The position numbers and the translations under genes are program-made. The notes beneath the pieces were generated by a model that saw nothing but the letters and a program-made list of their open reading frames with translations, made no database searches and was not told the DNA's origin. A stretch of DNA of 64,000 bases from Candidatus Tectimicrobiota bacterium. GTDB lineage: Bacteria > JACPUC01. The DNA is taken from NCBI GenBank assembly GCA_016192455.1, contig JACPUC010000001.1, positions 62,001 to 126,000 on the forward strand, in the 5' to 3' direction. Below, piece by piece: positions 1 to 64,000 of this stretch; positions within the stretch are counted from its first letter, which is position 1, and every line of letters begins with the position of its first letter.

Positions 1-581
1 TGCTGCAGGTGCACGACGCCCTTGGGAAACCCCGTGCTGCCGGAACTGTAGAGCCAGAACGCCATGTCGTCGCGGTGCGTCGGCGCCGGCTGAAGCTCGT
101 CCGACTCGTTCTCGATCAGAGCCTGGAAGGAGAGGTGGCCGTCCGGCGCATCGCCGATGACGATGACATGCTTCAGGAAGGGAGAGCGGGCGAGCACCGG
201 CTTCACTTCGGGGTAGACCTCGCGGCTGACGATGAGCGCCTGGGCGCGGCTGTCCGTGAGGAAGTACTCGTAGTCCTGCGAGCGCATGATGGTGTTGGCG
301 GGGATGGGGATCGCCCCAATCTTGATGGCTCCCAGGAAGCTGGCAACGAACTCCGGGCAATCCAGCACCAGCATCAGGACGCGCTGCTCCATCACCAGCC
401 CAAGCCTGCGCAGAGCGTTGCCGGTGCGGTTTGCGAGCCGCTGCAGGTCGCGATAGGTATAGGTTGCGTCCTGGTAGTAGACGGCGACCCTGTCACCACG
501 TCCCTGGGCAACATGCTCATCCAGCAGTGGGACCGCCGCATTGAACTGCTCGGGGAGTTCCAACGATGTGTTCGTATCCAT
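1..581 (-). CDS. Benzoate-CoA ligase family protein (AMP-forming), N-terminal part
   Basis: The gene runs off the left edge, so only about 193 N-terminal residues are visible. The start at 581 is preceded by a GAGGTGAG ribosome site. The N-terminus (LPEQFNAAVPLLDEHV, then GRGDRVAVYY) has the layout of benzoate and 4-hydroxybenzoate CoA ligases, and the P-loop-like adenylation motif YSSGSTGFPKGV lies close to the edge. Such enzymes activate an aromatic or related acid with ATP and CoA in the cytoplasm. The RidA gene, on the same strand, lies 418 bases upstream, so the two may not share a transcript. The substrate cannot be fixed from this fragment; another acyl-CoA synthetase specificity is possible. 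Confidence 0.9.
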   Translation of the reverse strand, partial: MDTNTSLELPEQFNAAVPLLDEHVAQGRGDRVAVYYQDATYTYRDLQRLANRTGNALRRLGLVMEQRVLMLVLDCPEFVASFLGAIKIGAIPIPANTIMRSQDYEYFLTDSRAQALIVSREVYPEVKPVLARSPFLKHVIVIGDAPDGHLSFQALIENESDELQPAPTHRDDMAFWLYSSGSTGFPKGVVHLQ

Positions 582-999
582 GGCTCACCTCGTCCTCATC
601 GCGCGGCTGTCGCCTGGTCCAGCGGCAGCGCGCCGCGCCCGGCCCGCCTGGGCGTCGCAAGCAAACAGGCCGGCACAGGCAGGCACTGGCGCGAGCCGCC
701 GAGCCTCCGCTCCCTCCGCAGCCGGCCAGGCGGCAGGGCTGAAGCGGGAGCAGGAGATCGAGCCGGCTCGGCAGGCGCGCGGTCCTCAGTCCTCCGCCGG
801 GCATGCCGCCACCGCGCGCCGCTTGCGGGGATGCGCGCCCCGCGGCCACCCTGCCCGCCGGTTCCACCTTGTTGCGGCATGGCGCTGCTTTCACCTTCCT
901 CGCCACGGCGCCGAGGCCCCGAGACACAGGCGACCGGCACTCCGCGCCGGGCTTGCCCGCGCGCTGGGCTCCCTCCAGCGGCCGCCCCTGCCGCCCGCC
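582..999. other. Intergenic, nothing recognised
   Basis: This 418-base GC-rich spacer separates the RidA gene from the CoA ligase, both on the minus strand. Open frames on both strands have the low-complexity Arg/Ala/Pro composition of GC-rich noncoding DNA. No convincing promoter, hairpin with T-run or small gene was found. Confidence 0.5.
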
Positions 1000-1395
1000 T
1001 CAGTCGATTGCGGCCACCGCCTCGATCTCGACGAGGAAATCGGGGTGGGCGAGCTGGCTGATCTCGACCAGGGTGCTCGTGGGGTAGTCGCGGGGAAAGT
1101 ACGCCTTGCGAAGGTCGCCGGTGTGTTGGCGAAAGGCGGGGAGGTCGGTGGTGAAGATGGTGAGCTTCGCAATGTCCCGCAGCGAGCCGCCGGCTCCCTC
1201 GACCGCGGTCTTGAGGTTCTCCATCACCTGGCGGGTCTGCGCGGCGATGTCTCCCTTGCCCACGAGCTTGCCCTGCGCATCGACGGCGGTTTGGCCGGCG
1301 ATAAAGACGAGCTTGCCGCTCGACACCTCGATGACCTGGGAGTAGTTGGCGATCGGCTTCGCCAAAGCATCAGGTTGACGGAACGTCAGCGCCAT
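1000..1395 (-). CDS. RidA/YjgF-family protein
   Basis: This is a 131-residue protein of normal family length. The start at 1395 (MALTFRQPDAL) is chosen over a longer in-frame extension because GAAGGAG lies at ribosome-site distance. The family core is clear: LVFIAGQTAVD near residues 29-39, then GSLRDIAKLTIFTTD and a C-terminal FLVEIEAVAAI. RidA proteins form trimers that hydrolyse reactive enamine/imine intermediates, or act in catabolic pathways. At the position of the catalytic Arg of archetypal RidA (RSCVEV), this protein reads TSTLVEI, so the Arg is missing. That points to a Rid subgroup without classical deaminase activity. The neighbouring ligase and amidohydrolase suggest a catabolic role, which is inference. 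Confidence 0.93.
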   Translation of the reverse strand: MALTFRQPDALAKPIANYSQVIEVSSGKLVFIAGQTAVDAQGKLVGKGDIAAQTRQVMENLKTAVEGAGGSLRDIAKLTIFTTDLPAFRQHTGDLRKAYFPRDYPTSTLVEISQLAHPDFLVEIEAVAAID

Positions 1396-2271
1396 GGGGG
1401 CTCCTTCGCGAGTTGAGAATTGACTCCACCTCTCCTCAGAGGCTGGCGCCGCGAAGGAGGAGAGGCGTTTCTCGCACGCTCTCCTCCGGCGACGGAAGGA
1501 CGGCCCAGCCGGAGGCGGGACCGAGGAACGAACGAGGTGAAACACAGGCCAATCCCGAAGCTCTCCTGCTCGGTTGCTCCAATGATGGCCTGCGGTGGTG
1601 TGTAGCGAAGGGCGGCGCTGTCGCTCCATCAGCGGAACTTCGTCGCCTCTCGAGGGGGGCGCTCCGGCGCGAGCCCCCCGGAGGCGAACGTCGTTTGGCG
1701 TTGCGATGGATGCTTGCCGTTCAACGTGGCGGACTCATTGCGCTGCCGTTCCATCCCTCTCTCAGGTTCGGTATCGAGGCTGGGGTTGCTTCGCCTCTCC
1801 TCCAACGCCGCACCGCGCGGCGCGGCTCCCGGCGCTGGTCTCACGGCGCGCTGCCGCCCTCAGCCGAGCGCAATCCTCTTCTGAGTCCATCCTGATGGTT
1901 GCGCGTACCATAGTTCAATGCGCTGGTTGTGTCAACCGAGCGGGCAGGATCACGGAGGAAGCGCAGTGATTGCGCCGCCGCGCCTGCGAGAGGCCGGCTG
2001 GCGCAGGAAGACCACGGGATCGAAGAGGCCGGGGACGGGGGATCGGCGAAGGCGGGCATGGCGGCGGGGTAGATCAGCGTGGTCCGTGACGCGGCGGGAC
2101 CTGCCAGGGAGAGGCGCTCGGTCGAAGCGCCGGCGAGCCTCTCCCTCCCAACGCCGCCTCGGGCGATAGTGCCGGCTGCGCCGCACACGGCGCTGCGCCG
2201 GGGAGCAGGCCGTAGGGACATCCCCGCCCCCACGACCTCCCCAGGGCCGGCGGCGCGGCGCCCAAGCCGGC
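1396..2271. other. Long noncoding stretch
   Basis: These 876 bases between a binding-protein gene and the RidA gene, both on the minus strand, hold no convincing gene. All open frames are low complexity and lack family features. A good minus-strand promoter lies at 1907-1935. Transcription from it would produce about 500 bases of leader before RidA, which may be an untranslated or decayed region. A GGAGGAGAGGCG string occurs on opposite strands near 1455 and 1800. Confidence 0.5.
1907..1935 (-). promoter_or_regulatory. Sigma70-type promoter
   Basis: On the minus strand TTGACA (1935-1930) and TATGGT (1912-1907) are separated by exactly 17 bases. It points toward the RidA gene, whose start is about 500 bases downstream. 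The -35 box is perfect and the -10 box matches in four of six positions. Confidence 0.5.
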
Positions 2272-3444
2272 TTACTCGATGATGCGGAACGCCCCGCCGC
2301 GCGCTTCGAGCATCGTGGCGGTCTTGAACGTGTCACCACTCGGCGTCATGGTAATCGTGCCGGTGACGCCGGGGAAATCCTTCAAGGTCTCAAAGCCGCG
2401 GCGAATCTTCTCTCGATCCTCGGTCAGCTTGGCTGGATCGTTCGTCACGCCCTGCTCCGTGAGGATTTTCGCCGTGATGAAGACCGTATCATAGAGGGAG
2501 GCCATCTCCTGATTGGGAGCCAGGCCGCCCTCGCTGCGTTCCTTGAAGCGGCGCACGAAGTCGCCGACCTTCGGGTTCGGGTGATCCGGCCAGAATCCCT
2601 GCGCCGTCCACAGCCCCGCGCCCGCCTGCCCCGCCAGCTCGAGGTAGCGGGCATCATGGCCTACCCCGCCGATCGTGGGGATGGTCAGCCCCTGCTTCGC
2701 CATCTCCTTGCTGATGAGGGCGCCGCCGGTGTGGATCGCATTGATGATCAGGCCGTCCGGCTTCATCGCCTTCACCTTGGTGATCTGGGCGCTGTAGTCG
2801 ATGTCGGCGGAGCCGAAGGTGATCTGCTCCATCACCTCGGCGCCGGAATTTTTCAGCAGGGCCGGAAAGACCTTCGTGGCGGTGGCCTGCATCACGGCCT
2901 CCTGGCTGTCGTAGAGAATGACGACCTTCTTGATCTTGAAGGTCTCGACCCAGCGCTTCACGAGGCCGCTGTACAGCTTGTCGGTGGTCAAGGAGACGCG
3001 AAAGGTCCACGGGCGGTTAGCCGCCGCCACCCCTGGCTTGGCCGAGGAGGCGGAGACGATCGGGACGCCGGCGCGGTTGGCCACCGGAAAGGCATTCTCG
3101 GCGTCGCCGCTCGTGAAGGGGCCCCAGATAAGGAGGACCTTGTCGCGCTCGATGAGGCGCTTCGTGGCGATGATCGCCTCCTCCTTCTTCGAGTGGTTGT
3201 CGATGAGGATGGGCTGCAGCTTCATGCCGCGCACGCCCCCCGCGGCGTTGACCTCGTCCACCGCCAGGCGCATGGCCAGCTCCTGGCCTTTGCCGTACGC
3301 CGCCACCGGACCGCTGATCGGGATGATGGCGCCGATCTTCAGGTCCGCGGCGAGGGCGGCCCCGCCCGTCGTTCCAACCAGCAGCCCGAGCACGAGCAGC
3401 CCCGGCAGAGCCAGGCTGCTCACCTGCCGCAAGAACCTCTCCAT
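2272..3444 (-). CDS. Branched-chain-type ABC transporter substrate-binding protein
   Basis: This 390-residue periplasmic binding protein belongs to the LivJ/LivK type-I fold family. The start at 3444 (MERFLRQ) has GGAGGAGGAAGG just upstream. The first ~33 residues form a signal peptide ending near GAALAAD. The mature start LKIGAIIPISGPVAAYG, then VDEVNAAGGVRG and the late YDTVFITAKIL segment are family hallmarks. The ligand may be an amino acid, amide or aromatic acid. No permease or ATPase gene adjoins it; livHMGF in this window lies 46 kb away and lacks its own binding protein, so the two could work together. The downstream gene on the same strand is beyond a long spacer. Confidence 0.93.
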   Translation of the reverse strand: MERFLRQVSSLALPGLLVLGLLVGTTGGAALAADLKIGAIIPISGPVAAYGKGQELAMRLAVDEVNAAGGVRGMKLQPILIDNHSKKEEAIIATKRLIERDKVLLIWGPFTSGDAENAFPVANRAGVPIVSASSAKPGVAAANRPWTFRVSLTTDKLYSGLVKRWVETFKIKKVVILYDSQEAVMQATATKVFPALLKNSGAEVMEQITFGSADIDYSAQITKVKAMKPDGLIINAIHTGGALISKEMAKQGLTIPTIGGVGHDARYLELAGQAGAGLWTAQGFWPDHPNPKVGDFVRRFKERSEGGLAPNQEMASLYDTVFITAKILTEQGVTNDPAKLTEDREKIRRGFETLKDFPGVTGTITMTPSGDTFKTATMLEARGGAFRIIE

Positions 3445-3644
3445 TGCCTTCCTCCTCCGGATGATCGACGCGGCCGAGGACCCCAAGCCCGCTGTCCCGG
3501 CTGCGCGCGACCACCCTCGCGCCCTGCCGCAGCCATGCGGCGGCTCTCACCCGCCGGCGGATGAGGAGTCGCCGCGCTGCCCGGCAAAGCACCCAGTTCC
3601 ACGCTCGGCCCGGCTGACGCGTCGCCCTCCTTCAGGGGCCGCTC

Positions 3645-4757
3645 CTAAAGGTTATAAAAGCGCCGCACGTTTTCCTCAAGCATCTTGCGCTTGGCGCTTT
3701 CCGACAGGTCGTTGCGCCCGCGCAGCGTCTGCACGGTGAGGAACTCCCGGTCGCCGTGCGGGATGTCGGAGCCGTAGATGAGGTGGTCTTCGCCGACGAG
3801 GTTGACGACCGCCGGCAGCAACTCATCATCCACCTCGGTGCCGAAGTAGACCTGGCCGCCGCGCAGGTACTCGAGGGGCGGCCTCTTGGCGAGGAGGGCC
3901 CGCGGCATCTTCTCGCCGCAGAAGCGCGTCCAGTGCTCCATGCGGTGCAGCATGAAATGCACCCACTCGCACCCTAGCTCCAGAAAGACTACCCTGAGTC
4001 GGGGGAACCTGTCGAGCAGCCCGCCGCACACGAATGCCTCGAACCCCATGATCAGCGGCAGGGCGAAGGGGATGAGGAGCGAGTCGATGAGGTTGTCATA
4101 CATGTTCGAGAAGGAGGGCGAGCACCAGCCGACGTGCACCGCGATGGGCAGGCGCAGCTCCTCCGCCGCGGCGAAGAAGGGGAACAGGCTCGGGTGGTTC
4201 AACGGGCGGTCGCCGGCGGTCCCCATGATCATCACCGCCACTGGATCGCGCTCCGCTTTCACCCGCCGCAGCTCGGCCACGGCCCCCTGCACGTCCTGCA
4301 GGTTGACCACCGCCACCCAGAAGAGCTTGCCGCCGGACTCACGGCACTTGTCGGCCACCCAGTTGTTGTAGGCGCGGCAGAGGGCGGAGCCGAAGGCCGG
4401 GTCGGCGCTCAGCTCCCACACCAGGAAGAGCGTCGGGTAGATCACCTGCAGGTCGATCCCCTCCAGCGCCATGCGCGCCAGGCGCGCCGCCGGGTCATGG
4501 AGCTGGTTGCTGGCGCGCGTGTCCTTCACCCGCGGGTCGGAGCTGGACTTCACCCCGCCGCCGCCGGTGGGCGTGCCGATGACGTGCGGCGAGCGTCCGC
4601 TGTAGCGCGGGAAGAGCTGGCTGTCGATCAGCCAGTGGCTGCTGCCGTTCGAGGTGACCGCCTGGGGACGCCGATCATGGTACTGCGGGTCAAGGTAGGC
4701 GTCGCCGAACGTCTCCAGGGATTCCAGGACGTGCCCGTCGCCATCAATCACGGTCAT
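3645..4757 (-). CDS. Amidohydrolase family 2 (ACMSD-like) metal-dependent hydrolase
   Basis: This 370-residue protein starts at 4757 with GGAGGAA upstream. It shows the amidohydrolase_2 TIM-barrel pattern: an N-terminal DGDGH metal motif (residues 5-9), a mid-protein IAVHVGW histidine strand, FLELGCEWVHFMLHR, and the C-terminal metal Asp in YGSDIPHGDRE. Relatives include aminocarboxymuconate-semialdehyde decarboxylase and resorcylate-type decarboxylases or hydrolases. It is probably cytoplasmic and uses a divalent metal. Neighbours (binding protein, RidA, CoA ligase) suggest catabolism of an aromatic or amide compound. The exact reaction is not readable from the sequence. Confidence 0.9.
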   Translation of the reverse strand: MTVIDGDGHVLESLETFGDAYLDPQYHDRRPQAVTSNGSSHWLIDSQLFPRYSGRSPHVIGTPTGGGGVKSSSDPRVKDTRASNQLHDPAARLARMALEGIDLQVIYPTLFLVWELSADPAFGSALCRAYNNWVADKCRESGGKLFWVAVVNLQDVQGAVAELRRVKAERDPVAVMIMGTAGDRPLNHPSLFPFFAAAEELRLPIAVHVGWCSPSFSNMYDNLIDSLLIPFALPLIMGFEAFVCGGLLDRFPRLRVVFLELGCEWVHFMLHRMEHWTRFCGEKMPRALLAKRPPLEYLRGGQVYFGTEVDDELLPAVVNLVGEDHLIYGSDIPHGDREFLTVQTLRGRNDLSESAKRKMLEENVRRFYNL

Positions 4758-5047
4758 CGGTCGATTTCCTCCAGGGGTGAGGCGTCACCCAACCGGCGCC
4801 GGCTGCACGGCGCCGCGCGGGCAACGCAGGGACCTCAGGTGCGCAGGATAAACAGCACTAAATTCCCACAATATGTACCATGTCTATTATTCACAAGGAG
4901 GAGCTGGAGTAAAGGGCGATTTCCCGCCGAGCAGCGGCCCGTGGCGCCACCATGAGGAGGTGCACCCTTGAAGCGGAGACCTGACCGGAAGGCTGGCAGG
5001 TCAGTGCCGTCCCCTGAGTTCGTTCGTCAGCGCCACTGCGGAGGTAC

Positions 5048-6202
5048 TCACTCTATGGATATGGGAAAACCGGCAAAGCCCGCGGCAGGACCAGAAAAAA
5101 CGACGGCAGCCCAGGTAACGACATTGCTGAGGTCCGTGCCTTCAATCGTAAAGTTGCCTATCTTGCCATTTATTCCCGAAACTCCATCGGCGGAAGGGCT
5201 ACTCGATGTCTGTATGCTCCACATCGCCCCGGGTTGAACAGTGGAACTACAGTCGGCCAAGGTTGAACCACTTGAATCATAGAAGTTTACGGTAATGGTT
5301 TTTTCTGTTGTATTATTATTCACAACGTTGATAAATGTGTATGCCAAGCCTGGAATGTCCGCATAAAATGGACCCCGTAATAACGATCCAGATTGAGTTT
5401 CTTGTGCGGAAGGCGCCGCCGCCGATCGGCAAGATCCAGACATTCCAGAAGAACATCTCCACGTCCCTGTGAAACCGGACAAAGTGGATGGGGAAAATAC
5501 TGCAGACCACGGAAGAATATTGCCATGGTTCCCGCCGGCAGCCTCAACCGTGATGCTGCCTTTCATGCCCGCCGACTCCACAGGACCCACCCCCCCACTC
5601 GCCGTGGTTCCCAGCCAAGTCGCCTGTGGCCCGATCGTGGTTGATGTCGTAGTAAGTTCTGATCCCGCCTCGTTATAGAACCTTACGGTAACCGTCTCAG
5701 AGGCTGATCCCCTATTGGTTAGCGCCAGGAATGTGTAGCTTGACCCAGGAGAATCTTCGGCAAAGCCGGACCACCCACCTCGCTCTGCACGGGCCCTGCC
5801 ATCAGTGACGTCCAGTATGACACGCCCCCAACCGCATTCCAGTCCGCTATCCGCCTCACCACGTAGGACCCCGTGGTAGTGAGGGTGCGGTAGCCCTTGA
5901 GCATCGAGGCATTCCGGGCCGGTAGCTATCCTGCCTGAGGCGAGGTTCTGCGGGTTATCAACCGCCAGTACATCTGTATCGCGAGCAAAGAGAGCCGTCC
6001 CCGCGGAAGCCCCATCAATAAAGGTCCATTTACTCAATGATGGAACTACAACCGCACCAGCAGAACGGGTCATGCCCATCGTGCAGACAAGGGCGGCCAA
6101 CACCAAGAACCGTACACCTCGATCTCCCCTCACCATAGTATGACGAGGGCTTAGAAAACTTGCCGCGCGAGCAGCAATTCTAGTTACTATCATGAGACTC
6201 AT
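5048..6202 (-). CDS. Exported protein with two similar beta-rich repeats, function unknown
   Basis: This 384-residue protein starts at 6202 (MSLMIVTRIAA), with GAGGGGG six bases upstream; longer in-frame starts at 6217 and 6229 have poorer sites. A signal peptide ends around AGAVVVPS (residues ~36-55). The mature part holds two related domains: one around YTFLALTNRGSASETVTVRF, the other around YTFINVVNNNTTEKTITVNF. Each is followed by FY(N/D)..GS and a GPQA(T)W or QPGAMW turn. The composition is rich in Ser/Thr/Gly, and parts of the gene are visibly less GC-rich than the neighbours, which hints at transfer. I do not recognise a named family; a secreted or surface beta-sandwich protein is the best inference. 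Confidence 0.75.
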   Translation of the reverse strand: MSLMIVTRIAARAASFLSPRHTMVRGDRGVRFLVLAALVCTMGMTRSAGAVVVPSLSKWTFIDGASAGTALFARDTDVLAVDNPQNLASGRIATGPECLDAQGLPHPHYHGVLRGEADSGLECGWGRVILDVTDGRARAERGGWSGFAEDSPGSSYTFLALTNRGSASETVTVRFYNEAGSELTTTSTTIGPQATWLGTTASGGVGPVESAGMKGSITVEAAGGNHGNILPWSAVFSPSTLSGFTGTWRCSSGMSGSCRSAAAPSAQETQSGSLLRGPFYADIPGLAYTFINVVNNNTTEKTITVNFYDSSGSTLADCSSTVQPGAMWSIQTSSSPSADGVSGINGKIGNFTIEGTDLSNVVTWAAVVFSGPAAGFAGFPISIE

Positions 6203-6539
6203 ATCATTCCCCCTCATTGCCATGGCCATGTCTCCCGAATTCTCCCAATCCTGTCTGCAATTCCCCGTCAAAAGAGCCGCTCTTCGCTCACGCCGCGCCA
6301 AGGAAGGGACGCGCCAAACAACCCAGTGTGTAGGGGCAGAGCTTGCCCTGCCCGTTTCACCACTGCCGCACCAAGAAGGAATGCTCCATACAACCGAGCG
6401 ACGCTTGGCAAAGCCCACCACATGCACCTTGAGTATAGCACCGACCGCAACTCCCGCGAAAGCTCATTCAGGCTCATCACCGCCTGCAAGCAACCACGTA
6501 TGGGTCGCTGTTCGAGACCGGCAGGCTTCCGGGCTGTTG

Positions 6540-6905
6540 CCCGTAGGGGCGGTTCGCGAACCGCCCCTACCTCCTCTGCGTCCTCCGCGACTCCGCAGTG
6601 CAATTCATTTCACCGCCGAGGCGCAGAGATCGCCGAGAAACACCCTCCCCTGGGTGGGAGGGGAGAGTGTGATTGGCTGGGAGACGAGCTTGCATCCGGT
6701 CGCCCGTAGGGGTGGTTCCCGCCTACCTGTCGGGAGGTAGGGGCCGTCCCCTGAGTTCGTTCGGAACCACAGAAGAACCACGGATGAACACCGCTGTAAA
6801 CGGATATCTGTGTCTATCTGTGTCCATCAGTGGTTCCCCCATACTTCCGGGGCCATCCGTGTTCGCGCCCCCTCGCCCGCTGGGAGAGGGTGGGGTGAGG
6901 GCGGG
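6540..6905. repeat. Compound palindromic repeat cluster, locus 1
   Basis: A perfect 28-base palindrome occupies 6543-6570 (each arm reads GTAGGGGCGGTTCG). It is followed by a degenerate hairpin of the form CCTCTGCG...CGCAGAG (about 6575-6645) and a third inverted repeat built from ACCACGGATGAACAC and CTGTGTCCATCAGTGG (about 6766-6840). The same modules recur at 12.4-12.95 kb, and variants of the last two recur at 53.05-53.47 kb. The cluster lies between two divergent transcription units and contains no gene. Confidence 0.85.
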
Positions 6906-6933
6906 CCGGAGTAGGGGCCGGGAAAATTTGCCC

Positions 6934-6962
6934 TTGCGCGGCTGGGTGTGAACGGGTATACA
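6934..6962 (+). promoter_or_regulatory. Promoter of the B12 uptake operon
   Basis: TTGCGC (6934-6939), a 17-base spacer and TATACA (6957-6962) form a good sigma70-type promoter about 55 bases before the cobalamin riboswitch. Confidence 0.6.
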
Positions 6963-7017
6963 TGGAGGGGTAACGTCAACTCAAAGGAGGAGTGCGCAGC
7001 ACAACTCGACACTTCAC

Positions 7018-7200
7018 AGACGCTCGGTGCCGACGCGGTCGAAGAGGGAAGCCGGTGCAAGTCCGGCGCGGCCCCCGCCACTGTAACCGGGGACGAAGGC
7101 GATCAGTTCCACTGGAATGGAGTGATGCACGGCGTCGCCATTCTGGGAAGGGATCGCTGCTAGGGTGATCCGGAAGCCAGGAGACCTGCCGAGCCACGGA
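7018..7200 (+). promoter_or_regulatory. Cobalamin (AdoCbl) riboswitch
   Basis: The conserved blocks of the cobalamin aptamer are present in order: GAGGGAAGCCGGTGCAAGTC, GGCGCGG, the B12-box core CCCGCCACTGTAACCGGGG, and the 3' block GGAAGCCAGGAGACCTGCC near 7170-7190. It sits in the leader of a TonB receptor and ABC importer. Bound cobalamin is expected to fold the leader so that expression is shut off. The boundaries are approximate. Confidence 0.95.
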
Positions 7201-7339
7201 TGGTTGCGCTCTTCGGGGTAAAGGAGCGGCGCCAAAGGTTCCTTTGCGCCCAGCCTTTTCCGAAGGTTGGGTTTTTTTTGGCCCCCTCCCCGAGCCCGAA
7301 CGAGCTCCGACCAGCCACCTCAGCCCGGGGAGCTCTATC

Positions 7340-9388
7340 ATGATCAGACGCGCGACGCGGCCTCGTTTCGGAGGTCATCTTCTCGTTTCCCTGCTCCTGC
7401 CGCTGCTGCTGGCGCCCCTGCCCGGCCTGGCGCAGCAAGGTCCGGCCTCCGCCCCGGTGCGCAGCCCGGTGCAGGCCCTGGTGCAAAGCCCCGCCGTGGA
7501 ACAGGTGCTGGAGCCGGTGGTGGTGACCGCCACCCGCCTCCCTCAGCCGCTGCAACAGACGGCCTCCTCCATCACCCTCATCGAGCGGCGGGACATCGAA
7601 GATCGCCTCTCCGCCGACACTCTCGACTTGCTGCGCGAGACCCCCGGCGTCTCCATCCTGCAGAGCGGCGGACGAGGGGGAACCACCTCCCTGTTCATGC
7701 GCGGCGCCGAGAACGACCACACCATGGTGCTGATGGACGGCGTGAAGGTGAACCTCGGCGGCGGCGCCTTCGATTTCGCCGACGTGCTGGCGGTGAACCT
7801 CGAGCGCGTGGAGGTGCTGCGCGGCCCGCAGAGCGCCCTCTACGGCGCCGACGCCCTCTCCGGCGTGGCCCACTACATCAGCCGCCGAGGCAGCGGTCCG
7901 CCGCGGGTGAGCGTGCGCGCCCTCGCCGGCAGCGACACCACCTTTGAAGAGGTCGTCGAGTTCCAACAGGGGAGCAAAGAGTTCGGCGTCTCCTTCGGCG
8001 TCGGGCGGGTGGATACGGAGAACTTCCTGCCGGTCAACCACGACTACCGCAACACCACCATCGGCCTGCGGCTCGATGCCAGCCCCGCGCCGAACGCCGA
8101 TTTCACCTTCACCCTGCGGCGCGTGGAGGCCCTGCTGGAGTTCCCCACGCAGAGCGCCGGGGACCGTTCCGCGCCCCTCGACCCGCACCAGTCCGACGCC
8201 TTCAAGCGCACCGTCGCGGGGGGACGGTTCGCCGTCCAGGGAAAGCCGTGGTGGCGGCACGTCCTACAGGTCGACCTCTTCGCCGAAGACCAGTTCTTCC
8301 GCGACAAGTTCGATCCCGGCGCTGATTTCAGCTCATTCAGCAGCGACTCGAAGGAGCGCCGCTACCGCGCCGACTACACCTCGATCTTCACCCTTCCCAC
8401 CTGGCGCCAGGTGGCGGCGACGCTGAGCGCCGGGCTGTCGGCGGAGCGGGAGGAGTTCGGGCAGGATTCGCTCGACGTCGCGCCCGGCGGCGCGCCGGTC
8501 ATCGGCTTGGTCGATGCCCAGCGTGATAACCTGGCTGCCTACACCCAGTTTGACGCCAACTGGAGGAAGCGCGTCTTCTTCACCGCCGGGGCGCGCTTCG
8601 ACGACAACAGCCTCTTCGGCTCCGAGCTCAGCCCGCGCGTCACCGGCGCCGTCATCCTCCCCGGCGCGAACACGAAGCTGCGCGCCGCCTACGGAAGGGG
8701 CATCAAGGCGCCGACGTTCGTGGAGAACTTCGGCACCGGCAGCGTCTTCTTCGCGGGGAACCCGAACCTGGATGCCGAGCGCTCGCGGAGCTATGAAGTG
8801 GGGTTCGACCAACCGCTCTGGGCCGAGCGCCTGCTCCTCAGCGTCACCTACTTCCACAGCGAGTTCGACGATCTCATCAGCTTCGTCACGGGCGCGCCCT
8901 CCACCTTCCAGAACATCCAGGAAGCCCGCAGCCAAGGCCTCGAGACAGGGCTGCGCGCCGACCTGCCGTACGGCTTTGCGGCGGGAGCCAGCTTCACGCT
9001 CCTTGACACGGAGGTGCTGGAGAGCGGCGGCAGGGGCGGCGCCTCCTTCATCGAGGGGAAGGAGCTGCTGCGCCGGCCCCAGCGCCAGGGATCGGTTTCA
9101 GTGACGTACCGCAACCGTGGCTTCCGCGGCGCCGTGGATGCCATCATCATCGGCGACAGCGACGATCTCGATTTCTCGGCCGGCTTCCCCGGTCGCCGCG
9201 CCACGCTCCACGGCTACACGAAGGTGAACCTGGCCCTCGCCTATGAGGTCTGGCACGATGCCGAGCGCCGGCGCGCCGTGCGCCTGCTGGCCCGCGCCGA
9301 CAACCTCTTCGACGAGGGAATCGAGTCGCCCATCGGCTTCTCGGCCCCTGGGGCGCGCTACCTCTTCGGCTTCGAGGCGAACTTCTGA
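7340..9388 (+). CDS. TonB-dependent receptor, BtuB-like (cobalamin)
   Basis: This 682-residue outer-membrane receptor starts at ATG 7340, behind a GGGGAG site; the longer in-frame extension would run into the riboswitch leader. A signal peptide ends near LPGLAQQ. A TonB-box-like EPVVVTATRL (about residues 55-65) precedes a plug with LRETPGVSILQSGGRG and FMRGAENDHTMVLMDG. A 22-strand-type barrel follows, with YGRGIKAPTFVENFG and NLDAERSRSYEVGFD motifs and a terminal aromatic Phe. The riboswitch and the downstream importer genes indicate cobalamin as substrate. The stop codon shares one base with the next start. Confidence 0.93.
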   Translation: MIRRATRPRFGGHLLVSLLLPLLLAPLPGLAQQGPASAPVRSPVQALVQSPAVEQVLEPVVVTATRLPQPLQQTASSITLIERRDIEDRLSADTLDLLRETPGVSILQSGGRGGTTSLFMRGAENDHTMVLMDGVKVNLGGGAFDFADVLAVNLERVEVLRGPQSALYGADALSGVAHYISRRGSGPPRVSVRALAGSDTTFEEVVEFQQGSKEFGVSFGVGRVDTENFLPVNHDYRNTTIGLRLDASPAPNADFTFTLRRVEALLEFPTQSAGDRSAPLDPHQSDAFKRTVAGGRFAVQGKPWWRHVLQVDLFAEDQFFRDKFDPGADFSSFSSDSKERRYRADYTSIFTLPTWRQVAATLSAGLSAEREEFGQDSLDVAPGGAPVIGLVDAQRDNLAAYTQFDANWRKRVFFTAGARFDDNSLFGSELSPRVTGAVILPGANTKLRAAYGRGIKAPTFVENFGTGSVFFAGNPNLDAERSRSYEVGFDQPLWAERLLLSVTYFHSEFDDLISFVTGAPSTFQNIQEARSQGLETGLRADLPYGFAAGASFTLLDTEVLESGGRGGASFIEGKELLRRPQRQGSVSVTYRNRGFRGAVDAIIIGDSDDLDFSAGFPGRRATLHGYTKVNLALAYEVWHDAERRRAVRLLARADNLFDEGIESPIGFSAPGARYLFGFEANF

Positions 9389-10362
9389 TGAAGGCGAACA
9401 GCACCCCAGACCGGCTCTCGCTGCTGCGCTTCGCGCGGCTGGGCGTGGCGATCCTGGTGGCCGTCGTCTTCTGGACCTCGGTCAGCCCGCTGGCGCGGCA
9501 CCCGGAGACCGCCGCGCCCCGGAGAGCGGACACCGGGGCGCCTTGCCGCATCGTGTCGATGGTGCTGGCGGGGGACGAGATGCTGCTCGATCTCCTTCCC
9601 CGCCGCTGCCTGCGCGCCGTGTCACCCTACGCCGCCGATCCGCTCTACTCGAACGTCGCGGAGCGCGCCAAGGGACTGACCTCTGTCACGGAGAGCGTGG
9701 AGCAGATTGTCAAATTGCAACCCGATCTGGTCGTCCTGGCTTCGTATTCCGACCCTGTCGTCCGCGAGATGCTCCGCTCGGTGGGGATGAATATCTACGA
9801 ACTTCGCTTCTTTACTTCAATTCCGCAGATTATGGTCTCCGTCCGGGAGTTGGGCCGCGCCGTCCAGATGCGCGACCGCGCCGAGGCGCTCGTGGCGTCG
9901 ATGCGATACCGGCTGAGCATGCTGCGGGAACGGGCGAAGGATTTCCCCTCCATCCGGGTGCTCTACTACGCCTTCGGGGGCTTCGTGCATGGCCGCAACA
10001 CCTCCGTCGATGCGGTCATCACCGCCAGCGGCGCCGTCAACGCCGCGGCCCTGATGGGAATCGACGACGCGCGGGAGGTGCCGGGCGAGGTGGTGTTGTC
10101 GATGAAACCCGACATCATCCTCATCGGCAGTTCGAACCCGAACGCGGCGGTGCTGGCCCAGGCGCGCTGGGCGCCAACGCTGCGCCACCTGGACGCCGTG
10201 CAACACGGCGACGTCTATGCCCTGCCCCACGGGCTGGCGGGCACGGTGTCGCACTACACCGTCGAGGCCGCCGAGGCGCTGCAGGACATCCTCATCCGCT
10301 ACCTGCAACGTCGCCACGGGGCGGCGGCGCGTCTCTCCGGCGTAGGAAGCGGTGGACCATGA
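9388..10362 (+). CDS. B12-type ABC transporter periplasmic binding protein (BtuF-like)
   Basis: This 324-residue protein has a hydrophobic N-terminal segment (residues ~15-32) but no lipobox, so it is either cleaved or membrane-tethered. The class III binding-protein fold is shown by CRIVSMVLAGDEMLLDL, VTESVEQIVKLQPDLVVL, and VLSMKPDIILIG followed by W. It would collect cobalamin in the periplasm for the permease. The start overlaps the receptor stop (TGATG) and its stop overlaps the permease start, so the operon is translationally coupled. A heme or siderophore ligand would also fit the fold, but the riboswitch favours B12. Confidence 0.88.
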   Translation: MKANSTPDRLSLLRFARLGVAILVAVVFWTSVSPLARHPETAAPRRADTGAPCRIVSMVLAGDEMLLDLLPRRCLRAVSPYAADPLYSNVAERAKGLTSVTESVEQIVKLQPDLVVLASYSDPVVREMLRSVGMNIYELRFFTSIPQIMVSVRELGRAVQMRDRAEALVASMRYRLSMLRERAKDFPSIRVLYYAFGGFVHGRNTSVDAVITASGAVNAAALMGIDDAREVPGEVVLSMKPDIILIGSSNPNAAVLAQARWAPTLRHLDAVQHGDVYALPHGLAGTVSHYTVEAAEALQDILIRYLQRRHGAAARLSGVGSGGP

Positions 10363-11474
10363 AAACGGCGAGCCGGCAGGAAACGGACCATGGAGCGCGC
10401 CTGCGGGCGGCGGGCCAGGCGCCGACGGGGGACGTGTTGCCGGCGCCCCATTCCGGCCGCTGGCCGCTGCTTCTTCTCGTGCTCCTGGCGGCGGTGTTCG
10501 CCGCCCTTGTCGCCGGCACCCTCATCGGCCCCACGGAGGTCTCCTGGGGGGCGGTGCGCGCCAGCTTCTGGCGCCTCGTCACGTTGCGCTTGAGCCTCGA
10601 CGGCCCGCCGGAGGAGATCATCATTCTCTTCCTCCGCATGCCGCGGGTGTTGCTGGCCGGGCTCGTGGGGGCCTCGCTGGCGGTGGCTGGCGTCATCATG
10701 CAGGCGCTCTTCCGCAATCCGATGGCCGAGGCGGGGATCATCGGGGTGACGAGCGGCGGCGCCTTCTTCGGCATCCTCTCCCTGCGGCTCGGCCTCGCCG
10801 CCGCCACCGTCTGGGCGCTGCCGGCGAGCGCCTTCGCGGGGGCCTTCGCGGTGGCCTTCAGCATCTACCTGCTGGCGGGCGGCGGGCGGCGCGAGTCGAT
10901 GTACCTGCTGCTGCTCATCGGCCTCGCCTTCAACTCGATCTTCAGCTCCCTCATCGCCCTGGTGCTGACGACCACGCCCAACTATGAGCTGGCGCGGCAG
11001 ATGCAGTTCTGGATGCTCGGCGGCCTCGAGGGACGGAGCTGGGAGCACGTCTGGCTGCTGGCGCCGTTCGCCTTCACGGGCATCATCATCTGCCGGCTGC
11101 ACGTGCGTACCCTGAACGTGCTGCTCCTCAGCGACGACAGCGCCGCCAGCCTGGGGCTGAACGTCGAGCGCGTGCGCGCCGAGCTCCTCACCGTCGCCGC
11201 GATGCTGGCCGGCGGGGCGGTGGCGGTCAGCGGCACCATCGCCTTCGTGGGGCTCATCGTGCCGCATATCTGCCGCCTCATCGCCGGGGCGAACCACCGC
11301 CACGTGGTGCCGGCCTCGGTGCTTCTGGGCGCCAGCTTCCTCATCGTCAGCGACATCCTGGCGCGCTCGCTGTTCACGACCACGGAGCTGCGCCTGGGCA
11401 TCGTCACCTCGCTGATCGGCGGACCGTTCTTTATCCATCTCCTCTTGTCGTCGAGCCGCCAGTTTCGGCGCTGA
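10359..11474 (+). CDS. FecCD-family ABC permease (BtuC-like)
   Basis: This is a 371-residue polytopic membrane protein. The start at 10359 overlaps the preceding stop as ATGA; the reading frame stays open far upstream through the binding-protein gene, but that part is a shadow. Family features include RMPRVLLAGLVGASLAVAGV, FRNPMAEAGIIGVTSGG, DDSAASLGLNV (ATPase contact loop) and the SGTIAFVGLIVPHICR segment. Ten or so transmembrane helices are expected. It imports cobalamin with the neighbouring binding protein and ATPase. Confidence 0.93.
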   Translation: MKTASRQETDHGARLRAAGQAPTGDVLPAPHSGRWPLLLLVLLAAVFAALVAGTLIGPTEVSWGAVRASFWRLVTLRLSLDGPPEEIIILFLRMPRVLLAGLVGASLAVAGVIMQALFRNPMAEAGIIGVTSGGAFFGILSLRLGLAAATVWALPASAFAGAFAVAFSIYLLAGGGRRESMYLLLLIGLAFNSIFSSLIALVLTTTPNYELARQMQFWMLGGLEGRSWEHVWLLAPFAFTGIIICRLHVRTLNVLLLSDDSAASLGLNVERVRAELLTVAAMLAGGAVAVSGTIAFVGLIVPHICRLIAGANHRHVVPASVLLGASFLIVSDILARSLFTTTELRLGIVTSLIGGPFFIHLLLSSSRQFRR

Positions 11475-11535
11475 CGCGGGGAGTACGGCTGGGCAAGCGG
11501 CGCCATGCGGGGAGGCATCCCTGCCGAGGTCAGGC

Positions 11536-12366
11536 GTGAGTCGAACGAATGGTCCAGTGGGCGAGGAGGGGAAGGGGCGCCCTGTGCTGGCGGCGCGGGG
11601 GGTCTCGTTCGCTTACGGTGCCGAGCCGGTGCTCTCGGGGGTGAGCCTGGAGCTGGCGGCGCACGCGTTCCTGGCCCTGCTGGGGCCGAACGGCAGCGGC
11701 AAGTCAACCCTGCTGCGGCTGCTCATCGGCTCGCTGCGGGCGAGCGCGGGCGCCGTGGCGCTGAACGAGGAGGAGGTGTCGCGTTGGGGCGCGCGCCAGC
11801 GGGCGCATTGGATCGCCTACGTGGAGCAGCAGGAGGACCTCTCCATGCCGCTGACGGTGCGGGACGTGGTGCTGATGGGGCGGCATCCCTACGTGCGGAG
11901 TTGGCAACGCGAGGGACAACGCGACCTGGCCCATGTGGAGCGGGCCATGCGGACCGTCGGCATCGAACACCTCGCCGAGCGGCCGGCCACCCAGCTCTCC
12001 GGCGGCGAGCGCCAGCTCGTCAGCCTGGCGCGGGCGTTCGCTCAGGATACGCCCTTCCTTGTCCTCGACGAGCCGACGGCCAGCCTCGACCTGCACTACG
12101 CCTTGCAGATTCTCCACCACCTGCAGGTCTTTACGCACAACGGCGGCGCCGCCATCGTCGCCATGCACGACCTCAACCTGGCGGCGGCGTTCTGCGGCGA
12201 GGCGCTGCTTCTCTGTGAGGGGCGGCCGCTCGCCGCCGGGCCGATGGAGGCGGTGCTGACCGAAGAGAACGTGCGCCGGGGCTACGGGGTGGAGGTGCGC
12301 ATCAGCCGCAGCGCCGTGCACGGACACCTCACCGTCACCCCGCTGCCGCTGGAGGCGGACGGGTGA
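11536..12366 (+). CDS. ABC transporter ATPase (BtuD/FecE-like)
   Basis: This is a 276-residue ATPase with Walker A GPNGSGKST (residues ~55-63), signature LSGGERQLV, Walker B FLVLDEPTA and H-loop AMHDLNLAA. The start chosen is GTG 11536, 61 bases after the permease stop, with GAGG upstream. It powers the B12 importer encoded just upstream. The gene ends at the border of a repeat array, so the operon probably ends here. Confidence 0.92.
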   Translation: MSRTNGPVGEEGKGRPVLAARGVSFAYGAEPVLSGVSLELAAHAFLALLGPNGSGKSTLLRLLIGSLRASAGAVALNEEEVSRWGARQRAHWIAYVEQQEDLSMPLTVRDVVLMGRHPYVRSWQREGQRDLAHVERAMRTVGIEHLAERPATQLSGGERQLVSLARAFAQDTPFLVLDEPTASLDLHYALQILHHLQVFTHNGGAAIVAMHDLNLAAAFCGEALLLCEGRPLAAGPMEAVLTEENVRRGYGVEVRISRSAVHGHLTVTPLPLEADG

Positions 12367-12369
12367 GAC

Positions 12370-12955
12370 GAAGAACCACGGATGAACACGGATGGACAGT
12401 GATCTGTGTGCATCTGTGTCCATCCGTGGTTCCTTCTCCTTCTCCGCGCCCTCAGCGTCTCCGCGGTAAATCCTTATGCACCGCAGAGGCGCGGAGGACG
12501 CAGAGGGGTAGGATGGGCTTCCAGCCTGTCGAGCGCAGGGGCGGTTCGCGAACCGCCCCTACAGTCGGGATGCAAGGAACCTCGGGTGAACGGTGCTGGA
12601 CACTGATCTGTGTGCATCTGTGTCCATCCGTGGTTCCTTCCCCTTCCTTCTCCGCGCCTTCAGCGTCTCCGCGGTAAATCCTTATGCACCGCAGAGGCGC
12701 GGAGGACGCAGAGAGGTAGGAGAGGATTCCATCCCAGCGACCGTAGGGGCGGTTCGCGAACCGCCCCTATCATCGGGATGCAAGTGACCGCTGCTGGACA
12801 CTGATCTGTGTACATCTGTGTACATCTGTGTCCATCCGTGGTTCCTTCTCTTCCTTCTCCGCGACCTCAGCGTCTCCGCGGTAAATCCTTATGCACCGCA
12901 GAGGCGCGGAGGACGCAGAGGGGTAGGATGGGCTTCCAGCTTGTCGACGATGCAG
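12370..12955. repeat. Three tandem copies of a ~200-base compound palindromic unit, locus 2
   Basis: The marker GATCTGTG recurs at 12401, 12605 and 12803, giving periods of about 204 and 198. Each unit contains a CATCTGTGTCCATCCGTGGT inverted repeat and a long imperfect hairpin (CTCCGCGCCTCAGCGTCTCC against ACCGCAGAGGCGCGGAG). In copies 1 and 2 there is also the GGGGCGGTTCGCGAACCGCC palindrome (12537-12562 and 12743-12770); copy 3 lacks it. Frames that stay open here are repeat artefacts. Confidence 0.9.
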
Positions 12956-13225
12956 GCCACCGCTGGCGACCGGGGATGGGAAAGGAATCGCGCAGGAGAG
13001 TCTTGCGAGGCCCCTTACTCCCCCCAGCCCCGAGGAGAGAGGAGCGCGGGGAAAGGGGAAAGGAGAGCGGCGCGCCGCCGCGGCGGAGCCGCCTAGTGCG
13101 GAGAGAGGAGAGAGGAGAGAGGAGATTCAATGTGTTCTCTTTTCTACTTACTACCCTCTCCTATCTCACCGCGCAACGGCGCCTCCTCTCCTCCATCTAC
13201 TCTCTCGCCGCCTCGCGGCGCCCCG
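12956..13225. other. Noncoding with a GAGAGAG microrepeat
   Basis: This spacer lies between the repeat array and the 3' end of a minus-strand tautomerase gene. At 13101-13124 the unit GAGAGAG repeats about 3.4 times. The rest is purine-rich on one half and C/T-rich on the other. No gene was seen. Confidence 0.5.
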
Positions 13226-13426
13226 TCAGCGTTTGTGCGGCGGCGCCTCGGCAAAGGTGGTGCCGGCGAAGGCCCAATTCTTGGCCGGCACCTCCTGGAT
13301 GACGACGTGGATGTGGCTGGCGTCGATGTTGACGGTCTTCACCATTGCCTCCGTCAGCGCCGCCGCCAGGTTCTTGCGCTGCTCGTCGCTGCGCCCTTCC
13401 AGCATCTCAACGCGAATGATCGGCAT
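13226..13426 (-). CDS. 4-oxalocrotonate tautomerase family protein
   Basis: This is a 66-residue protein starting MPIIRVEMLEGRS, so Pro1, the catalytic general base after Met removal, is present. The length and the pattern GRSDEQRKNLAAALTEAMV, then HIHVVIQEVPAKNWAFAG, match the 4-OT subfamily. It would catalyse keto-enol tautomerisation of a dienol or related acid as a small homo-oligomer. It lies 74 bases after nuoI on the same strand and may be cotranscribed. The physiological substrate is unknown; the longer in-frame extension overlaps nuoI and is not used. Confidence 0.93.
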   Translation of the reverse strand: MPIIRVEMLEGRSDEQRKNLAAALTEAMVKTVNIDASHIHVVIQEVPAKNWAFAGTTFAEAPPHKR

Positions 13427-13500
13427 GGTAGCTCCCCTCTTCTGATCGGCAACCGAGGTCCCCCCTGGGCGCTCCGCGGCGCGGCACGGCGTGCCCCTCC

Positions 13501-13983
13501 CTATCCCCACTTGTGGTAGGGGTCTGGACGCACGCCGCCGATCTCCAAAAGCTGCTCCTTGTTGAAGACGAGCTCGGCGCGGCTCGGGGCCGCCAGCTCG
13601 AACTTCTCGGTGAGGAAGATGGCCTCCTCCGGGCAGACCTCCTCGCAGTAGCCGCACATGATGCAGCGCAGCATGTTGATGTCGAAGACCTTCGGCCCCT
13701 TCTCGACGGGGTGGTCGGCAACCTCGTGGGCCTCGATGAGGATGGCGACGGGCGGGCAGACGAACTCGCACAGCTTGCAGGCCACGCACTTGGTGCGGCC
13801 GTTCTCGTCGCGCACCAGGGCGGGCATGCCGCGGAAGCGCGACAGGGGAACGTCGCGCTCCTCCGGGTACTGCAGGGTGAATTTGGGCCGGAAGAGGTGG
13901 CGAATCGTATGGCTCAGCCCCCGCACGATCTCGGGGAGGTAGAGGCGCTCGACGAAATTGAGCTGGCGCGCGGTTGGCATCAT
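13501..13983 (-). CDS. nuoI: NADH-quinone oxidoreductase subunit I
   Basis: This 160-residue peripheral-arm subunit carries two 4Fe-4S motifs, CVACKLCEFVCP and CIMCGYCEEVCP, which bind clusters N6a and N6b. The N-terminus LYLPEIVRGLSHTIRHLF and the FRPKFTLQYPEE region are typical of NuoI. The start at 13983 has GAAGGATCG upstream and is followed by a second ATG. It lies 59 bases after nuoD in the order nuoB-nuoD-nuoI; subunits C, E, F, G and the membrane subunits are absent from this locus. Confidence 0.95.
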   Translation of the reverse strand: MMPTARQLNFVERLYLPEIVRGLSHTIRHLFRPKFTLQYPEERDVPLSRFRGMPALVRDENGRTKCVACKLCEFVCPPVAILIEAHEVADHPVEKGPKVFDINMLRCIMCGYCEEVCPEEAIFLTEKFELAAPSRAELVFNKEQLLEIGGVRPDPYHKWG

Positions 13984-14042
13984 CGATCCTTCAGACTGAA
14001 CGCTGGGTTGGACCCGGGCGCCACGGGAGGTGCGGCGGCGGC

Positions 14043-15242
14043 TCAGCGGTCCACCTCGCCCATCACCGGATCAAGGCTCGAGATGACGGTGACGACGTCC
14101 GAGAGCAGCCGTCCTTCGACCATCTTCGACATGGCGGAGAGGTTGCAGAAGGAGGGCGAGCGGATTTTCAGCCGGTACGGTTTGCCCCCTCCCTCGCTGA
14201 TGATGTAGAACCCCAGCTCCCCCTTCGGCGCCTCAATGCTGTGGTAGACCTCCCCTTTCGGGGCACGGTGCCCGAAGACGACGATCTCGAAGTCTTGGAT
14301 GAGCTCCTCCATGCTGCAGAGGATGCGGCGCTTCGGCGGCGGGGTGATCTTCGGGTCCGGCACGCTGATCGGTCCGCCCGGCATGCGCTCGATGGCCTGC
14401 AGGGCGATGCGCCGCGCCTGCCGCATCTCCTCCATGCGCACCAGGTAGCGGGCGTAGGAGTCGCCCGCCTCCTCGACCGGCACGTCGAACTCGAAGTGCT
14501 CGTAGCTGCTGTAGGGCCGCGCCTTGCGCAGGTCCCAGGCCACCCCGGCGGCGCGCAGGCTGGGACCCGTGAGGCCGTAAGCGATGGCGTCCTCCCGGCT
14601 GATCACCCCCACGCCGCGGCAGCGATCGTACCAGATGCGGTTGCGCGTCAACAGGCCGTCCATCTCCTTGAGCTGCGACGGGAACTCATCGAGGAAGGCC
14701 CGGACGCGCGACTCGAAGCCTTCCGGCAGGTCCCACGCCAGGCCGCCGACGCGCGTGTAGCTGGTGTTCATGCGCACGCCGGTGAGGTCTTCGAACAGGC
14801 GGTTGAGCTTCTCGCGCTCGCGGAAGGCGTAAAAGATGATGGTGACGGCGCCGAGGTCCACCGCCATGGTGCCGAGCCAGAGGAGGTGCGCCGAGATGCG
14901 CGCCAGCTCGCAGCAGAGGACGCGGATGTACTGCGCCCGCGGCGTCGCCTCGATGCCGAGCAGTTTCTCCACCGCCAGCACGTAGGCGACGTTGTTCGAC
15001 AGCGGCGCCACGTAGTCGAGGCGGTCCGTGTAGGGGATGAACTGGTGGTAGGTGCGGTGCTCGGCGATCTTCTCCTTGCCGCTGTGCAGGTAGCCGAGGA
15101 TGGGCTGCGCCGAGACGACGGTCTCGCCGTCCACCTCCAGGAGCAGGCGCAGCACGCCATGGGTTCCCGGATGCGAGGGGCCCATGTTGAGGGTCATCGT
15201 TTCGGTGCGCAGGTCGGTGACGGCCGGATGCGTCGTGTTCAT
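14043..15242 (-). CDS. nuoD: NADH-quinone oxidoreductase subunit D
   Basis: This is a 399-residue 49-kDa-type subunit. The quinone-site loop [18 protein letters not shown], the [14 protein letters not shown] tyrosine segment, [13 protein letters not shown] and the C-terminal DPVMGEVDR are diagnostic. The CxxC pairs of NiFe-hydrogenase large subunits are not visible, which argues for a complex I subunit rather than a group 4 hydrogenase. There is no NuoC domain fused at its N-terminus. Its start overlaps the nuoB stop as ATGA. Confidence 0.96.
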
Positions 15243-15751
15243 GCGCCCTCCTGGCGGGGCGCGAGCGCCGCACCTTGCCGGGTCTCGTCGCCGGACGCTC
15301 GGCTGATCCTCTCCTGCAACTTGATCACCGCGTCGATGACCGCCTCCGGCCGCGGCGGGCAGCCGGGGACGTACATATCGACGGGGACCACCTCGTCCGC
15401 CCCCTGCAGCACCGCATACGAGTTATGCGGCCCGCCGCACGAGGCGCAGGCGCCCATGGCGATGACCCACTTGGGTTCCGGCATCTGGTCGTAGATCTTG
15501 CGCAACGCCGGCGCCATCTTACGGGTGATCCATCCCGCCACCATCAGGAGGTCGGCCTGCCGCGGCGAGAAGCGCGCCACCTCCGCCCCGAAGCGCGAGA
15601 TGTCGTACTTCGTCGTCAGCACGGACATCAGCTCGATGGCGCAGCAGGAGGTGCCGAAGGGCATGGGCCACAAGGAGTTCTTGCGGGCCCATTTCACCAC
15701 CTCGCCAAGGCGTGTCGTCATGATCATGTCTTCGAGGTTGCCGTCGAACAT
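15239..15751 (-). CDS. nuoB: NADH-quinone oxidoreductase subunit B
   Basis: This is a 170-residue subunit carrying the N2 cluster site: tandem Cys in [10 protein letters not shown], then GACASCGG and [10 protein letters not shown]. The start at 15751 (MFDGNLEDM) has AGGAAGG upstream; the longer frame adds a low-complexity tail. It transfers electrons from the peripheral arm to quinone together with NuoD. It overlaps nuoD by four bases. A promoter at 15889-15917 probably drives the three-gene cluster. Confidence 0.96.
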
Positions 15752-15888
15752 CGTCGCTGCCTTCCTGTTGCCGTCGGCTGGTGCGCTGGGGGCGAAACGC
15801 CCAAACCGCGCCCTCGGCGGGCCCGGCGGGGTAAAACCCTCGCCTCGCGCCGACACGGGGCCGCCGCTCCCCGGCGCCGGTACGCTAT

Positions 15889-15917
15889 AGCATAACCAAA
15901 ATTGGCCTCGGCTGCAA
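15889..15917 (-). promoter_or_regulatory. Promoter of the nuoB-D-I cluster
   Basis: The minus strand reads TTGCAG (15917-15912), 17 bases, TATGCT (15894-15889). The local A/T-rich patch stands out from the GC-rich surroundings and lies about 140 bases before nuoB. Confidence 0.55.
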
Positions 15918-16084
15918 AAGGCGATTGAGGCGCTGCCCCCCCCGCCTCAAAAGAGCCGGCAACGGCTGCCCTGGCGAGCGAGAAATTCCTTCCGTCGGTG
16001 CGCCGCTTGTAGTACCCTTGACGGGATGTAACGGATGTTCCATGTTCAACGCGCATGCCCCTACGCTAGAAGGGTAGACCTGCC

Positions 16085-16654
16085 GTGAAGCTGCCGCGCT
16101 TTTTCTCTTGGGTTCCCGTGGGGATTCTCATGGCCGTTGGGCTTCTCTGGACGGCCACGGCGCTGGCCACCCACGAGGCCGATCATCGCTACCACGTGGA
16201 AGGCTACGTGCTCGATGCCCAGGAACGCCCCCTCGCCAACTCGCCGGTCAGCGTGCGCCAGCAGGGGCGCATCATCGGCAATGGCGCCACCAGCTCGCGG
16301 GGATTCTACAGCATCCTCCTGCACCTCCACGATGGGGACCTCGGCCAGACCATGCAGGTGCGCAGCGAGAACCACGAAGCCCCCATTCGCGTCACCTTCA
16401 CGCCGGGGGACGCGACCACGAGGCGCGTGCACCACCTGAACTTCATTGGGGCGACGGTCATTGAGGAGAAGCTGGCGCGGGGCGGCGTGCCAACCTGGCT
16501 CTACGCCGCCATCGCCGTCGTGGTCATCGTGCCGGCGGGAATCCTCCTGAGTCGTCGCGGCAAGCGCAATAGCTCGACGCAGACGGGCAAGGGGAGATCG
16601 CCGCAGGCGCAGGCGAAGTCCCAGCCCAAGTCCCGCAAGCGCAAGAAGAGGTGA
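16085..16654 (+). CDS. Membrane-anchored carboxypeptidase-regulatory-like domain protein
   Basis: This 189-residue protein starts at GTG 16085, which gives a full signal peptide (residues ~6-27, ending TALAT). Residues ~35-125 look like a CarboxypepD_reg/Ig-like beta domain: VEGYVLDAQERPLANSPVSV, then SSRGFYSILLHLHDGDLG. A transmembrane helix (YAAIAVVVIVPAGILL, ~140-157) is followed by a strongly basic cytoplasmic tail. The topology suggests a periplasmic sensor or structural domain tethered to the inner membrane. The function is unknown. It is divergent from nuoB and convergent with the next RidA gene. Confidence 0.75.
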   Translation: MKLPRFFSWVPVGILMAVGLLWTATALATHEADHRYHVEGYVLDAQERPLANSPVSVRQQGRIIGNGATSSRGFYSILLHLHDGDLGQTMQVRSENHEAPIRVTFTPGDATTRRVHHLNFIGATVIEEKLARGGVPTWLYAAIAVVVIVPAGILLSRRGKRNSSTQTGKGRSPQAQAKSQPKSRKRKKR

Positions 16655-16936
16655 GGAGCTGCGCGTCAGCGCGCCTGCGAAGCGGCGGCGCTGCCGCCGG
16701 CGCGGCAGCCCGCGTCACACCTGAAGCTCGATGAAAGGCTTGCGGCGGCTGCGCGTCGCCAGCCGCGCCGCCCCCCCATCTCCGACCGTTGCGTCGCCCG
16801 CCACCTTCGCTCGCCGTCGCCGCGCCAGCTCCCTGCCACGCCGCGCAGGCTGCCGCGCGCCGCCGCCAGGACGGAGCAGCCTGCATGGCGGGACGTCCGC
16901 CGCGAGAGCATGAGGCAGCGCTGCCCACCGTTCGCC
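16655..16936. other. Convergent intergenic spacer
   Basis: This 282-base GC-rich spacer lies between two convergent genes. Neither a clear T-run terminator nor a small gene was found. Confidence 0.4.
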
Positions 16937-17344
16937 TCACGCGGGGAGGACCGCCATGGCTTCAATCTCGACCATGTTCTGTTCGTCCCACAGCTCCACG
17001 ATCTGCACCAAGGTGATGGCGGGGTAGTACCTGCCGAAGTAGCGCTGGTAGATGGCGCCGAGATCTTTGTTGTGCGCCTTGTAGAGCTTCTTGTCGGTGA
17101 CGAAGATGCGCAGCAGGACGATATCCGTCATCTTCGCCCCCACCTCCTTGCAGCACGCCTGCAGGTTCGACATGGTCTGCTCGAACTGCTTCACTATGTC
17201 GCCGGGAGCGACGCAGCGCCCCGCCTGAGTCCACGGCACCTGGCCGGCGATGTAGAGCATCTTGCCGCCGCTCACCAGCATGGCGTGAGCGTACCCCTGG
17301 GGTTTGTTCAGGCTCGCGGGGTTGATCATCTTCACTTCCATCAT
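16937..17344 (-). CDS. RidA/YjgF-family protein
   Basis: This 135-residue protein starts at tandem ATGs (17344 and 17341) behind AGGAGGGAACG. Core motifs are KMLYIAGQVPWTQAG, TMSNLQACCKEVGAKMTDIV and a terminal NMVEIEAMAVL. As in the other RidA gene in this window, the archetypal catalytic Arg position is not Arg (PAITLVQIVEL). It therefore belongs to an Arg-less Rid branch, often found beside catabolic enzymes. It is a single gene, divergent from a Dabb-domain gene. Confidence 0.93.
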   Translation of the reverse strand: MMEVKMINPASLNKPQGYAHAMLVSGGKMLYIAGQVPWTQAGRCVAPGDIVKQFEQTMSNLQACCKEVGAKMTDIVLLRIFVTDKKLYKAHNKDLGAIYQRYFGRYYPAITLVQIVELWDEQNMVEIEAMAVLPA

Positions 17345-17669
17345 CGTTCCCTCCTACATCGTTCAGTAACGCGGCGTGACCGCCAGCGGACCAGCGATCC
17401 CAACAAAGGAGCCGGACGCTGCGGCGTGGACGAGCGGGGCTGAGCAGGGATGTTCTCCACTCCCGGCGGAAGGGGCGCATGCCGGCGCTGAGGCGTCAGC
17501 GGGCTTGCGGCGGCCGGGCGAGCGCTACCTGGCTCGCGCCTGCACAGGCGCCTCTTGAGTCTCCCGCCGGCGATCTCCTGCTACTACTACGGAAGGAGGG
17601 CGGGATGCAACCCTGTTGGGGCCGGGTGGTGACGGGGCGAGGCCGGCTCCGCGTCGTGAAGGCGGGGCC
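17345..17669. other. Divergent intergenic region
   Basis: This spacer lies between the divergent RidA and Dabb genes. Apart from the promoter at its right end (17670-17698) nothing was recognised. Confidence 0.4.
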
Positions 17670-17698
17670 TTGTCAAGCAGGGCGGGGCGCCGTAGAGT
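17670..17698 (+). promoter_or_regulatory. Promoter of the Dabb gene
   Basis: TTGTCA (17670-17675), a 17-base spacer and TAGAGT (17693-17698) lie about 50 bases before the start. The TAGAGT box recurs as a putative -10 at 39849 in this window. Confidence 0.5.
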
Positions 17699-17751
17699 GC
17701 CGGCTGATGCTTGCCTCGCAGGTCACTCGAAGTTGGTGAAGGAGGACGGGG

Positions 17752-18048
17752 ATGATCACGCACCTCGTGCTGGTACAAACGAAGGAGGGCACGGATCAGG
17801 CAGCCGTGCAGCGTCTGGTCACGGACGCCAAGCGCAAGCTGGCCACCATCCAGGGGGTGCGGAACCTCAGCGCCGGCGTGGCCTTCCGAACCAATGCGAG
17901 CTTCAACGTCGGGCTCTGCATGTACTTCGAAACCGAGCAGGCGCTGCAGACCTACCGCGATCACCCCGTCCACGTAAACTACGTCAAGGAGGTCTTCGAG
18001 CCGGTGGCCGCGGACTTCCTCAGCTTCGATTTCCACGACGCGGCCTAG
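17752..18048 (+). CDS. Dabb (stress-responsive A/B barrel) domain protein
   Basis: This 98-residue single-domain protein has AAGGAGGACGGGG before its ATG. The Dabb pattern is MITHLVLVQTKEGTDQAAVQ, then a central GVRNLSAGVAF strand and the C-terminal TYRDHPVHVNYVKEVFEPVA with the family's HP.H..Y motif. These proteins form dimeric ferredoxin-like barrels; some act on polyketide or aromatic intermediates, but most have no assigned reaction. It appears monocistronic. Confidence 0.9.
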   Translation: MITHLVLVQTKEGTDQAAVQRLVTDAKRKLATIQGVRNLSAGVAFRTNASFNVGLCMYFETEQALQTYRDHPVHVNYVKEVFEPVAADFLSFDFHDAA

Positions 18049-18247
18049 GTATCAGAACAACCGGGCGGCGGCAAAGGGAGGGAGTTGCGGGGGGGGGCCT
18101 CAATTCCACACCCTTGAAGGGGAGACGCCGGCCGACCGCCCAGTCTGGCAGGGGGGGCGGAAAGCGGGCGTGACACCTGCCGCCACAAGACTCCTCCCTC
18201 ATGGGGAGTGGCTTGCCTTTTTGCGAACGAGACGCGGGAAGAGGCTG

Positions 18248-19903
18248 CTAAAAGTCCTTAAAGTCGTTGTCTTCGAGCGGGATGAGTTCGGCCGGCGAGG
18301 GTGCTCCGTGGCGCCGCGGGTTTGCCTGGAGCCTGCCGGGGCGTCCATTGCCGCCACCGTTGCGCAGTCCCCCCGTCAGCGGCGTGAACGGCTGCGGCCG
18401 CGCCACCGCGCGCGGCTCGGGGACGCCGACGCCGGGCATCGGGACGAGCTTCGCGGCGAGCGCGTGGTGCGCGCCCGCGCCCTTGCCTTCAACGACCGCC
18501 ACGAGCACCTCCACCATGCCCCGCAGCGACTCCGCCTGCGCCGACAGCTCTTCGCTCGCCGCCGCCGTCTCCTCGGCGCTGGCCGCGACCTGCTGGGTGA
18601 CACGATCGATCTGCCCCACGGCATCGTTCACCTGGCCGGCGCCTTTCGCTTGCTCATCGCAAGCGGCGGAGATTTCACTGAGCAGGTGCGCCACCTTGCC
18701 GACGTTTGCGACGATCGAGTTGAGTCCCACGGCCACCTTCTCAACAATCTTGGTTCCCTCCTGAGCCTTGACGACGTTCTCCTCGATGAGCGTCGTCGTC
18801 TCCCTGGCAGCCGCGGCGGCGCGCTGCGCCAGGTTGCGGACTTCGTCGGCGACCACGGCGAAGCCTTGCCCGGCATCGCCGGCCCGCGCCGCCTCCACCG
18901 CCGCGTTCAAGGCCAGCAGGTTCGTCTGAAAAGCGATCTCCTCGATCACCTTGATGATCTTCGAGATATTGCGGCTCGAGCCGTTAATGGCCCCCATCGC
19001 GGCCACCATCTCCTGCATGGCGCCGGTGCCCTCCTCGGCGGCGCGACTTGCCTCCCAGGCGAGCTGACTCGCCGAGCCGGCATTCTCCGCATTCTGGTGC
19101 GTCATCGAAGTCATCTCTTCGAGCGAGGCCGAGGTTTCCTGCAAACTCGCGGCCTGCTGCGCGGAGCCTTCGGCAAGCTGGTGGCTCGAGGTCGAAAGCT
19201 GGCCGGAGGCCGAGGCGACGCGATCGGAGCTCTCCGTCAAACTCTTGACGATCGCGAGCATGCGGCGTGTCGTGCCGCTGAGGATGTAGACCACCAGGAG
19301 CAAGGCGACGAACGACCCGACGGCGCCAAAGAGCAGCAGCATCCAGCGCGCCGCGTCGTAGATCGCATGGCCCCCAGCCCGCTCCTCATGGATCGCCGCC
19401 AGCCCGCGCTCGACGAGGGCGCTCATCGCCGCCTCGCTTTGGGTCAGGGCTTGATTCCCCTCGCTCAAGGCAAGCTCAACGGCGCGCGGCGCCGAGCTCG
19501 AACGGGCCAGGCGCTGCACCTCCCGGCTGATCGTCTGGTAGCGATCCCAGGCGGCGTTGAAGGTCTCCAGGGGCTTCCGCTCCGCCGCGCTCACCAGCGT
19601 GCCCAGCCGGGCGAGGCGCTGCGCCATCCCTGCCTGCGTCTCTTTGAGGGCATGGACGAAGCGCTCAGTCTCTTCCTGGCTGCGCGCCAACATGAGGTTC
19701 CGTTCATCCCTGGCGATCGCGGCAATGTCCTTGCCGATGGCGGTGGCGAGCTGCGCCATCGCCGCCGAGCGGTCAACCACGGTATCCAGGTGCGCCTTCA
19801 TGCCGGCAAGCTTCTGAAGCCCCAGGAGGGTCACCAGAATCGTCCCGACGCTGAGGAGGCAGACGATTGCGTAGATCTTTCGACTGAGACTGAGCCTCAC
19901 CAT
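18248..19903 (-). CDS. Methyl-accepting chemotaxis protein
   Basis: This is a 551-residue inner-membrane chemoreceptor. TM1 spans residues ~11-32 and TM2 ~183-205, enclosing a helical four-helix-bundle-type periplasmic sensor of ~150 residues. The cytoplasmic part contains the highly conserved signalling tip [20 protein letters not shown] and [16 protein letters not shown], flanked by coiled coils. No clear HAMP domain is seen after TM2. The C-terminus is a Pro/Gly/Arg-rich linker ending EDNDFKDF; no CheR-docking pentapeptide of the NWETF type is present. The start at 19903 has AAGGAG upstream. No other che gene is nearby, so it must work with kinases encoded elsewhere. Confidence 0.95.
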
Positions 19904-20726
19904 GGGCTTACTCCTTGGCCGCCGCCGGTGCAGGCTGGCACTCGACAGCGCGGGGCTGTCGCCTCCTCACTGGAACGGGCTCGCGTGCAGGCTGCCGGGC
20001 GCTTTTTCGCAGCTTGCCGCTGGATTCGCGGCTGGCCTGGCAGGCCGTGGGAAGTGTGCCGCACCCTCGCACCCCAGGCCCGACATCCCGTGCGTGAGCG
20101 GTCTGCCCGGCAGCTTCAGCGGCCGAGTCGCGCCGCAGGGGGGGCATGGATGAGCATTCCTCCAAGCAAGGCAACTCTCGTGCCGCAGCCGGCCAGTGAC
20201 GCTTTTTCACTTCCGATGGCCGTCCCTTGGCCTTCTGGGGGCCTCTCTCCCGGCCTCTCGCAGGGCAGCCCCGGGCCAGGCGAGCGCTGTTTTCGCCGCG
20301 CGAGGCGCTCTCCTCGCCAAGTCCCAGCACCCGAGTCGAGGCACGACGAAGCACAACTTTGACATTCCGGCGGCAGGGATGTTGACACAAGCAGCCCCGC
20401 GCTTGGCAGCCGCCCGCACTCACCGCGGCTCGCCTCGCCTGCCTGGGGCAGCCTCCCGTTCCTCGCCCACGCCGCCGCCTGCGGGCTGTCCGCCTCGTCG
20501 CGGGGCGTCAGGAGCGCTGTTCCCGGCAGGTCGTCCAGGTTGCGTCGTCTCCAACCACGCTGCCTCTCTGTATGCATCGGCAGGACGCTCCCCAGGCTTG
20601 AGCACCGACGCTCGGGGGGCGCGTCGCGCGCCGGGAGCGGCCTGATTCCACCTTGCTTTTTCGGATTGAGCACGTATCTTCAGTAGAGTTGAAGGTGCTG
20701 TCAATCCCAGCGAAAGAGAACCTTGC
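19904..20726. other. Long divergent intergenic region
   Basis: These 823 bases lie between the divergent chemoreceptor and site-2 protease genes. All open frames are low-complexity shadows without family features. There are many short GGCAGG/CCTGCC inverted elements, but no clear promoter or array was found. The last ~80 bases before the protease are more A/T-rich and probably hold its promoter. Confidence 0.4.
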
Positions 20727-21635
20727 ATGCAGCATCGTAGCGAGCTTGAGTTCCCGTACGCGCCCCTCAAGCCCTTTGCGGTGAGCCGCCGATCCTCGAT
20801 TCCTTACCTGAACATCTTCCTCTTTCTGGCGACGGTGCTCACCACCACGCACGTCGGCGCCTTGCAGTTCTTCCCCGACATTCTTGATGCCGCCCGCAAC
20901 CTGACCGCCGGCTTGAGCTTCTCCATTCCCCTCCTGGTGATCCTGCTGGCCCATGAGCTGGGGCACTACATCGTCTCGAAGCGCCGCGGCGTGCGGGTGA
21001 CGCTGCCCTTCTTCATTCCACTCCCCGTCTTCTCCATTATTGGCACCATGGGCGCATTCATTAAGATGGAATCGTTGGTCCCTGATCGTCGTTCGCTCTT
21101 CGATGTCGGCGTGGCGGGTCCCCTCGCCGGCATCGCCATCGCCATCCCGGTAAGCCTCATCGGCCTCGCCCTGTCGCAGGTCGTGCCGCTTCCGGAGCTG
21201 CGGGGCGGGCTGCAGCTCGGCGACTCCCTGCTTTTCCGGGGGATGCAGCAGCTCGTCCTCCGGGGTGATTCCTCCCACGCCACCATCATGCTCCATCCCA
21301 TGGCGTTCGCTGGTTGGGTGGGGCTGCTCGTCACCGCCCTCAACCTCATCCCGGCGGGGCAGCTCGATGGCGGGCACCTCGCCTACGGCCTCCTGGGCCG
21401 CTGGCACAAGCTGTTCAGCTACCTCATGGTGGCGGGGCTGGTGCTGCTCGGCTTCACGATGTGGTATGGCTGGCTCTTCTGGGCTCTCATCATCACCTTC
21501 ACCCTGAACAGGCTGAAGCATCCTCCCGTCCTCAACCCTGGCGACCCCATCGGACGTGGGCGCTGCTGGCTGGCCGCGCTGACCACGCTGATCCTGATCA
21601 CCACCTTCACTCCCGTTCCATTCAAACCGTTCTAG
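20727..21635 (+). CDS. Site-2 protease family (M50) intramembrane metalloprotease
   Basis: This 302-residue polytopic protein carries the zinc motif HELGH in ILLAHELGHYIVSKRRG (residues ~71-83) and the second metal motif NLIPAGQLDGGHL (residues ~209-221). Between them lie PFFIPLPVFSIIGTMGA and DVGVAGPLAG, typical of the archaeal/plant-type S2P branch without a PDZ domain. It cleaves membrane-embedded substrates such as anti-sigma factors; the substrate is unknown here. AAAGAGAA precedes the ATG. It appears to be a single-gene unit. Confidence 0.92.
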   Translation: MQHRSELEFPYAPLKPFAVSRRSSIPYLNIFLFLATVLTTTHVGALQFFPDILDAARNLTAGLSFSIPLLVILLAHELGHYIVSKRRGVRVTLPFFIPLPVFSIIGTMGAFIKMESLVPDRRSLFDVGVAGPLAGIAIAIPVSLIGLALSQVVPLPELRGGLQLGDSLLFRGMQQLVLRGDSSHATIMLHPMAFAGWVGLLVTALNLIPAGQLDGGHLAYGLLGRWHKLFSYLMVAGLVLLGFTMWYGWLFWALIITFTLNRLKHPPVLNPGDPIGRGRCWLAALTTLILITTFTPVPFKPF

Positions 21636-21866
21636 TCGGCCGCCGTGCCGGCGACGGGCCACGGCGGAACCCCTGCCCGCAGCCTTGGGCGCAGCTTCGC
21701 GGCGCGCGGCCCCAGGCGATCCGCCGGTCCCCCCAGGCCCCGGCGCGCCTTCGCCCGGCTGCTCGTCGCTGCCTCTGCCTGAGCGCCCGCCTTCGAGGCA
21801 GCCCCTCGATCACCCTGGCCTCGGGGAGACCTCACCGGGCTTCGAGCCGGACCTTGACGTTGGTTG
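21636..21866. other. Spacer after the site-2 protease
   Basis: This GC-rich noncoding stretch holds nothing recognisable. It ends at a small A/T hairpin. Confidence 0.4.
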
Positions 21867-21885
21867 AATGATCCTATCATTTTTT
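21867..21885 (+). terminator. Possible small A/T hairpin terminator
   Basis: AATGAT and ATCATT form a perfect 6-base stem with a three-base loop, followed by TTTT. The stem is weak for an intrinsic terminator, but the position after the protease gene fits. Confidence 0.3.
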
Positions 21886-21945
21886 CCTTCGACTCGTTCT
21901 AGCGTAAAGAGTCCAAGTTACTCAAAGTAGCTTAGAAATTTGTCG

Positions 21946-21973
21946 TTGACAGCTCAACGGTATGTGTTACACT
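21946..21973 (+). promoter_or_regulatory. Promoter of the pilMNOPQ operon
   Basis: A perfect TTGACA (21946-21951), a 16-base spacer and TACACT (21968-21973) lie in an A/T-rich island about 200 bases before pilM. No other good promoter is seen before the pil genes. Confidence 0.65.
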
Positions 21974-22170
21974 TTGACGCAAGTCGGGGTTTGCGCCGTG
22001 GATCACTCGGGGATCACAGGGAGGCCCAGCTCCTCCCTGCCGGCGCCTGTGGGTGAGGGGACGCGATCGAGCCGCCTGCCACGATCAACCCCTGGAAATG
22101 TCGTCGCGCCGCGACGCCGCCGCGCTGCGGGGTGCGGCGCCCCGCGGGCGGACGCGGTTGAGGCACCAAG

Positions 22171-23436
22171 GTGGCCAACATCAAGCACAAACCGATCATT
22201 GGCTTGGACATCGGCAGTTACTGGCTGAAGGTCGCGGTCCTGAAGTCCGCCGGCAAGCAGTTCGAGCTGGTCAATTTCGGCGTCCTGCCGTTCAAGAAGA
22301 AGGTGATGAGCGAGGGCGTCATCACGGATCGCGCCGCAGTTGTGGCGGGCATCGCTGATCTCCTGAGCAGCGAGAGGATCAAGATCAAGGAGGTGGTGAC
22401 GGCCATTTCCGGCCCGTCGGTCATCGTCAAGCGCATCACGGTCCCGCGCATGAGCGCGAATGAGATGGCGGAGACCATCTCGCTCGAAGCGGAGCAGTAC
22501 GTCCCCTTCCCGATCAACGAGGTGAACCTCGACTTCTCAATCGTTGAACCGGAGCCGCAGGCGAAATCCAGCCCCCCCAAGTCGAAAGCCGCGGAAGGGG
22601 CGCCGGAGCAGATGGAAGTGATTCTCGTGGCGGCGAAGCGCGATAGGGTGGAGATGTTGGGGGAGGTCGTGCGCGAGGCGGGGCTGACGCCGAAGATCAT
22701 CGATGTCGGCCTCTTCGCCCTCAGCAACGTCTTCGAGCAGAGTGAAGAGCAGCGCCTGGCTCAACAGAAATCGGCCAAGAAGCCCAAAAAGAAGAAGCAG
22801 AAGAAGGAAAAGAAGAAGAAAGGGGAACAAGAGCCGCAAGCTGAAGAGGCGGAGGCGGAGACCCCTCCCGCCGCCGAGGCCGTCGAGGGGGACGAGGAAG
22901 CCCTTATCCCTGCCGAGCAAAAGGGCAGCCGTGTGGTGGCGCTGGTGAATCTCGGCTACGAGATGGTGAACGTGAACCTGGTAAAGGAGCGCGTGCCGGT
23001 CTTCACCCGCGACATCCCAACCGGCGGCAAAAAGATCACCGAGGCCATTCGAGAGCGCTGCCACGTCAACGAAGATGAGGCCGAGAGCTTGAAGCTCGGC
23101 GCCCCGGTGGAAGGTGTCTCGAAAGACCTCGTGATCGAGTGCATCCGCGACTCCCTGCAGAACATCGCGGAAGAGCTGCGGCGCACCTTCGAATTCTTCC
23201 AGGGAGGCGCCGGCGGACAGCCGATTGAGCGCATCGTGCTCAGCGGGGGCTGCGCCGCCATTCAAGGCGTCGCGCAGTTGCTGAGTGAGGAGACGGAGTT
23301 GCCCGTGGAGCTCGCCAACCCGTTTGCGGCCCTGAAGGTCAACCCCAAGGTTTTCGACGAGGAGTTCCTGCAGGCCATGGCGCCCGTCGCCGCCGTGAGC
23401 GTGGGCCTGGCCCTGCGGAGTGCGGCTGAGCCATGA
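22171..23436 (+). CDS. pilM: Type IV pilus assembly protein PilM
   Basis: This is a 421-residue actin-like ATPase of the pilus alignment complex. The start is GTG 22171. The ASKHA features GLDIGSYWLKVAVLK (phosphate 1), NLGYEMVNVNLV and IVLSGGCAAIQGV are present, as is EAEQYVPFPINEVNLDFSIV, the segment typical of PilM. It is longer than the usual ~350 residues because of a charged insertion at about residues 195-255: first a Lys run (KKPKKKKQKKEKKKKG), then an acidic/Ala/Pro stretch. The insertion lies at a surface position between subdomains and is likely disordered. PilM binds the cytoplasmic N-terminus of PilN. The stop overlaps pilN as ATGA. Confidence 0.95.
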   Translation: MANIKHKPIIGLDIGSYWLKVAVLKSAGKQFELVNFGVLPFKKKVMSEGVITDRAAVVAGIADLLSSERIKIKEVVTAISGPSVIVKRITVPRMSANEMAETISLEAEQYVPFPINEVNLDFSIVEPEPQAKSSPPKSKAAEGAPEQMEVILVAAKRDRVEMLGEVVREAGLTPKIIDVGLFALSNVFEQSEEQRLAQQKSAKKPKKKKQKKEKKKKGEQEPQAEEAEAETPPAAEAVEGDEEALIPAEQKGSRVVALVNLGYEMVNVNLVKERVPVFTRDIPTGGKKITEAIRERCHVNEDEAESLKLGAPVEGVSKDLVIECIRDSLQNIAEELRRTFEFFQGGAGGQPIERIVLSGGCAAIQGVAQLLSEETELPVELANPFAALKVNPKVFDEEFLQAMAPVAAVSVGLALRSAAEP

Positions 23437-24062
23437 TCCGCATCAACGTCATCCGGAGCCGCGGCCCCATCCGCGGCCAGCAGGTGAGGCGCCAGGTGAT
23501 GATCGTGGGCGTCCTCTTCCTCTTGGTGGCGGCTGGCGTGGGATACTACTGGCGCGCCCAGGCAGCCGAGCTTGGCGCCCTCCGCACGGAAATCAACGAC
23601 CTGAAGCGCAAGCTCGGTCCCTTGCAGAAACAAGTTGAAAAGGTCAAGGAGTTCGAGACCCAGAAGGCAGAGCTGGTCGCGAAGCTGACGGTCATCACGA
23701 AGCTTGAACAGAGCCGCAGCGGCCCGGCGGCGATGCTCCAGCATCTTCGCCGCTACCTCCCAGAGCAGCTTTGGCTTACCCAGCTCAGCGAGCGTTCTGA
23801 GCTGGCGGTGGGCGGCGTGCTGGTGGAAGGTTACGCCTTCGCCAACACGGATGTCGCCCGCTTCATGAAGAACCTGGAGGCGAGTAAGTTCTTCGCCATC
23901 ATCCAACTCATAGAGTCGCAAGAGGCCGAGCTCGAGGGCATCAAGGTGTTGAAGTTCCGCCTCCGTCTGTTCCGCGAGGCGCCCCCGGCCCCCGCCGTCC
24001 CCGCTCCCCCCGCCGCCCCTGCTGGCCCCAAAGTGGAGAAGGCGAGACCCAAGAAGGCCTGA
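23433..24062 (+). CDS. pilN: Type IV pilus assembly protein PilN
   Basis: This is a 209-residue bitopic inner-membrane protein. The short cytoplasmic N-terminus MIRINVIRSRGP contains the PilM-binding INL-like motif. One transmembrane helix lies at ~25-42 (VGVLFLLVAAGVGYYW). A coiled coil and a ferredoxin-like periplasmic domain follow (LPEQLWLTQLSE, then VEGYAFANTDVARFMKNLE). The C-terminus is a Pro/Ala/Lys-rich tail. It pairs with PilO and links PilM to the periplasmic ring. It overlaps pilM by four bases. Confidence 0.93.
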   Translation: MIRINVIRSRGPIRGQQVRRQVMIVGVLFLLVAAGVGYYWRAQAAELGALRTEINDLKRKLGPLQKQVEKVKEFETQKAELVAKLTVITKLEQSRSGPAAMLQHLRRYLPEQLWLTQLSERSELAVGGVLVEGYAFANTDVARFMKNLEASKFFAIIQLIESQEAELEGIKVLKFRLRLFREAPPAPAVPAPPAAPAGPKVEKARPKKA

Positions 24063-24089
24063 CAGCGTGACAGGCTCGCCAACCGCGCC

Positions 24090-24704
24090 ATGAATATCTT
24101 TGCGCAGCTTGAACAGATCCCTTCAACCCAGCGTCTCTTGCTGTTCGTCATCATTCTCCTCTTGGTGCCGGGAGGCTACTACTACTTCTTCTTCAACGAC
24201 AACGTTGAGCAGCTCAAGAAACTCAGCAGCGAGCGGGAGACCCTGAAGCTGACGCTGGCCAAGAACTCCGCCGTGGCCCGGCGCCTGCCGAGCTTCGAGC
24301 AGGAGCTTGTCCAGCTTCAGCGCGACTTCAAGCTTGCCCTGGCGAAGCTGCCGGATGCGACGGAGATCCCCGAGCTCCTGGAGCATATCTCGCGCCTGGC
24401 CTTCGCCCGGGGCATCCAATTCACCCTCTTCAAGCCCGAGATCGAGGCGCCGAAGGACTTCTACGCCGAGATTCCGGTCAGCATGCGGATGCGCAGCGAC
24501 TACCAGTCCATCGTGCGTTTCTTTGAAGACGTCGGCACCCTGGCGCGCATCGTCAATCTCAGCAACATCGTCATCACCGAGCCGCGCCTTGAGGACGGTC
24601 GAGCGGTCCTCAGGGTAGAGTGCGTCGCCACGACCTACCGCTTCCTGCCCAAGCCACCTACGTCGGACGCGAAGAATGGCAAAGAGAGCGCCGCGAAGAA
24701 GTAG
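24090..24704 (+). CDS. pilO: Type IV pilus assembly protein PilO
   Basis: This 204-residue inner-membrane protein has a short cytoplasmic start, a transmembrane helix at ~16-32 (LLFVIILLLVPGGYYYFFF), a coiled coil and a ferredoxin-like domain. Typical PilO segments are LPDATEIPELLEHISRLA and YAEIPVSMRMRSDYQSIVRF. It forms heterodimers with PilN that align the pilus machine between the membranes. It sits between pilN and pilP; the pilP frame opens just before the pilO stop. Confidence 0.93.
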   Translation: MNIFAQLEQIPSTQRLLLFVIILLLVPGGYYYFFFNDNVEQLKKLSSERETLKLTLAKNSAVARRLPSFEQELVQLQRDFKLALAKLPDATEIPELLEHISRLAFARGIQFTLFKPEIEAPKDFYAEIPVSMRMRSDYQSIVRFFEDVGTLARIVNLSNIVITEPRLEDGRAVLRVECVATTYRFLPKPPTSDAKNGKESAAKK

Positions 24705-24732
24705 CAGCCGGGAGAGGAAGGAGAGCATCGCG

Positions 24733-25392
24733 ATGTCCGCAGGCCGCCGCCGGCCGGCGGTGCTCTGGCGTGCGGGGGGGATTCTGGCGGGCCTTCTGGT
24801 GCTGCTCGTTGGCGCTCCTCTGCCTCCGGGGATCCTCCAGTCGGCCCCCTTCGTCTCGTCGGAGATGCAGCGCGCCTTGGCGGGGGCGGCAGCGGCGCAG
24901 TCCGCGCGCCCCGCCGCGCCCGCGCCCACGTCGAAGCCTCCCGCCGAGGCGCCGCGTGCCCCCCAGGCCGGCGGCGCGGCAACGGCAGCCGCCCCGGCCA
25001 TCATCAAGAGCGAACCCGGCGAGCTTCGCGATCCCTTCAAGCCGCTCATCTTGAGTCGGGAAGAGCTCGCCCGCCGCGAGAAGGTGGAAGCCGCCAAGAA
25101 GGCCGAAGAGCCTGCCATGCCTACCGAGCTTCTCCCACCCCTGCAGCGCTTCGATCTCTCGAACCTCACCCTGGTGGGGATCATCCGCGCCGCGGGGGAG
25201 AACCTGGCGGTCGTGCAGGCCCCGAACGGGCGCGGCTACTTCGTGCGCGCGAAGATGCGCGTCGGCCGGAACCAGGGCGTCGTCAAGGTGATCAGGCCGG
25301 ATTCGATCGTCATCGTGGAACAACACAAGAACCCCCTGGGGCAACCGGAGCCCAAGGAGGTGACGGTGAAGCTCCGGCCGAGTGAGGGATGA
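24733..25392 (+). CDS. pilP: Type IV pilus assembly lipoprotein-type protein PilP
   Basis: This is a 219-residue protein. The start at 24733 (MSAGRRRP) has GGAAGGAG upstream; an in-frame start at 24676 would overlap pilO by 29 bases. The N-terminus is a signal anchor (LWRAGGILAGLLVLLVGAP) without a clear lipobox Cys, unlike many PilP proteins. After an Ala/Pro linker comes the conserved core LRDPFKPL, then RFDLSNLTLVGIIR and the beta-domain GRGYFVRAKMRVGRNQGVV. PilP connects PilN/PilO to the secretin PilQ. Its stop overlaps the pilQ start as ATGA. Confidence 0.9.
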   Translation: MSAGRRRPAVLWRAGGILAGLLVLLVGAPLPPGILQSAPFVSSEMQRALAGAAAAQSARPAAPAPTSKPPAEAPRAPQAGGAATAAAPAIIKSEPGELRDPFKPLILSREELARREKVEAAKKAEEPAMPTELLPPLQRFDLSNLTLVGIIRAAGENLAVVQAPNGRGYFVRAKMRVGRNQGVVKVIRPDSIVIVEQHKNPLGQPEPKEVTVKLRPSEG

Positions 25393-27524
25393 GTGGCGTG
25401 CGCGATCTGCTGCTGAGGAGTGCCCTAGCCCTCTGCCTGCTGCTCGGGGGGAGCGTCCAGGCCCAAGAGGCGCCGCCTCGACCGGTGCTCACCACCATCT
25501 CCGTCGAGGGACGCGGCGAGCAGACCCGTGTGGTCCTGACCGTGCAGGGAACCCTTCTGGGGTATGATCTCGTCGCCGCGGAGAAGGCGCTCACCGTCTC
25601 CCTCAATGACGTGCAACCAGTGCTGCTGCCGAAGTTCCAGATTGTCTCGAACCCCCTGGTGCCGCGGTGGTCCGTTGCGCCGGTCGAGGCGGGCCGGGGG
25701 ACGAAAGTTGAGCTGCAGCTCGGCGCGCCCGTAACCTTTGTGGCCAAGCGCCTGCCGCAGGGGCTGGAGATCATCCTCCGCGCGGTCTCGGCGCCGCCTC
25801 CGCCGGCCGCCGCCGCGCCTGCCGCACCGGCTCCGCAGGAGCGCGCGGAGAAACCCGCCGAGCCGCCCGCTCCAGCAGCCTCTCTCCCGCCGACCGGGGA
25901 GCCGGTCGAGCCGCCGCGGGCCGAAGCCGCGGTGGTCCCCGCACCGCCCCCTGCGCCGGCACGCCCGGCCGCCGCGCAGCCGCCGGAACCAGCGCCCGCG
26001 CCGCCGCCGCGGGAAGCGCCGAAGCGAGAGGCGCCGAGCGCGGCCGCCGCCCCGCCGCCGCCGGCGGAGAAGATGCCGCAGGCGGCGCCACCCTCTCCGC
26101 CACGCGCGCCTGCGCCACCCGCGCCTGCCAAGGAAGCCCCCGTCGTTGCGGCGCCGAAGCCAGCCGCGGCGCCGCCCGCGGCCGCCGCGGAACGCCCCGC
26201 CGCCCCGCCCCAACCGGCGTTCACGGGACAGAAAATCTCCCTCGACTTCCACAACGCGGACATCAACAACGTGCTGCGCGCCCTGGCCGAGGTGAGCGGC
26301 TTGAACGTCATCACCAGCGAGGACGTCAAAGGAGCGCTCTCCATCCGCATGGAGGAGGTGCCCTGGGATCAGGCGCTCGATGTGATCCTGAAGGTGAAGG
26401 GGCTGGTGAAGCGGGAGGAGGGGAACATCCTGCGCATCCTCACCCTGCAGAGCCTGAAGGTGGAGGACGAGGCGCGCCGCGCGGAGGTTGAGGCCGAGTC
26501 CAGGATGCGCGTGGAGAAGGCGCGCGCCCTAAAGGCGGAGCAGGAAGTTGAAGTGGAAGTTCCCCTCACCGAGAAACTCGTTCCGATCCTTTACGCCAAT
26601 GCCGAGCAGATCAAGGCGAACCTCGAACCCTTCCTCTCCAAGGACCGCAAGGGTGCGGTGCGGGGGTTCATCAACGTCAACAAGCACACGAATACGATCA
26701 TCATCCGCGACACCGAGAAAAACCTGCGCGACATCCAGACCATCATCGACCGCCTCGACAAGCCCACGCCGCAAGTGATCATCGAGGCGCGCATCGTCGA
26801 GGCGACGCTCGATTTCGCCCGCGACCTCGGCGTGCAGTGGGGTTCCGGCCTGATCGAGGACGAGCTGCGCCTGCGCGGCGGCTTGAACCCGGCAACCGGC
26901 GCCGGCGTCAACTTGCCGGCGGTGGGGGCGAATTCAGCGCTCGACATCGCGGTGGGCAACCTGGCCAACACCCGCGTCCTTGATCTGCGCCTCTCCGCCT
27001 TCCAGTCCGAGGGGAAGGCCCGCATCATCACCATGCCGCGCATCTCCACCCTGGATAACAAAGAGGCCGTGATCCAACGCGGCGACCGCATCCCCATCCG
27101 GGTGTTGAACCAGCAGGGGGTCACCTCCACCGAGTTCGTCGATGCCAACCTGACGCTGACGGTCACGCCGCACGTGACCCTGGACGACTTCATCGGCATG
27201 CGCATCGTCGTCAACCTCGACGAGCCTGATTTCTCCCGCACCTCCGTCGACGGCATCCCCACCATCGTCACCCGCAACGCGCGCACCGAGGCGCTGGTGA
27301 AGAACGGCAACACGATGGTCATCGGCGGCCTCCTGCAGCGCACCATGTCGGATAATGAAAACCAGGTGCCCGGCATCGCCAGGATCCCACTTTTTGGTCG
27401 CCTCTTCCGGCGCAGCGCAAAATCCGAGCAGAACCGCGAGCTCCTCATCTTCATCTCACCCACGATCATCCGGCGGGAGGGCAGCGCCGCGGCGGAGAAC
27501 GATCCCCGGGCGGCGACGCCCTGA
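25389..27524 (+). CDS. pilQ: Type IV pilus secretin PilQ
   Basis: This is a 711-residue outer-membrane secretin. A signal peptide (residues 1-25, ending SVQAQE) precedes one AMIN domain (~35-130), which binds peptidoglycan. An unusually long Ala/Pro-rich linker of ~140 residues follows. Then come an STN/N0 domain (ISLDFHNADINNVLRALAEV), N1 (VPILYANAEQIKANLEPFL, NTIIIRDTEKNL) and the secretin core: VIIEARIVEATLDFARDLGVQWG, the middle LTVTPHVT segment and VIGGLLQ...RIPLFGRLF...ELLIFISPTII. It forms the pore through which pili exit. Confidence 0.95.
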   Translation: MSGVRDLLLRSALALCLLLGGSVQAQEAPPRPVLTTISVEGRGEQTRVVLTVQGTLLGYDLVAAEKALTVSLNDVQPVLLPKFQIVSNPLVPRWSVAPVEAGRGTKVELQLGAPVTFVAKRLPQGLEIILRAVSAPPPPAAAAPAAPAPQERAEKPAEPPAPAASLPPTGEPVEPPRAEAAVVPAPPPAPARPAAAQPPEPAPAPPPREAPKREAPSAAAAPPPPAEKMPQAAPPSPPRAPAPPAPAKEAPVVAAPKPAAAPPAAAAERPAAPPQPAFTGQKISLDFHNADINNVLRALAEVSGLNVITSEDVKGALSIRMEEVPWDQALDVILKVKGLVKREEGNILRILTLQSLKVEDEARRAEVEAESRMRVEKARALKAEQEVEVEVPLTEKLVPILYANAEQIKANLEPFLSKDRKGAVRGFINVNKHTNTIIIRDTEKNLRDIQTIIDRLDKPTPQVIIEARIVEATLDFARDLGVQWGSGLIEDELRLRGGLNPATGAGVNLPAVGANSALDIAVGNLANTRVLDLRLSAFQSEGKARIITMPRISTLDNKEAVIQRGDRIPIRVLNQQGVTSTEFVDANLTLTVTPHVTLDDFIGMRIVVNLDEPDFSRTSVDGIPTIVTRNARTEALVKNGNTMVIGGLLQRTMSDNENQVPGIARIPLFGRLFRRSAKSEQNRELLIFISPTIIRREGSAAAENDPRAATP

Positions 27525-27861
27525 CCTCCCGTCGCTCCTCTCCCCGCGGAGGGATGCAGCCGGGGTGGCGGCGCCGGAGCGGAACCACCGTGTCCGAGGT
27601 GAGGAGGGCTGAGGCCGCAAGGGGGCGGGTGCGGCGGTGCGGCCAGGTGGGCAGGGACGCGGCGCTCCTCTCCACGGCGCCGGTGCCGGGCGCGCCCACG
27701 GTGATGACGTTCCAGCGCGGTCCGATTGCGCCGCCACTTTGCGGAGCTCATACTTCACGCGCGAGGGGAACGCCGGGCGCCCCGCAAGGGGCGGACGGGA
27801 TGCGTTGCGGCCGACAGGCCGGCACGCACGAGGCGCAGGTCACGAGACGCGGGAGAGGGGC
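27525..27861. other. Spacer after pilQ
   Basis: This 337-base GC-rich spacer is open in several frames, including the frame of the next gene, but upstream of 27862 the translation is low complexity. No terminator with a T-run was found, so read-through from pilQ is possible. Confidence 0.4.
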
Positions 27862-28824
27862 ATGCGAGCCACGCCGACGTTCAGCACGCCGGCTCGGCAT
27901 CGAGCCAGGCTGCGCAGGCTGCGCCGCCGCCTGCTCGGAGTGATGTCCGCACTTGCCACCCTCCTCGTGGGCGCGCTCGCGCCCGCTCTGCCGGCAGGCG
28001 CGCAGCTTACCCTGCGACCCGCCGTGTACGAAGCGGTGCTCCAGGCGGCGACGAGAGTGGACCTCGTCCTCACGCCCGCGGAGATCGAGCGTCTCGACGC
28101 CTTGCGCGTCGTTCAGGGGACAGAACGACGCTTCCTGTTCACCGAGTTCGATGACCTCCGTCTGTCGCGCCGCAGCGGCTTCCGGCTGGTGCCCGGCGAA
28201 GACCTCTTCATCGTCAAGCTGCGGCAGCGCGTCTATGACCCCGACTCGCGCGATCTCCTCGGGCAGGTGGCGAGCTTCACGGCTCGCCTGCGCGTGCGCG
28301 ACGTCGTGGGCCGGGAAGTGCGCGCCGTGACGCGGCAGGTCTCGGAAGAGATGGTCCTCGACGACGCGGTGGTGCTGCTGGCCGGGGGCGAACCGCTGCC
28401 AGCCCCGGAGGCGTTGCGGCGACGCAAGCCGGGGCTCCCTTACGGCAGGATCGTCGCCTCGCGCGCCGGCGCCACCATCTTGTCGGAGGGAGCCGTCGTC
28501 TTCCTCAATGTGGGGACCGCCCAGCAGGTGCGGCCGGGGATGCGCCTGCCCGTCCTCGCCTGGCAGGAGATCGACACGCGCGATCCCGGCGCGCCCCGCC
28601 AGGCCGATCGACCGGAGACGCAGCGCCTTCCTCCAGCCCCCCGCCGTCTGGCGCCGGAGACCATGGAACCTGCCGGCAGTCGCGCCGGCCAACGCACGGT
28701 CCGTCTCGGCGAGCTGCGGGCGACCCTGGTCCGCGATCACCTCAGCACCGCGGTCATCACGACCGCCGGCCGCGACATCCAGGTTGGCGACTTCGTCGAG
28801 CTCCCCGCTCCTGCCGCGCCCTGA
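27862..28824 (+). CDS. Exported protein of unknown function downstream of pilQ
   Basis: This is a 320-residue protein. The start at 27862 has GGGAGAGGGG upstream and yields a signal sequence (LLGVMSALATLLVGALAPAL, cleaved near AGAQL). The mature part has RLRQRVYDPDSR-like beta strands (residues ~115-180). The C-terminal half has two segments that look like small SH3/beta-barrel domains: GRIVASRAGATILSEGAVVF...RPGMRLPV and LRATLVRDHLSTAVITTAG...VGDFVELP. That pattern recalls the C-terminal domain of flagellar FlgT-like or LysM-associated periplasmic proteins, but I do not assign a family. Its place after pilQ suggests an envelope or pilus-related role, which is only inference. Confidence 0.7.
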   Translation: MRATPTFSTPARHRARLRRLRRRLLGVMSALATLLVGALAPALPAGAQLTLRPAVYEAVLQAATRVDLVLTPAEIERLDALRVVQGTERRFLFTEFDDLRLSRRSGFRLVPGEDLFIVKLRQRVYDPDSRDLLGQVASFTARLRVRDVVGREVRAVTRQVSEEMVLDDAVVLLAGGEPLPAPEALRRRKPGLPYGRIVASRAGATILSEGAVVFLNVGTAQQVRPGMRLPVLAWQEIDTRDPGAPRQADRPETQRLPPAPRRLAPETMEPAGSRAGQRTVRLGELRATLVRDHLSTAVITTAGRDIQVGDFVELPAPAAP

Positions 28825-28909
28825 TGCACCCGCGTGGCATGGGGCGAGCCGCGGAGAAGAGCGCAGGAGGCGCCCAGGCCGCCCTGGCGGCGAAGGCGCG
28901 AAACTCAAC

Positions 28910-29989
28910 ATGCCGACGCTCACCGTTCCACTCGCCCAGCGAAGCTATCCGATCATCATCGAACCGGGGCTGCTTGCTCGTGTCGGGGCCCACCTGCGGC
29001 AGGCGGGCCTCCACCACCAGGTGGCCGTCGTCACCCAGCCGCCGGTGGCGGCAAGCCATGGGGCGCGCCTGCGCGCCGGCCTCGAGGACGCCGGCATCAC
29101 GCCGCTTGTCATCGAGGTGCCTGACGGCGAGGCGAGCAAATCCCTGGCCCAGGCCAGCCGTCTCTACGATCTCCTCCTGCAGGCGCGCTTCGAGCGCGGC
29201 GCCACGCTGCTGGCGTTCGGGGGCGGAGTCGTGGGGGACCTCACCGGCTTCGTGGCCGCCACCTACCTGCGCGGCATCGCTTTCGTGCAGGTGCCGACCA
29301 CCCTCCTGGCGCAGGTTGACAGCAGCGTCGGCGGCAAGACGGCGGTGAACCACGAGCTCGGCAAGAATCTCATCGGCGCGTTCTACCAGCCGCGCGCCGT
29401 CTACATTGATCCGCAGACCTTGCGCAGCCTGCCGCCGCGCGAGTATCGCGCCGGCCTGGCGGAGGTCGTCAAGTGCGGCTTCATCGCCGATGCCGGGCTG
29501 GTGGGCTACCTCGAGCAGGAGATGAACGCCGTGCGCGAGCAAGCGCCGGAGGCGCTCGAACGCATGATCCAGGCCTCCTGCCGCATCAAGGCCGAGGTGG
29601 TGGGCGCCGACGAGGAGGACCGCACCGGCCGGCGCGCCATCCTCAACTACGGGCACACCTTGGCCCATGCCATCGAGGCGGTCTGCCACTACGAGGAGTA
29701 CCGCCACGGCGAGGCGGTGGCCATCGGCATGGTGTGCGCCGCGCGCTTGAGCGAAGAGGTCCTCGGCTGCCCCGGAAACCTCGGCGAGCGCACCCTGGCG
29801 CTCCTCAGCGCGCTGGGCCTGCCGACGCGCTGCGCCGGCCTCTCACCCGCCCGCCTCCTGGAGGCCATGGCGCTCGACAAGAAGGTCCAGCACGGGCGAT
29901 TGCGCTTCGTCCTGCTGCCCCGCGTCGGCGCCGCGAAGCTTGTGGGAGACGTCCCCACCGAGCTTGTGCGGCGGGCCATCCCGGTGTGA
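28910..29989 (+). CDS. aroB: 3-dehydroquinate synthase
   Basis: This is a 359-residue cytoplasmic NAD- and Zn-dependent enzyme that makes 3-dehydroquinate from DAHP, step 2 of the shikimate pathway. Signatures are the NAD-binding GGGVVGDLTGFVAATYLRG, TTLLAQVDSSVGGKTAVN, AEVVKCG (metal Glu), NYGHTLAHAIE and YRHGEAVAIGM (metal His). The length is normal. The ATG at 28910 lacks a strong ribosome site, but it aligns with the usual N-terminus (MPTLTVPLAQRSYPI). AroQ, the next enzyme of the pathway, is encoded two genes downstream. Confidence 0.96.
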   Translation: MPTLTVPLAQRSYPIIIEPGLLARVGAHLRQAGLHHQVAVVTQPPVAASHGARLRAGLEDAGITPLVIEVPDGEASKSLAQASRLYDLLLQARFERGATLLAFGGGVVGDLTGFVAATYLRGIAFVQVPTTLLAQVDSSVGGKTAVNHELGKNLIGAFYQPRAVYIDPQTLRSLPPREYRAGLAEVVKCGFIADAGLVGYLEQEMNAVREQAPEALERMIQASCRIKAEVVGADEEDRTGRRAILNYGHTLAHAIEAVCHYEEYRHGEAVAIGMVCAARLSEEVLGCPGNLGERTLALLSALGLPTRCAGLSPARLLEAMALDKKVQHGRLRFVLLPRVGAAKLVGDVPTELVRRAIPV

Positions 29990-30348
29990 GCCCGCTCCCT
30001 GCCCCAGCCCGCCGGCCGGCGTCCGCGTCTTCCTCCCCCCCGGAGCAATTCGCTTGACTTCGGCGATCTCCCTTCCGTATGCTGAGTGCCGCGAAGGAGT
30101 GGCGCGCGCGGTCGCTGCGCAGAAGTTGCGGTGTTGTTTTGGCAGGCGCCCCCAAGGAAGGCATGAGGGAACGAGGGGCGCGGCTTGGTGGAAGGTCCTC
30201 AATGCGGCCGCAAGGGTGGCCGCGTCATCGTGAAGGGGAGCGTGCCGCGCCGGCGTCGGCCTCCCGTCAGGCGTGCCTGCGGCCCGAGGTGAAGCGCGAC
30301 GCACCCATACCGGAGGGGCGGCTGACGAGCGCCTCTCATCCCTCTCCC
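29990..30348. other. Spacer between aroB and the TPR gene
   Basis: This 359-base noncoding region contains one good promoter (30054-30083), which would leave a leader of about 260 bases before the TPR gene. The frame of the TPR gene is open upstream, but its translation there shows no family feature. Confidence 0.45.
30054..30083 (+). promoter_or_regulatory. Promoter before the TPR-aroQ-accBC genes
   Basis: TTGACT (30054-30059), an 18-base spacer and TATGCT (30078-30083) lie in a local A/T-richer patch after aroB. Confidence 0.5.
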
Positions 30349-31026
30349 ATGCCACAAGCGCCACGCCCCCAACCATCACCGTCAGGTATTCTTCAGGCGG
30401 CCATCTCGCGCTACGCGCAGCAGCTTGAAGAGGATCCCGACTCCTTCATTTTCATGGCCTTGGCCAATGCCCTGCGCAAGAATGGCAATATGGCCGGCGC
30501 CATCGAGGTGTGCGAGCAGGGGGTGGCGCGGCATCCCACCTACTCTACGGCGCGGCTGGCGTTGGCGACCATGTACGCCGAGGCCGAGCGTTGGAGGGAA
30601 GCCTTCGAGCACGTCACCCAGGTGCTGCGGGAGAATCCGGAGAACCTCCTGGCGCGCGGCCTCGCCGACCAGATCGCGGAGCACCTGGCGCCGAGCCGGC
30701 AGGGCGCGCCGGTGCCGCCGGGTGGGGCGTCGGCCAGGGCTGTCGCGCAGGCGCCGTCGCGCCCTGCCGTCAGGCGGAGGGGAGTGGAGCCGCCGCCAAG
30801 CGCAGACCTCGCGCCGCGCGTGCCGCAGGCGGTGCGAGCCCAAAGCCGGGTCCAGCAGCCACCGTCCGCCGCCGCGCCCCGCAAGGTCGGCGCTGGCGAG
30901 GTCCGCGGCGGGGAATCGCCGCCTGGCGCTCCGAGGCGGGCGGGGTGCACGCGAACCGTGGCTCTCCTCGAGCGCTGGCTCGCCGTTCTCGCCGAGCGGC
31001 GGCAGTCGCATTCAACAGCACCATGA
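30349..31026 (+). CDS. TPR-repeat protein
   Basis: This is a 225-residue protein. Residues ~15-110 form about three tetratricopeptide repeats ([60 protein letters not shown]). A ~90-residue Pro/Arg/Ala-rich disordered stretch and a short C-terminal amphipathic segment ([15 protein letters not shown]) follow. No signal peptide is seen. TPR proteins scaffold complexes; short TPR genes placed beside pil and aro genes are common, but no partner is evident. Its stop overlaps the aroQ start as ATGA. Confidence 0.8.
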
Positions 31027-31484
31027 GCCATGTGCGTATCCTGGTGATCCACGGACCGAACCTCAACCTCCTTGGCCGGCGCCAGCCGGAGGTGTACGGT
31101 TCCGTGACGCTCGAACAGGTGAACGAGCAGCTTGCCATCCTGGGGAGGGAACTCGGAGCCGAGGTGCGGACGCTGCAGTCGAACTGGGAAGGGGAGATCG
31201 TCGAAGCTATCCATGGAGCGCGGGGTACGGCGGACGCCATCGTCATCAATCCGGGAGCCTACACGCACACCAGCATCGCTATCCGTGACGCCATTCAGGG
31301 CGTGGCCCTGCCGACCGTTGAGGTGCACCTCAGCAACATCCACGCCCGCGAGCCATTTCGGCGCCACTCCTACGTTGCCGAAGTGGCGGTGGGACAAATC
31401 TGCGGCTTCGGGGTGCACAGCTATCTCCTTGGTCTCCGCGTTGCGGCGGATCTCGCGGCAGAGCGGCGCGGCGCGGCTTCGTAG
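31023..31484 (+). CDS. aroQ: 3-dehydroquinate dehydratase, type II
   Basis: This 153-residue dodecameric-type enzyme converts 3-dehydroquinate to 3-dehydroshikimate. The catalytic features are visible: [17 protein letters not shown] (flexible loop Arg and active-site Tyr), [26 protein letters not shown] and [17 protein letters not shown] (catalytic His). The length is normal. It is translationally coupled to the TPR gene and followed after 104 bases by accB, an arrangement (aroQ-accB-accC) seen in many bacteria. Confidence 0.96.
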
Positions 31485-31588
31485 CGGCGCGCTCGACGCC
31501 GCTGCGGCTGCCGCCACGTTTGCCTACGAAGCTCCTGCCAGCGCGGGAAGATCGACCCTGACGACGACTGAACGAGGCGGAATCGCGC

Positions 31589-32029
31589 ATGGACCTGCAG
31601 GAACTCGGCCAGATCATCGATCTCTTCCTCAGCAAGGATCTGGCTGAGCTGGAGATCGAGGAGAACGGTCGGCGGGTGCGGCTGAAGCGCCCGGAGCCGG
31701 GGGCGGGCAACGCGGCCTCGCCTCCTCAGGGTGCGGCGGCGACCCCGGAAGCCGGGCCGGGCGCAACCCGCGCGGACATCGACGCCCAGTACGTCACCAT
31801 CGATGCGCCCATGGTCGGCACCTTCTACCGCGCTCCAGCGCCGGGGGTCACGCCCTTCGTCAAAGAGGGGCAGGTCCTCGAAAAAGGGCAGACGCTCTGC
31901 ATTCTGGAGGCCATGAAGGTGATGAATGAGATCGAGTGCGAGGTTCGCGCCCGCGTCGTCTCCATCCTCGTCGAAGACGGCCAGCCGGTGGAATACGGCG
32001 AACCCCTGTTCCTGGTGGAGCCCCTCTAA
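31589..32029 (+). CDS. accB: Acetyl-CoA carboxylase biotin carboxyl carrier protein
   Basis: This is a 146-residue protein. The N-terminal helix [20 protein letters not shown] and a short Ala/Pro linker precede the biotinyl domain (residues ~70-146) with the biotinylation site [10 protein letters not shown]. The thumb-type loop [13 protein letters not shown] is present. It carries carboxybiotin between AccC and the carboxyltransferase in fatty acid synthesis. accC follows after 237 bases. Confidence 0.96.
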
Positions 32030-32266
32030 ACGACGAAGGAGCCTGTGGGCCGTTGGCGGGGTGCTCTCGCGCCGTGGCGTCCCTCAAGTGGCGGCGGGCT
32101 GGCGCCGCGCCCGGCGTTGCCGAGGAGACGAAACGCCTGCGCGTCTCCGGCACGCCTCGCACAGGAAGATGGGGCCGCAGTGTTCGAGCTGGTCCGCGGC
32201 TCCTGTCTTTGATGGCCGGCCTGCTTTCCCCGCCGCCCGCGCCGCCCCCCTGCCGTGAGGTACGGC

Positions 32267-33613
32267 ATGTTCAAGAAACTCCTCATCGCCAATCGCGGCG
32301 AGATCGCCCTGCGCATTCTGCGGGCCTGCCAGGAGCTCGGCATCAAGACCGTCGCCGTCCACTCCACCGCGGATACCGACTCCTTGCACGTGAAGTTCGC
32401 GGATGAATCCGTCTGCATCGGGCCCGCGGAAAGCCTGCGCAGCTACCTCAACATCCCCGCCATCATGAGCGCCGCCGAGATCACCGGCGCCGACGCGATC
32501 CACCCCGGCTACGGATTTTTGGCCGAGAATGCCTCCTTTGCCGAGATTTGCGAGCAGTGCAGCATCGTCTTCGTGGGGCCGCGGCCACACCACCTCACCA
32601 ACATGGGGAACAAGTGGCGGGCGCGCGAAATCGCCGCCGCCGCGGGGGTCGCCCCCCTGCCTGGGGGAAAGCCGGAGAAACCAGGCTGGCGAGGGACGCT
32701 GGAGCTGGCCCAGGAGATCGGCTTTCCGGTGGTGCTGAAGGCGGCGGAGGGGGGCGGCGGCAAGGGCATCAGGATTGTGCACGACGAGCACGGCTTCGAG
32801 GAGAGTTACAACCTCATGCAGTCGGAGGCCAGGGCAGCCTTCGGCAACGCCGATCTCTACCTGGAGCGCTACCTGCGCGCCGCCCGGCACGTCGAGGTGC
32901 AGATTTTGGCGGACGGCCACGGCAACATGGTGCACTGCGGCGAGCGCGAGTGCTCGGTGCAGCGCCGCTTCCAGAAGATGATCGAGGAGACGCCCTCGCC
33001 GGCGGTGTCGCCGGAGCTGCGGCAGGCCATGGGCGACGCCGCCTTGAAGATCGCGGCGGCGGTGCAGTACTGCAGCGCCGGCACGGTGGAGTTCCTCGTC
33101 GATGAGGACTGCAACTTCTATTTCCTGGAGATGAACACCCGCATTCAGGTCGAGCACCCAATCACCGAGATGGTGGCCGGCATCGACCTCATCGCCGAGC
33201 AAATCCGCCTTGCCGCCGGCGAGCCCCTGCGCTATAAGCAGGACGAGCTGCAGCCGCGCGGCCATGCCATCGAGTGCCGCATCACCGCCGAGGATTCCGA
33301 GACCATGCGCCCCTCCTGTGGGCGCATCGAGAACGTCCACCTCCCCGGCGGGCACGGCATCCGGGTGGACAGCGCCATCTACGCCGGCTTCACCGTCACG
33401 CCCTACTACGACAGCCTGCTGGCGAAGCTCATCGCCTACGCGCCGAGCCGCCTGGAAGCCATCGCCAAGATGCGCCGCGCCTTGCACGAGATGCAGATTC
33501 AGGGGGTCTCGACCACGCTGCCGCTGCACTGCGCGATCTTCGAGGACGCGGATTTCCAGCGCGGCGTCGTCACCACGAACTTCCTCGATCGCTTCCTGCC
33601 GCCAAAGCGCTGA
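32267..33613 (+). CDS. accC: Acetyl-CoA carboxylase biotin carboxylase subunit
   Basis: This 448-residue ATP-grasp enzyme carboxylates the biotin of AccB with bicarbonate and ATP. The start at ATG 32267 ([18 protein letters not shown]) is preferred to GTG 32255, with GAGG upstream. Motifs include [11 protein letters not shown], the glycine-rich ATP loop [24 protein letters not shown] and the catalytic [16 protein letters not shown]. The length is normal. It ends the aroQ-accBC group. Confidence 0.97.
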
Positions 33614-33716
33614 GGCGCGGCGCCGCCGCCCTGTCCGGGTTCTCCAGGAGGCGCAGAGCCGGGGTGCGGCCGAGTGCCGCGTGAGATTCGCCTGGGTCTG
33701 GCGTGGGAGGACCACG

Positions 33717-34874
33717 ATGACCGGAGTAACTTCATCTCGCCCGCGGCTGCGGGGCCTGTTCGCCATCGCCGCCGTGGGGTTCCTTGCCCTCCTCCTGAAC
33801 GCCTGCGGCAAGGAGGAGCAGGCCATCCCCATCGCGCTGGCCGGCCCCTTCACCGGCAACGCCGCGGCTTTCGGCGACAAGGTGCGCAAGGGGGCCGAGC
33901 TGATGGTCGAGGAGGTGAACGCCAGGGGCGGCATCAACGGCGTGAAGGTGAAGCTCCTCATCGGCGATGACGCCGCCGACCCGAAGGAAGCCGCCACCGT
34001 CGCCCAGCGTTTCGCGGCGGATGCGCGCATCCCCATCGTCGTCGGGCACCTCAACAGCTCCTGCACGCTGGCCGCGCAGCCCATTTACAGCCGCGCCGGC
34101 GTCGTCGAACTCTCCTACGGCTCGACCAACCCCCGCATCGCCGAGAACAGCCCCTGGACGTTCCGCAACATCTACCGCGACGATGTCCAAGGGCCGACCG
34201 TGGCGCGCTACGCACAGACCATCCTGAAGCTTCGCAAGGTGGCTGTTTTCTACGATAACGACGACTACGGCATCGGCTTGAAAACCGGCTTTGTGGACGA
34301 GGCCAAACGCATCGGCCTGACCATCATCGCCGAGGAGGCCTACACCCGCGAGTCCACCGATTTCACCCCGCAGCTCACCAAAATCCGGGCCGCGGGGCCC
34401 GACGCCATCTTCATCTCCGGCCTTTACAACGAAGCCGCGCTCATCGCGTCGCAGGCCCGCAAGCTCGCCATCAGGACGCAGCTCCTGAGCGCCGACGGCG
34501 CGCTCTCCGACGACCTCATCAAGATCGGCGGCCAGGCCGTGGAGGGACTGATCCTCAGCGTTCCCTACGTCTTCTCCGAAGAGGACCCCTTCGCCAAGCG
34601 CTTCAAGGAGAAGTACGGCGAGTTCCCTGATTCCTGGGCCGGACAAGCCTACGACGCGGTAGGGATCGCCATCGCGGCGATCACCGCCGTCGGCCCGAAT
34701 CGCGCCAAAATCCGCGACTGGCTCGCTTCACGCACCACGAAAGAGAAAGGCTACCAGGGCGTCACCGGCCTCACCGTCTTCGACGAGCACGGCGACGTGA
34801 AGAAGCCCGTCTTCTTCGCCACCGTCAAGAACGGCAAGTTCGTGCCCGCCGCCCAGCAGCTTCCCAACGGCTGA
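33717..34874 (+). CDS. Branched-chain-type ABC transporter substrate-binding lipoprotein
   Basis: This is a 385-residue protein. GGGAGGACCACG precedes the ATG at 33717. The signal ends in a lipobox LLNAC (Cys at ~residue 28), so the mature protein is a lipoprotein on the outer face of the inner membrane or on the outer membrane. The LivK-like type-I fold is shown by AIPIALAGPFTGNAAAFG, GAELMVEEVNARGGINGVKV, GHLNSSCTLAAQPIY and AYDAVGIAIAAI. No permease or ATPase adjoins it. The same frame is open upstream through accC as a shadow. Confidence 0.93.
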   Translation: MTGVTSSRPRLRGLFAIAAVGFLALLLNACGKEEQAIPIALAGPFTGNAAAFGDKVRKGAELMVEEVNARGGINGVKVKLLIGDDAADPKEAATVAQRFAADARIPIVVGHLNSSCTLAAQPIYSRAGVVELSYGSTNPRIAENSPWTFRNIYRDDVQGPTVARYAQTILKLRKVAVFYDNDDYGIGLKTGFVDEAKRIGLTIIAEEAYTRESTDFTPQLTKIRAAGPDAIFISGLYNEAALIASQARKLAIRTQLLSADGALSDDLIKIGGQAVEGLILSVPYVFSEEDPFAKRFKEKYGEFPDSWAGQAYDAVGIAIAAITAVGPNRAKIRDWLASRTTKEKGYQGVTGLTVFDEHGDVKKPVFFATVKNGKFVPAAQQLPNG

Positions 34875-35045
34875 GACGGGGGGATCGATCGCCCCGCCCT
34901 CGTAGGCGCCTCTCCAAAGGCCGCCGATTTTACCGCCCGTCACCCCGCCCCCACGTCAAGCAGCCGCGCGCCCGTCAGCACGCGGGGCGTGGACACCCGC
35001 CCTTGACTACCGCGCAGACGCTGGATGGTGAAAAAAGGTGATTAT

Positions 35046-35089
35046 TTGACAGCTTCGGGTAGAAAGGTTAGAAAGAAGGTCAGTATAAT
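35046..35089 (+). promoter_or_regulatory. Strong promoter region of the small exported protein
   Basis: TTGACA (35046-35051), 17 bases and TAGAAA (35069-35074) form one promoter. A perfect TATAAT follows at 35084-35089. The A/T-rich block ends 47 bases before the start codon. Confidence 0.6.
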
Positions 35090-35135
35090 TACTGTGTAAA
35101 ATCTAGGGAGGCCCCCTGCGGCAGGAGGAAACAAA

Positions 35136-35564
35136 ATGCGGCAATTCAACCGTTTCGTGCGAGTTCCGCTCCTGGCACTGATCGCCACGTTCCTAGTGGC
35201 CTCCACGCCTGCCGCCGTCGCCGCCCAGGGCGACACCTTGCTCTACCTCGTCGAGTTCGAGGCCACCGAGGCGGGAGCTCCGACGAGCCGCGAACAAGCG
35301 ATCCACTTGCTTGAGCAACTGATCGTCCCAAGCCTCGAGCGCCTGGCGAAGGACGCCAAGGTCCGCGCCGGCGGAGTCCTTGTCGGTGCGCGAGCCGGCG
35401 TTCTCATCCTTGCAGCAAAGTCTCATGACGAAGTGACCGAGCTCGTCCGCGCCCTACCGGCCTGGGGAGTCTGGGGATGGAAGGTGAGGCCGCTCGAGGG
35501 CTTTGCTCATCGGGCTGACATCGAGAAGAAGGTGGTCCAGCAGCTCCGGGCACAGAAGCCGTGA
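35136..35564 (+). CDS. Small exported protein with muconolactone-isomerase-like fold
   Basis: This is a 142-residue protein with GGCAGGAGG before its ATG. A signal peptide (residues ~8-30, ending AAVAAQG) precedes one alpha/beta domain: TLLYLVEFEATEAGAPTSRE, VRAGGVLVGARAGVLILAAK, and SHDEVTELVRALPAWGVWGW followed by KVRPLEGF. The last part closely resembles the ELHELLSGLP...EVTPL segment of muconolactone delta-isomerase, a dimeric ferredoxin-like fold. Export of such a domain is unusual, because the isomerases are cytoplasmic. The function is unknown and the homology is inferred by eye. Confidence 0.75.
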   Translation: MRQFNRFVRVPLLALIATFLVASTPAAVAAQGDTLLYLVEFEATEAGAPTSREQAIHLLEQLIVPSLERLAKDAKVRAGGVLVGARAGVLILAAKSHDEVTELVRALPAWGVWGWKVRPLEGFAHRADIEKKVVQQLRAQKP

Positions 35565-35585
35565 GGCGCAAAACTTAGGCCGCCA

Positions 35586-35714
35586 TCAAAGGCAGGGGCC
35601 TCCCAAGCGGCTGCAGGTGCAGAAAGGAAGGATGCGGTCTTTCTTGATCATCGGATTCCATGCGGAGAGAATGTGGCGGACGATCTCTTGGACCTGAGAC
35701 TCGTCAATTTCCAT
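35586..35714 (-). CDS. Possible 42-residue protein or gene remnant
   Basis: An ATG at 35714 opens MEIDESQVQEIVRHILSAWN followed by a Cys-containing tail. The amphipathic composition looks protein-like, unlike typical GC-rich noise here, and GGAGC lies upstream. It sits beside a decayed ATPase gene on the same strand and could be a remnant of the same island rather than a working gene. Confidence 0.25.
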   Translation of the reverse strand: MEIDESQVQEIVRHILSAWNPMIKKDRILPFCTCSRLGGPCL

Positions 35715-35819
35715 GGCCGGCTCCGTGCTCCTATTGTTCGTTGCTTGTGTGCCGAAACACTCCGAACTATCACCCAAACTCCGGACAGGAGCAGCCAATT
35801 GCACACCTTCCAGGAATTC

Positions 35820-36408
35820 TCACCTCCTCGGAGGTGGCTGGACTTGCAGATTGTTCGCGGCGAGGAACGCCTCCACCGTGTTGAAGGCATTCAGGAAGAG
35901 AGGGCTTCCGGAGAAGGAGAGCGGACTCACGGGGCCGATGGTCATGAAGGAGTACTGCCGGCTCCTTGTGTCGAAGGCCGAGTGCGGATCGCGGAAGAGC
36001 TGGTAGAGGTCGAGCGCCGTACCTGACGACCCAACGAGCTGGCGCAGGGACTGAAACTCCTGTCCGAGGGCAAGTCCGAAGCCGAAGAAGAAGATCCGAA
36101 GCTGCTGCAGGATTTCGGGATGCAGGCTGGAGAGCGTCTGGCTGATGAAGAGCCAGCCGAGGCCGTACTTGCGCGTCGTGCGGGTGGCATCAATGAGCAC
36201 CGCGCGAACGCCGCGGGGTGGCAGGCCCGCGAGCTCGCAGACTTCCTTGACCTATGCCTCGGAGAGGTACACGACGAGCGTTTCAGGCGTGGCGCGATGA
36301 GCCCCCGGAGAGACGGGCCGCTATCTCTTCTGCGCTCCACCAAGCGACGCCATCCAGTCGGAGGTCGTCGATGGCGCGCTTAAGGTCGTCATGCCCCCTC
36401 GTCCACAC
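35820..36408 (-). pseudogene. Degraded HerA/FtsK-type DNA-translocase ATPase (C-terminal remnant)
   Basis: The last ~126 codons (36200 to 35820) read as the C-terminal half of a HerA/DUF87-like ATPase: RTTRKYGLGWLFISQTLSSL, EILQQLRIFFFGFGL and YSFMTIGPVSPLSFSG. In the same frame upstream the protein continues as VCELAGLPPRGVRAVLIDA, but it is broken by a TAG after VVYLSEA. Further upstream the homologous-looking frame shifts. The Walker A half is missing, because the intact helicase gene ends at 36425. This is therefore a truncated, frameshifted remnant. HerA-type ATPases pump DNA for resection or for antiphage systems. Confidence 0.6.
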
Positions 36409-36424
36409 GATCGCCTATTGACCG

Positions 36425-39214
36425 TCATGGCGCGCTCCCTCCTCTCCGTGCGACGTCGAGCTTCGCCCCCTCGCTGCACATGCGCCTGTAGTCGCAATCC
36501 CTACACTTCTTCAGGTCCGGCTTCTTAGTCATGGCCCCCTCCCGAAGCGCTTGCGCCGCAGACCGCACATTGTCCTTCACTTCATCGAGGAAGTCGTTGT
36601 CGACCGCACGTGGCTTACGCTTCCGCTCGTCGAGGTTATAGATCTCGACGAAGTCGGCGCGGCGTCCGGTGAGATCCTGGTACCCTAGCGCGTAAACATG
36701 GAGTTGCGTCTCCGTGACGTCCTCGGCCTGAGCTCGGTCGGTGGACTTCAAATCCACGATGGTCGTTTCTCCGGTGTCGATCCGGCGGACAAGATCGATC
36801 CGCCCGATGACCGAGACGCCGCCCCCGAGGTTGATCGCGACGGTCTTCTCGGAGAACTCGATCTTGTCGAAGAGGTCCCGGTTGTCGTGGAGGTAGTTGC
36901 CGAGGACCTTTTCTGCGGCCTTCTCCAGCTTCTCGCGCAGCGCGGGGTAGGCGTAGGGGGTGTGCAGGTGCGTTTCGACGAGCCGTGGCACATCCGAAGC
37001 GGACGCGACGTCGCCGCGCATTGCGCGAGCGTGGACCTCGGCGAGAGCATCGTGCAGCGACTTGCCGTAGCCGAGCGCCTCGTGGATCGGCGCGTTGAAC
37101 CCGTACAGGATGCGGAGCTTGAACTGGTACGGGCACTCGAAGAAGTACTTGAGGTCCGAGAAGGACAGGACGACGTTCGCTACGCTCGGCCGCGGCGTCG
37201 GCGAGAGGCGCTTGCGGGAGCCGTAGTCGGCGCGCCGTCGCTTGACCCACTTGGACGCAAGGATGTTTACCCAGAACTCCGAGACTTTCTGAAAGAGCTG
37301 GTTCCCGGGAACGGGACCCCACGTTAGGTGCAAGAACTTCTGGCTGCGAGTCATCGCGACGTAGAAGAGGCGCCGCTCGTCCTCGATGGTCCCCTCGTAC
37401 CGCTCCTGTCCCTCGACCGCCTCTGCGGGGAGTAAATGCCATACTGATACTGAGACAGAGCGGCCGCCCGGCTTCTTCGCAGGGAAGCGGTTTTTCAGCA
37501 GAGCCGGCACGAACACAACGGGCCACTGCATTCCCTTCGCCTGGTGGATGGTCATCACGCGCACGGCTTCTGGGTTCGCGTACTGGTTGTCCTGCCAGCC
37601 CTCTGGGTAGGCGTCCTCCGCTTTGTGCTGGAGGAAGCTCGCAAAGGCATCGTACTTCTCTATCGGCTTCGAGTGGTAGTGAATGGTCTCAAAGTCCGAG
37701 ATGAGCTGGCTGAACTTGCCGAGGTTGTAAAAGACGACCACGCCGCGATCCTCAGGGACCTTTTCCTCACGGATGGCAGCATCTTCGAGGAAGGTCAGGA
37801 ACTGGCGTTGCAAGGAGTAGAAACCCCACCGCTTCTGGTCGGGTTCGTCGAGCGCTGCCCGGTCATTCTCGACGTTCGCAATCGCATGCCTGAGGTCCGC
37901 AAGGCGCACGCCCACACGGGCGCGTACCCACGCTGCTTCCAGCGTGGTAGCGCTTACGCCCGGCCGTGCCGCCATGAAGTAGAAGACCTGGCGGGCGGCT
38001 TCAGCTTCGGGGGTCCCGAAGAGGTTGTTCATCCCGGCGACCACGTAGGGGATGCCTGCAGCCGCAAGCGCCCGCGTGATCGGCTCGCCGTTGGCTTTCA
38101 CGCTGCGGAGCAGGATGGCCATGTCCGACCACGAGATCCCCCGCTCGCCCCCGCCGTCCTTCACCGCGACACCCTGGAGAGTCAGGATGGTCTCGGCGAT
38201 GTATGCAGCCTCGGCATCGGCAGAGTCGAACCAGAGCGCGACGATGTCGCCCGTCTCGTAGACCTGAGCGTGCATCGGGATCATCGCCTTGTCGAGGCGC
38301 TCTCCGTTCTGCTTAATGAAGTCTCTCGCGGTCTCGACGACGCCCTGGCTCGACCGGAAGTTCTCCTCCAGGCGTACCTGCTTCACCTCCGGGTACCGGT
38401 CAGCGAAGGAGAGGATGTTTCCCACATCGCTGCCGCGCCACTGGTAGATGGTCTGGTCGTCGTCCCCTACGACGCAGACCTTCGCGCCGAGATCGTGCAG
38501 AATCTCGACAACGCGCTCCTGGATGGGATTCACGTCCTGGTACTCGTCGACGATGACGTGCCGAATGCGGGACCCGACACGCCTGCGTACGCCATTGTCG
38601 TCTTGGAGCGCCCTGAAGGCCTCCTCCATGATCGCGGAGTAGTCGAAGTAGCTCTTCTGGTTTAGCAGCTCCCTGTACGAGCAGAGTCCGTTAACGACAG
38701 AGCAGCCACGAAGCTTGCGATCGACAAGCCTTGACTCGCGGAGGATCCAGAGCGCAGTGAGGTAGCGACTGGTGTCTGTGTACCTCCGGAGCCTCCTGCC
38801 GTAGAGGTCCGTGGTCGCCGTGAGCCCGCTCTGCCTAGAGTGACGGTCGATGAAGAGCGCCTGCTGCACCTCGTTTAAGACTTCGTATTTCAGGAAGATC
38901 GGCACTTCTGTCTTCAAGAGATCGAGGCAGAAGGCGTGGATCGTACCGACGTACATCTCGGCCAACCCGGGGAGATCACCGATCAATTCACGGCAGCGAG
39001 TGACGATGCGTTCCTTGAGCTCCGCGGCGGCCTTCTCGGTAAACGTGAAGGCGACGATATTCGCCGGCTTGGGAGCGTCAGGGGTGCCAGGCTTAAGGAG
39101 GTTGGCTACCCGGCGCGCAATGACTTCGGTCTTACCCGAGCCCGCACAGGCGACGAGCTGGAGGTTGCCCGTCGTGTGGTTGATCGCGTCGAGCTGGGCG
39201 GGAGTGAACTTCAT
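36425..39214 (-). CDS. UvrD/Rep-family helicase fused to an AddB/Cas4-like Fe-S PD-(D/E)XK nuclease
   Basis: This is a 929-residue protein. The start at 39214 (MKFTPAQLDAI) has AAGGAG upstream. SF1A motifs: Q-motif FTPAQ, Walker A ACAGSGKT (22-29), TIHAFCLDLL (~91-100), Walker B DEYQD (223-227), motif III VVGDDDQTIYQWRG (248-261), IV LEENFRSS, V TIHQAKGM (555-562) and VI RRLFYVAMTRS (614-624). The C-terminal domain has nuclease residues GRID (Asp807), VDLK (Asp821, Lys823) and TQ..VY (Gln837). Cys694 with Cys904-X2-Cys907-X5-Cys913 frames it exactly as in AddB, implying a 4Fe-4S cluster. It probably unwinds and cuts DNA ends in repair or defence. It adjoins a decayed ATPase and tRNA-Asn. Confidence 0.93.
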   Translation of the reverse strand: MKFTPAQLDAINHTTGNLQLVACAGSGKTEVIARRVANLLKPGTPDAPKPANIVAFTFTEKAAAELKERIVTRCRELIGDLPGLAEMYVGTIHAFCLDLLKTEVPIFLKYEVLNEVQQALFIDRHSRQSGLTATTDLYGRRLRRYTDTSRYLTALWILRESRLVDRKLRGCSVVNGLCSYRELLNQKSYFDYSAIMEEAFRALQDDNGVRRRVGSRIRHVIVDEYQDVNPIQERVVEILHDLGAKVCVVGDDDQTIYQWRGSDVGNILSFADRYPEVKQVRLEENFRSSQGVVETARDFIKQNGERLDKAMIPMHAQVYETGDIVALWFDSADAEAAYIAETILTLQGVAVKDGGGERGISWSDMAILLRSVKANGEPITRALAAAGIPYVVAGMNNLFGTPEAEAARQVFYFMAARPGVSATTLEAAWVRARVGVRLADLRHAIANVENDRAALDEPDQKRWGFYSLQRQFLTFLEDAAIREEKVPEDRGVVVFYNLGKFSQLISDFETIHYHSKPIEKYDAFASFLQHKAEDAYPEGWQDNQYANPEAVRVMTIHQAKGMQWPVVFVPALLKNRFPAKKPGGRSVSVSVWHLLPAEAVEGQERYEGTIEDERRLFYVAMTRSQKFLHLTWGPVPGNQLFQKVSEFWVNILASKWVKRRRADYGSRKRLSPTPRPSVANVVLSFSDLKYFFECPYQFKLRILYGFNAPIHEALGYGKSLHDALAEVHARAMRGDVASASDVPRLVETHLHTPYAYPALREKLEKAAEKVLGNYLHDNRDLFDKIEFSEKTVAINLGGGVSVIGRIDLVRRIDTGETTIVDLKSTDRAQAEDVTETQLHVYALGYQDLTGRRADFVEIYNLDERKRKPRAVDNDFLDEVKDNVRSAAQALREGAMTKKPDLKKCRDCDYRRMCSEGAKLDVARRGGSAP

Positions 39215-39543
39215 GGGATTGAGGCTCCTTGAACTGGCAGGTAGCAGGTTCCCGCGATTCTGCCCATGACCTCCAGTCGCACAGTCCTGTACCGACGGCA
39301 CATCTCCGCCAGCCGGTTGCGATTAGTATGAAGCTCGGTCACCGCAATCGGCTCACCATTTCCTTGCCGGTTATGAAAGTTGCATGTGGATGCAGACATG
39401 CAACCAAGCGGTTAATCTACGCGACACGAGCAAGAAATTCGGAGCATCCGGCGAGGGAATCTCGGCTGAGCGCGCCCAACCCGCCGGGCACCCGACCCGG
39501 AGACCGCCTTACCACCTCCGCGGCTCCGTACCCCTCAAACAAA
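39215..39543. other. Spacer between the helicase gene and the tRNA-Asn hairpins
   Basis: This stretch is less GC-rich than most of the window. No integrase, direct repeat of the tRNA 3' end, or small gene was recognised. Confidence 0.4.
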
Positions 39544-39622
39544 TCAGGGGAAACGGCGCTTTTCAGCCTCCCGTTTCCCCTGACTTCACCGTTAACCCAC
39601 GAGCCTCGGGAGGTTCGTGGTT
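39544..39622 (-). terminator. Two hairpins downstream of tRNA-Asn
   Basis: A perfect 13-base inverted repeat (TCAGGGGAAACGG at 39544-39556 against CCGTTTCCCCTGA at 39571-39583) has a 14-base loop and on the minus strand is followed by TTTGTTTG, as an intrinsic terminator for the tRNA would be. A second imperfect hairpin (CCACGAGCCTC against GAGGTTCGTGG, 39598-39622) lies just 3' of the tRNA. Confidence 0.6.
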
Positions 39623-39629
39623 GGATGGT

Positions 39630-39705
39630 TGGCTCCCCGGGCCGGACTCGAACCAGCGACAGGGTGGTTAACAGCCACCTGCTCTACCAACTGAGCTACC
39701 GGGGA
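39630..39705 (-). tRNA. tRNA-Asn(GTT)
   Basis: A complete 76-base cloverleaf with encoded CCA. The acceptor stem is TCCCCGG/CCGGGGA with discriminator G. The D arm contains AGCTCAGTTGGTAGAGC; the anticodon arm is GGTGG-CTGTTAA-CCACC with anticodon GTT; the T arm is CTGG-TTCGAGT-CCGG. The helicase-nuclease region lies directly on its 3' side, the usual face for island integration. Confidence 0.97.
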
Positions 39706-39825
39706 ACTCAGGGCGAAAACGAGCTGAGATATGGGAGGCAACCTCTCGATGAGCGCCTGGCGGCCCGCGCCTGCCTAGAGTAAATCTACCGGGGGCGGGG
39801 GGGATTGTCAAGCTCGCCGGGGGTG

Positions 39826-39854
39826 TTGCCTTTTTGCCGCACCTGCCGTAGAGT
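39826..39854 (+). promoter_or_regulatory. Promoter of the small membrane protein gene
   Basis: TTGCCT (39826-39831), a 17-base spacer and TAGAGT (39849-39854). The -10 box ends only six bases before the GTG at 39861, so the transcript would be nearly or fully leaderless. Confidence 0.5.
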
Positions 39855-39860
39855 GCGCCT

Positions 39861-40109
39861 GTGATGTACCTCCTCCACGTCATCGCCGCCATGCTCCTCG
39901 CCGCGCTCCATCCCTACCTCGGCCTGGCGTACGTGGCGGTTGCCTATGTCGTGCTGCGGCTCAGCCGCATCGAGCAGCAGCAGCGCGCCATTGCGGAGAC
40001 CCTCCAGGACCTCAAGGTGGAAGTGACCATCCGCTTGCCGGAGGAGGACCTGCAGCGCCACTTCCCGCGTGATATCAAGCCGTACCTGGATGAGACCTCG
40101 AACAACTGA
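39861..40109 (+). CDS. Small membrane protein, function unknown
   Basis: This 82-residue protein could start at GTG 39861 or at the ATG right after it (39864). One or two hydrophobic helices (LLHVIAAMLLAALHPYLGLA, YVAVAYVVLRL) are followed by a charged, probably cytoplasmic tail with a coiled-coil look (RIEQQQRAIAETLQDLKVEV). There is no ribosome site, but the promoter just upstream suggests leaderless translation. I recognise no family. Confidence 0.6.
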   Translation: MMYLLHVIAAMLLAALHPYLGLAYVAVAYVVLRLSRIEQQQRAIAETLQDLKVEVTIRLPEEDLQRHFPRDIKPYLDETSNN

Positions 40110-40292
40110 GGCCCGCCGCGCGCCGCGAGCGCGGCGCTCTCCAGGCGCGATCCCTTCGCTGCATCTAGCCGCGCAGCTTCCGCCGCCTCCGTCTCCGAAG
40201 AGCGCCGCGCGACAAAGCGCCAGGCTCGTTGCGCCCCGAAGCGCGCTGATCGAGGTCGCGCGGACCTCCGCGGGGCGAAACAAGGATTTTCC

Positions 40293-40321
40293 TTGACACA
40301 ACTCGATTTTCGTGATCAAGT
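40293..40321 (+). promoter_or_regulatory. Possible promoter of the hybrid kinase gene
   Basis: A perfect TTGACA (40293-40298), a 17-base spacer and a weak TCAAGT -10 lie 75 bases before the start, in a local A/T-rich patch. Confidence 0.4.
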
Positions 40322-40395
40322 TATGGCGGGAATCGGCGATAGAGCATGAGAAGGACCCCGCACGCCTGGCGGGGGGGCATGGCAAGGAGGGAACG

Positions 40396-42972
40396 ATGGA
40401 GCGAAGCCGCGTGCTCGTTGATTTGCAACGCGCCGCGGCGCTGCCGACGCTGCCGGTTGTTGCGGTCGAGCTCATGGGCCTGACCCTAGACGATAGTGCC
40501 TCCATTGAGAAGCTCGCGCGCCTGATCTCGACCGACCAAGCCCTGACCCTGAAGGTCTTCAAGGTTGCGAATTCTCCCTTCTATCGCCGCGAACGGCGCA
40601 TCACCACCCTTCCCGACGCCATCCTGCTGCTGGGCAGGAAGTTCCTGCGCAGCCTGGTCCTGAGCATCACGGTTTTTGACCTCTTCGACAGCGGCGAGGC
40701 GCCGAGCGGGTTGAACCCGCCGCAACTCTGGGTCCATAGCCTGGCGGTGGCGCAGTGCGCCAAGGTGCTGGGGGCCCACCTGGGGGCGCCGAACCCTGAA
40801 GATTGCTTCGTGGCGGGCCTCCTCCATGACATCGGCCAGCTTGTCCTCGCCCACCTCTACCCCGAGCCCTATGGGGAGGTGCTGCACCGGGCCAGGGAGC
40901 TGCCGTGCGACCTGCTGGCGGCCGAGAACGAGGTCTTGAGCCTGGATCATGCCACGGTGGGGAAATGGGCGCTGGAGCGCTGGCAGTTGCCGCCGCAGTT
41001 CGTCGAGGCGGCGTGGCTGCACCACTGCTGCTTCCCCGGGGGGGTGGAGGTGGGCAGCGGCGCCTGGCTGGCGGGCGTGGTCGCCCTGAGCAACGGGCTG
41101 TGCAACAGCGAAGGCTATACGGCGCACGAAGGCGTGCCGACCGCGCAGCTCGATGTGACGACGCTGCGGAACCTGGGCGTGGGCGAGGTGGAGCTGGTGC
41201 GGATTGCGGACGAGGTGGCCGCGGAGCTGCCGAAGCTGACCGCCACGCTGCATCTGCCGGCCCCCTCCCGCAAGACCTACCTCTCCTACCTGCAGCGCTC
41301 GAACCTGGAGCTGGGAAATCTCAGCCTCGAGCTGCAGCAGAAGATGGCGGCGTTGGAGAGCCGCAATAACGAGCTGCTGAGCATTGCGTCGCTGAGCGCC
41401 GAACTCCACGCCACCTCGGAGATCGACGAGCTGGCGAAGATTCTCGTGGCGGCGGTGCTCGGCGGTCTCGAGGTGGAGCACGTCTGTTGCACCATTGCCT
41501 TGGGGCAGCAGACCGTCTTGCGGGCGGAGGTGTCTCAAACCTCGGAACATGAGCCGCAGCCGACGGTGAGCATCCTGACGCAGGGTGACCGGGGAACCCA
41601 GGTGTACGCCGACAGCACGGCGCATGTGGAGCTGGTGGCCAACGGCAAGACGGTGGGCTTCATCTCGGTGCGCCGCAAGCAGGAGGCGCCGCCGCGGCAG
41701 GAGTTCGCCTCCTCGCTCATCACCTTTGCGAACATCGGCGCCCTTGCCATCGAGCAGGCGCTCACCCGCCACCAGCTCCAAGATCGCACCGAAGAGCTGG
41801 TGGCCACGTCACGGCGGCTGGCGCGCGCGGAGGGGCGGCTGGCCGCGGCGCAGCACCAGGCGACGCGCCTGGAACGCCTGAAGGTCCTGGGCGAGCTCAC
41901 CGCCAGCGTGCTGCACGATTTCAAGAACTCGCTGAGCGTGCTGCTCGGTCGGGCCCAGCTCTTCCTGCTCGAGTGCACGGACGAGAAGCTGCGCCGGCAC
42001 GCCGAGATCATCGAGAAGATCGTCCTCGACGCTTCGCAGATGCTGTCCCAGCTCAGCACGTACGGCAAGGAGTCCGCCGAGGAGGCAAAGGTCCGCCTCG
42101 ATCTCAATGCCGTGGCAGAGGAGGTGGTGACCCTGTTCGAGTCCAGGCTGAAGAAGCTGCGGCTCCAGGGGGTCACCATCGAGGTGGTGAAGGAGCTGCA
42201 ACCGCTGCCGCCCATCTTGGCGGTGGCGTCGTACCTGCGCGAAGCGCTGACGAATCTCCTTCTCAACGCCATCGAGGCGATGCCGCGCGGCGGCAGGTTC
42301 ACGCTGTCCAGCAGGCAGGAGGGGGAAGAGGTCGTGCTGGTGCTTGCCGATACGGGCGTCGGGATGTCACCGGAGACGCTCGACCGCGTCGGCAAGCTGT
42401 TCTACACCACGAAGGGGGATGCGGGCACCGGCATCGGCATCAGCGTCACCAAGAGCCTCGTCAGCCGCCTGAACGGCAGCCTCTCCATCGCCAGCACGGA
42501 GGACGTGGGCACCACCATCACGCTGCGATTCCGCGCCGCTGTCGAGGCCGTTCCCCAGCAGGAGGGGAAGAGGACCGAGACGCTGCGGCACCCCCGGCCG
42601 GCGAAGATCCTCCTCCTGGAGCGTGATGAACAGATGCGCGACTTGATGGAAGAGCTCCTCGTGCAGCAGGGGCATGAGGTCGTTGCGCTCCCCAAGGGAC
42701 CCGAGGAGATCGAGGCGCAGGAACCTGCCGGGTATGACCTGGTCATCTCCGAGCAGGGAGGAGATACCGAGAAGCTGTTCAAACTGGCTCATTCGATCAA
42801 GACGCTGGCGCCGGAATGCCGTTTCCTGCTGGTGGCCAATGGTCAGCCGCTCCCCAACCTCACCCCGTCCGCCGGCTCGGCGATTGATTACGTGGTAAGG
42901 AAACCTTTCCGCATCGAGAAGTTCCTCGATGCCGTGGCGCTGCTCCTCCTGGCGAAGCAACCCCGCGCGTGA
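40396..42972 (+). CDS. HDOD-GAF-histidine kinase hybrid with degenerate receiver
   Basis: This is an 858-residue soluble protein. The start at 40396 has AAGGAGGGAACG upstream. An N-terminal HDOD domain spans ~1-235 (LPTLPVVAVELMGL, DQALTLKVFKVANSPFY, DCFVAGLLHDIGQLVLA). A coiled coil and a GAF-like domain follow (~330-470). The HisKA domain has the phospho-acceptor box VLHDFKNSLSVL (~515). HATPase boxes are REALTNLLLNAIEAM, DTGVGMSPETL and GTGIGISVTKSLV. The C-terminal receiver-like domain (~735-855) keeps the Lys (VVRKPF) but has YDLVISEQ where the phospho-Asp should be, so it cannot be phosphorylated normally. It probably integrates a cytoplasmic signal; no partner regulator is adjacent. 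Confidence 0.92.
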   Translation: MERSRVLVDLQRAAALPTLPVVAVELMGLTLDDSASIEKLARLISTDQALTLKVFKVANSPFYRRERRITTLPDAILLLGRKFLRSLVLSITVFDLFDSGEAPSGLNPPQLWVHSLAVAQCAKVLGAHLGAPNPEDCFVAGLLHDIGQLVLAHLYPEPYGEVLHRARELPCDLLAAENEVLSLDHATVGKWALERWQLPPQFVEAAWLHHCCFPGGVEVGSGAWLAGVVALSNGLCNSEGYTAHEGVPTAQLDVTTLRNLGVGEVELVRIADEVAAELPKLTATLHLPAPSRKTYLSYLQRSNLELGNLSLELQQKMAALESRNNELLSIASLSAELHATSEIDELAKILVAAVLGGLEVEHVCCTIALGQQTVLRAEVSQTSEHEPQPTVSILTQGDRGTQVYADSTAHVELVANGKTVGFISVRRKQEAPPRQEFASSLITFANIGALAIEQALTRHQLQDRTEELVATSRRLARAEGRLAAAQHQATRLERLKVLGELTASVLHDFKNSLSVLLGRAQLFLLECTDEKLRRHAEIIEKIVLDASQMLSQLSTYGKESAEEAKVRLDLNAVAEEVVTLFESRLKKLRLQGVTIEVVKELQPLPPILAVASYLREALTNLLLNAIEAMPRGGRFTLSSRQEGEEVVLVLADTGVGMSPETLDRVGKLFYTTKGDAGTGIGISVTKSLVSRLNGSLSIASTEDVGTTITLRFRAAVEAVPQQEGKRTETLRHPRPAKILLLERDEQMRDLMEELLVQQGHEVVALPKGPEEIEAQEPAGYDLVISEQGGDTEKLFKLAHSIKTLAPECRFLLVANGQPLPNLTPSAGSAIDYVVRKPFRIEKFLDAVALLLLAKQPRA

Positions 42973-43278
42973 GAGGGAGCGTGGCGTTCTCTCCGCGGCG
43001 TGGCGAAGCGCGGTGGCGCATGCTTGTCGCAGCCGCGGCAGCATTCCTCCCTCAGCTTCCACGGCTCCACCAGGCTCTCGGCGGCAAGGCGCCGCCGCGA
43101 CAGAGCACGTTCCCGTGCCTGTCTGCCCTCTCTACCGACCGGCTGGCAACCGGCAGACGCGCCCCATTCCTGCACAGTTGAGGAGCGTCACCCGCCGCTG
43201 GGGTTTGGTTTGCTCTTGGAAGAGGGGAGGGGCGCCAGGGAGGAAGCGAGGGGCCGGTCACGCCGGCTCCTAAATGGA
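42973..43278. other. Intergenic, nothing recognised
   Basis: This 306-base spacer lies between the convergent kinase and zinc-ribbon genes. Open frames here are low complexity, and no clear terminator was found. Confidence 0.4.
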
Positions 43279-43458
43279 TCACGTCATACCGCTGGCGGAA
43301 CCGGAGCCGCAGCCGAGGCTGCTGAACGAGGAGAGGAGGCGCTTGATCCCCGCGGAGCCGCACTGAGGACAGCGCAGCTCGGCGATCGCCGCCTGCGAGA
43401 AGACGATCTTCTCAAACTCCGCGCCGCATTCCGGGCAGCGAAACTCATAGATCGGCAT
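43279..43458 (-). CDS. FmdB-family zinc ribbon protein
   Basis: This 59-residue protein starts MPIYEFRCPECGAEFE and contains a second knuckle LRCPQCGS, the two CxxC pairs of the FmdB/CxxC_CXXC_SSSS zinc ribbon. The C-terminus is the typical Ser/Gly/Cys-rich tail. GGGAG precedes the ATG at 43458. These proteins are found beside many metabolic genes and are regarded as regulatory or metal-binding; none has a firm reaction. Confidence 0.9.
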   Translation of the reverse strand: MPIYEFRCPECGAEFEKIVFSQAAIAELRCPQCGSAGIKRLLSSFSSLGCGSGSASGMT

Positions 43459-43641
43459 GTCGCTCTGCTCCCACAGGTTGGCATCGTGTCTCGCACCACG
43501 AGCGGAAATCAGCCCCGATCACGTTAATTCTGCCTGACGCTCCTTCCAATATACGCCCCGCGAAACCCCCTGAACAGAGGCGGCCGTCGGCGGCGGTATG
43601 CCTCGCGGATGCATCGTCCGGCGCGGCCCTCCGCAACGGTG

Positions 43642-44712
43642 TTATGGCGCCTGTCCCTGGCGCTCCAGCAGGTCGATGCCGCGCGGGGCCGAGCCGGGCG
43701 GGGCGGCCGGGGTCGTGGGCATGCGCCGCAGCCACGCCAGGGTGCTCTCGGCAATGGCGCGGTTATCAAAGGCGTGCTGGAAGTGGAAGTCGCGCCGAAA
43801 CGCCGCGCCGTCGAGCAGCACCTCGTACGCAAAGAGGTGGGCGCAGTGCTCCTGGCTGCGGAACCAGCGCTCCTTGCGGAGCAGCGGCAGGGGGATGAAG
43901 ATGATCCCCGCCGCGCTGCCGGCGCACTGCCGCACTAGGTCATACCAGGCCTGCCAGGCGAGAGGTTCAGGACCAGGGACATTGTAAACGCGCGGGCTCG
44001 GATCGGGGCGCCGCTCCATGGCGAGGCAGGCGCGCGCGGCATCGCGGGCGTGCAGGAACTCCGTGCGCAACGCGGGGTTGCCATAGCCGGTCAGGGTGGT
44101 GCCGTCGAGAGCGTCCCGGAAAAGGCGGCGCATCCGCTCTCCGTGGAAGCCGGGTCCGAGGATCTCGGGGAAGCGCAGGATGCTGCAGGGGAGCGCCGCG
44201 GAGGCCGCCGCCTGGCGCAGCAACGCTTCCTGCCGCAGCTTGCCGCGAGCGCCAAGGTTCTCCTCGGCAAGGCGGTGCGTCTCTGGGATCGGCGAGACGA
44301 GCGGAACGCCATAGACAAGCACCGTGCTGGGTAGGACGACGTGGGGACGACCCTGGCGGGCTGCCTCGAGCAGCGCCGCAAGCATGACGAGGTCGCGCTC
44401 CTCGCGCTCCTTCCAGGCGGCGGGGGTGGCGGGGCCGGCGGCGCAGTGGATCACGGCGTCCACGTCAGCGAGGGCCTGGCGCAGCACTGCCGGATCGTCG
44501 CAGCTCCCCTCGATCACCTCAACCTGCCCGCTGTCGAGGTTCTCCGCGGCGCTTCGTTGTTCCCTTGGGCCGCCCTCCGCCTCCAGCAAGGCGGAGAACT
44601 TCCGCGCCTGCCGCACGAGGACGCGGCACGTCTCGCCCGCGGCCAGCACCTCCGCCACCACGGCGCGGCCCAGGCAGCCGGCCGCCCCAGTCACGCAGTA
44701 CCGGCGCGGCAC
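43642..44712 (-). CDS. NAD-dependent epimerase/dehydratase family protein
   Basis: This is a 356-residue extended short-chain dehydrogenase. The N-terminal Rossmann motif TGAAGCLGRAVVAEVL, VIHCAAG, the mid-protein PSTVLVYGVPL and PCSILRFPEILGPG mark the family. The usual YxxxK catalytic pair is not obvious where expected, so it may be an atypical member (sterol dehydrogenase- or NmrA-like). The C-terminal RVYNVPGPEPLAWQAWYDLV is the typical substrate-domain segment. Its role is unknown. It lies between a zinc ribbon gene and a molybdenum hydroxylase gene on the same strand. Confidence 0.85.
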   Translation of the reverse strand: MPRRYCVTGAAGCLGRAVVAEVLAAGETCRVLVRQARKFSALLEAEGGPREQRSAAENLDSGQVEVIEGSCDDPAVLRQALADVDAVIHCAAGPATPAAWKEREERDLVMLAALLEAARQGRPHVVLPSTVLVYGVPLVSPIPETHRLAEENLGARGKLRQEALLRQAAASAALPCSILRFPEILGPGFHGERMRRLFRDALDGTTLTGYGNPALRTEFLHARDAARACLAMERRPDPSPRVYNVPGPEPLAWQAWYDLVRQCAGSAAGIIFIPLPLLRKERWFRSQEHCAHLFAYEVLLDGAAFRRDFHFQHAFDNRAIAESTLAWLRRMPTTPAAPPGSAPRGIDLLERQGQAP

Positions 44713-44923
44713 GCTCGAGTCTCCTTGAAGGGTTGTGGCGGCGCAAGCCGGCCGCCAGCATCCCCACCGGCGGCCGAAGACCTACGCGGCGGCCCCAAAA
44801 GCGGCAAAGGGCAGCCGGGAACTCCCAGCCACCCTCTCCGCTGCAAGCGCGCCTCGGGTCGTTGAACAGCCATGGCTTGCGGCAGGGCCGAGCTACGGCC
44901 CCTTCCCCGACCAGGCGGGGCGA

Positions 44924-47359
44924 TCAATGCTTGCCGTTGCCGCCATTCTTGCCGGACCGCTCATCGCGGCGCTTCTGTTCGAGGGCTTTCAGCACTTTCT
45001 CCGGCGTGATCGGCAGCTCGCGGATGCGCACGCCGAGGGCGTCGGCGACGGCATTTGCGATCGAGGCGAGCATGCCGGCAACGACCCCCTCGCCCACCTC
45101 CTTGGCCCCGAACGGCCCCTTCGGATCATAGGTGTGGATCAGCTCGTTGACCACCTCCGGGGTGTCGGAGATGGTGGGGAAGGCGTAGCTCAAGAACGAC
45201 GGGTTGAAGAGCTGCCCGTCGTGCAGTTCGATGTTCTCGTGCAGCGCCTGCCCAAGCCCCATGTGCACGTTGCCGTCGATCTGCCCCTCGACGATGTTCG
45301 AGTTCAGCGGGTAGCCGCAGTCGTGCGCCGTGGTGACGCGCAGCAGCTTCACCGCGCCGGTCACCGTGTTCACCTCCACCTCGGAGATTTGCGCCGCGAA
45401 GCCGTAGGCATCCGTCCAGCGCCCCTTCCCCTTGGCGAGGCTCGGGTAGCGGTTGACGCCGGGAACGGCCTTGTAGAAGCCCTTGCCGATGACCGGATCG
45501 CCCAGGGTTTCGTGGGTGATGTGCTCCACCACCTTGGCGATGGCGATGCCGTGGTTCTCCGACCCCTTGATGAAGATTTTGCCGCCGCGGGCGACGAGGT
45601 CATCCACGTGGGCTTCGAGCATCGCGGCCGCCGCCTCGAAGAGCTGGCGCTTCACCTCCGCGGCCGCGGCGCGCACGGCGTTGCCGGTGACGAAGGCGCC
45701 GCCGCTGAGGAAGCTCCCCATGTCGATGGTCGTCGTCTCGGTGTCGTTGGCGTGCACGTGGATGTCATCGAGGCTGACGCCGAGCTCCTCCGCGGCCACC
45801 TGGGCCAGCGTCGTCTCGGCTCCTTGCCCCATCTCCGTGACGCCGGTGATGAGCGTCGCCTTGCCGTCATCGTGCATCTTGATGATCGCCGCCGAGGCGA
45901 AGGGGTAGTATGGCGCGCCGGAGAACATCGAGCAGACGGAGAGGCCGATGCCGCGCTTCGTCACCGCCGTGCTCGCGGCCGGCGCCAGGCGGGCGCCGCG
46001 GCTGGCCTGGCGCTGCGCCCACCAGTCCGCCCGCGTCGTCGCCCGGTTGATGGCGTCGGTGAGGCCGCAGCTATTCAGCGGATCGCCGTTCCACAGCACG
46101 TCCCCGGTCTGGTGGGCGTTCAGGCGCATGAGATCAGCGGTGTCGATGCCCATGGCCACCGCCGCCTCGTCGAAGAGGGAGTCCATGGCGTAGCGGATTT
46201 GGGGCGCCCCGTGGCCGCGCTGGGCGCCGCGGATGGGGTGGTTCGTGTACACCGAGTAGCCCTTGTAGCGGTAGTGCTCGATGCGATAGCAGGGGATGTT
46301 GTAGGCGTGTCCCAGGAAGATGACGATGGCCCCCGTGCCGCGATAGGCGCCGTTATCGACGATGAACTTCGTGTCCAGGCAGTGCAGCTTGTAGTCCTTC
46401 GTGAAGCCCATCTTCAGGTAGCTGATGGTGGGATGGCGCTGGCGCGTCGTGGTGAAGACCTCTTCGCGGGTGCACTCAAAGCGCACCGGCTTGTGGGTGC
46501 GGCGGCTGAGCTCGGCGGCGCAGAACTCGTACGGGAAGACATCCATCTTGCCGCCGAAGGCGCCCCCCACGTAGCTCTTCTGGATGCGCAGGCGGCTCTG
46601 GTCGATGCCGAGGCAGCGCGCCAGAATGTAGCGCTTGTAGAAGATGCCCATGTTCGCCAGCCACATGTTGAGCTTGCCGGTGGCGTCGTAGTGGGCGATG
46701 GCGGCGTGCGGCTCCATGGCGCAGTGGGCCACGGCGGGCGTCTCGTAGCGCCCCTCGAAGATGTAGGCGCACTCGCCCCAGCCGCGCTCGATGTCGCCCC
46801 ACTCCATGTCGGACTGGCCGCTCAGGTTGACGTGGTCGTAGGTGGCGGTGCTGCTGCGCGTCTTCTTGGCGCCCCACTCCTCCCAGGCCGAGGTGGAGGC
46901 GTACTGGGCGGGGTGGATGATCGGCGCTCCCTCCTTCATCGCCTCTTCGGGATCGAACACCCCCGGCAGCACCTCGTACTCGACGTCGATGAGCTCGAGG
47001 GCCTCGAGCGCCGTGTCCTCGTCGATCGCCGCCACGGCGGCCACCTCGTCGCCGATGTAGCGCACCTTATCGGTCTTCAAGGGCGGCTCGTCGGCGGGGT
47101 AGCGCGGCGTGTCGACGAAGGAAATCTTCACGTCGCCGAGGTCGTGGCCGGTGATGACGGCCTTCACCCCCGGCAGCCGCTTCGCCCGGCTGGTGTCGAT
47201 GTTGAGAATCTTCGCATGCGGATGCGGGCTGCGCAGGATCATGCCGGTCAAGGTGCCCGGCAGATCGATGTCGACGGTGAACTTGGCATCGCCATTCGCC
47301 TTGATGATGCCATCTACCCGTGGCAATGGTTTTCCAACCACTGCGAGGTTCTCTATCAT
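44924..47359 (-). CDS. Xanthine dehydrogenase family molybdopterin-binding subunit
   Basis: This is an 811-residue large subunit with the N-terminal a/b hammerhead (VDGIIKANGDAKFTVDIDLP, GMILRSPHPHAKIL) and molybdopterin domains: SYVGGAFGGKMD, RGAQRGHGAPQ, TEMGQGAETTLAQVAAEELG and the catalytic Glu in GAKEVGEG near the C-terminus. GGGGGA precedes the start at 47359. The family hydroxylates N-heterocycles, purines or aldehydes or, as in 4-hydroxybenzoyl-CoA reductase, removes a phenolic OH. The FAD and 2Fe-2S subunits that normally accompany it are not in the neighbourhood. The substrate cannot be named. Confidence 0.93.
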   Translation of the reverse strand: MIENLAVVGKPLPRVDGIIKANGDAKFTVDIDLPGTLTGMILRSPHPHAKILNIDTSRAKRLPGVKAVITGHDLGDVKISFVDTPRYPADEPPLKTDKVRYIGDEVAAVAAIDEDTALEALELIDVEYEVLPGVFDPEEAMKEGAPIIHPAQYASTSAWEEWGAKKTRSSTATYDHVNLSGQSDMEWGDIERGWGECAYIFEGRYETPAVAHCAMEPHAAIAHYDATGKLNMWLANMGIFYKRYILARCLGIDQSRLRIQKSYVGGAFGGKMDVFPYEFCAAELSRRTHKPVRFECTREEVFTTTRQRHPTISYLKMGFTKDYKLHCLDTKFIVDNGAYRGTGAIVIFLGHAYNIPCYRIEHYRYKGYSVYTNHPIRGAQRGHGAPQIRYAMDSLFDEAAVAMGIDTADLMRLNAHQTGDVLWNGDPLNSCGLTDAINRATTRADWWAQRQASRGARLAPAASTAVTKRGIGLSVCSMFSGAPYYPFASAAIIKMHDDGKATLITGVTEMGQGAETTLAQVAAEELGVSLDDIHVHANDTETTTIDMGSFLSGGAFVTGNAVRAAAAEVKRQLFEAAAAMLEAHVDDLVARGGKIFIKGSENHGIAIAKVVEHITHETLGDPVIGKGFYKAVPGVNRYPSLAKGKGRWTDAYGFAAQISEVEVNTVTGAVKLLRVTTAHDCGYPLNSNIVEGQIDGNVHMGLGQALHENIELHDGQLFNPSFLSYAFPTISDTPEVVNELIHTYDPKGPFGAKEVGEGVVAGMLASIANAVADALGVRIRELPITPEKVLKALEQKRRDERSGKNGGNGKH

Positions 47360-47482
47360 GAGTGGTCCCCCACTTCTCGCTCACCTGGGCCACGACGCCT
47401 GGCGCCGGCAAGGGGCCGTGGACAGGGGCGGTTTGCTGGTCGTGCGCGGTCAACATGCGTCCGTTTGACGTAAATGAATCTT

Positions 47483-47511
47483 ATTATCTACATTTCTCAC
47501 TCGGAGTGCAA
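47483..47511 (-). promoter_or_regulatory. Promoter of the molybdenum hydroxylase gene
   Basis: The minus strand reads TTGCAC (47511-47506), 17 bases, GATAAT (47488-47483), in a strikingly A/T-rich patch about 115 bases before the start. Confidence 0.6.
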
Positions 47512-47775
47512 TGAAAAGTGGCGCGGCCCCCTCGTCATCAGGCCTCCCTCCGCCAGCAGGGCCCATTGCGCAGGGCCGAGCGTCAGCCCCCCTGGGCCAA
47601 ACTGCTCACTCCCTCCCTGGACTACCCCTGCGCGGCGCAGGACAATGGGAACTCGCGGGGCGCGGGCGCGTTAAGCTGGGCGGTATATGGAGCACAAATG
47701 GAGCAGCAGTGCGTCCACGCAATGACCCCGCACGCAATGTAACCCCTTTTATTTCAATGGCGTCGGGAGATAATT
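47512..47775. other. Intergenic with short direct repeats
   Basis: This noncoding region contains two direct copies of CACGCAATG (47716-47724 and 47731-47739). No gene was recognised. Confidence 0.4.
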
Positions 47776-47808
47776 GCGTGCAAATTGCGTGCAAATTAGG
47801 TGCAAATT
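47776..47808. repeat. Three tandem 11-base repeats
   Basis: GCGTGCAAATT occurs at 47776-47786 and 47787-47797 and, with two changes (AGGTGCAAATT), at 47798-47808. The array is A/T-richer than its surroundings and could be a helically phased protein-binding site. Confidence 0.8.
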
Positions 47809-47820
47809 GCCGGAACCACG

Positions 47821-48000
47821 TCACCGCTCCCCCTCCGCCGGTGTCGGCAGGGTGGTGCTGATGACGTAGCGGCAGCCGTGCTTCCCGGGCAGGCTTTCGA
47901 GCTGCCGCACGATCGCCGCCGCCTCCTCCCGCGTGTAGAAGAGGCCGACGGTGCTGCGCTCACCGTGCGGGCGCACCTCGGTGACGTAGAACTGAGTCAT
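47821..48000 (-). CDS. Small 59-residue protein, function unknown
   Basis: The ATG at 48000 opens MTQFYVTEVRPHGERSTVGL and continues with YTREEAAAIVRQLESLPG and a CRYVISTTL strand; the predicted fold is beta-alpha-beta. Codon use and the helical middle part look like a real protein, and GGAG lies upstream. It directly follows the double 4Fe-4S gene on the same strand with a 52-base gap, so the two are probably cotranscribed. No family was recognised. Confidence 0.65.
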   Translation of the reverse strand: MTQFYVTEVRPHGERSTVGLFYTREEAAAIVRQLESLPGKHGCRYVISTTLPTPAEGER

Positions 48001-48052
48001 GCTGCCGCCGCTCCGCTCTCGCCTCCCGGCCGTGGCGCCGGCGCAAGGCCGC

Positions 48053-48970
48053 CTACGACTTCGGCGTGCCGTAGCCGAGCTGGCGCTGCTGCTTCATGAA
48101 CGCCTTGTACGTCTCCGCGTAGGGTCTGGCGTTGAAGGGGCAGACATCCACGCAGAGGTGGCAGTACTCCTTGCGTAGGCGGGAGTACGGGTAGCACTTC
48201 TCGAGGTCGGTGAGCCAGCGCTTCACGCCGTCGGTGAGCACGTACTCGTTCGGGATCGCGTCGCCCGGGCAGTTCTTCATGCAGATGGTGCAGTGCAGGC
48301 AGAACTCCTGCACACCGAAGCTGCGCGGTTGATCCTCCGCCAGCGGCATGGTGGTGGTGACGAAGCTGGGCCGAAAGCCCGCGGCATATTGCTCAGTGAT
48401 GAGGCTGCCGTGCTTGCCCAGCTCCCCGAAGCCGGCATGGTGGAAGACGGGGATCGCCTGCACGCAGCTTCCGCCGTTGTGGTGCGCCAGGGCGGGGTAG
48501 CCGAGGTGGCGCACGAAGGCGGCGAGGCGGGTGGCGATGTCCGAGACCTCGGCGTAGACCCGCATCGCCTCCTCTTCCACCGCCGCGTAGCCCTCGATGA
48601 CCACGTCGTACGCTTCGTGGACGACCGTCGCGACGACAAAGTCGTGCGGCAGGTCCACCCCCAGGTCAATCATTGCCGGCCGCAGGCGGCAGATGCCCAC
48701 CAGGTCGGCGCCCAGCTCCGTTGCCGTCGCCTTGATGAGCCGCGCCAGGGCGACCGGATCGTCGGCGGCCACCCCGTCAGGGAAGACGGGACTGGGGTTG
48801 ACCGCACCATCCCGATGCTTGCCGTTCTCCAGCCAGCGGTTGACGTAGGCCATCACCTGGGGAGACCGCGCCGCGAACTGCGGACTCTCCCCCAACCCCA
48901 TGGCGCGCACCATGGACGCCAGGAGCGGATCGGCCATGCCCTGCAAACGCCGCGGCGTGGTCCCCTGCAT
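48053..48970 (-). CDS. Double 4Fe-4S protein related to RdhA/QueG
   Basis: This is a 305-residue protein. The start at 48970 (MQGTTPRRL) has GGGGGAC upstream. The first half resembles the nitroreductase-like/cobalamin-binding region of reductive dehalogenases and epoxyqueuosine reductase (LGADLVGICRL, RLAAFVRHLGYPA, GELGKHGSLITEQYAAGFRP). Two 4Fe-4S motifs follow: CLHCTICMKNCPGDAIP and CHLCVDVCPFNA. There is no Tat signal, so it is cytoplasmic. It may be a corrinoid-dependent reductase, but neither substrate nor cobalamin binding can be proven from the sequence. A small gene follows it. Confidence 0.88.
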   Translation of the reverse strand: MQGTTPRRLQGMADPLLASMVRAMGLGESPQFAARSPQVMAYVNRWLENGKHRDGAVNPSPVFPDGVAADDPVALARLIKATATELGADLVGICRLRPAMIDLGVDLPHDFVVATVVHEAYDVVIEGYAAVEEEAMRVYAEVSDIATRLAAFVRHLGYPALAHHNGGSCVQAIPVFHHAGFGELGKHGSLITEQYAAGFRPSFVTTTMPLAEDQPRSFGVQEFCLHCTICMKNCPGDAIPNEYVLTDGVKRWLTDLEKCYPYSRLRKEYCHLCVDVCPFNARPYAETYKAFMKQQRQLGYGTPKS

Positions 48971-49380
48971 GATCGTCCCCCGGAAGCCGTTATCCCCGGC
49001 CCGACGCCGCGACGTGCGCGCCTCGTCTCTCCGCGTGGGCATCCCCACGGAATCGCGCCTGCCGTCTCAGCAGCGATGCGCCGCCGGGGCGCGCTCCTAC
49101 TCTACCAAAAGACCCGCCCCTCGCACAATGGCTCGGCAGGCGGGCGCGGGCCTGGCGCGTCGGGCGATGAAGCAGCGACGCGGAGAGTTGATTTGCCTCT
49201 CTGATTCTGCTAGTTCTCGACCGACTCCTGCGCGTGGGGGCAGGCAGAATTTTCAGTGCGCCGGAAGCCAAGGCAGGCAACCGCCGTAACGTCGTGGAAC
49301 ACCTGCGCGGTCTTCTCCAGGACGGCGCCCCGCCGCGGCAACGCGTCGAAGCCCATCCCCGCTCCATCTCCTCGCTGCCT
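48971..49380. other. Divergent intergenic region before livH
   Basis: These 410 bases separate the divergent RdhA/QueG-like and livH genes. The livH frame is open upstream but low complexity. Weak promoter-like boxes are present on both strands (for example TTGATT near 49190), none convincing. Confidence 0.4.
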
Positions 49381-50268
49381 ATGTTCCTCCAGCAGCTTAT
49401 CAACGGCCTGACGCTCGGTGGCGTCTACGCCCTCATCGCGGTGGGCTACACGATGGTCTACGGGGTCATCCAGCTCATCAACTTCGCCCATGGCGAAATC
49501 TACATGTTCGGGGCGTTCCTCGCCTACACCTTCGCGGGAACGCTGGGGGTGCCGTTCTACCTCGCCATGGTCCTGAGCATGCTCTGCTGCGCCGGCCTCG
49601 GCATGCTCATCGACCTCGTCGCCTACCGGCCCTTGCGGCTGGCTCCGCGCCTCGCCGCCCTCATCACGGCGATCGGCGTCTCGCTCTTCCTGCAAAACTT
49701 GGCACGCATCCTCTGGGGGGCTCAGAACAAACCCTTTCCCCATGCAGCGGTGCCCGCCTACCTGCACGAAACCGCCCTGCGCTTCGCCGGCGTCACGGTG
49801 AGCTACCTGCAGCTTTTCATGTTCGCGGTCACCCTCGCTATGATGGCGTCCCTCCACTTCATCATCACGCGGACGCGCTACGGCAAAGCGATGCGCGCCT
49901 GCGCCCAGGACCGCGTGGCCGCCTACCTCATGGGGATCGACATGGACCGCATCGTCACGGCCACCTTCGCCCTCGGCTCGGCGATGGGGGCCGTGGCCGG
50001 GGTTCTCGTCGGCGTTTACTTCAACGTCATCTTCCCCACCATGGGGTACACGGCGGGCGTGAAAGCCTTCGCAGCGGCGGTGCTGGGAGGCATCGGCAAC
50101 GTGCCGGGCGCCATGCTGGGAGGCCTGGTCCTGGGCATCGGAGAGGCCTTCGGCGCCGCCTACCTCTCCTCCCTCTACAGTCACGGCATCGCCTATGCCA
50201 TCATGATCCTCGTCATCGTCCTGCGCCCGTACGGGCTGCTGGGCAAACGAGAGGGCGTGAAGTCGTGA
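49381..50268 (+). CDS. livH: Branched-chain amino acid ABC transporter permease LivH
   Basis: This 295-residue polytopic inner-membrane protein starts MFLQQLINGLTLGGVYALIA, the standard LivH N-terminus, so ATG 49381 is chosen although its ribosome site is poor. Other family segments are GVIQLINFAHGEIYMFGAFL, LRLAPRLAALITAIGVSLFL, RACAQDRVAAYLMGID and KAFAAAVLGGIGNVPGAMLG. It forms the pore with LivM. No binding protein gene is linked. The stop overlaps a GTG in the livM frame. Confidence 0.96.
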   Translation: MFLQQLINGLTLGGVYALIAVGYTMVYGVIQLINFAHGEIYMFGAFLAYTFAGTLGVPFYLAMVLSMLCCAGLGMLIDLVAYRPLRLAPRLAALITAIGVSLFLQNLARILWGAQNKPFPHAAVPAYLHETALRFAGVTVSYLQLFMFAVTLAMMASLHFIITRTRYGKAMRACAQDRVAAYLMGIDMDRIVTATFALGSAMGAVAGVLVGVYFNVIFPTMGYTAGVKAFAAAVLGGIGNVPGAMLGGLVLGIGEAFGAAYLSSLYSHGIAYAIMILVIVLRPYGLLGKREGVKS

Positions 50269-50340
50269 TTGTTCATGGGGGGTCATTGATCCCCCACCTG
50301 CCTACCGCCCCAGCGAGGCAGGCAAGCACCCCCTCCTTAC

Positions 50341-50359
50341 GCGAGTGCTACGCACTCGC
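50341..50359. repeat. Perfect hairpin inside the livH-livM junction
   Basis: GCGAGTGC and GCACTCGC form an 8-base perfect stem with a three-base loop. It is embedded in a longer palindromic element (CACCCCCTCC on the left, GGGGGTGGGG on the right, about 50327-50369). It lies in 176 bases that are unusual for a livHM junction. Confidence 0.8.
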
Positions 50360-50444
50360 GGGGGTGGGGCCCATGGCACGACAATTGGGGCAGCGCTTCC
50401 TCGCCCCCACCCGTGGCTCGGGCAGAGGGACATGGGCATCAACG

Positions 50445-51533
50445 ATGCAAGCTGAACGGTTGCGAGGCGAGGAGGCGCGGCGGCTGGCCCCCCTGCGGCG
50501 CGGCTGGGCGGCGCTGCGCGCCGGGCAAGAGCGCCATCGCCCGGCGGTCCTCTCCCTGCTCGTGCTGGCGGCATGCCTGCTGCCGTGGAGCCCCCTCGGC
50601 ACCCCCTTCGTGGTCCACGTCGCCATTCTCGTCATGCTCTACATGGTGCTGGCGCTCGGCCTCAACGTGGTGCCCGGCTTCACCGGCCTGCTCGATCTCG
50701 GCTTCGTCGGCTTCTACGGCATCGGCGCCTACACGGCCGGCCTTCTCACCCTGCGTTTCGCCGGCGCCGACGGCTGGACCGGCTGGCTCGGCAGCTTCTG
50801 GGTGATCCTGCCACTGGCGGCGCTGCACGGCGCCCTCTGGGGCGTCCTCCTCGGGGCCCCGACGCTGCGCCTCACCGGCGACTATTTCGCCATCGTCACC
50901 TTCGGCTTCTCCGAGCTCGTGGTGCTCATCATCACCAACGAGGTGTGGCTGACGCGCGGGCCGATGGGCCTCCCCGGCATCGCGCCGCCGAGCCTCGGCG
51001 GCTACGTGTTTGGCAGCAACCTGTCGATGTACTACCTCATCCTCGGCATGGTCTGTTTCACGGTGCTCGTCATGCACCGCCTGGCCGAGTCGCGCCTGGG
51101 GCGCGCCTGGTTCGCCATCCGCGAGGACCAGGTGGCGGCCCAGACGTGCGGCATCAACCTCTTGACCTACAAGGTCATCGCCTTCGCCATCAGTGCAGCC
51201 TTTGGCGCCATGGCGGGCTCCTTCTTCGCGCGCTGGATTCAGTTCATCAGTCCAAACATGTTCAAGTTCTGGGAGTCGATCTTCATCCTCTGCATGATCG
51301 TGCTGGGCGGCATGGGGGGCATCGTCGGGACGATGCTCGGGGCCGCCCTGCTCATCACGCTCTCCGAGGTGCTGCGGGTGGTGCTGCCGCCGGCCCTCGT
51401 GGGAGCGCGCTTCCTGCTCTTCGGGCTGATCCTCGTGCTCCTCATGCGCTACCGGCCCGGCGGCCTGGTGCCGAGCGCCCAACCGCCACGGGGGCGGCGC
51501 GTCGCCCGCGGGCGGCGGGGGGAGGCGCTGTGA
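50445..51533 (+). CDS. livM: Branched-chain amino acid ABC transporter permease LivM
   Basis: This 362-residue polytopic protein has the LivM core: GLNVVPGFTGLLDLGFVGFYGIGAYTAGLL in sequence order, LRLTGDYFAIVTFGFSELV, RGPMGLPGI and REDQVAAQTCGINLLTYKVIAFAISA. The start is uncertain. ATG 50445 gives a normal N-terminus, while GTG 50265, which overlaps the livH stop, would add 60 residues encoded by a hairpin-bearing insertion. The stop overlaps livG as GTGA. Confidence 0.94.
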   Translation: MQAERLRGEEARRLAPLRRGWAALRAGQERHRPAVLSLLVLAACLLPWSPLGTPFVVHVAILVMLYMVLALGLNVVPGFTGLLDLGFVGFYGIGAYTAGLLTLRFAGADGWTGWLGSFWVILPLAALHGALWGVLLGAPTLRLTGDYFAIVTFGFSELVVLIITNEVWLTRGPMGLPGIAPPSLGGYVFGSNLSMYYLILGMVCFTVLVMHRLAESRLGRAWFAIREDQVAAQTCGINLLTYKVIAFAISAAFGAMAGSFFARWIQFISPNMFKFWESIFILCMIVLGGMGGIVGTMLGAALLITLSEVLRVVLPPALVGARFLLFGLILVLLMRYRPGGLVPSAQPPRGRRVARGRRGEAL

Positions 51534-52336
51534 GCGAGGCGGTCCTGCGCATCGACAGGCTGTCGAAGACGTTCGGCGGCGTCAAGGCCCTGGCAAACGT
51601 CACCCTCAGCATCCCGCCGGGGCGCATCTTCAGCCTCATCGGCCCGAACGGCGCCGGCAAGACCAGCCTCTTCAACTGCGTCTCCGGCCTCGAGCGCGCC
51701 AGCGCGGGTCAGGTCTTCCTCTACCGCGACGGCGCGCCGGTGCGCCTCACGGGCAAGCGGGCCGACGCCATCAGCGTCCTCGGCATCGCCCGCACCTTCC
51801 AGAATATCAGGCTGTTCAAGCAGCTCAGCGTGCTTGACAACGTCAAGATCGGCCTGCACGGGCGCACGCGCAGCGCCTTTCTGGGAGCGGTCTTGCGCAC
51901 GCCGGCGCAGCGGCGGGAGGAGGAGGAGATCGGCGAGCGCGCTCTGCAGGCGCTGCGGCTCGTGGGCCTGGAGGGGTTCCGGCGCGAGCACGCCGCCACG
52001 CTCTCCTATGGGGCGCAGCGCAGGCTGGAGATCGCGCGCGCCGTGGTCTCGCAGCCGCGCCTGCTGCTGCTGGACGAGCCGGCGGCCGGGCTGAACCCGA
52101 GCGAGACGCGCGAGCTCATGGACCTCTTGAACCGCCTCCTCGCGGGGGGTCGGGCCATCTTCCTGATCGAGCACGATATGCGGCTGGTGATGGGCATCAG
52201 CCATCGCGTCGCCGTCCTCGACCACGGCGAGAAGATCGCCGAGGGCGCTCCCGAGGAGGTGCAGCGCGACGAGCGGGTCATCGAGGCCTACCTCGGCAGG
52301 CGACGGGGAAGGAAGGGCGAAGGTGCTGGAGCTTGA
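51530..52336 (+). CDS. livG: Branched-chain amino acid ABC transporter ATPase LivG
   Basis: This 268-residue ATPase starts at GTG 51530 behind GGGGGGAGG. Walker A GPNGAGKT (residues ~39-46), the LivG-specific RTFQNIRLFKQLSVLDNV, a signature region written LSYGAQRRLEIARA, Walker B LLLLDEPAAGLNP and H-loop IEHDM are present. It energises LivHM and overlaps livM by four bases and livF by fourteen. Confidence 0.95.
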   Translation: MSEAVLRIDRLSKTFGGVKALANVTLSIPPGRIFSLIGPNGAGKTSLFNCVSGLERASAGQVFLYRDGAPVRLTGKRADAISVLGIARTFQNIRLFKQLSVLDNVKIGLHGRTRSAFLGAVLRTPAQRREEEEIGERALQALRLVGLEGFRREHAATLSYGAQRRLEIARAVVSQPRLLLLDEPAAGLNPSETRELMDLLNRLLAGGRAIFLIEHDMRLVMGISHRVAVLDHGEKIAEGAPEEVQRDERVIEAYLGRRRGRKGEGAGA

Positions 52337-53030
52337 GGGCGTGGCGGTCTCCTACGGCGAGGTGCACGCGGTGCGCGGCGTGTCGCTGCGCCTCGAAGCC
52401 GGCAGGATCGCTTGCCTGATCGGCAGGAACGGCGCCGGCAAGAGCACCATTCTCATGGCGATCTCCGGCATCGTCCCGGCGGCGGCGGGGCGCATCCTCT
52501 TCGAGGGGAAGCAGATCGACGGCCTGTCGCCGGCGGCGATCGTGCGCCGCGGCGTCTCGCAGGTCCCCGAAGGCCGGCGCGTCTTCCCCCTGCTGACGGT
52601 GCAGGAGAACCTCGAGCTGGGCGCCTTCACGCGGCGGGACCGCGGCGGCATCGCCGCGGACCTCGAGGCGGCCTACGCCGCCTTCCCCATCCTCGCCGAG
52701 CGGCGCAAGCAGGCCGCCGGCACCCTCAGCGGCGGCGAGCAGCAGATGCTCGCCATCAGCCGCGCCCTCATGGCCCGTCCCAAACTCCTCCTCCTCGACG
52801 AGCCGTCGCTCGGCCTGGCGCCGCGGATCGTCGAGCAAATCTTCGAGGCGCTGGCGGCCATCAACGGCCAGGGGACCACCCTCTTCCTCATCGAGCAGAA
52901 CGCCCAGATGGCCCTCGAGCTCGCCCACTCCGGGTACGTGCTCGAGAACGGCGTCGTCGTCCTCAGCGGCGCCAGCAAGGAGCTGCGCACCGACGACCGC
53001 GTGCGCCGCGCCTACCTCGGCGAGACGTAG
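52323..53030 (+). CDS. livF: Branched-chain amino acid ABC transporter ATPase LivF
   Basis: This 235-residue ATPase starts at GTG 52323, inside the end of livG. It has Walker A GRNGAGKST (~36-44), VPEGRRVFPLLTVQENLELG, signature LSGGEQQMLAISRAL, Walker B LLLLDEPSLGLAP and H-loop-region IEQNAQMALELA, all LivF hallmarks. It is the second ATPase of the importer. The operon then runs into a repeat cluster. Confidence 0.95.
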   Translation: MLELEGVAVSYGEVHAVRGVSLRLEAGRIACLIGRNGAGKSTILMAISGIVPAAAGRILFEGKQIDGLSPAAIVRRGVSQVPEGRRVFPLLTVQENLELGAFTRRDRGGIAADLEAAYAAFPILAERRKQAAGTLSGGEQQMLAISRALMARPKLLLLDEPSLGLAPRIVEQIFEALAAINGQGTTLFLIEQNAQMALELAHSGYVLENGVVVLSGASKELRTDDRVRRAYLGET

Positions 53031-53052
53031 GCGCGCGGAGAAAGTAGGGGGG

Positions 53053-53465
53053 AGAACCACTAATGGACACGGATGCACACGGATCGGTATCCATCGGTGT
53101 GCATCGGTGGGTTCCGACAGGCAGGAGCCTGTGCTGCGACTCTGCGATCTTTGCGCCTCTGCGGTGCAGGGGGATTCACCGCTAGAGACGCAGAGGACGC
53201 GGAGAAGGTAGGGGAGGGGCCACCGATGGAGACGGATTCGGAGGGTATCCGTGTTCATCCGTGTTCATCGGTGGTTCTTCTTCGACCGGCGCAGGAAGCC
53301 TGTCCAACAATCTCTGCGATCTCTGCGCCTCTGCGGTGCATGGGGATTGACCACGGAGACGCGGAGGACGCGGAGAAGGTAGGGGAGGGGCCACCGATGG
53401 AGACGGATTCGGAGGGTATCCGTGTTCATCGGTGGTTCTTCTTCGACCGGCAGGAAGCCTGTTCT
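53053..53465. repeat. Compound palindromic repeat cluster, locus 3
   Basis: It begins with an inverted repeat of the GGACACGGATGCACACGGAT type (53055-53113). Two near-identical direct repeats of about 170 bases follow; a block starting GAGGACGCGGAGAAGGTAGG recurs at 53193 and 53364. Each contains GCCTCTGCGGTGCA...CGCAGAGG or GCGGAGG hairpin arms and ACCGATGGAGAC...CATCGGTGGTT arms. It lies between the convergent ends of livF and the guanylyltransferase gene. It is a sequence variant of the clusters at 6.5 and 12.4 kb, without their 28-base palindrome. Confidence 0.85.
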
Positions 53466-53471
53466 ACGGCC

Positions 53472-54554
53472 TTACAGCCAGCCCTCTTTCCCCTCCGCCT
53501 TAAGGCGATCGAGGAGCGCTTTGATCTCCTGGTCGCGGCTGACGGGGCAGAGGAGGAGCATGCCTTCGTGCTCCACAACGATGATGTCGTGGATGCCGAT
53601 GGCGGCGACGCGCAACTCGTCGCTCCAGATGATGGAGTCGTGCACGTCGACGAGCGCGGCCCGGCCCGGCCGCCGCACGACGTTTCCCTTGGCGTCGCGC
53701 GGCATGATGTCGCGCAGGCTGCTCCAGCTCCCCACGTCGTTCCACGGCAGGTCGCACGGCAGCACCGCCACGTGCTCCGCCTTCTCCATGATGCCGTAGT
53801 CGATCGATTGCGCCGGCAGGCCGGCGTACAGCTCCGCCAGCTCGGCGGCGCGTCGCGGCTGGCCGAGCAGGCTGGCGAGGCGGGGGAGTTGACGCGCCAG
53901 CTCGGGCATGTGGCGCTCGACGAGCGCCTCGAAGGTGCGCAACTTCCAGACGAAGATGCCGGCGTTCCACAGGCAGCCGCCGCCGGCGAGCAGCTCCCGC
54001 GCGCGCTGCGCCGGCGGCTTCTCGATGAAGCGGGCGACGCGCTCGACGCCGCCGCTGGGTAGGGTGGCGAGGCGCTCGCCGCGCTGCAGGTAGCCGTAGG
54101 CCGTGCTGGGGCGGCTGGGGCGGATACCGAGGGTGAGGGCGTACTCGGGGTGGGCCTCGACGAAGCGGAAGCCGTCGCGCAGCACGCGACGGAACTTCAC
54201 CGCTGCGCCGATAAGGTGATCGGCGGGCAGCACCACGAGGCTGGCCTCGGCATGCCGCCGGCGCAGCGCCAGCGCCGCCAGCGCCACGCAGGGGGCGGTG
54301 CCGCGGGCCGCGGGCTCGGCCACGATGTTGCGCCGGGGAAGCTCCGGCAGTTGGCGGCGCACCTCGGCGCGCCAACGCCGATGGGTCACAACGAGGGTGC
54401 GCTCCGGGGGGATGAGGGGCGTGAGGCGCGCCAGCGTCGCCTGCAGAAGGCTGCGCCTGCCGAGCAGCTCCATGAACTGCTTGGGACGGGCGCGGCGGCT
54501 GGAGGGCCAGAGCCGCGTGCCGCTGCCGCCGGCCATGATGACGGCCACCCTCAT
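53472..54554 (-). CDS. Mannose-1-phosphate guanylyltransferase
   Basis: This 360-residue sugar-nucleotidyltransferase makes GDP-mannose from GTP and mannose-1-phosphate for polysaccharide or glycoconjugate synthesis. The N-terminal pyrophosphorylase signature VIMAGGSGTRLWPSSRRARP is followed by KQF. VVLPADHLI, YGYLQRGE, VARFIEKPP, WNAGIFVWKL and WNDVGSWSSL are all family motifs. The length fits the monofunctional GMP/ManC type without the isomerase domain. It ends next to a repeat cluster. Confidence 0.93.
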   Translation of the reverse strand: MRVAVIMAGGSGTRLWPSSRRARPKQFMELLGRRSLLQATLARLTPLIPPERTLVVTHRRWRAEVRRQLPELPRRNIVAEPAARGTAPCVALAALALRRRHAEASLVVLPADHLIGAAVKFRRVLRDGFRFVEAHPEYALTLGIRPSRPSTAYGYLQRGERLATLPSGGVERVARFIEKPPAQRARELLAGGGCLWNAGIFVWKLRTFEALVERHMPELARQLPRLASLLGQPRRAAELAELYAGLPAQSIDYGIMEKAEHVAVLPCDLPWNDVGSWSSLRDIMPRDAKGNVVRRPGRAALVDVHDSIIWSDELRVAAIGIHDIIVVEHEGMLLLCPVSRDQEIKALLDRLKAEGKEGWL

Positions 54555-54668
54555 GCCTCGGCCTTCCCTTGAGACGTTCCGGCCACATCCGCCGTCTTGC
54601 GTCGCCGGGCGATGGTCCCCATCAGACCGCTCCCCGCTCCCCCGCCGCCTCGCGGCCTCTCCCCAGCC

Positions 54669-55265
54669 TCACTGCTTCAGCTTGGAGAGCTTGCCCCAGG
54701 GCATCTTGCGCATGACGATGAACCCCGCGATGAGGAGGAGGACAAAGATGACCGTGGCCGCATTGAGGTAGCGCTCGATGAGAGGCTTCGCGTATACCCC
54801 GAAGACCTTCAGCGTCAGCGCCACCAAGAAGAAGCGGCCGCCGCGCCCCAGCACCGAGGCCCAGACAAAGCGCGGGAAGTTCGCCGCAAAGACCCCGGCG
54901 GCGATGGTGAAGACCTTGTACGGGATCGGGGTGAAGGCGGCGATCCCCACCGCCCAGGCTCCGTAACGCTCGAAGTAGAGGCGGGTGACGAGAATCTTCC
55001 GCTGCGCCACGAAGCGTTCCAGGAGGGGGCGTCCCCCCTTCACGCCGATGAGGTAGCCGAACATGCCGCCCAACACCGAGCCCAGCATGCAGACCGTGGC
55101 GTAGTACTCCGCCAGGGAGGGATCCACGAGCACCAGGGCGATCAGCAGCACATCGGGCGGGATGGGGAAGAAAGAAGACTCGGCGAACGCCAAGAGGAAG
55201 AGGGCCGGCCAGGCGTACGGGGTATGCGCCCAGTGAATCGTCCAGGCAATGAGGGAGTGCAGCAT
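54669..55265 (-). CDS. DedA/YqaA-family membrane protein
   Basis: This 198-residue inner-membrane protein has the VTT/DedA pattern: LLAFAESSFFPIPPDVLLIA, GSVLGGMFGYLIGVKGG, YGAWAVGIAAFTPIPYKVFT and a C-terminal transmembrane helix before a basic tail. DedA proteins are thought to be lipid scramblases or proton-coupled transporters supporting membrane homeostasis. The gene lies 114 bases upstream of the guanylyltransferase on the same strand. Confidence 0.88.
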   Translation of the reverse strand: MLHSLIAWTIHWAHTPYAWPALFLLAFAESSFFPIPPDVLLIALVLVDPSLAEYYATVCMLGSVLGGMFGYLIGVKGGRPLLERFVAQRKILVTRLYFERYGAWAVGIAAFTPIPYKVFTIAAGVFAANFPRFVWASVLGRGGRFFLVALTLKVFGVYAKPLIERYLNAATVIFVLLLIAGFIVMRKMPWGKLSKLKQ

Positions 55266-55584
55266 ATCCGTAACGCTGAAGGAGGAAAATGTAAGACAAG
55301 GACTGTCGTTGCGCAGTGTATAGCATGGGTTGTTGCGACGGGCAAGTGGAGGGCGCCGAGGGGGATCGCGGCGCCGACCATCACGAGCCGCGGAGGGGGC
55401 GTTGGCAGAGAAGCGCGCGCCAGGTCACGGTTGCTGGCCGCTGTCACCGCTTGCGGCGACAGGCCGTGACGACGCGGCAGGCAGCCGATGGGACACTCTG
55501 GTCCCGTGGGTACGAGATCGGGGGGAGCGGGCAGGGCCCTTCGGAAAAGCTCGAGTTATCTTGAGGGAATGCAACGTAACATTG

Positions 55585-55593
55585 TGATATACT
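55585..55593 (+). promoter_or_regulatory. Extended -10 promoter element
   Basis: TGATATACT is an extended -10 (TG, one base, TATACT) in an A/T-rich patch upstream of the tol genes. It has no good -35 box at the usual distance. Confidence 0.35.
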
Positions 55594-55631
55594 GCGGAAA
55601 GTAGTACAAACAGAGGAGCTAATATTCGCCG

Positions 55632-55660
55632 TTGACAAGTCCTTGGTGGGGGCATAAGGT
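55632..55660 (+). promoter_or_regulatory. Promoter of the tol-pal operon
   Basis: A perfect TTGACA (55632-55637), a 17-base spacer and TAAGGT (55655-55660). A leader of about 270 bases to tolQ follows. Confidence 0.6.
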
Positions 55661-55727
55661 AAGATACCAGCAGGTGAGACGGACTCTCTTCCAGGCGGTG
55701 AGGATAAGCTTCGGAGCTGTTGCAGTG

Positions 55728-55762
55728 CAGGCAAACGGCGTGAACGCCGCCTTTCTTGCCTG
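55728..55762 (+). promoter_or_regulatory. Structured element in the tolQ leader
   Basis: CAGGCAA (55728-55734) can pair with TTGCCTG (55756-55762), enclosing a second hairpin CGGCG-TGAA-CGCCG (55736-55749). The nested structure lies in the leader between promoter and tolQ. It matches no riboswitch class that I recognise. Confidence 0.4.
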
Positions 55763-55937
55763 ACATGTTCTCAGCCCTTCGGCGTCATGGTGCAGCAACG
55801 TTACCTTCGGCAGGCGTCGGATTTCTGAGCCTTGGAACCTCAACCTCTCCGGCACCGTCCAAGTACGGCAGCGAGGTCGTGTGCACGGGGCGCGCTCGCG
55901 GCAGAGGGAGCGTGTGGAGCGGCTACTGGAGGCTTCC

Positions 55938-56651
55938 TTGAACGGATCGGTTGCCAATCTGGTTTTTTCCGCGGGTCCCATGGCAAAAGCCGTGTTGGGT
56001 ATCCTGTTGCTCTTTTCGGTCATCTCCTGGGCCATTATCGCGCATAAGTTCCGCATGTTCCGCAAGCTGCGCCGGGAAGCGGCGGCCTTCCTGAGCGTCT
56101 TCTACGACCAGAGCAGCTTCGCGACGATCTACGCCGCCAGCCAGCGCAGCCGCAACAATCCCTTCGCCGCGCTCTTCGCGGCCGGCTTCCAGGAATTGCG
56201 CACCTTGCAGATGGGAAAACCGGCGCGCGTCCGGGGCGGGGCCCGGCTGGCGGAGGCGGAGGCGGAGAAGCGCCCCATCCGCTCGCTCGGCACCGTCGAG
56301 CGCAGCTTGAAGCGGGCCATCTCCGTGGAAGCCCGCAAGCTTGAGAGCTCCCTGAGCTTCTTGGCGACCACCGGCAGCACGGCGCCGTTCATCGGCCTCT
56401 TCGGCACGGTCTGGGGCGTCATGAACTCCTTCCAGGGAATCGGTCTGCGGGGTTCGGCCAGCCTCGCCGTGGTGGCGCCCGGCATCTCGGAGGCCCTGAT
56501 CGCCACCGCCGCCGGCTTGGCCGCCGCCATTCCCGCGGTCATGGGCTACAACTTCTTCCTGTCGCGCACCAGGGCCCTCACCACTGAGCTGGAAAACTTC
56601 GCCGGCGATTTCCTCCTCCTCACAGAGCGCGAGATCCTCAACCAGGATTGA
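55938..56651 (+). CDS. tolQ: Tol-Pal system proton channel subunit TolQ
   Basis: This is a 237-residue inner-membrane protein. The start chosen is TTG 55938 ([14 protein letters not shown]), with a well-spaced TGGAGG; an in-frame GTG further upstream adds residues unlike TolQ. Three transmembrane segments are visible: [19 protein letters not shown], a helix at [20 protein letters not shown], and [20 protein letters not shown]. With TolR it uses the proton gradient to energise the Tol-Pal envelope system during cell division. Confidence 0.93.
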
Positions 56652-56675
56652 ACAGCTCTGGGAAAGCCTGCAGCG

Positions 56676-57080
56676 ATGGCGAATTCTCTGCATTCCTCCG
56701 GTTCCTCCATGGCGGAGATCAACGTCACGCCGCTGGTGGACGTGATGCTGGTGCTGTTGATCATCTTCATGGTCACAGCCCCCATGCTGCAACAAGGCAT
56801 CGACGTGCAGCTCCCCAAGGAGGGCGGCAAGGAGCTGGCCCTGGACAAGCAGTTCGTCGTCACGGTGGGGCCGGACGGACGCATCTTCTTCAACGAACAG
56901 CGCCTGTCGCTCCAGAAGTTCGAAGCGACGTTGCGCGCCATGCCGGAGCAGCAGAAGCAGCGCGAGATCTTCCTCCGCGCTGACACGTCGGTTTCCTACG
57001 GCGCCGTGATGAAGATTATCGCCGCCATTAAGCGCGCTGGCTTTGAGCGCCTGGGCATGGTCACCGAACCAACGTCGTAG
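56676..57080 (+). CDS. tolR: Tol-Pal system protein TolR (ExbD/TolR family)
   Basis: This 134-residue bitopic protein has the conserved N-terminal motif MAEINVTPLVDVMLVLLIIF with the proton-path Asp, one transmembrane helix and the periplasmic ExbD/TolR domain (VTVGPDGRIFFNEQRLSLQK, FLRADTSVSYGAVMKIIAAI). It lies 24 bases after tolQ. The next gene begins after a 144-base spacer. Confidence 0.95.
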   Translation: MANSLHSSGSSMAEINVTPLVDVMLVLLIIFMVTAPMLQQGIDVQLPKEGGKELALDKQFVVTVGPDGRIFFNEQRLSLQKFEATLRAMPEQQKQREIFLRADTSVSYGAVMKIIAAIKRAGFERLGMVTEPTS

Positions 57081-57224
57081 GAGCAGGCAGACCGGCAAGG
57101 CCGGGCGCTCGTTCAGGATGGTGCGGCGCCGGCAGGGGGGCATGCCCCGCAACGCACGGCCGGGGTCTCGCAGCGACCCACCTGGCAGGCGCGCGGTGTC
57201 GACGGCGAGAATGGCGGCTGAACC

Positions 57225-58232
57225 ATGCCTCGCATGATCCTCTGGTCCCTTTTGGGGCATGCCCTTCTCCTGCTGGGGTTCCTTGTGGCGCACCTCCTGT
57301 CGGGCCCCTCCCGCCTGCCGAACGTCTACCGGATCAACATCGTTGAGCTGCCGGGAAGCGGCGCGAAGAGCCTCGAGGCCTCTTCGGCGCCCAGGCGGGG
57401 TGGTGCTGCGTCACAGCAGGCGCAGGCCGCGGCGCCGCAAGTGAAACGGCCGGCGACGAACAAGAACGGTACGACCCCACCGCCACCCCGCGCCGCGCCC
57501 GCTGCCGAACCGGTCAGCGTGAAGACGCCGCGCAAGGTGGTGCGGAGCGAGGCCCCGACCCAGGAGGCGGCGCGGGCGGCGGCGCCCAAGCCGGCGAAGA
57601 TGGCTCTGCAACGATCGCCGACGGGCAGTCGGCGCCTGGTCAAGGAGCAGGCCTCCAAGCAGGCCGCGGAAAGGGGGGAAGAACTCACCAAGATGATCCG
57701 CAGCGCCGCGCTGGAACCCAAGGCCAGCAGTCCGCCGCGCGAGCCGCCGGCGCCGCGGCTCGCGACGCCGCCGGCGCCATCCCGCCGCGACGCCGGTCCA
57801 GCCGCGCGGGAGGCGGCGCGTCAGCCCGAGGCGGGGGCCGACTCCGTGAACCTCTCCGCCCGCCTCTCGGGGCGAGGGCGCTGGGTGCGGGAGGGGGCGC
57901 AGCTCTCCAGCGGCGAGGGGCTCAGCGAGGATGCGGTGAACTTCCCCTTCATGGAGTACTTGCGCAACGTCAAGCAGAAGGTGTATGAGAAGTTCCTCCT
58001 CAACACCGCCGAGGCAAGCGGGCAGGAGGCGCGCAAGGCCATCATCTACTTCCAGGTGGGGCGCAGCGGCGCCATCCTGAACGTCAGGGTGGAGAAGAGC
58101 TCCGGCAGCGCCACCCTGGATCGCTCCGCCGCCACGGCCGTGGAGAGTGCCTCGCCCCTGCCGCCGTTGCCCGAAGCGTACAAAGCGGAAGTCCTGAACA
58201 TTCATTTCGGCTTTGAATGGGTTCGGCTTTGA
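57225..58232 (+). CDS. TonB/TolA-like energy transducer of the Tol system
   Basis: This 335-residue protein has one N-terminal transmembrane helix (LWSLLGHALLLLGFLVAHLL, residues ~6-26). A long Ala/Pro/Lys/Arg-rich periplasmic stretch (~45-225) and a C-terminal TonB-type domain follow (NVKQKVYEKFLLN, ARKAIIYFQVGRSGAILNVR, SSGSATLDRSAATAVESASP). Its position between tolR and tolB makes it the functional TolA, although the C-terminal domain reads as TonB-like, as is usual outside the gammaproteobacteria. Its ribosome site is weak. Confidence 0.88.
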   Translation: MPRMILWSLLGHALLLLGFLVAHLLSGPSRLPNVYRINIVELPGSGAKSLEASSAPRRGGAASQQAQAAAPQVKRPATNKNGTTPPPPRAAPAAEPVSVKTPRKVVRSEAPTQEAARAAAPKPAKMALQRSPTGSRRLVKEQASKQAAERGEELTKMIRSAALEPKASSPPREPPAPRLATPPAPSRRDAGPAAREAARQPEAGADSVNLSARLSGRGRWVREGAQLSSGEGLSEDAVNFPFMEYLRNVKQKVYEKFLLNTAEASGQEARKAIIYFQVGRSGAILNVRVEKSSGSATLDRSAATAVESASPLPPLPEAYKAEVLNIHFGFEWVRL

Positions 58233-58256
58233 AGGGATTCGACAAGGGTGACCCAG

Positions 58257-59591
58257 ATGGCACGTTCGGTCGGCAACGCTCTCGTTCGGCTCGCGCTTGT
58301 GCTGCTCCTGGTGGCGCCTGCTCTGCCCGTCTGGGGCCAGGGCGCGGAGGTCTACCTCGACGTTCGCAAGGAGGGGTCGGGCCTCTTCGTCGCCGCCATT
58401 CCCCCTTTTGAGTCTGGCGCGGGCGAGGAGGCGCAGCGCCTCGCCGGCATCCTGCGGGAGGTCCTGCGGCAGGACCTCGATGTGGCCGGCTTTTTCCGCC
58501 TGCTGAATGACGAGCCCCTCCTGCAACAGCTTGAAAGCGAGGATCGGGCCGCCGGCGCCATCAGGTACCCGGAGTGGCAGTCGACCGGCGCGCGGCTGCT
58601 CATCAAGGGGAAAGTCGAGGCGGAAGCCAGCCGCGTGTCGCTGCAGGTGGGGCTTTACGATGCGGCGACCCGGACCGCACGGCTGAGCAAGACCTACGGC
58701 GGCAGCCGCGAAACGCATCGCCTGCTTGCCCACCGCGCCAGCAACGACGTCATGCAGAACCTCTTCGGCGAAGCCGGCATCGCCGACACGCGCATCGCCT
58801 TCCTGGGCTACTACCAGGGCCACAAGGAAGTCTTCGTGATGGATTACGATGGCTTCAACGTGGAAGGGCTGACGCGCGACCGCTCGGTGATCGTGGCGCC
58901 GCGTTGGGCGCCGGATGCGCGGCGCCTCTTCTACACCAGCTACCGCGACCGCAACCCCGACCTCTACCAGTTCTCCCTGGCGAACGGCCAGTCGCAGCCC
59001 GTCTTCCGCTTTCCTGGCATCAACGCCATGCCAGCCTGGTCGCCCGACGGCAAGGAGATGGCCGTCGTGCTGAGCAAGGACGGCAACCCGGAGGTTTACC
59101 TCGCCAACGCCGACGGCTCGAACCTGCGGCGCCTGACGAACAACCGCGATATCGACTCGGCGCCAACCTGGTCCACGGATGGGAAGCACATCTACTTCAC
59201 CTCGGACCGCGCCGGTTCGCCGCAGATTTTCGCCATGGATCGCAACGGCGACAACGTGCGACGCATCACCTTCACGGGCACGTTCAACGACCTGGCAACC
59301 TGGTCGCCGCGGGGAGACCTGATCGCTTTTGTCTCGCGGGTGAACGGCGCCTTCCAGATAGCCCTCATGAACCCCGACGGCTCCGGAATGCGCTACCTCA
59401 CCGGCGCCAGCGGCAGCAGCGAGAGCCCCTCCTGGTCCCCGGATGGGCGCCTGCTCTGTTTTTCCTCGACCCGCAACGGTGTCTCGAATCTCTACCTCAT
59501 GCGCACGGATGGCACCGGCTTGCGGCAGATCACCACCTTCCGCACCGGGGCGTTCAGTCCCTCCTGGTCCCCGCGTCCCAAGCAGCCCTAG
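58257..59591 (+). CDS. tolB: Tol-Pal system beta-propeller protein TolB
   Basis: This is a 444-residue periplasmic protein. ATG 58257 is chosen with AAGGGTG upstream; GTG 58248 would add three residues. The signal peptide ends near PVWGQG. The N-terminal TolB domain (LREVLRQDLDVAGFFRLL, WQSTGARLLIKGKVE) is followed by six WD40-like PD40 blades with repeated WSPDGK and W(A/S)P motifs and the terminal SPSWSPRP. TolB binds Pal and connects it to the inner-membrane Tol proteins. Confidence 0.95.
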   Translation: MARSVGNALVRLALVLLLVAPALPVWGQGAEVYLDVRKEGSGLFVAAIPPFESGAGEEAQRLAGILREVLRQDLDVAGFFRLLNDEPLLQQLESEDRAAGAIRYPEWQSTGARLLIKGKVEAEASRVSLQVGLYDAATRTARLSKTYGGSRETHRLLAHRASNDVMQNLFGEAGIADTRIAFLGYYQGHKEVFVMDYDGFNVEGLTRDRSVIVAPRWAPDARRLFYTSYRDRNPDLYQFSLANGQSQPVFRFPGINAMPAWSPDGKEMAVVLSKDGNPEVYLANADGSNLRRLTNNRDIDSAPTWSTDGKHIYFTSDRAGSPQIFAMDRNGDNVRRITFTGTFNDLATWSPRGDLIAFVSRVNGAFQIALMNPDGSGMRYLTGASGSSESPSWSPDGRLLCFSSTRNGVSNLYLMRTDGTGLRQITTFRTGAFSPSWSPRPKQP

Positions 59592-59643
59592 AGGTTGGTA
59601 GGCGCGGCCGGCGGCGTTAGGCGTGGTGACGTAAATTGTCATC

Positions 59644-59672
59644 TTGAGCTTCGCACGCAGAGGAAGTAGAAT
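59644..59672 (+). promoter_or_regulatory. Internal promoter before pal
   Basis: TTGAGC (59644-59649), a 17-base spacer and TAGAAT (59667-59672) lie in an A/T-rich island after tolB, about 120 bases before pal. It would allow separate expression of the abundant lipoprotein. Confidence 0.6.
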
Positions 59673-59794
59673 AAGTCCCGCCACCGATACGGAGCAACCA
59701 TGCGGCCCGAGCTCGCTGCCCCGTCCGTGGGTGGATGAAGGGTGGGGCGGGCTGGTCCCATGGCAGAACGTTTCACTTGAGAGGAGCGGCGCAC

Positions 59795-60367
59795 ATGAAG
59801 AGTCGCACGAAGTTTCCCTTTGTCCTCATTTTCATGCTTCTTGTCGGCGTCCTCGCCGCTGGCTGCGCGCAGAAAGCGGCGGTGAAAGAGGATAAAGGGG
59901 CCGTCGGGCAGGTTCCACCGCAGCCGCAGCCGCAGGTCGCGGCGCCGGCTCCAGCGCCCCGGGTCACGGAGAGGCCAGGCGCCCCAGTGCCTCCACAAGG
60001 GCAGGCTCGCCAGTTTGACTTCCGCCGCGACCTCATGCTTGCGGATGTGCAATTCGAGTTCGACAAGGCGCGGCTGACCGCCGAGGGACAACGCATCGCG
60101 CGCGAGAACGCGGAGAAGCTGAAGGGGCGGCCCCAGGCGAAGATTCAGATTGAAGGACATGCCGATGAGCGCGGCACGGCGGAGTATAACCTGGCCCTCG
60201 GCGACCGCCGCGCCGCGAGCGTGCGCGTCTACCTTGCCCAGCTCGGCATCGCGCCCGATCGCATCTTCACCATCAGCTACGGCGAAGAGCGGCCTGCCGA
60301 TCCTGGGCACAATGAAGGTGCCTGGGCCAAGAATCGCCGGGCCCACTTCCTGATCACGAACCCCTAA
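59795..60367 (+). CDS. pal: Peptidoglycan-associated lipoprotein Pal
   Basis: This is a 190-residue outer-membrane lipoprotein. GAGGAG precedes the ATG at 59795. The signal ends in lipobox LAAGC (Cys ~26). A Pro/Ala/Gln-rich linker leads to the OmpA-type peptidoglycan-binding domain (~80-190): LADVQFEFDKARLTAEGQRI, IQIEGHADERGTAEYNLALG, RRAASVRVYLAQLGI, ISYGEERPADPGHNE and NRRAHFLI. It anchors the outer membrane to the wall and binds TolB. Confidence 0.96.
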   Translation: MKSRTKFPFVLIFMLLVGVLAAGCAQKAAVKEDKGAVGQVPPQPQPQVAAPAPAPRVTERPGAPVPPQGQARQFDFRRDLMLADVQFEFDKARLTAEGQRIARENAEKLKGRPQAKIQIEGHADERGTAEYNLALGDRRAASVRVYLAQLGIAPDRIFTISYGEERPADPGHNEGAWAKNRRAHFLITNP

Positions 60368-60957
60368 TGGGGCGCCGCACCCCGGATACGCACCGCGGCG
60401 GCACGGCGCGTGGCGCCGCGGATGACGGGCCGCACGGCTGCTTGGACCGCTGCCTGGCGTGGCTGGAAAGCGCGGCTGGAGAAGAGGGCCGCCCGCGAGA
60501 GGCTCTCGTGTCGTCTCTGCGCGGGGCAGCGCCGCGGCTCCTGTGGGAGCCCGGGCGAGCGGCTGACGCCAGACGTTTGCCGGTGGAACGTGGATCAGAG
60601 GGGAGAGCCAGCCCGCCTCTCCCCTCCTGCCGGCCCAGGCGGGCATCTCGCGCTCTTGGGCGCCCGGCGTGAGAGCAGATGAGGATGGGCGAGCGCGGCG
60701 CCGCCCGGTTCTGGCGTGGCGCCAGGTTCGCCGCACAAGGCCGGCAGGGTGGACCGGACCCTGCCGGTCCTCTTTTTCCTTCCCACCGAACCCTGCTGAC
60801 CCACCTTCCCCCTCGCGGCTCCCCCTGGGCAGGGGGCCGTGGCGTTCGCTCGCCCCGCGCGGGCGCGGGCGGCGCCCCCTCTCCTTCGCAAAGCCCACCT
60901 TCCATCCCTGGCCTTCCGCCGCACCCCCTGCACCCGCCTCGCCTGCCGCGGCGGAAC
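60368..60957. other. Long intergenic region after pal
   Basis: These 590 bases lie between the convergent pal and tsaC/sua5-type genes. All open frames are low complexity. No array, small gene or clear terminator was recognised, and no ybgF/cpoB gene follows pal. Confidence 0.45.
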
Positions 60958-61623
60958 TCAGTCCCCGTCCAGCGGCGCTTCGAGCAGCATTCCCAACCGC
61001 TCCCTAAGGAAAGTCGCCGCCAGCGCCCCGCGGCGCAGCAGGCGCACCGGGCTGGCGCGCAGATCGATGATGGTGGAGCCGCGGGCGTCCCGCGGCGGAC
61101 CGCCGTCCAGCGCCAGGTCGACCTCCTCCCCCACCTGGGCGTACGCCGCCTCGAAACTCCGCGGGTTCCCCGCGCCCGAGCGGTTGGCGCTGGTGGCGGT
61201 GACGGGCGTCGCCGCCAGCCGACAGAGCGCGCCCGCGAGGGGCGCAACCGGCCAGCGCACCGCAATGCTGTCACCGTTTCCAAGGAGGAGCGGGGGAAGG
61301 TCGTGCCGCGCCGGCAGGATCACCGTAAGGGGCGCCGGCCAGAGCGCTTCGAGCAGGCGCAGGCGCTCCTCCGGCAGCTCCGGGGTCAGGAGCTCGAGCT
61401 GCTCCAGCGCGCCGATGATGACCGGCAGCGGCTGGCCGCGGGGGCGCCGCTTCGCCGCGAAGATGCGCGCCAGGGCGGCCGGTTCACGGACGGCGGCCCC
61501 CAGGCCGTAAAGGGTATCGGTGGGGTAGAGCAGCACCCCTCCTCGCGCCACGAGGCGCGCGGCCTCGGCCAGGACGTCGGGGGAGGGGCTGTCGGCATTG
61601 ACGCGCAGGATTCGAGAGGACAT
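60958..61623 (-). CDS. L-threonylcarbamoyladenylate synthase (Sua5/YciO/YrdC family)
   Basis: This 221-residue enzyme makes threonylcarbamoyl-AMP for the t6A modification of ANN-decoding tRNAs. ATG 61623 is chosen because AGGATGG then lies seven bases upstream; ATG 61629 would leave no space. Family signatures are VLLYPTDTLYGLGAAV, AAKRRPRGQPLPVII, LWPAPLTVILPA, SIAVRWP and VTATSANRSGAGNP. The SUA5 C-terminal domain is absent, giving the short TsaC-like length. Confidence 0.93.
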   Translation of the reverse strand: MSSRILRVNADSPSPDVLAEAARLVARGGVLLYPTDTLYGLGAAVREPAALARIFAAKRRPRGQPLPVIIGALEQLELLTPELPEERLRLLEALWPAPLTVILPARHDLPPLLLGNGDSIAVRWPVAPLAGALCRLAATPVTATSANRSGAGNPRSFEAAYAQVGEEVDLALDGGPPRDARGSTIIDLRASPVRLLRRGALAATFLRERLGMLLEAPLDGD

Positions 61624-61808
61624 GGCCATCCTGAGGTGGGAGCCCCGCCGGGGAAAAGCGGCGAAGCCCCGCTCGGCACTCCGTCCGACTAGGGCCCCGG
61701 AGGCTTGGGGAGCGCACCCCGTTCCAGCGCGCCGGCGGCCGGGCGAGGCTCGCATGCAACCCCCGGAGAGAAGGCCGCGGCCTGGGCCGATGGGCGCGGG
61801 GATGCCCT

Positions 61809-62303
61809 TCAGGGCGTGCCGGGCGCCTGGCCGCGCAGCACCTTCTCGGCCATGGCGCGGCGCAGGTCGCGCAGGCGCTGCCGCAGCGTCGCGTCCTGCA
61901 GCGCCAGCATCTGGGCCGCCAGGATGCCGGCGTTGCGGGCTCCCGCCGCGCCGATGGCCATCGTGGCCACCGGAACGCCGGCCGGCATCTGCACGGTGCT
62001 CAGGAGCGCGTCGAGCCCCTTCAGGGGGGAGGTGTCGAGCGGCACGCCGATGACCGGCAAAATCGTCTGCGCCGCCACACTGCCGGCCAAGTGCGCCGCC
62101 GCACCCGCCCCGGCGATGATCACGGCGAAGCCGCTCTCCTCGGCCTTCCTGGCAAACGTCGCGGTCTCCTGCGGGGTGCGGTGGGCCGAGAGGACGAACG
62201 TTTCATACGGCACGCCGCACTCCGCCAAGGCCTCCTCCGCGGCTGCCATGGTCTCCCGGTCCGACGGACTCCCCATGAGCACGGCCACCTTCTTCATCGT
62301 CAT
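61809..62303 (-). CDS. purE: 5-(carboxyamino)imidazole ribonucleotide mutase
   Basis: This is a 164-residue class I PurE of purine synthesis, converting N5-CAIR to CAIR. The start at 62303 (MTMKKVAVLMGSPSD) has GGAG seven bases upstream. Signatures are MGSPSDRETM, VLSAHRTPQETATFA, IIAGAGAAAHLAGSVA, LPVIGVPLDTSPLKGLDALL and MPAGVPVATMAIGAAGARNA, covering the CAIR-binding loops. No purK is adjacent. It follows a TPR membrane protein gene by 16 bases. Confidence 0.95.
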   Translation of the reverse strand: MTMKKVAVLMGSPSDRETMAAAEEALAECGVPYETFVLSAHRTPQETATFARKAEESGFAVIIAGAGAAAHLAGSVAAQTILPVIGVPLDTSPLKGLDALLSTVQMPAGVPVATMAIGAAGARNAGILAAQMLALQDATLRQRLRDLRRAMAEKVLRGQAPGTP

Positions 62304-62319
62304 CACGGTTCTCCGCTGC

Positions 62320-63315
62320 CTACGCGCCGAAGCTGAGGAGCAGGCCATACTTGGTTTCCTGCTCGGCGATGAGGTGCTCGGCGCGCCGCCGGTTCTCCTT
62401 GTGCGCGCCGCTGATCGAGGCGACGATGTTCCCAGAGTACCAGCCGGCCTCAAAGAGGAGGAGGAGCACCGCCAGGGCATAGTTGGCGCCATGCAAGGCT
62501 GCCAGCGCCGCCACGAGGAAGCCCGCGTTGACGATGAAGGCGAAGCTTGCATCGCGGTAGCGCCCCAGGTACCAGAACCCGGCCCCGGGCAGGAGGGCGC
62601 CGAGCACGCCCGCGGCGCTCGCCGACCTCTTGGGCTGGCGGCGGAACTCCGCCAGGGCGCGCACCAGCTCAACCGCGGAGGCGCCGTAGACCTCATCGGC
62701 GCGGGCCGCGAGCCAGGCGGCGGCAGCCCTGTCGAAGTGCTGCAGCTTCAACCAGCTCCAGCCGGTGAAGTAGTCGGCCTGGCGGCGCTGCGCCGGGGTT
62801 CCCTCCTGGCGGAGAGCCCGGACGCGGCGCAGGGCGAGCCGATACGAGCCCGCCTGATACCGGCTCACCGCCGCCAGGAAGCCGGCGTTCCAGCGCTCCT
62901 CGGGGGAGAGCCGCGGCTCCTGGCTGAGCTGCTCGAAGGCGTACGCCGCCTCCTGCCACTGCCTGCCGCGGTACAAGGCGCGGGCGATTTGCCGCCGGGC
63001 GCGCTGTCGCGCCGCATCGGCGTCGGGAGCAAGCCCGGCAAAGAAGAGGAAACGCCGATACTCCGTGATGGAACGGTAGTAGTCGCCCTCGGCGAAGAGG
63101 TGATCCGCAAAGGCGAGGGAAGCGGCGAGGTCGACGCCTACCGCCGGGGGGGCTGGAGCAAGCCCCTGGGACCAGGCGCTCGGCGCCTCGCCGAGCAAGG
63201 CCAGCGTCAGGAGGCAGCAGAGGACGCGGCGCCCGCGAGGTCGCTCTCCCAGGCCTGTCCCGCCGCCGCCCCGCGCGAGCGCCGGCAAAGGTTGGCAGCA
63301 CGTGGGGGTGCTCAC
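62320..63315 (-). CDS. Exported/membrane TPR protein, function unknown
   Basis: This 331-residue protein has a GTG start at 63315; the start is uncertain, as no good ribosome site is seen. A signal or anchor segment (VLCCLLTLALLGEAPSAWS) is followed by TPR/Sel1-like helices (FAEGDYYRSITEYRRFLFFA, GRQWQEAAYAFEQLSQEPRL, AGSYRLALRRVRALRQ). Near the C-terminus are two or three hydrophobic helices (GVLGALLPGAGFWYLGRYRD, FIVNAGFLVAALAALHG, ALAVLLLLFEAGWY). The layout of a periplasmic TPR plus membrane tail recurs in deltaproteobacteria-like genomes without known function. It is 16 bases from purE and 33 bases from a PilZ gene. Confidence 0.78.
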   Translation of the reverse strand: MSTPTCCQPLPALARGGGGTGLGERPRGRRVLCCLLTLALLGEAPSAWSQGLAPAPPAVGVDLAASLAFADHLFAEGDYYRSITEYRRFLFFAGLAPDADAARQRARRQIARALYRGRQWQEAAYAFEQLSQEPRLSPEERWNAGFLAAVSRYQAGSYRLALRRVRALRQEGTPAQRRQADYFTGWSWLKLQHFDRAAAAWLAARADEVYGASAVELVRALAEFRRQPKRSASAAGVLGALLPGAGFWYLGRYRDASFAFIVNAGFLVAALAALHGANYALAVLLLLFEAGWYSGNIVASISGAHKENRRRAEHLIAEQETKYGLLLSFGA

Positions 63316-63348
63316 AGGCGGGATTATAGGCGCGGCGGGCGGTGAGGG

Positions 63349-63828
63349 TCAACGCAGCCCGGCGGCTGGGCTGGCGGCGACGGCGGATGCGTCCCGCGCG
63401 GCGTCGATCGAGTTTTCGAGCGCCTGCTCCAGTGTTTCGTGCAGGATATACTTGACGAGGAGATCCTGCTCGGCTTGCTTGATGAGCCGGAACGCGCAGG
63501 CGAGATGCCAGCCTTCGCCGCCGCGGGCGGGGTCCTGCTTGAGGCGTATGACTTCGGCCACGGCGCAAACCAGGTGTTCACGGTCGGGGACTCTGATCCG
63601 CAGGAAGAGGTAGTCGCCCGGCTGGTGCCGCTTCGGAGAGACGAGGACCACGCCGTTGCCGCTGACGTTCAGGCAGCGCGACCAGGTCGGCTTGCCGAGG
63701 CTGACGTACTCCTCCCCACCCTCCGCGACGCTCGAGAGCACCAGCGGCAGGAGGAGGTCGGCGCGGAAGAACCGACGTTGTTCCGGACTATCGGCGAGAA
63801 GTGGGTGTGGCGCAGTCTCAGGAATCAC
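63349..63828 (-). CDS. PilZ-domain protein
   Basis: This 159-residue protein starts at GTG 63828, overlapping the stop of the OmpA/MotB-like gene (GTGA). The c-di-GMP signature is RRFFRADLLLPL (RxxxR-like, ~18-29), with CLNVSGNGVVLVSP ((D/N)xSxxG, ~52-65). The remainder is a beta-barrel and C-terminal helices. It probably senses c-di-GMP and modulates the motility or envelope proteins encoded just upstream. Confidence 0.85.
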   Translation of the reverse strand: MIPETAPHPLLADSPEQRRFFRADLLLPLVLSSVAEGGEEYVSLGKPTWSRCLNVSGNGVVLVSPKRHQPGDYLFLRIRVPDREHLVCAVAEVIRLKQDPARGGEGWHLACAFRLIKQAEQDLLVKYILHETLEQALENSIDAARDASAVAASPAAGLR

Positions 63829-64000
63829 CGCTTCGTCTCCACATCGAGCACCGTCTCGAAATCTTCCTCCAGCGGCCGGGTGCGTTCGCGCAGCACAATG
63901 ATCTCCACGCGCCGGTTCTTGGCGCGGTATTCCGGGCGCAACGGATAGCGCGGCTTGTAGTGGGAGTAGCCAACCGCCGACAGGCGCTCCGGCAGCAGAC
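63825..64000 (-). CDS. OmpA/MotB-family protein, C-terminal fragment
   Basis: Only the last 57 codons are in the window. LSAVGYSHYKPRYPLRPEYR followed by AKNRRVEIIVL is the end of an OmpA-type peptidoglycan-binding domain, as in MotB, followed by an acidic tail. MotB is more likely than Pal because of the linked PilZ gene, but the transmembrane part is outside the window. Confidence 0.85.
   Translation of the reverse strand, partial: LLPERLSAVGYSHYKPRYPLRPEYRAKNRRVEIIVLRERTRPLEEDFETVLDVETKR

Follow-up and report, generated by a model that had tools for sequence, protein, structure and literature searches.

The window analysed here, 64,000 nucleotides on contig C23 of a draft genome resembling a metagenome-assembled genome (4.46 Mb, 31 contigs, 88% complete), contains on its minus strand a tRNA-Asn gene, a long gene for a putative helicase–nuclease (P0001) and, directly behind the latter, a short remnant in which parts of two further genes are joined (Table 1).

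Table 1. Features of the locus (window positions; all on the minus strand).
Feature	Position	Strand	Description and basis
tRNA-Asn (gtt)	39630..39705	-	upstream of helicase P0001
UvrD-Cas4-like helicase–nuclease P0001	36425..39214	-	929 aa, intact ORF, ATG start
SF1A UvrD-type helicase domains of P0001	37295..39205	-	approximately residues 4-640; Pfam UvrD-helicase 4-275, UvrD_C 483-632
PDDEXK_1/Cas4-like nuclease domain of P0001	36476..37168	-	residues 683-913; Pfam and conserved residues
Cys694 of P0001, first ligand of the predicted 4Fe-4S cluster	37133..37135	-	invariant in 25 relatives
Cys904, Cys907 and Cys913 of P0001, other predicted cluster ligands	36476..36505	-	conservation in 25 relatives
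Type III Mod methyltransferase relic (SAP-like N-terminal domain)	36217..36396	-	phmmer to Mod genes of L031, L044, L054
C-terminal HerA ATPase relic	35820..36215	-	last ~124 of 592 codons; 93% identity to L028 HerA
Putative mod/herA deletion junction	36215..36230	-	HerA DNA match starts at 36217, Mod DNA match ends at 36230

The helicase–nuclease and its surroundings

The reading frame of P0001 is free of any disruption, and an alternative GTG start at 39301 would extend the product to 958 residues. Pfam matches cover both halves of the protein (UvrD-helicase, E = 3e-53; UvrD_C, 4e-33; PDDEXK_1, PF12705, 4e-28; Cas_Cas4, 5e-9), and structure prediction with AlphaFold2 gave a confident model (mean pLDDT of 84.9, pTM of 0.85). 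The helicase part of the model resembles UvrD, PcrA and Rep best (Z 34–36), followed by AddA and AdnB (Z 26–28); most structural matches span residues 1–663, so that the evidence for the nuclease fold comes from Pfam and from conserved residues. Among 25 diverse relatives picked to span 47–75% identity, the Walker A lysine K28 is invariant, as are D807, D821, K823, Q837 and Y841 of the nuclease, whose catalytic set is D-DxK; the DEYQD motif of the helicase is likewise present. Of the four predicted cluster ligands, Cys694, Cys904 and Cys907 never vary, and the conservation of Cys913 is 90% or higher. Judged by these sequence features, P0001 unites in one chain a UvrD helicase and a Cas4/AddB-type PD-(D/E)XK nuclease with a predicted Fe-S cluster. 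The sequence-only reading had proposed both the intact fusion and the four cysteines, and these proposals are borne out, the fold prediction confirming the helicase more directly than the nuclease. Its view that a single chain of this kind is uncommon does not hold: by its sequence P0001 is a member of the widespread UvrD-Cas4-like fusion family, described in 2017.

P0001 shares with AddAB, AdnAB and RecBCD the combination of an SF1A helicase with an Fe-S (AddB-type) or RecB nuclease and, by analogy, a likely end-dependent unwinding and cutting activity. It differs from these enzymes in being a single chain with no ORF for a partner subunit beside its gene, and it falls far under the curated AddA and RecB cut-offs (149 bits against the addA profile versus a cut-off of 708). 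As in Gabija (GajAB), the UvrD-type helicase scores against GajB profiles; unlike GajB, P0001 carries its own C-terminal nuclease outside the matched part, and the locus has no ORF of the size and kind of GajA.

Does the position next to tRNA-Asn mark the insertion point of an island, as had been suggested? The 3' end of the tRNA is single-copy in the genome and no duplicate of it occurs in the window, while tyrosine integrases are encoded on other contigs only and none on that of P0001, so that integration at this tRNA is not supported. At 0.617, the GC content of the locus lies below that of its two flanks (0.69 and 0.67), which suits a foreign origin. The low-GC stretch also holds a plus-strand ORF of 142 residues (35136–35564) with a weak match to muconolactone isomerase (E = 3.5e-5, below the Pfam cut-off).

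A fused remnant of mod and herA

By itself the remnant returned nothing useful from Pfam, NCBIfam or PADLOC, and relatives were required for its identification. Its first part, some 75 codons directly 3' of P0001, matches Mod genes from three loci (L031, E = 3.2e-10; L044, 4.7e-9; L054, 1.7e-8), all of which lie directly 3' of a UvrD-Cas4 gene. The second part comes from a HerA ATPase: the codons from 36215 to 35844 specify a product 93% identical to the intact HerA of L028, a Silanimonas MAG, and 52–92% identical to the HerAs of the DruA–NurA–HerA family described below, and a search of the genome with the L028 HerA recovers the relic at E = 5.9e-72. Relative to L028, dN is 0.043 and dS 0.98 (ratio 0.044), values which indicate that purifying selection acted on the sequence during most of its past. 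The remnant is thus coding DNA, not the unrelated noncoding sequence that had been considered as a possibility. The HerA portion begins past Walker A and Walker B and, both motifs being lost, cannot act as an ATPase now; neither a second HerA like that of L028 nor an intact HerA acting in trans was found in the genome.

The presence of a Mod N-terminus and a HerA C-terminus in one remnant points to a deletion that joined mod to herA. Around the junction both parents read RGxRxxLI, and this short common sequence is consistent with a deletion at that place. Three-frame translation of 35820–36440 placed two lesions, a TAG stop at 36252–36254 and a frameshift near 36287, within the Mod part. The earlier description of a frameshifted HerA remnant therefore stands for the HerA C-terminus, but the remnant is not purely ATPase and its lesions lie in mod. 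At least most of mod and most of herA has been lost from the locus, and res, druA and nurA have probably been lost as well. The proposal of a defence module that has lost a partner and survives as a relic is accordingly retained in a modified form, the lost set comprising mod and herA at the least and not a single ATPase.

As in many of its relatives, then, P0001 is followed directly by the N-terminal end of a type III Mod gene, but unlike a working type III restriction–modification (R-M) system the locus has no functional Mod (~75 codons interrupted by frameshift and stop) and no res. A separate type III Mod–Res pair resides on contig C8 (L197, 5102–7852 and 8422–11257; G000:C8:46000–58000); its Mod is intact, and its Res is broken into two reading frames at about locus position 9560–9640.

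Genomic partners of the UvrD-Cas4 family and of HerA

A scan of the genome collection yielded 80 UvrD-Cas4 loci; one archaeon is represented, and the other loci are spread over many bacterial phyla. Neighbours were counted in the 54 loci whose flanks extend 3 kb or more on each side, R-M genes being scored within 6 kb with our own profiles and Pfam checks. R-M genes, mostly of type III and in a few cases fragments, accompany the helicase in 45 of these 54; one locus has DruA–NurA–HerA only, and eight have neither, a point that tells against an R-M role. The same profiles, run as a control over 467 kb surrounding 30 HerA loci, detected no Mod, Res or UvrD-Cas4. Type III Mod/Res is the most common partner, and the remainder are diverse, including HsdM or HsdR (L037, L042, L058 and L090), a single-chain type ISP enzyme (L036) and Eco57I or type IIG-like methylases (L056, L071 and L085), while distant plasmid relatives (31–37% identity) adjoin type II systems of the MspI and MvaI/BcnI types. 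Phyla and partner types are mixed in the helicase tree, with several changes of partner, in agreement with horizontal spread and partner exchange; the helicase of the window groups with those of L024 (Mod/Res) and L036.

The linkage of UvrD-Cas4-like (pfam12705) fusions to type III R-M and to Dcm/Vsr was described by Hudaiberdiev et al. (PMC5704561), and P0001 conforms to that description in domain architecture, Cas4-like nuclease and linkage to Mod/Res and Dcm-type systems. It departs from it in that the mod of the window is reduced to 75 codons and joined to what is left of herA; the HerA, DruA and NurA context goes unmentioned in that paper (HerA does not occur in it) and is what the present analysis adds.

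Several neighbours fall outside these categories. In two alphaproteobacterial loci (L057, 10757–13900, and L058, 10757–13945) a sacsin/NOV-type ATPase directly follows UvrD-Cas4, checked against Pfam in L057 and recognised in L058 by its identical N-terminal sequence. A RadC-like gene, named from its N-terminal sequence only, lies directly upstream in L031, L065, L067 and L084. The UvrD-Cas4 gene of L069 (5546–8299) adjoins a DNA methylase and apparent phage tail and lysis genes, and is possibly prophage-borne.

The constant partners of the HerA family to which the relic belongs are NurA and DruA, not the helicase. The three genes occur together, in the order DruA, NurA, HerA, in 21 fetched loci, often as an operon of their own with ordinary genes around it (L169, L170, L172, L180, L185 and L195), which makes them a candidate defence or repair operon; in L131 and L133 they stand beside Mod/Res. 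The relic thus derives from a NurA-linked HerA family comparable to known HerA–NurA pairs (PF01935 and PF09376), distinguished by the accompanying DruA (PF14236) and, in the window, by the survival of a non-functional C-terminus only. Among 369 genomes from the class that includes L028's genome, whole-genome search found HerA of the L028 type in 6; with a broader profile, which also picks up a more distant HerA branch, hits came from 35 of 400 genomes in the phylum to which L071's genome belongs and from 3 of 398 in that of L028's. No HerA was found on viral contigs. In type I Druantia, DruA goes with the helicase DruE and with DruB–D; in the present loci, part of whose neighbours were scanned for DUF1998, its companions are NurA and HerA. 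DUF4338 has been read as a GNAT-like domain (PMC10853773); our own structure model of DruA (pLDDT 39.6) is too poor to judge the fold. The PADLOC profiles cover DruA and include none for the NurA of this operon, and the literature searched, mostly papers available without subscription, contained no description of it.

In L028 and L034, UvrD-Cas4 is the first gene of a single operon that continues with DruA, NurA and HerA, and in L028 the gene starts (PF14236, PF09376 and PF01935 for the last three) overlap or nearly abut; L071 holds the same set convergent with UvrD-Cas4. These arrangements, together with similar dS values to L028 for HerA (0.98) and the helicase (1.11; helicase dN/dS was computed against distant relatives only), might suggest that HerA–NurA, UvrD-Cas4 and DruA form one dedicated end-processing machine to which mod was incidental. 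We consider this unlikely. Intact ATPase–helicase pairs of the kind sought by the sequence-only reading do exist, but L028, L034 and L071 are the only 3 of the 80 UvrD-Cas4 loci with a HerA of the relic's family nearby, most relatives having R-M genes nearby, and a helicase–HerA pair is therefore not a general ancestral unit. Most DruA–NurA–HerA operons, moreover, have no UvrD-Cas4 in their vicinity, and the relic directly behind the helicase of the window is mod, not druA. One further locus, L099, was evaluated as an intact UvrD-Cas4/Mod/Res/HerA arrangement and rejected, as its ATPase scores far below the HerA family.

Probable decay of the locus and a proposed role for the helicase–nuclease

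Taken together, these data make it probable that the locus is a decayed, horizontally acquired defence locus of the R-M type, of which an orphaned, apparently intact helicase–nuclease remains. We propose that in the ancestral locus UvrD-Cas4 was followed by mod and herA at the least, and probably by res, druA and nurA too; none of the 80 relatives has an intact mod and a herA of the relic's family on one strand behind UvrD-Cas4, and the gene order is accordingly a reconstruction. A deletion at the short shared sequence would have fused mod at about codon 75 to herA at about codon 468, the frameshift and stop accumulating in the fusion afterwards. More tentatively, we entertain as a real possibility that DruA–NurA–HerA is an undescribed three-gene defence operon able to recruit UvrD-Cas4 as a fourth component, as in L028 and L034, and that the window preserves the scar of a locus that once carried both this operon and type III R-M.

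Could P0001 instead be an orphan repair enzyme for chromosome maintenance, with unrelated debris behind it? Some relatives do stand alone, such as that of L055 beside ispG-like housekeeping genes. The genome, however, encodes its own AddA/AddB operon (L196, 3296–10944; G000:C31), the host's end-processing enzyme, so that P0001 is not the housekeeping enzyme of end resection and represents an addition to it; the patchy distribution across phyla, the incongruent tree, the strong R-M linkage and the recognisable identity of the relics as mod and herA also speak against a housekeeping gene, and we regard this explanation as very improbable. That metagenome assembly created the mod–herA fusion together with its frameshift and stop is likewise very improbable, even for an incomplete draft in 31 contigs, since the join is in-frame at a short shared sequence, there are two more independent lesions, the minus-strand order is continuous, and a comparable deletion has removed most of the middle of mod next to an intact UvrD-Cas4 in L050.

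For the decayed R-M-type locus that we favour, the following mechanism may be envisaged. The R-M nuclease would cut unmethylated invader DNA first; the UvrD-Cas4 protein would then load on the new ends and unwind them in the 3'–5' direction, and its PD-(D/E)XK nuclease with the predicted Fe-S cluster would degrade the unwound strands, rendering the cut irreparable. The orphan helicase–nuclease may still be expressed. The activities of AddAB and AdnAB are well established, and the proposed role in end processing would fit both the resemblance of P0001 to these enzymes and the indifference of the family to the type of restriction enzyme beside it.

What do these findings imply? They assign a function class to an orphan helicase–nuclease that survives after the deletion of its R-M partners, and the DruA–NurA–HerA operon suggests a possible co-worker for DruA, namely the HerA–NurA end-resection pair. 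A nuclease acting after restriction enzymes as different as types I, II, III, ISP and IIG would constitute a general second step of restriction. The greater interest lies in the relatives and less in the decayed copy of the window.
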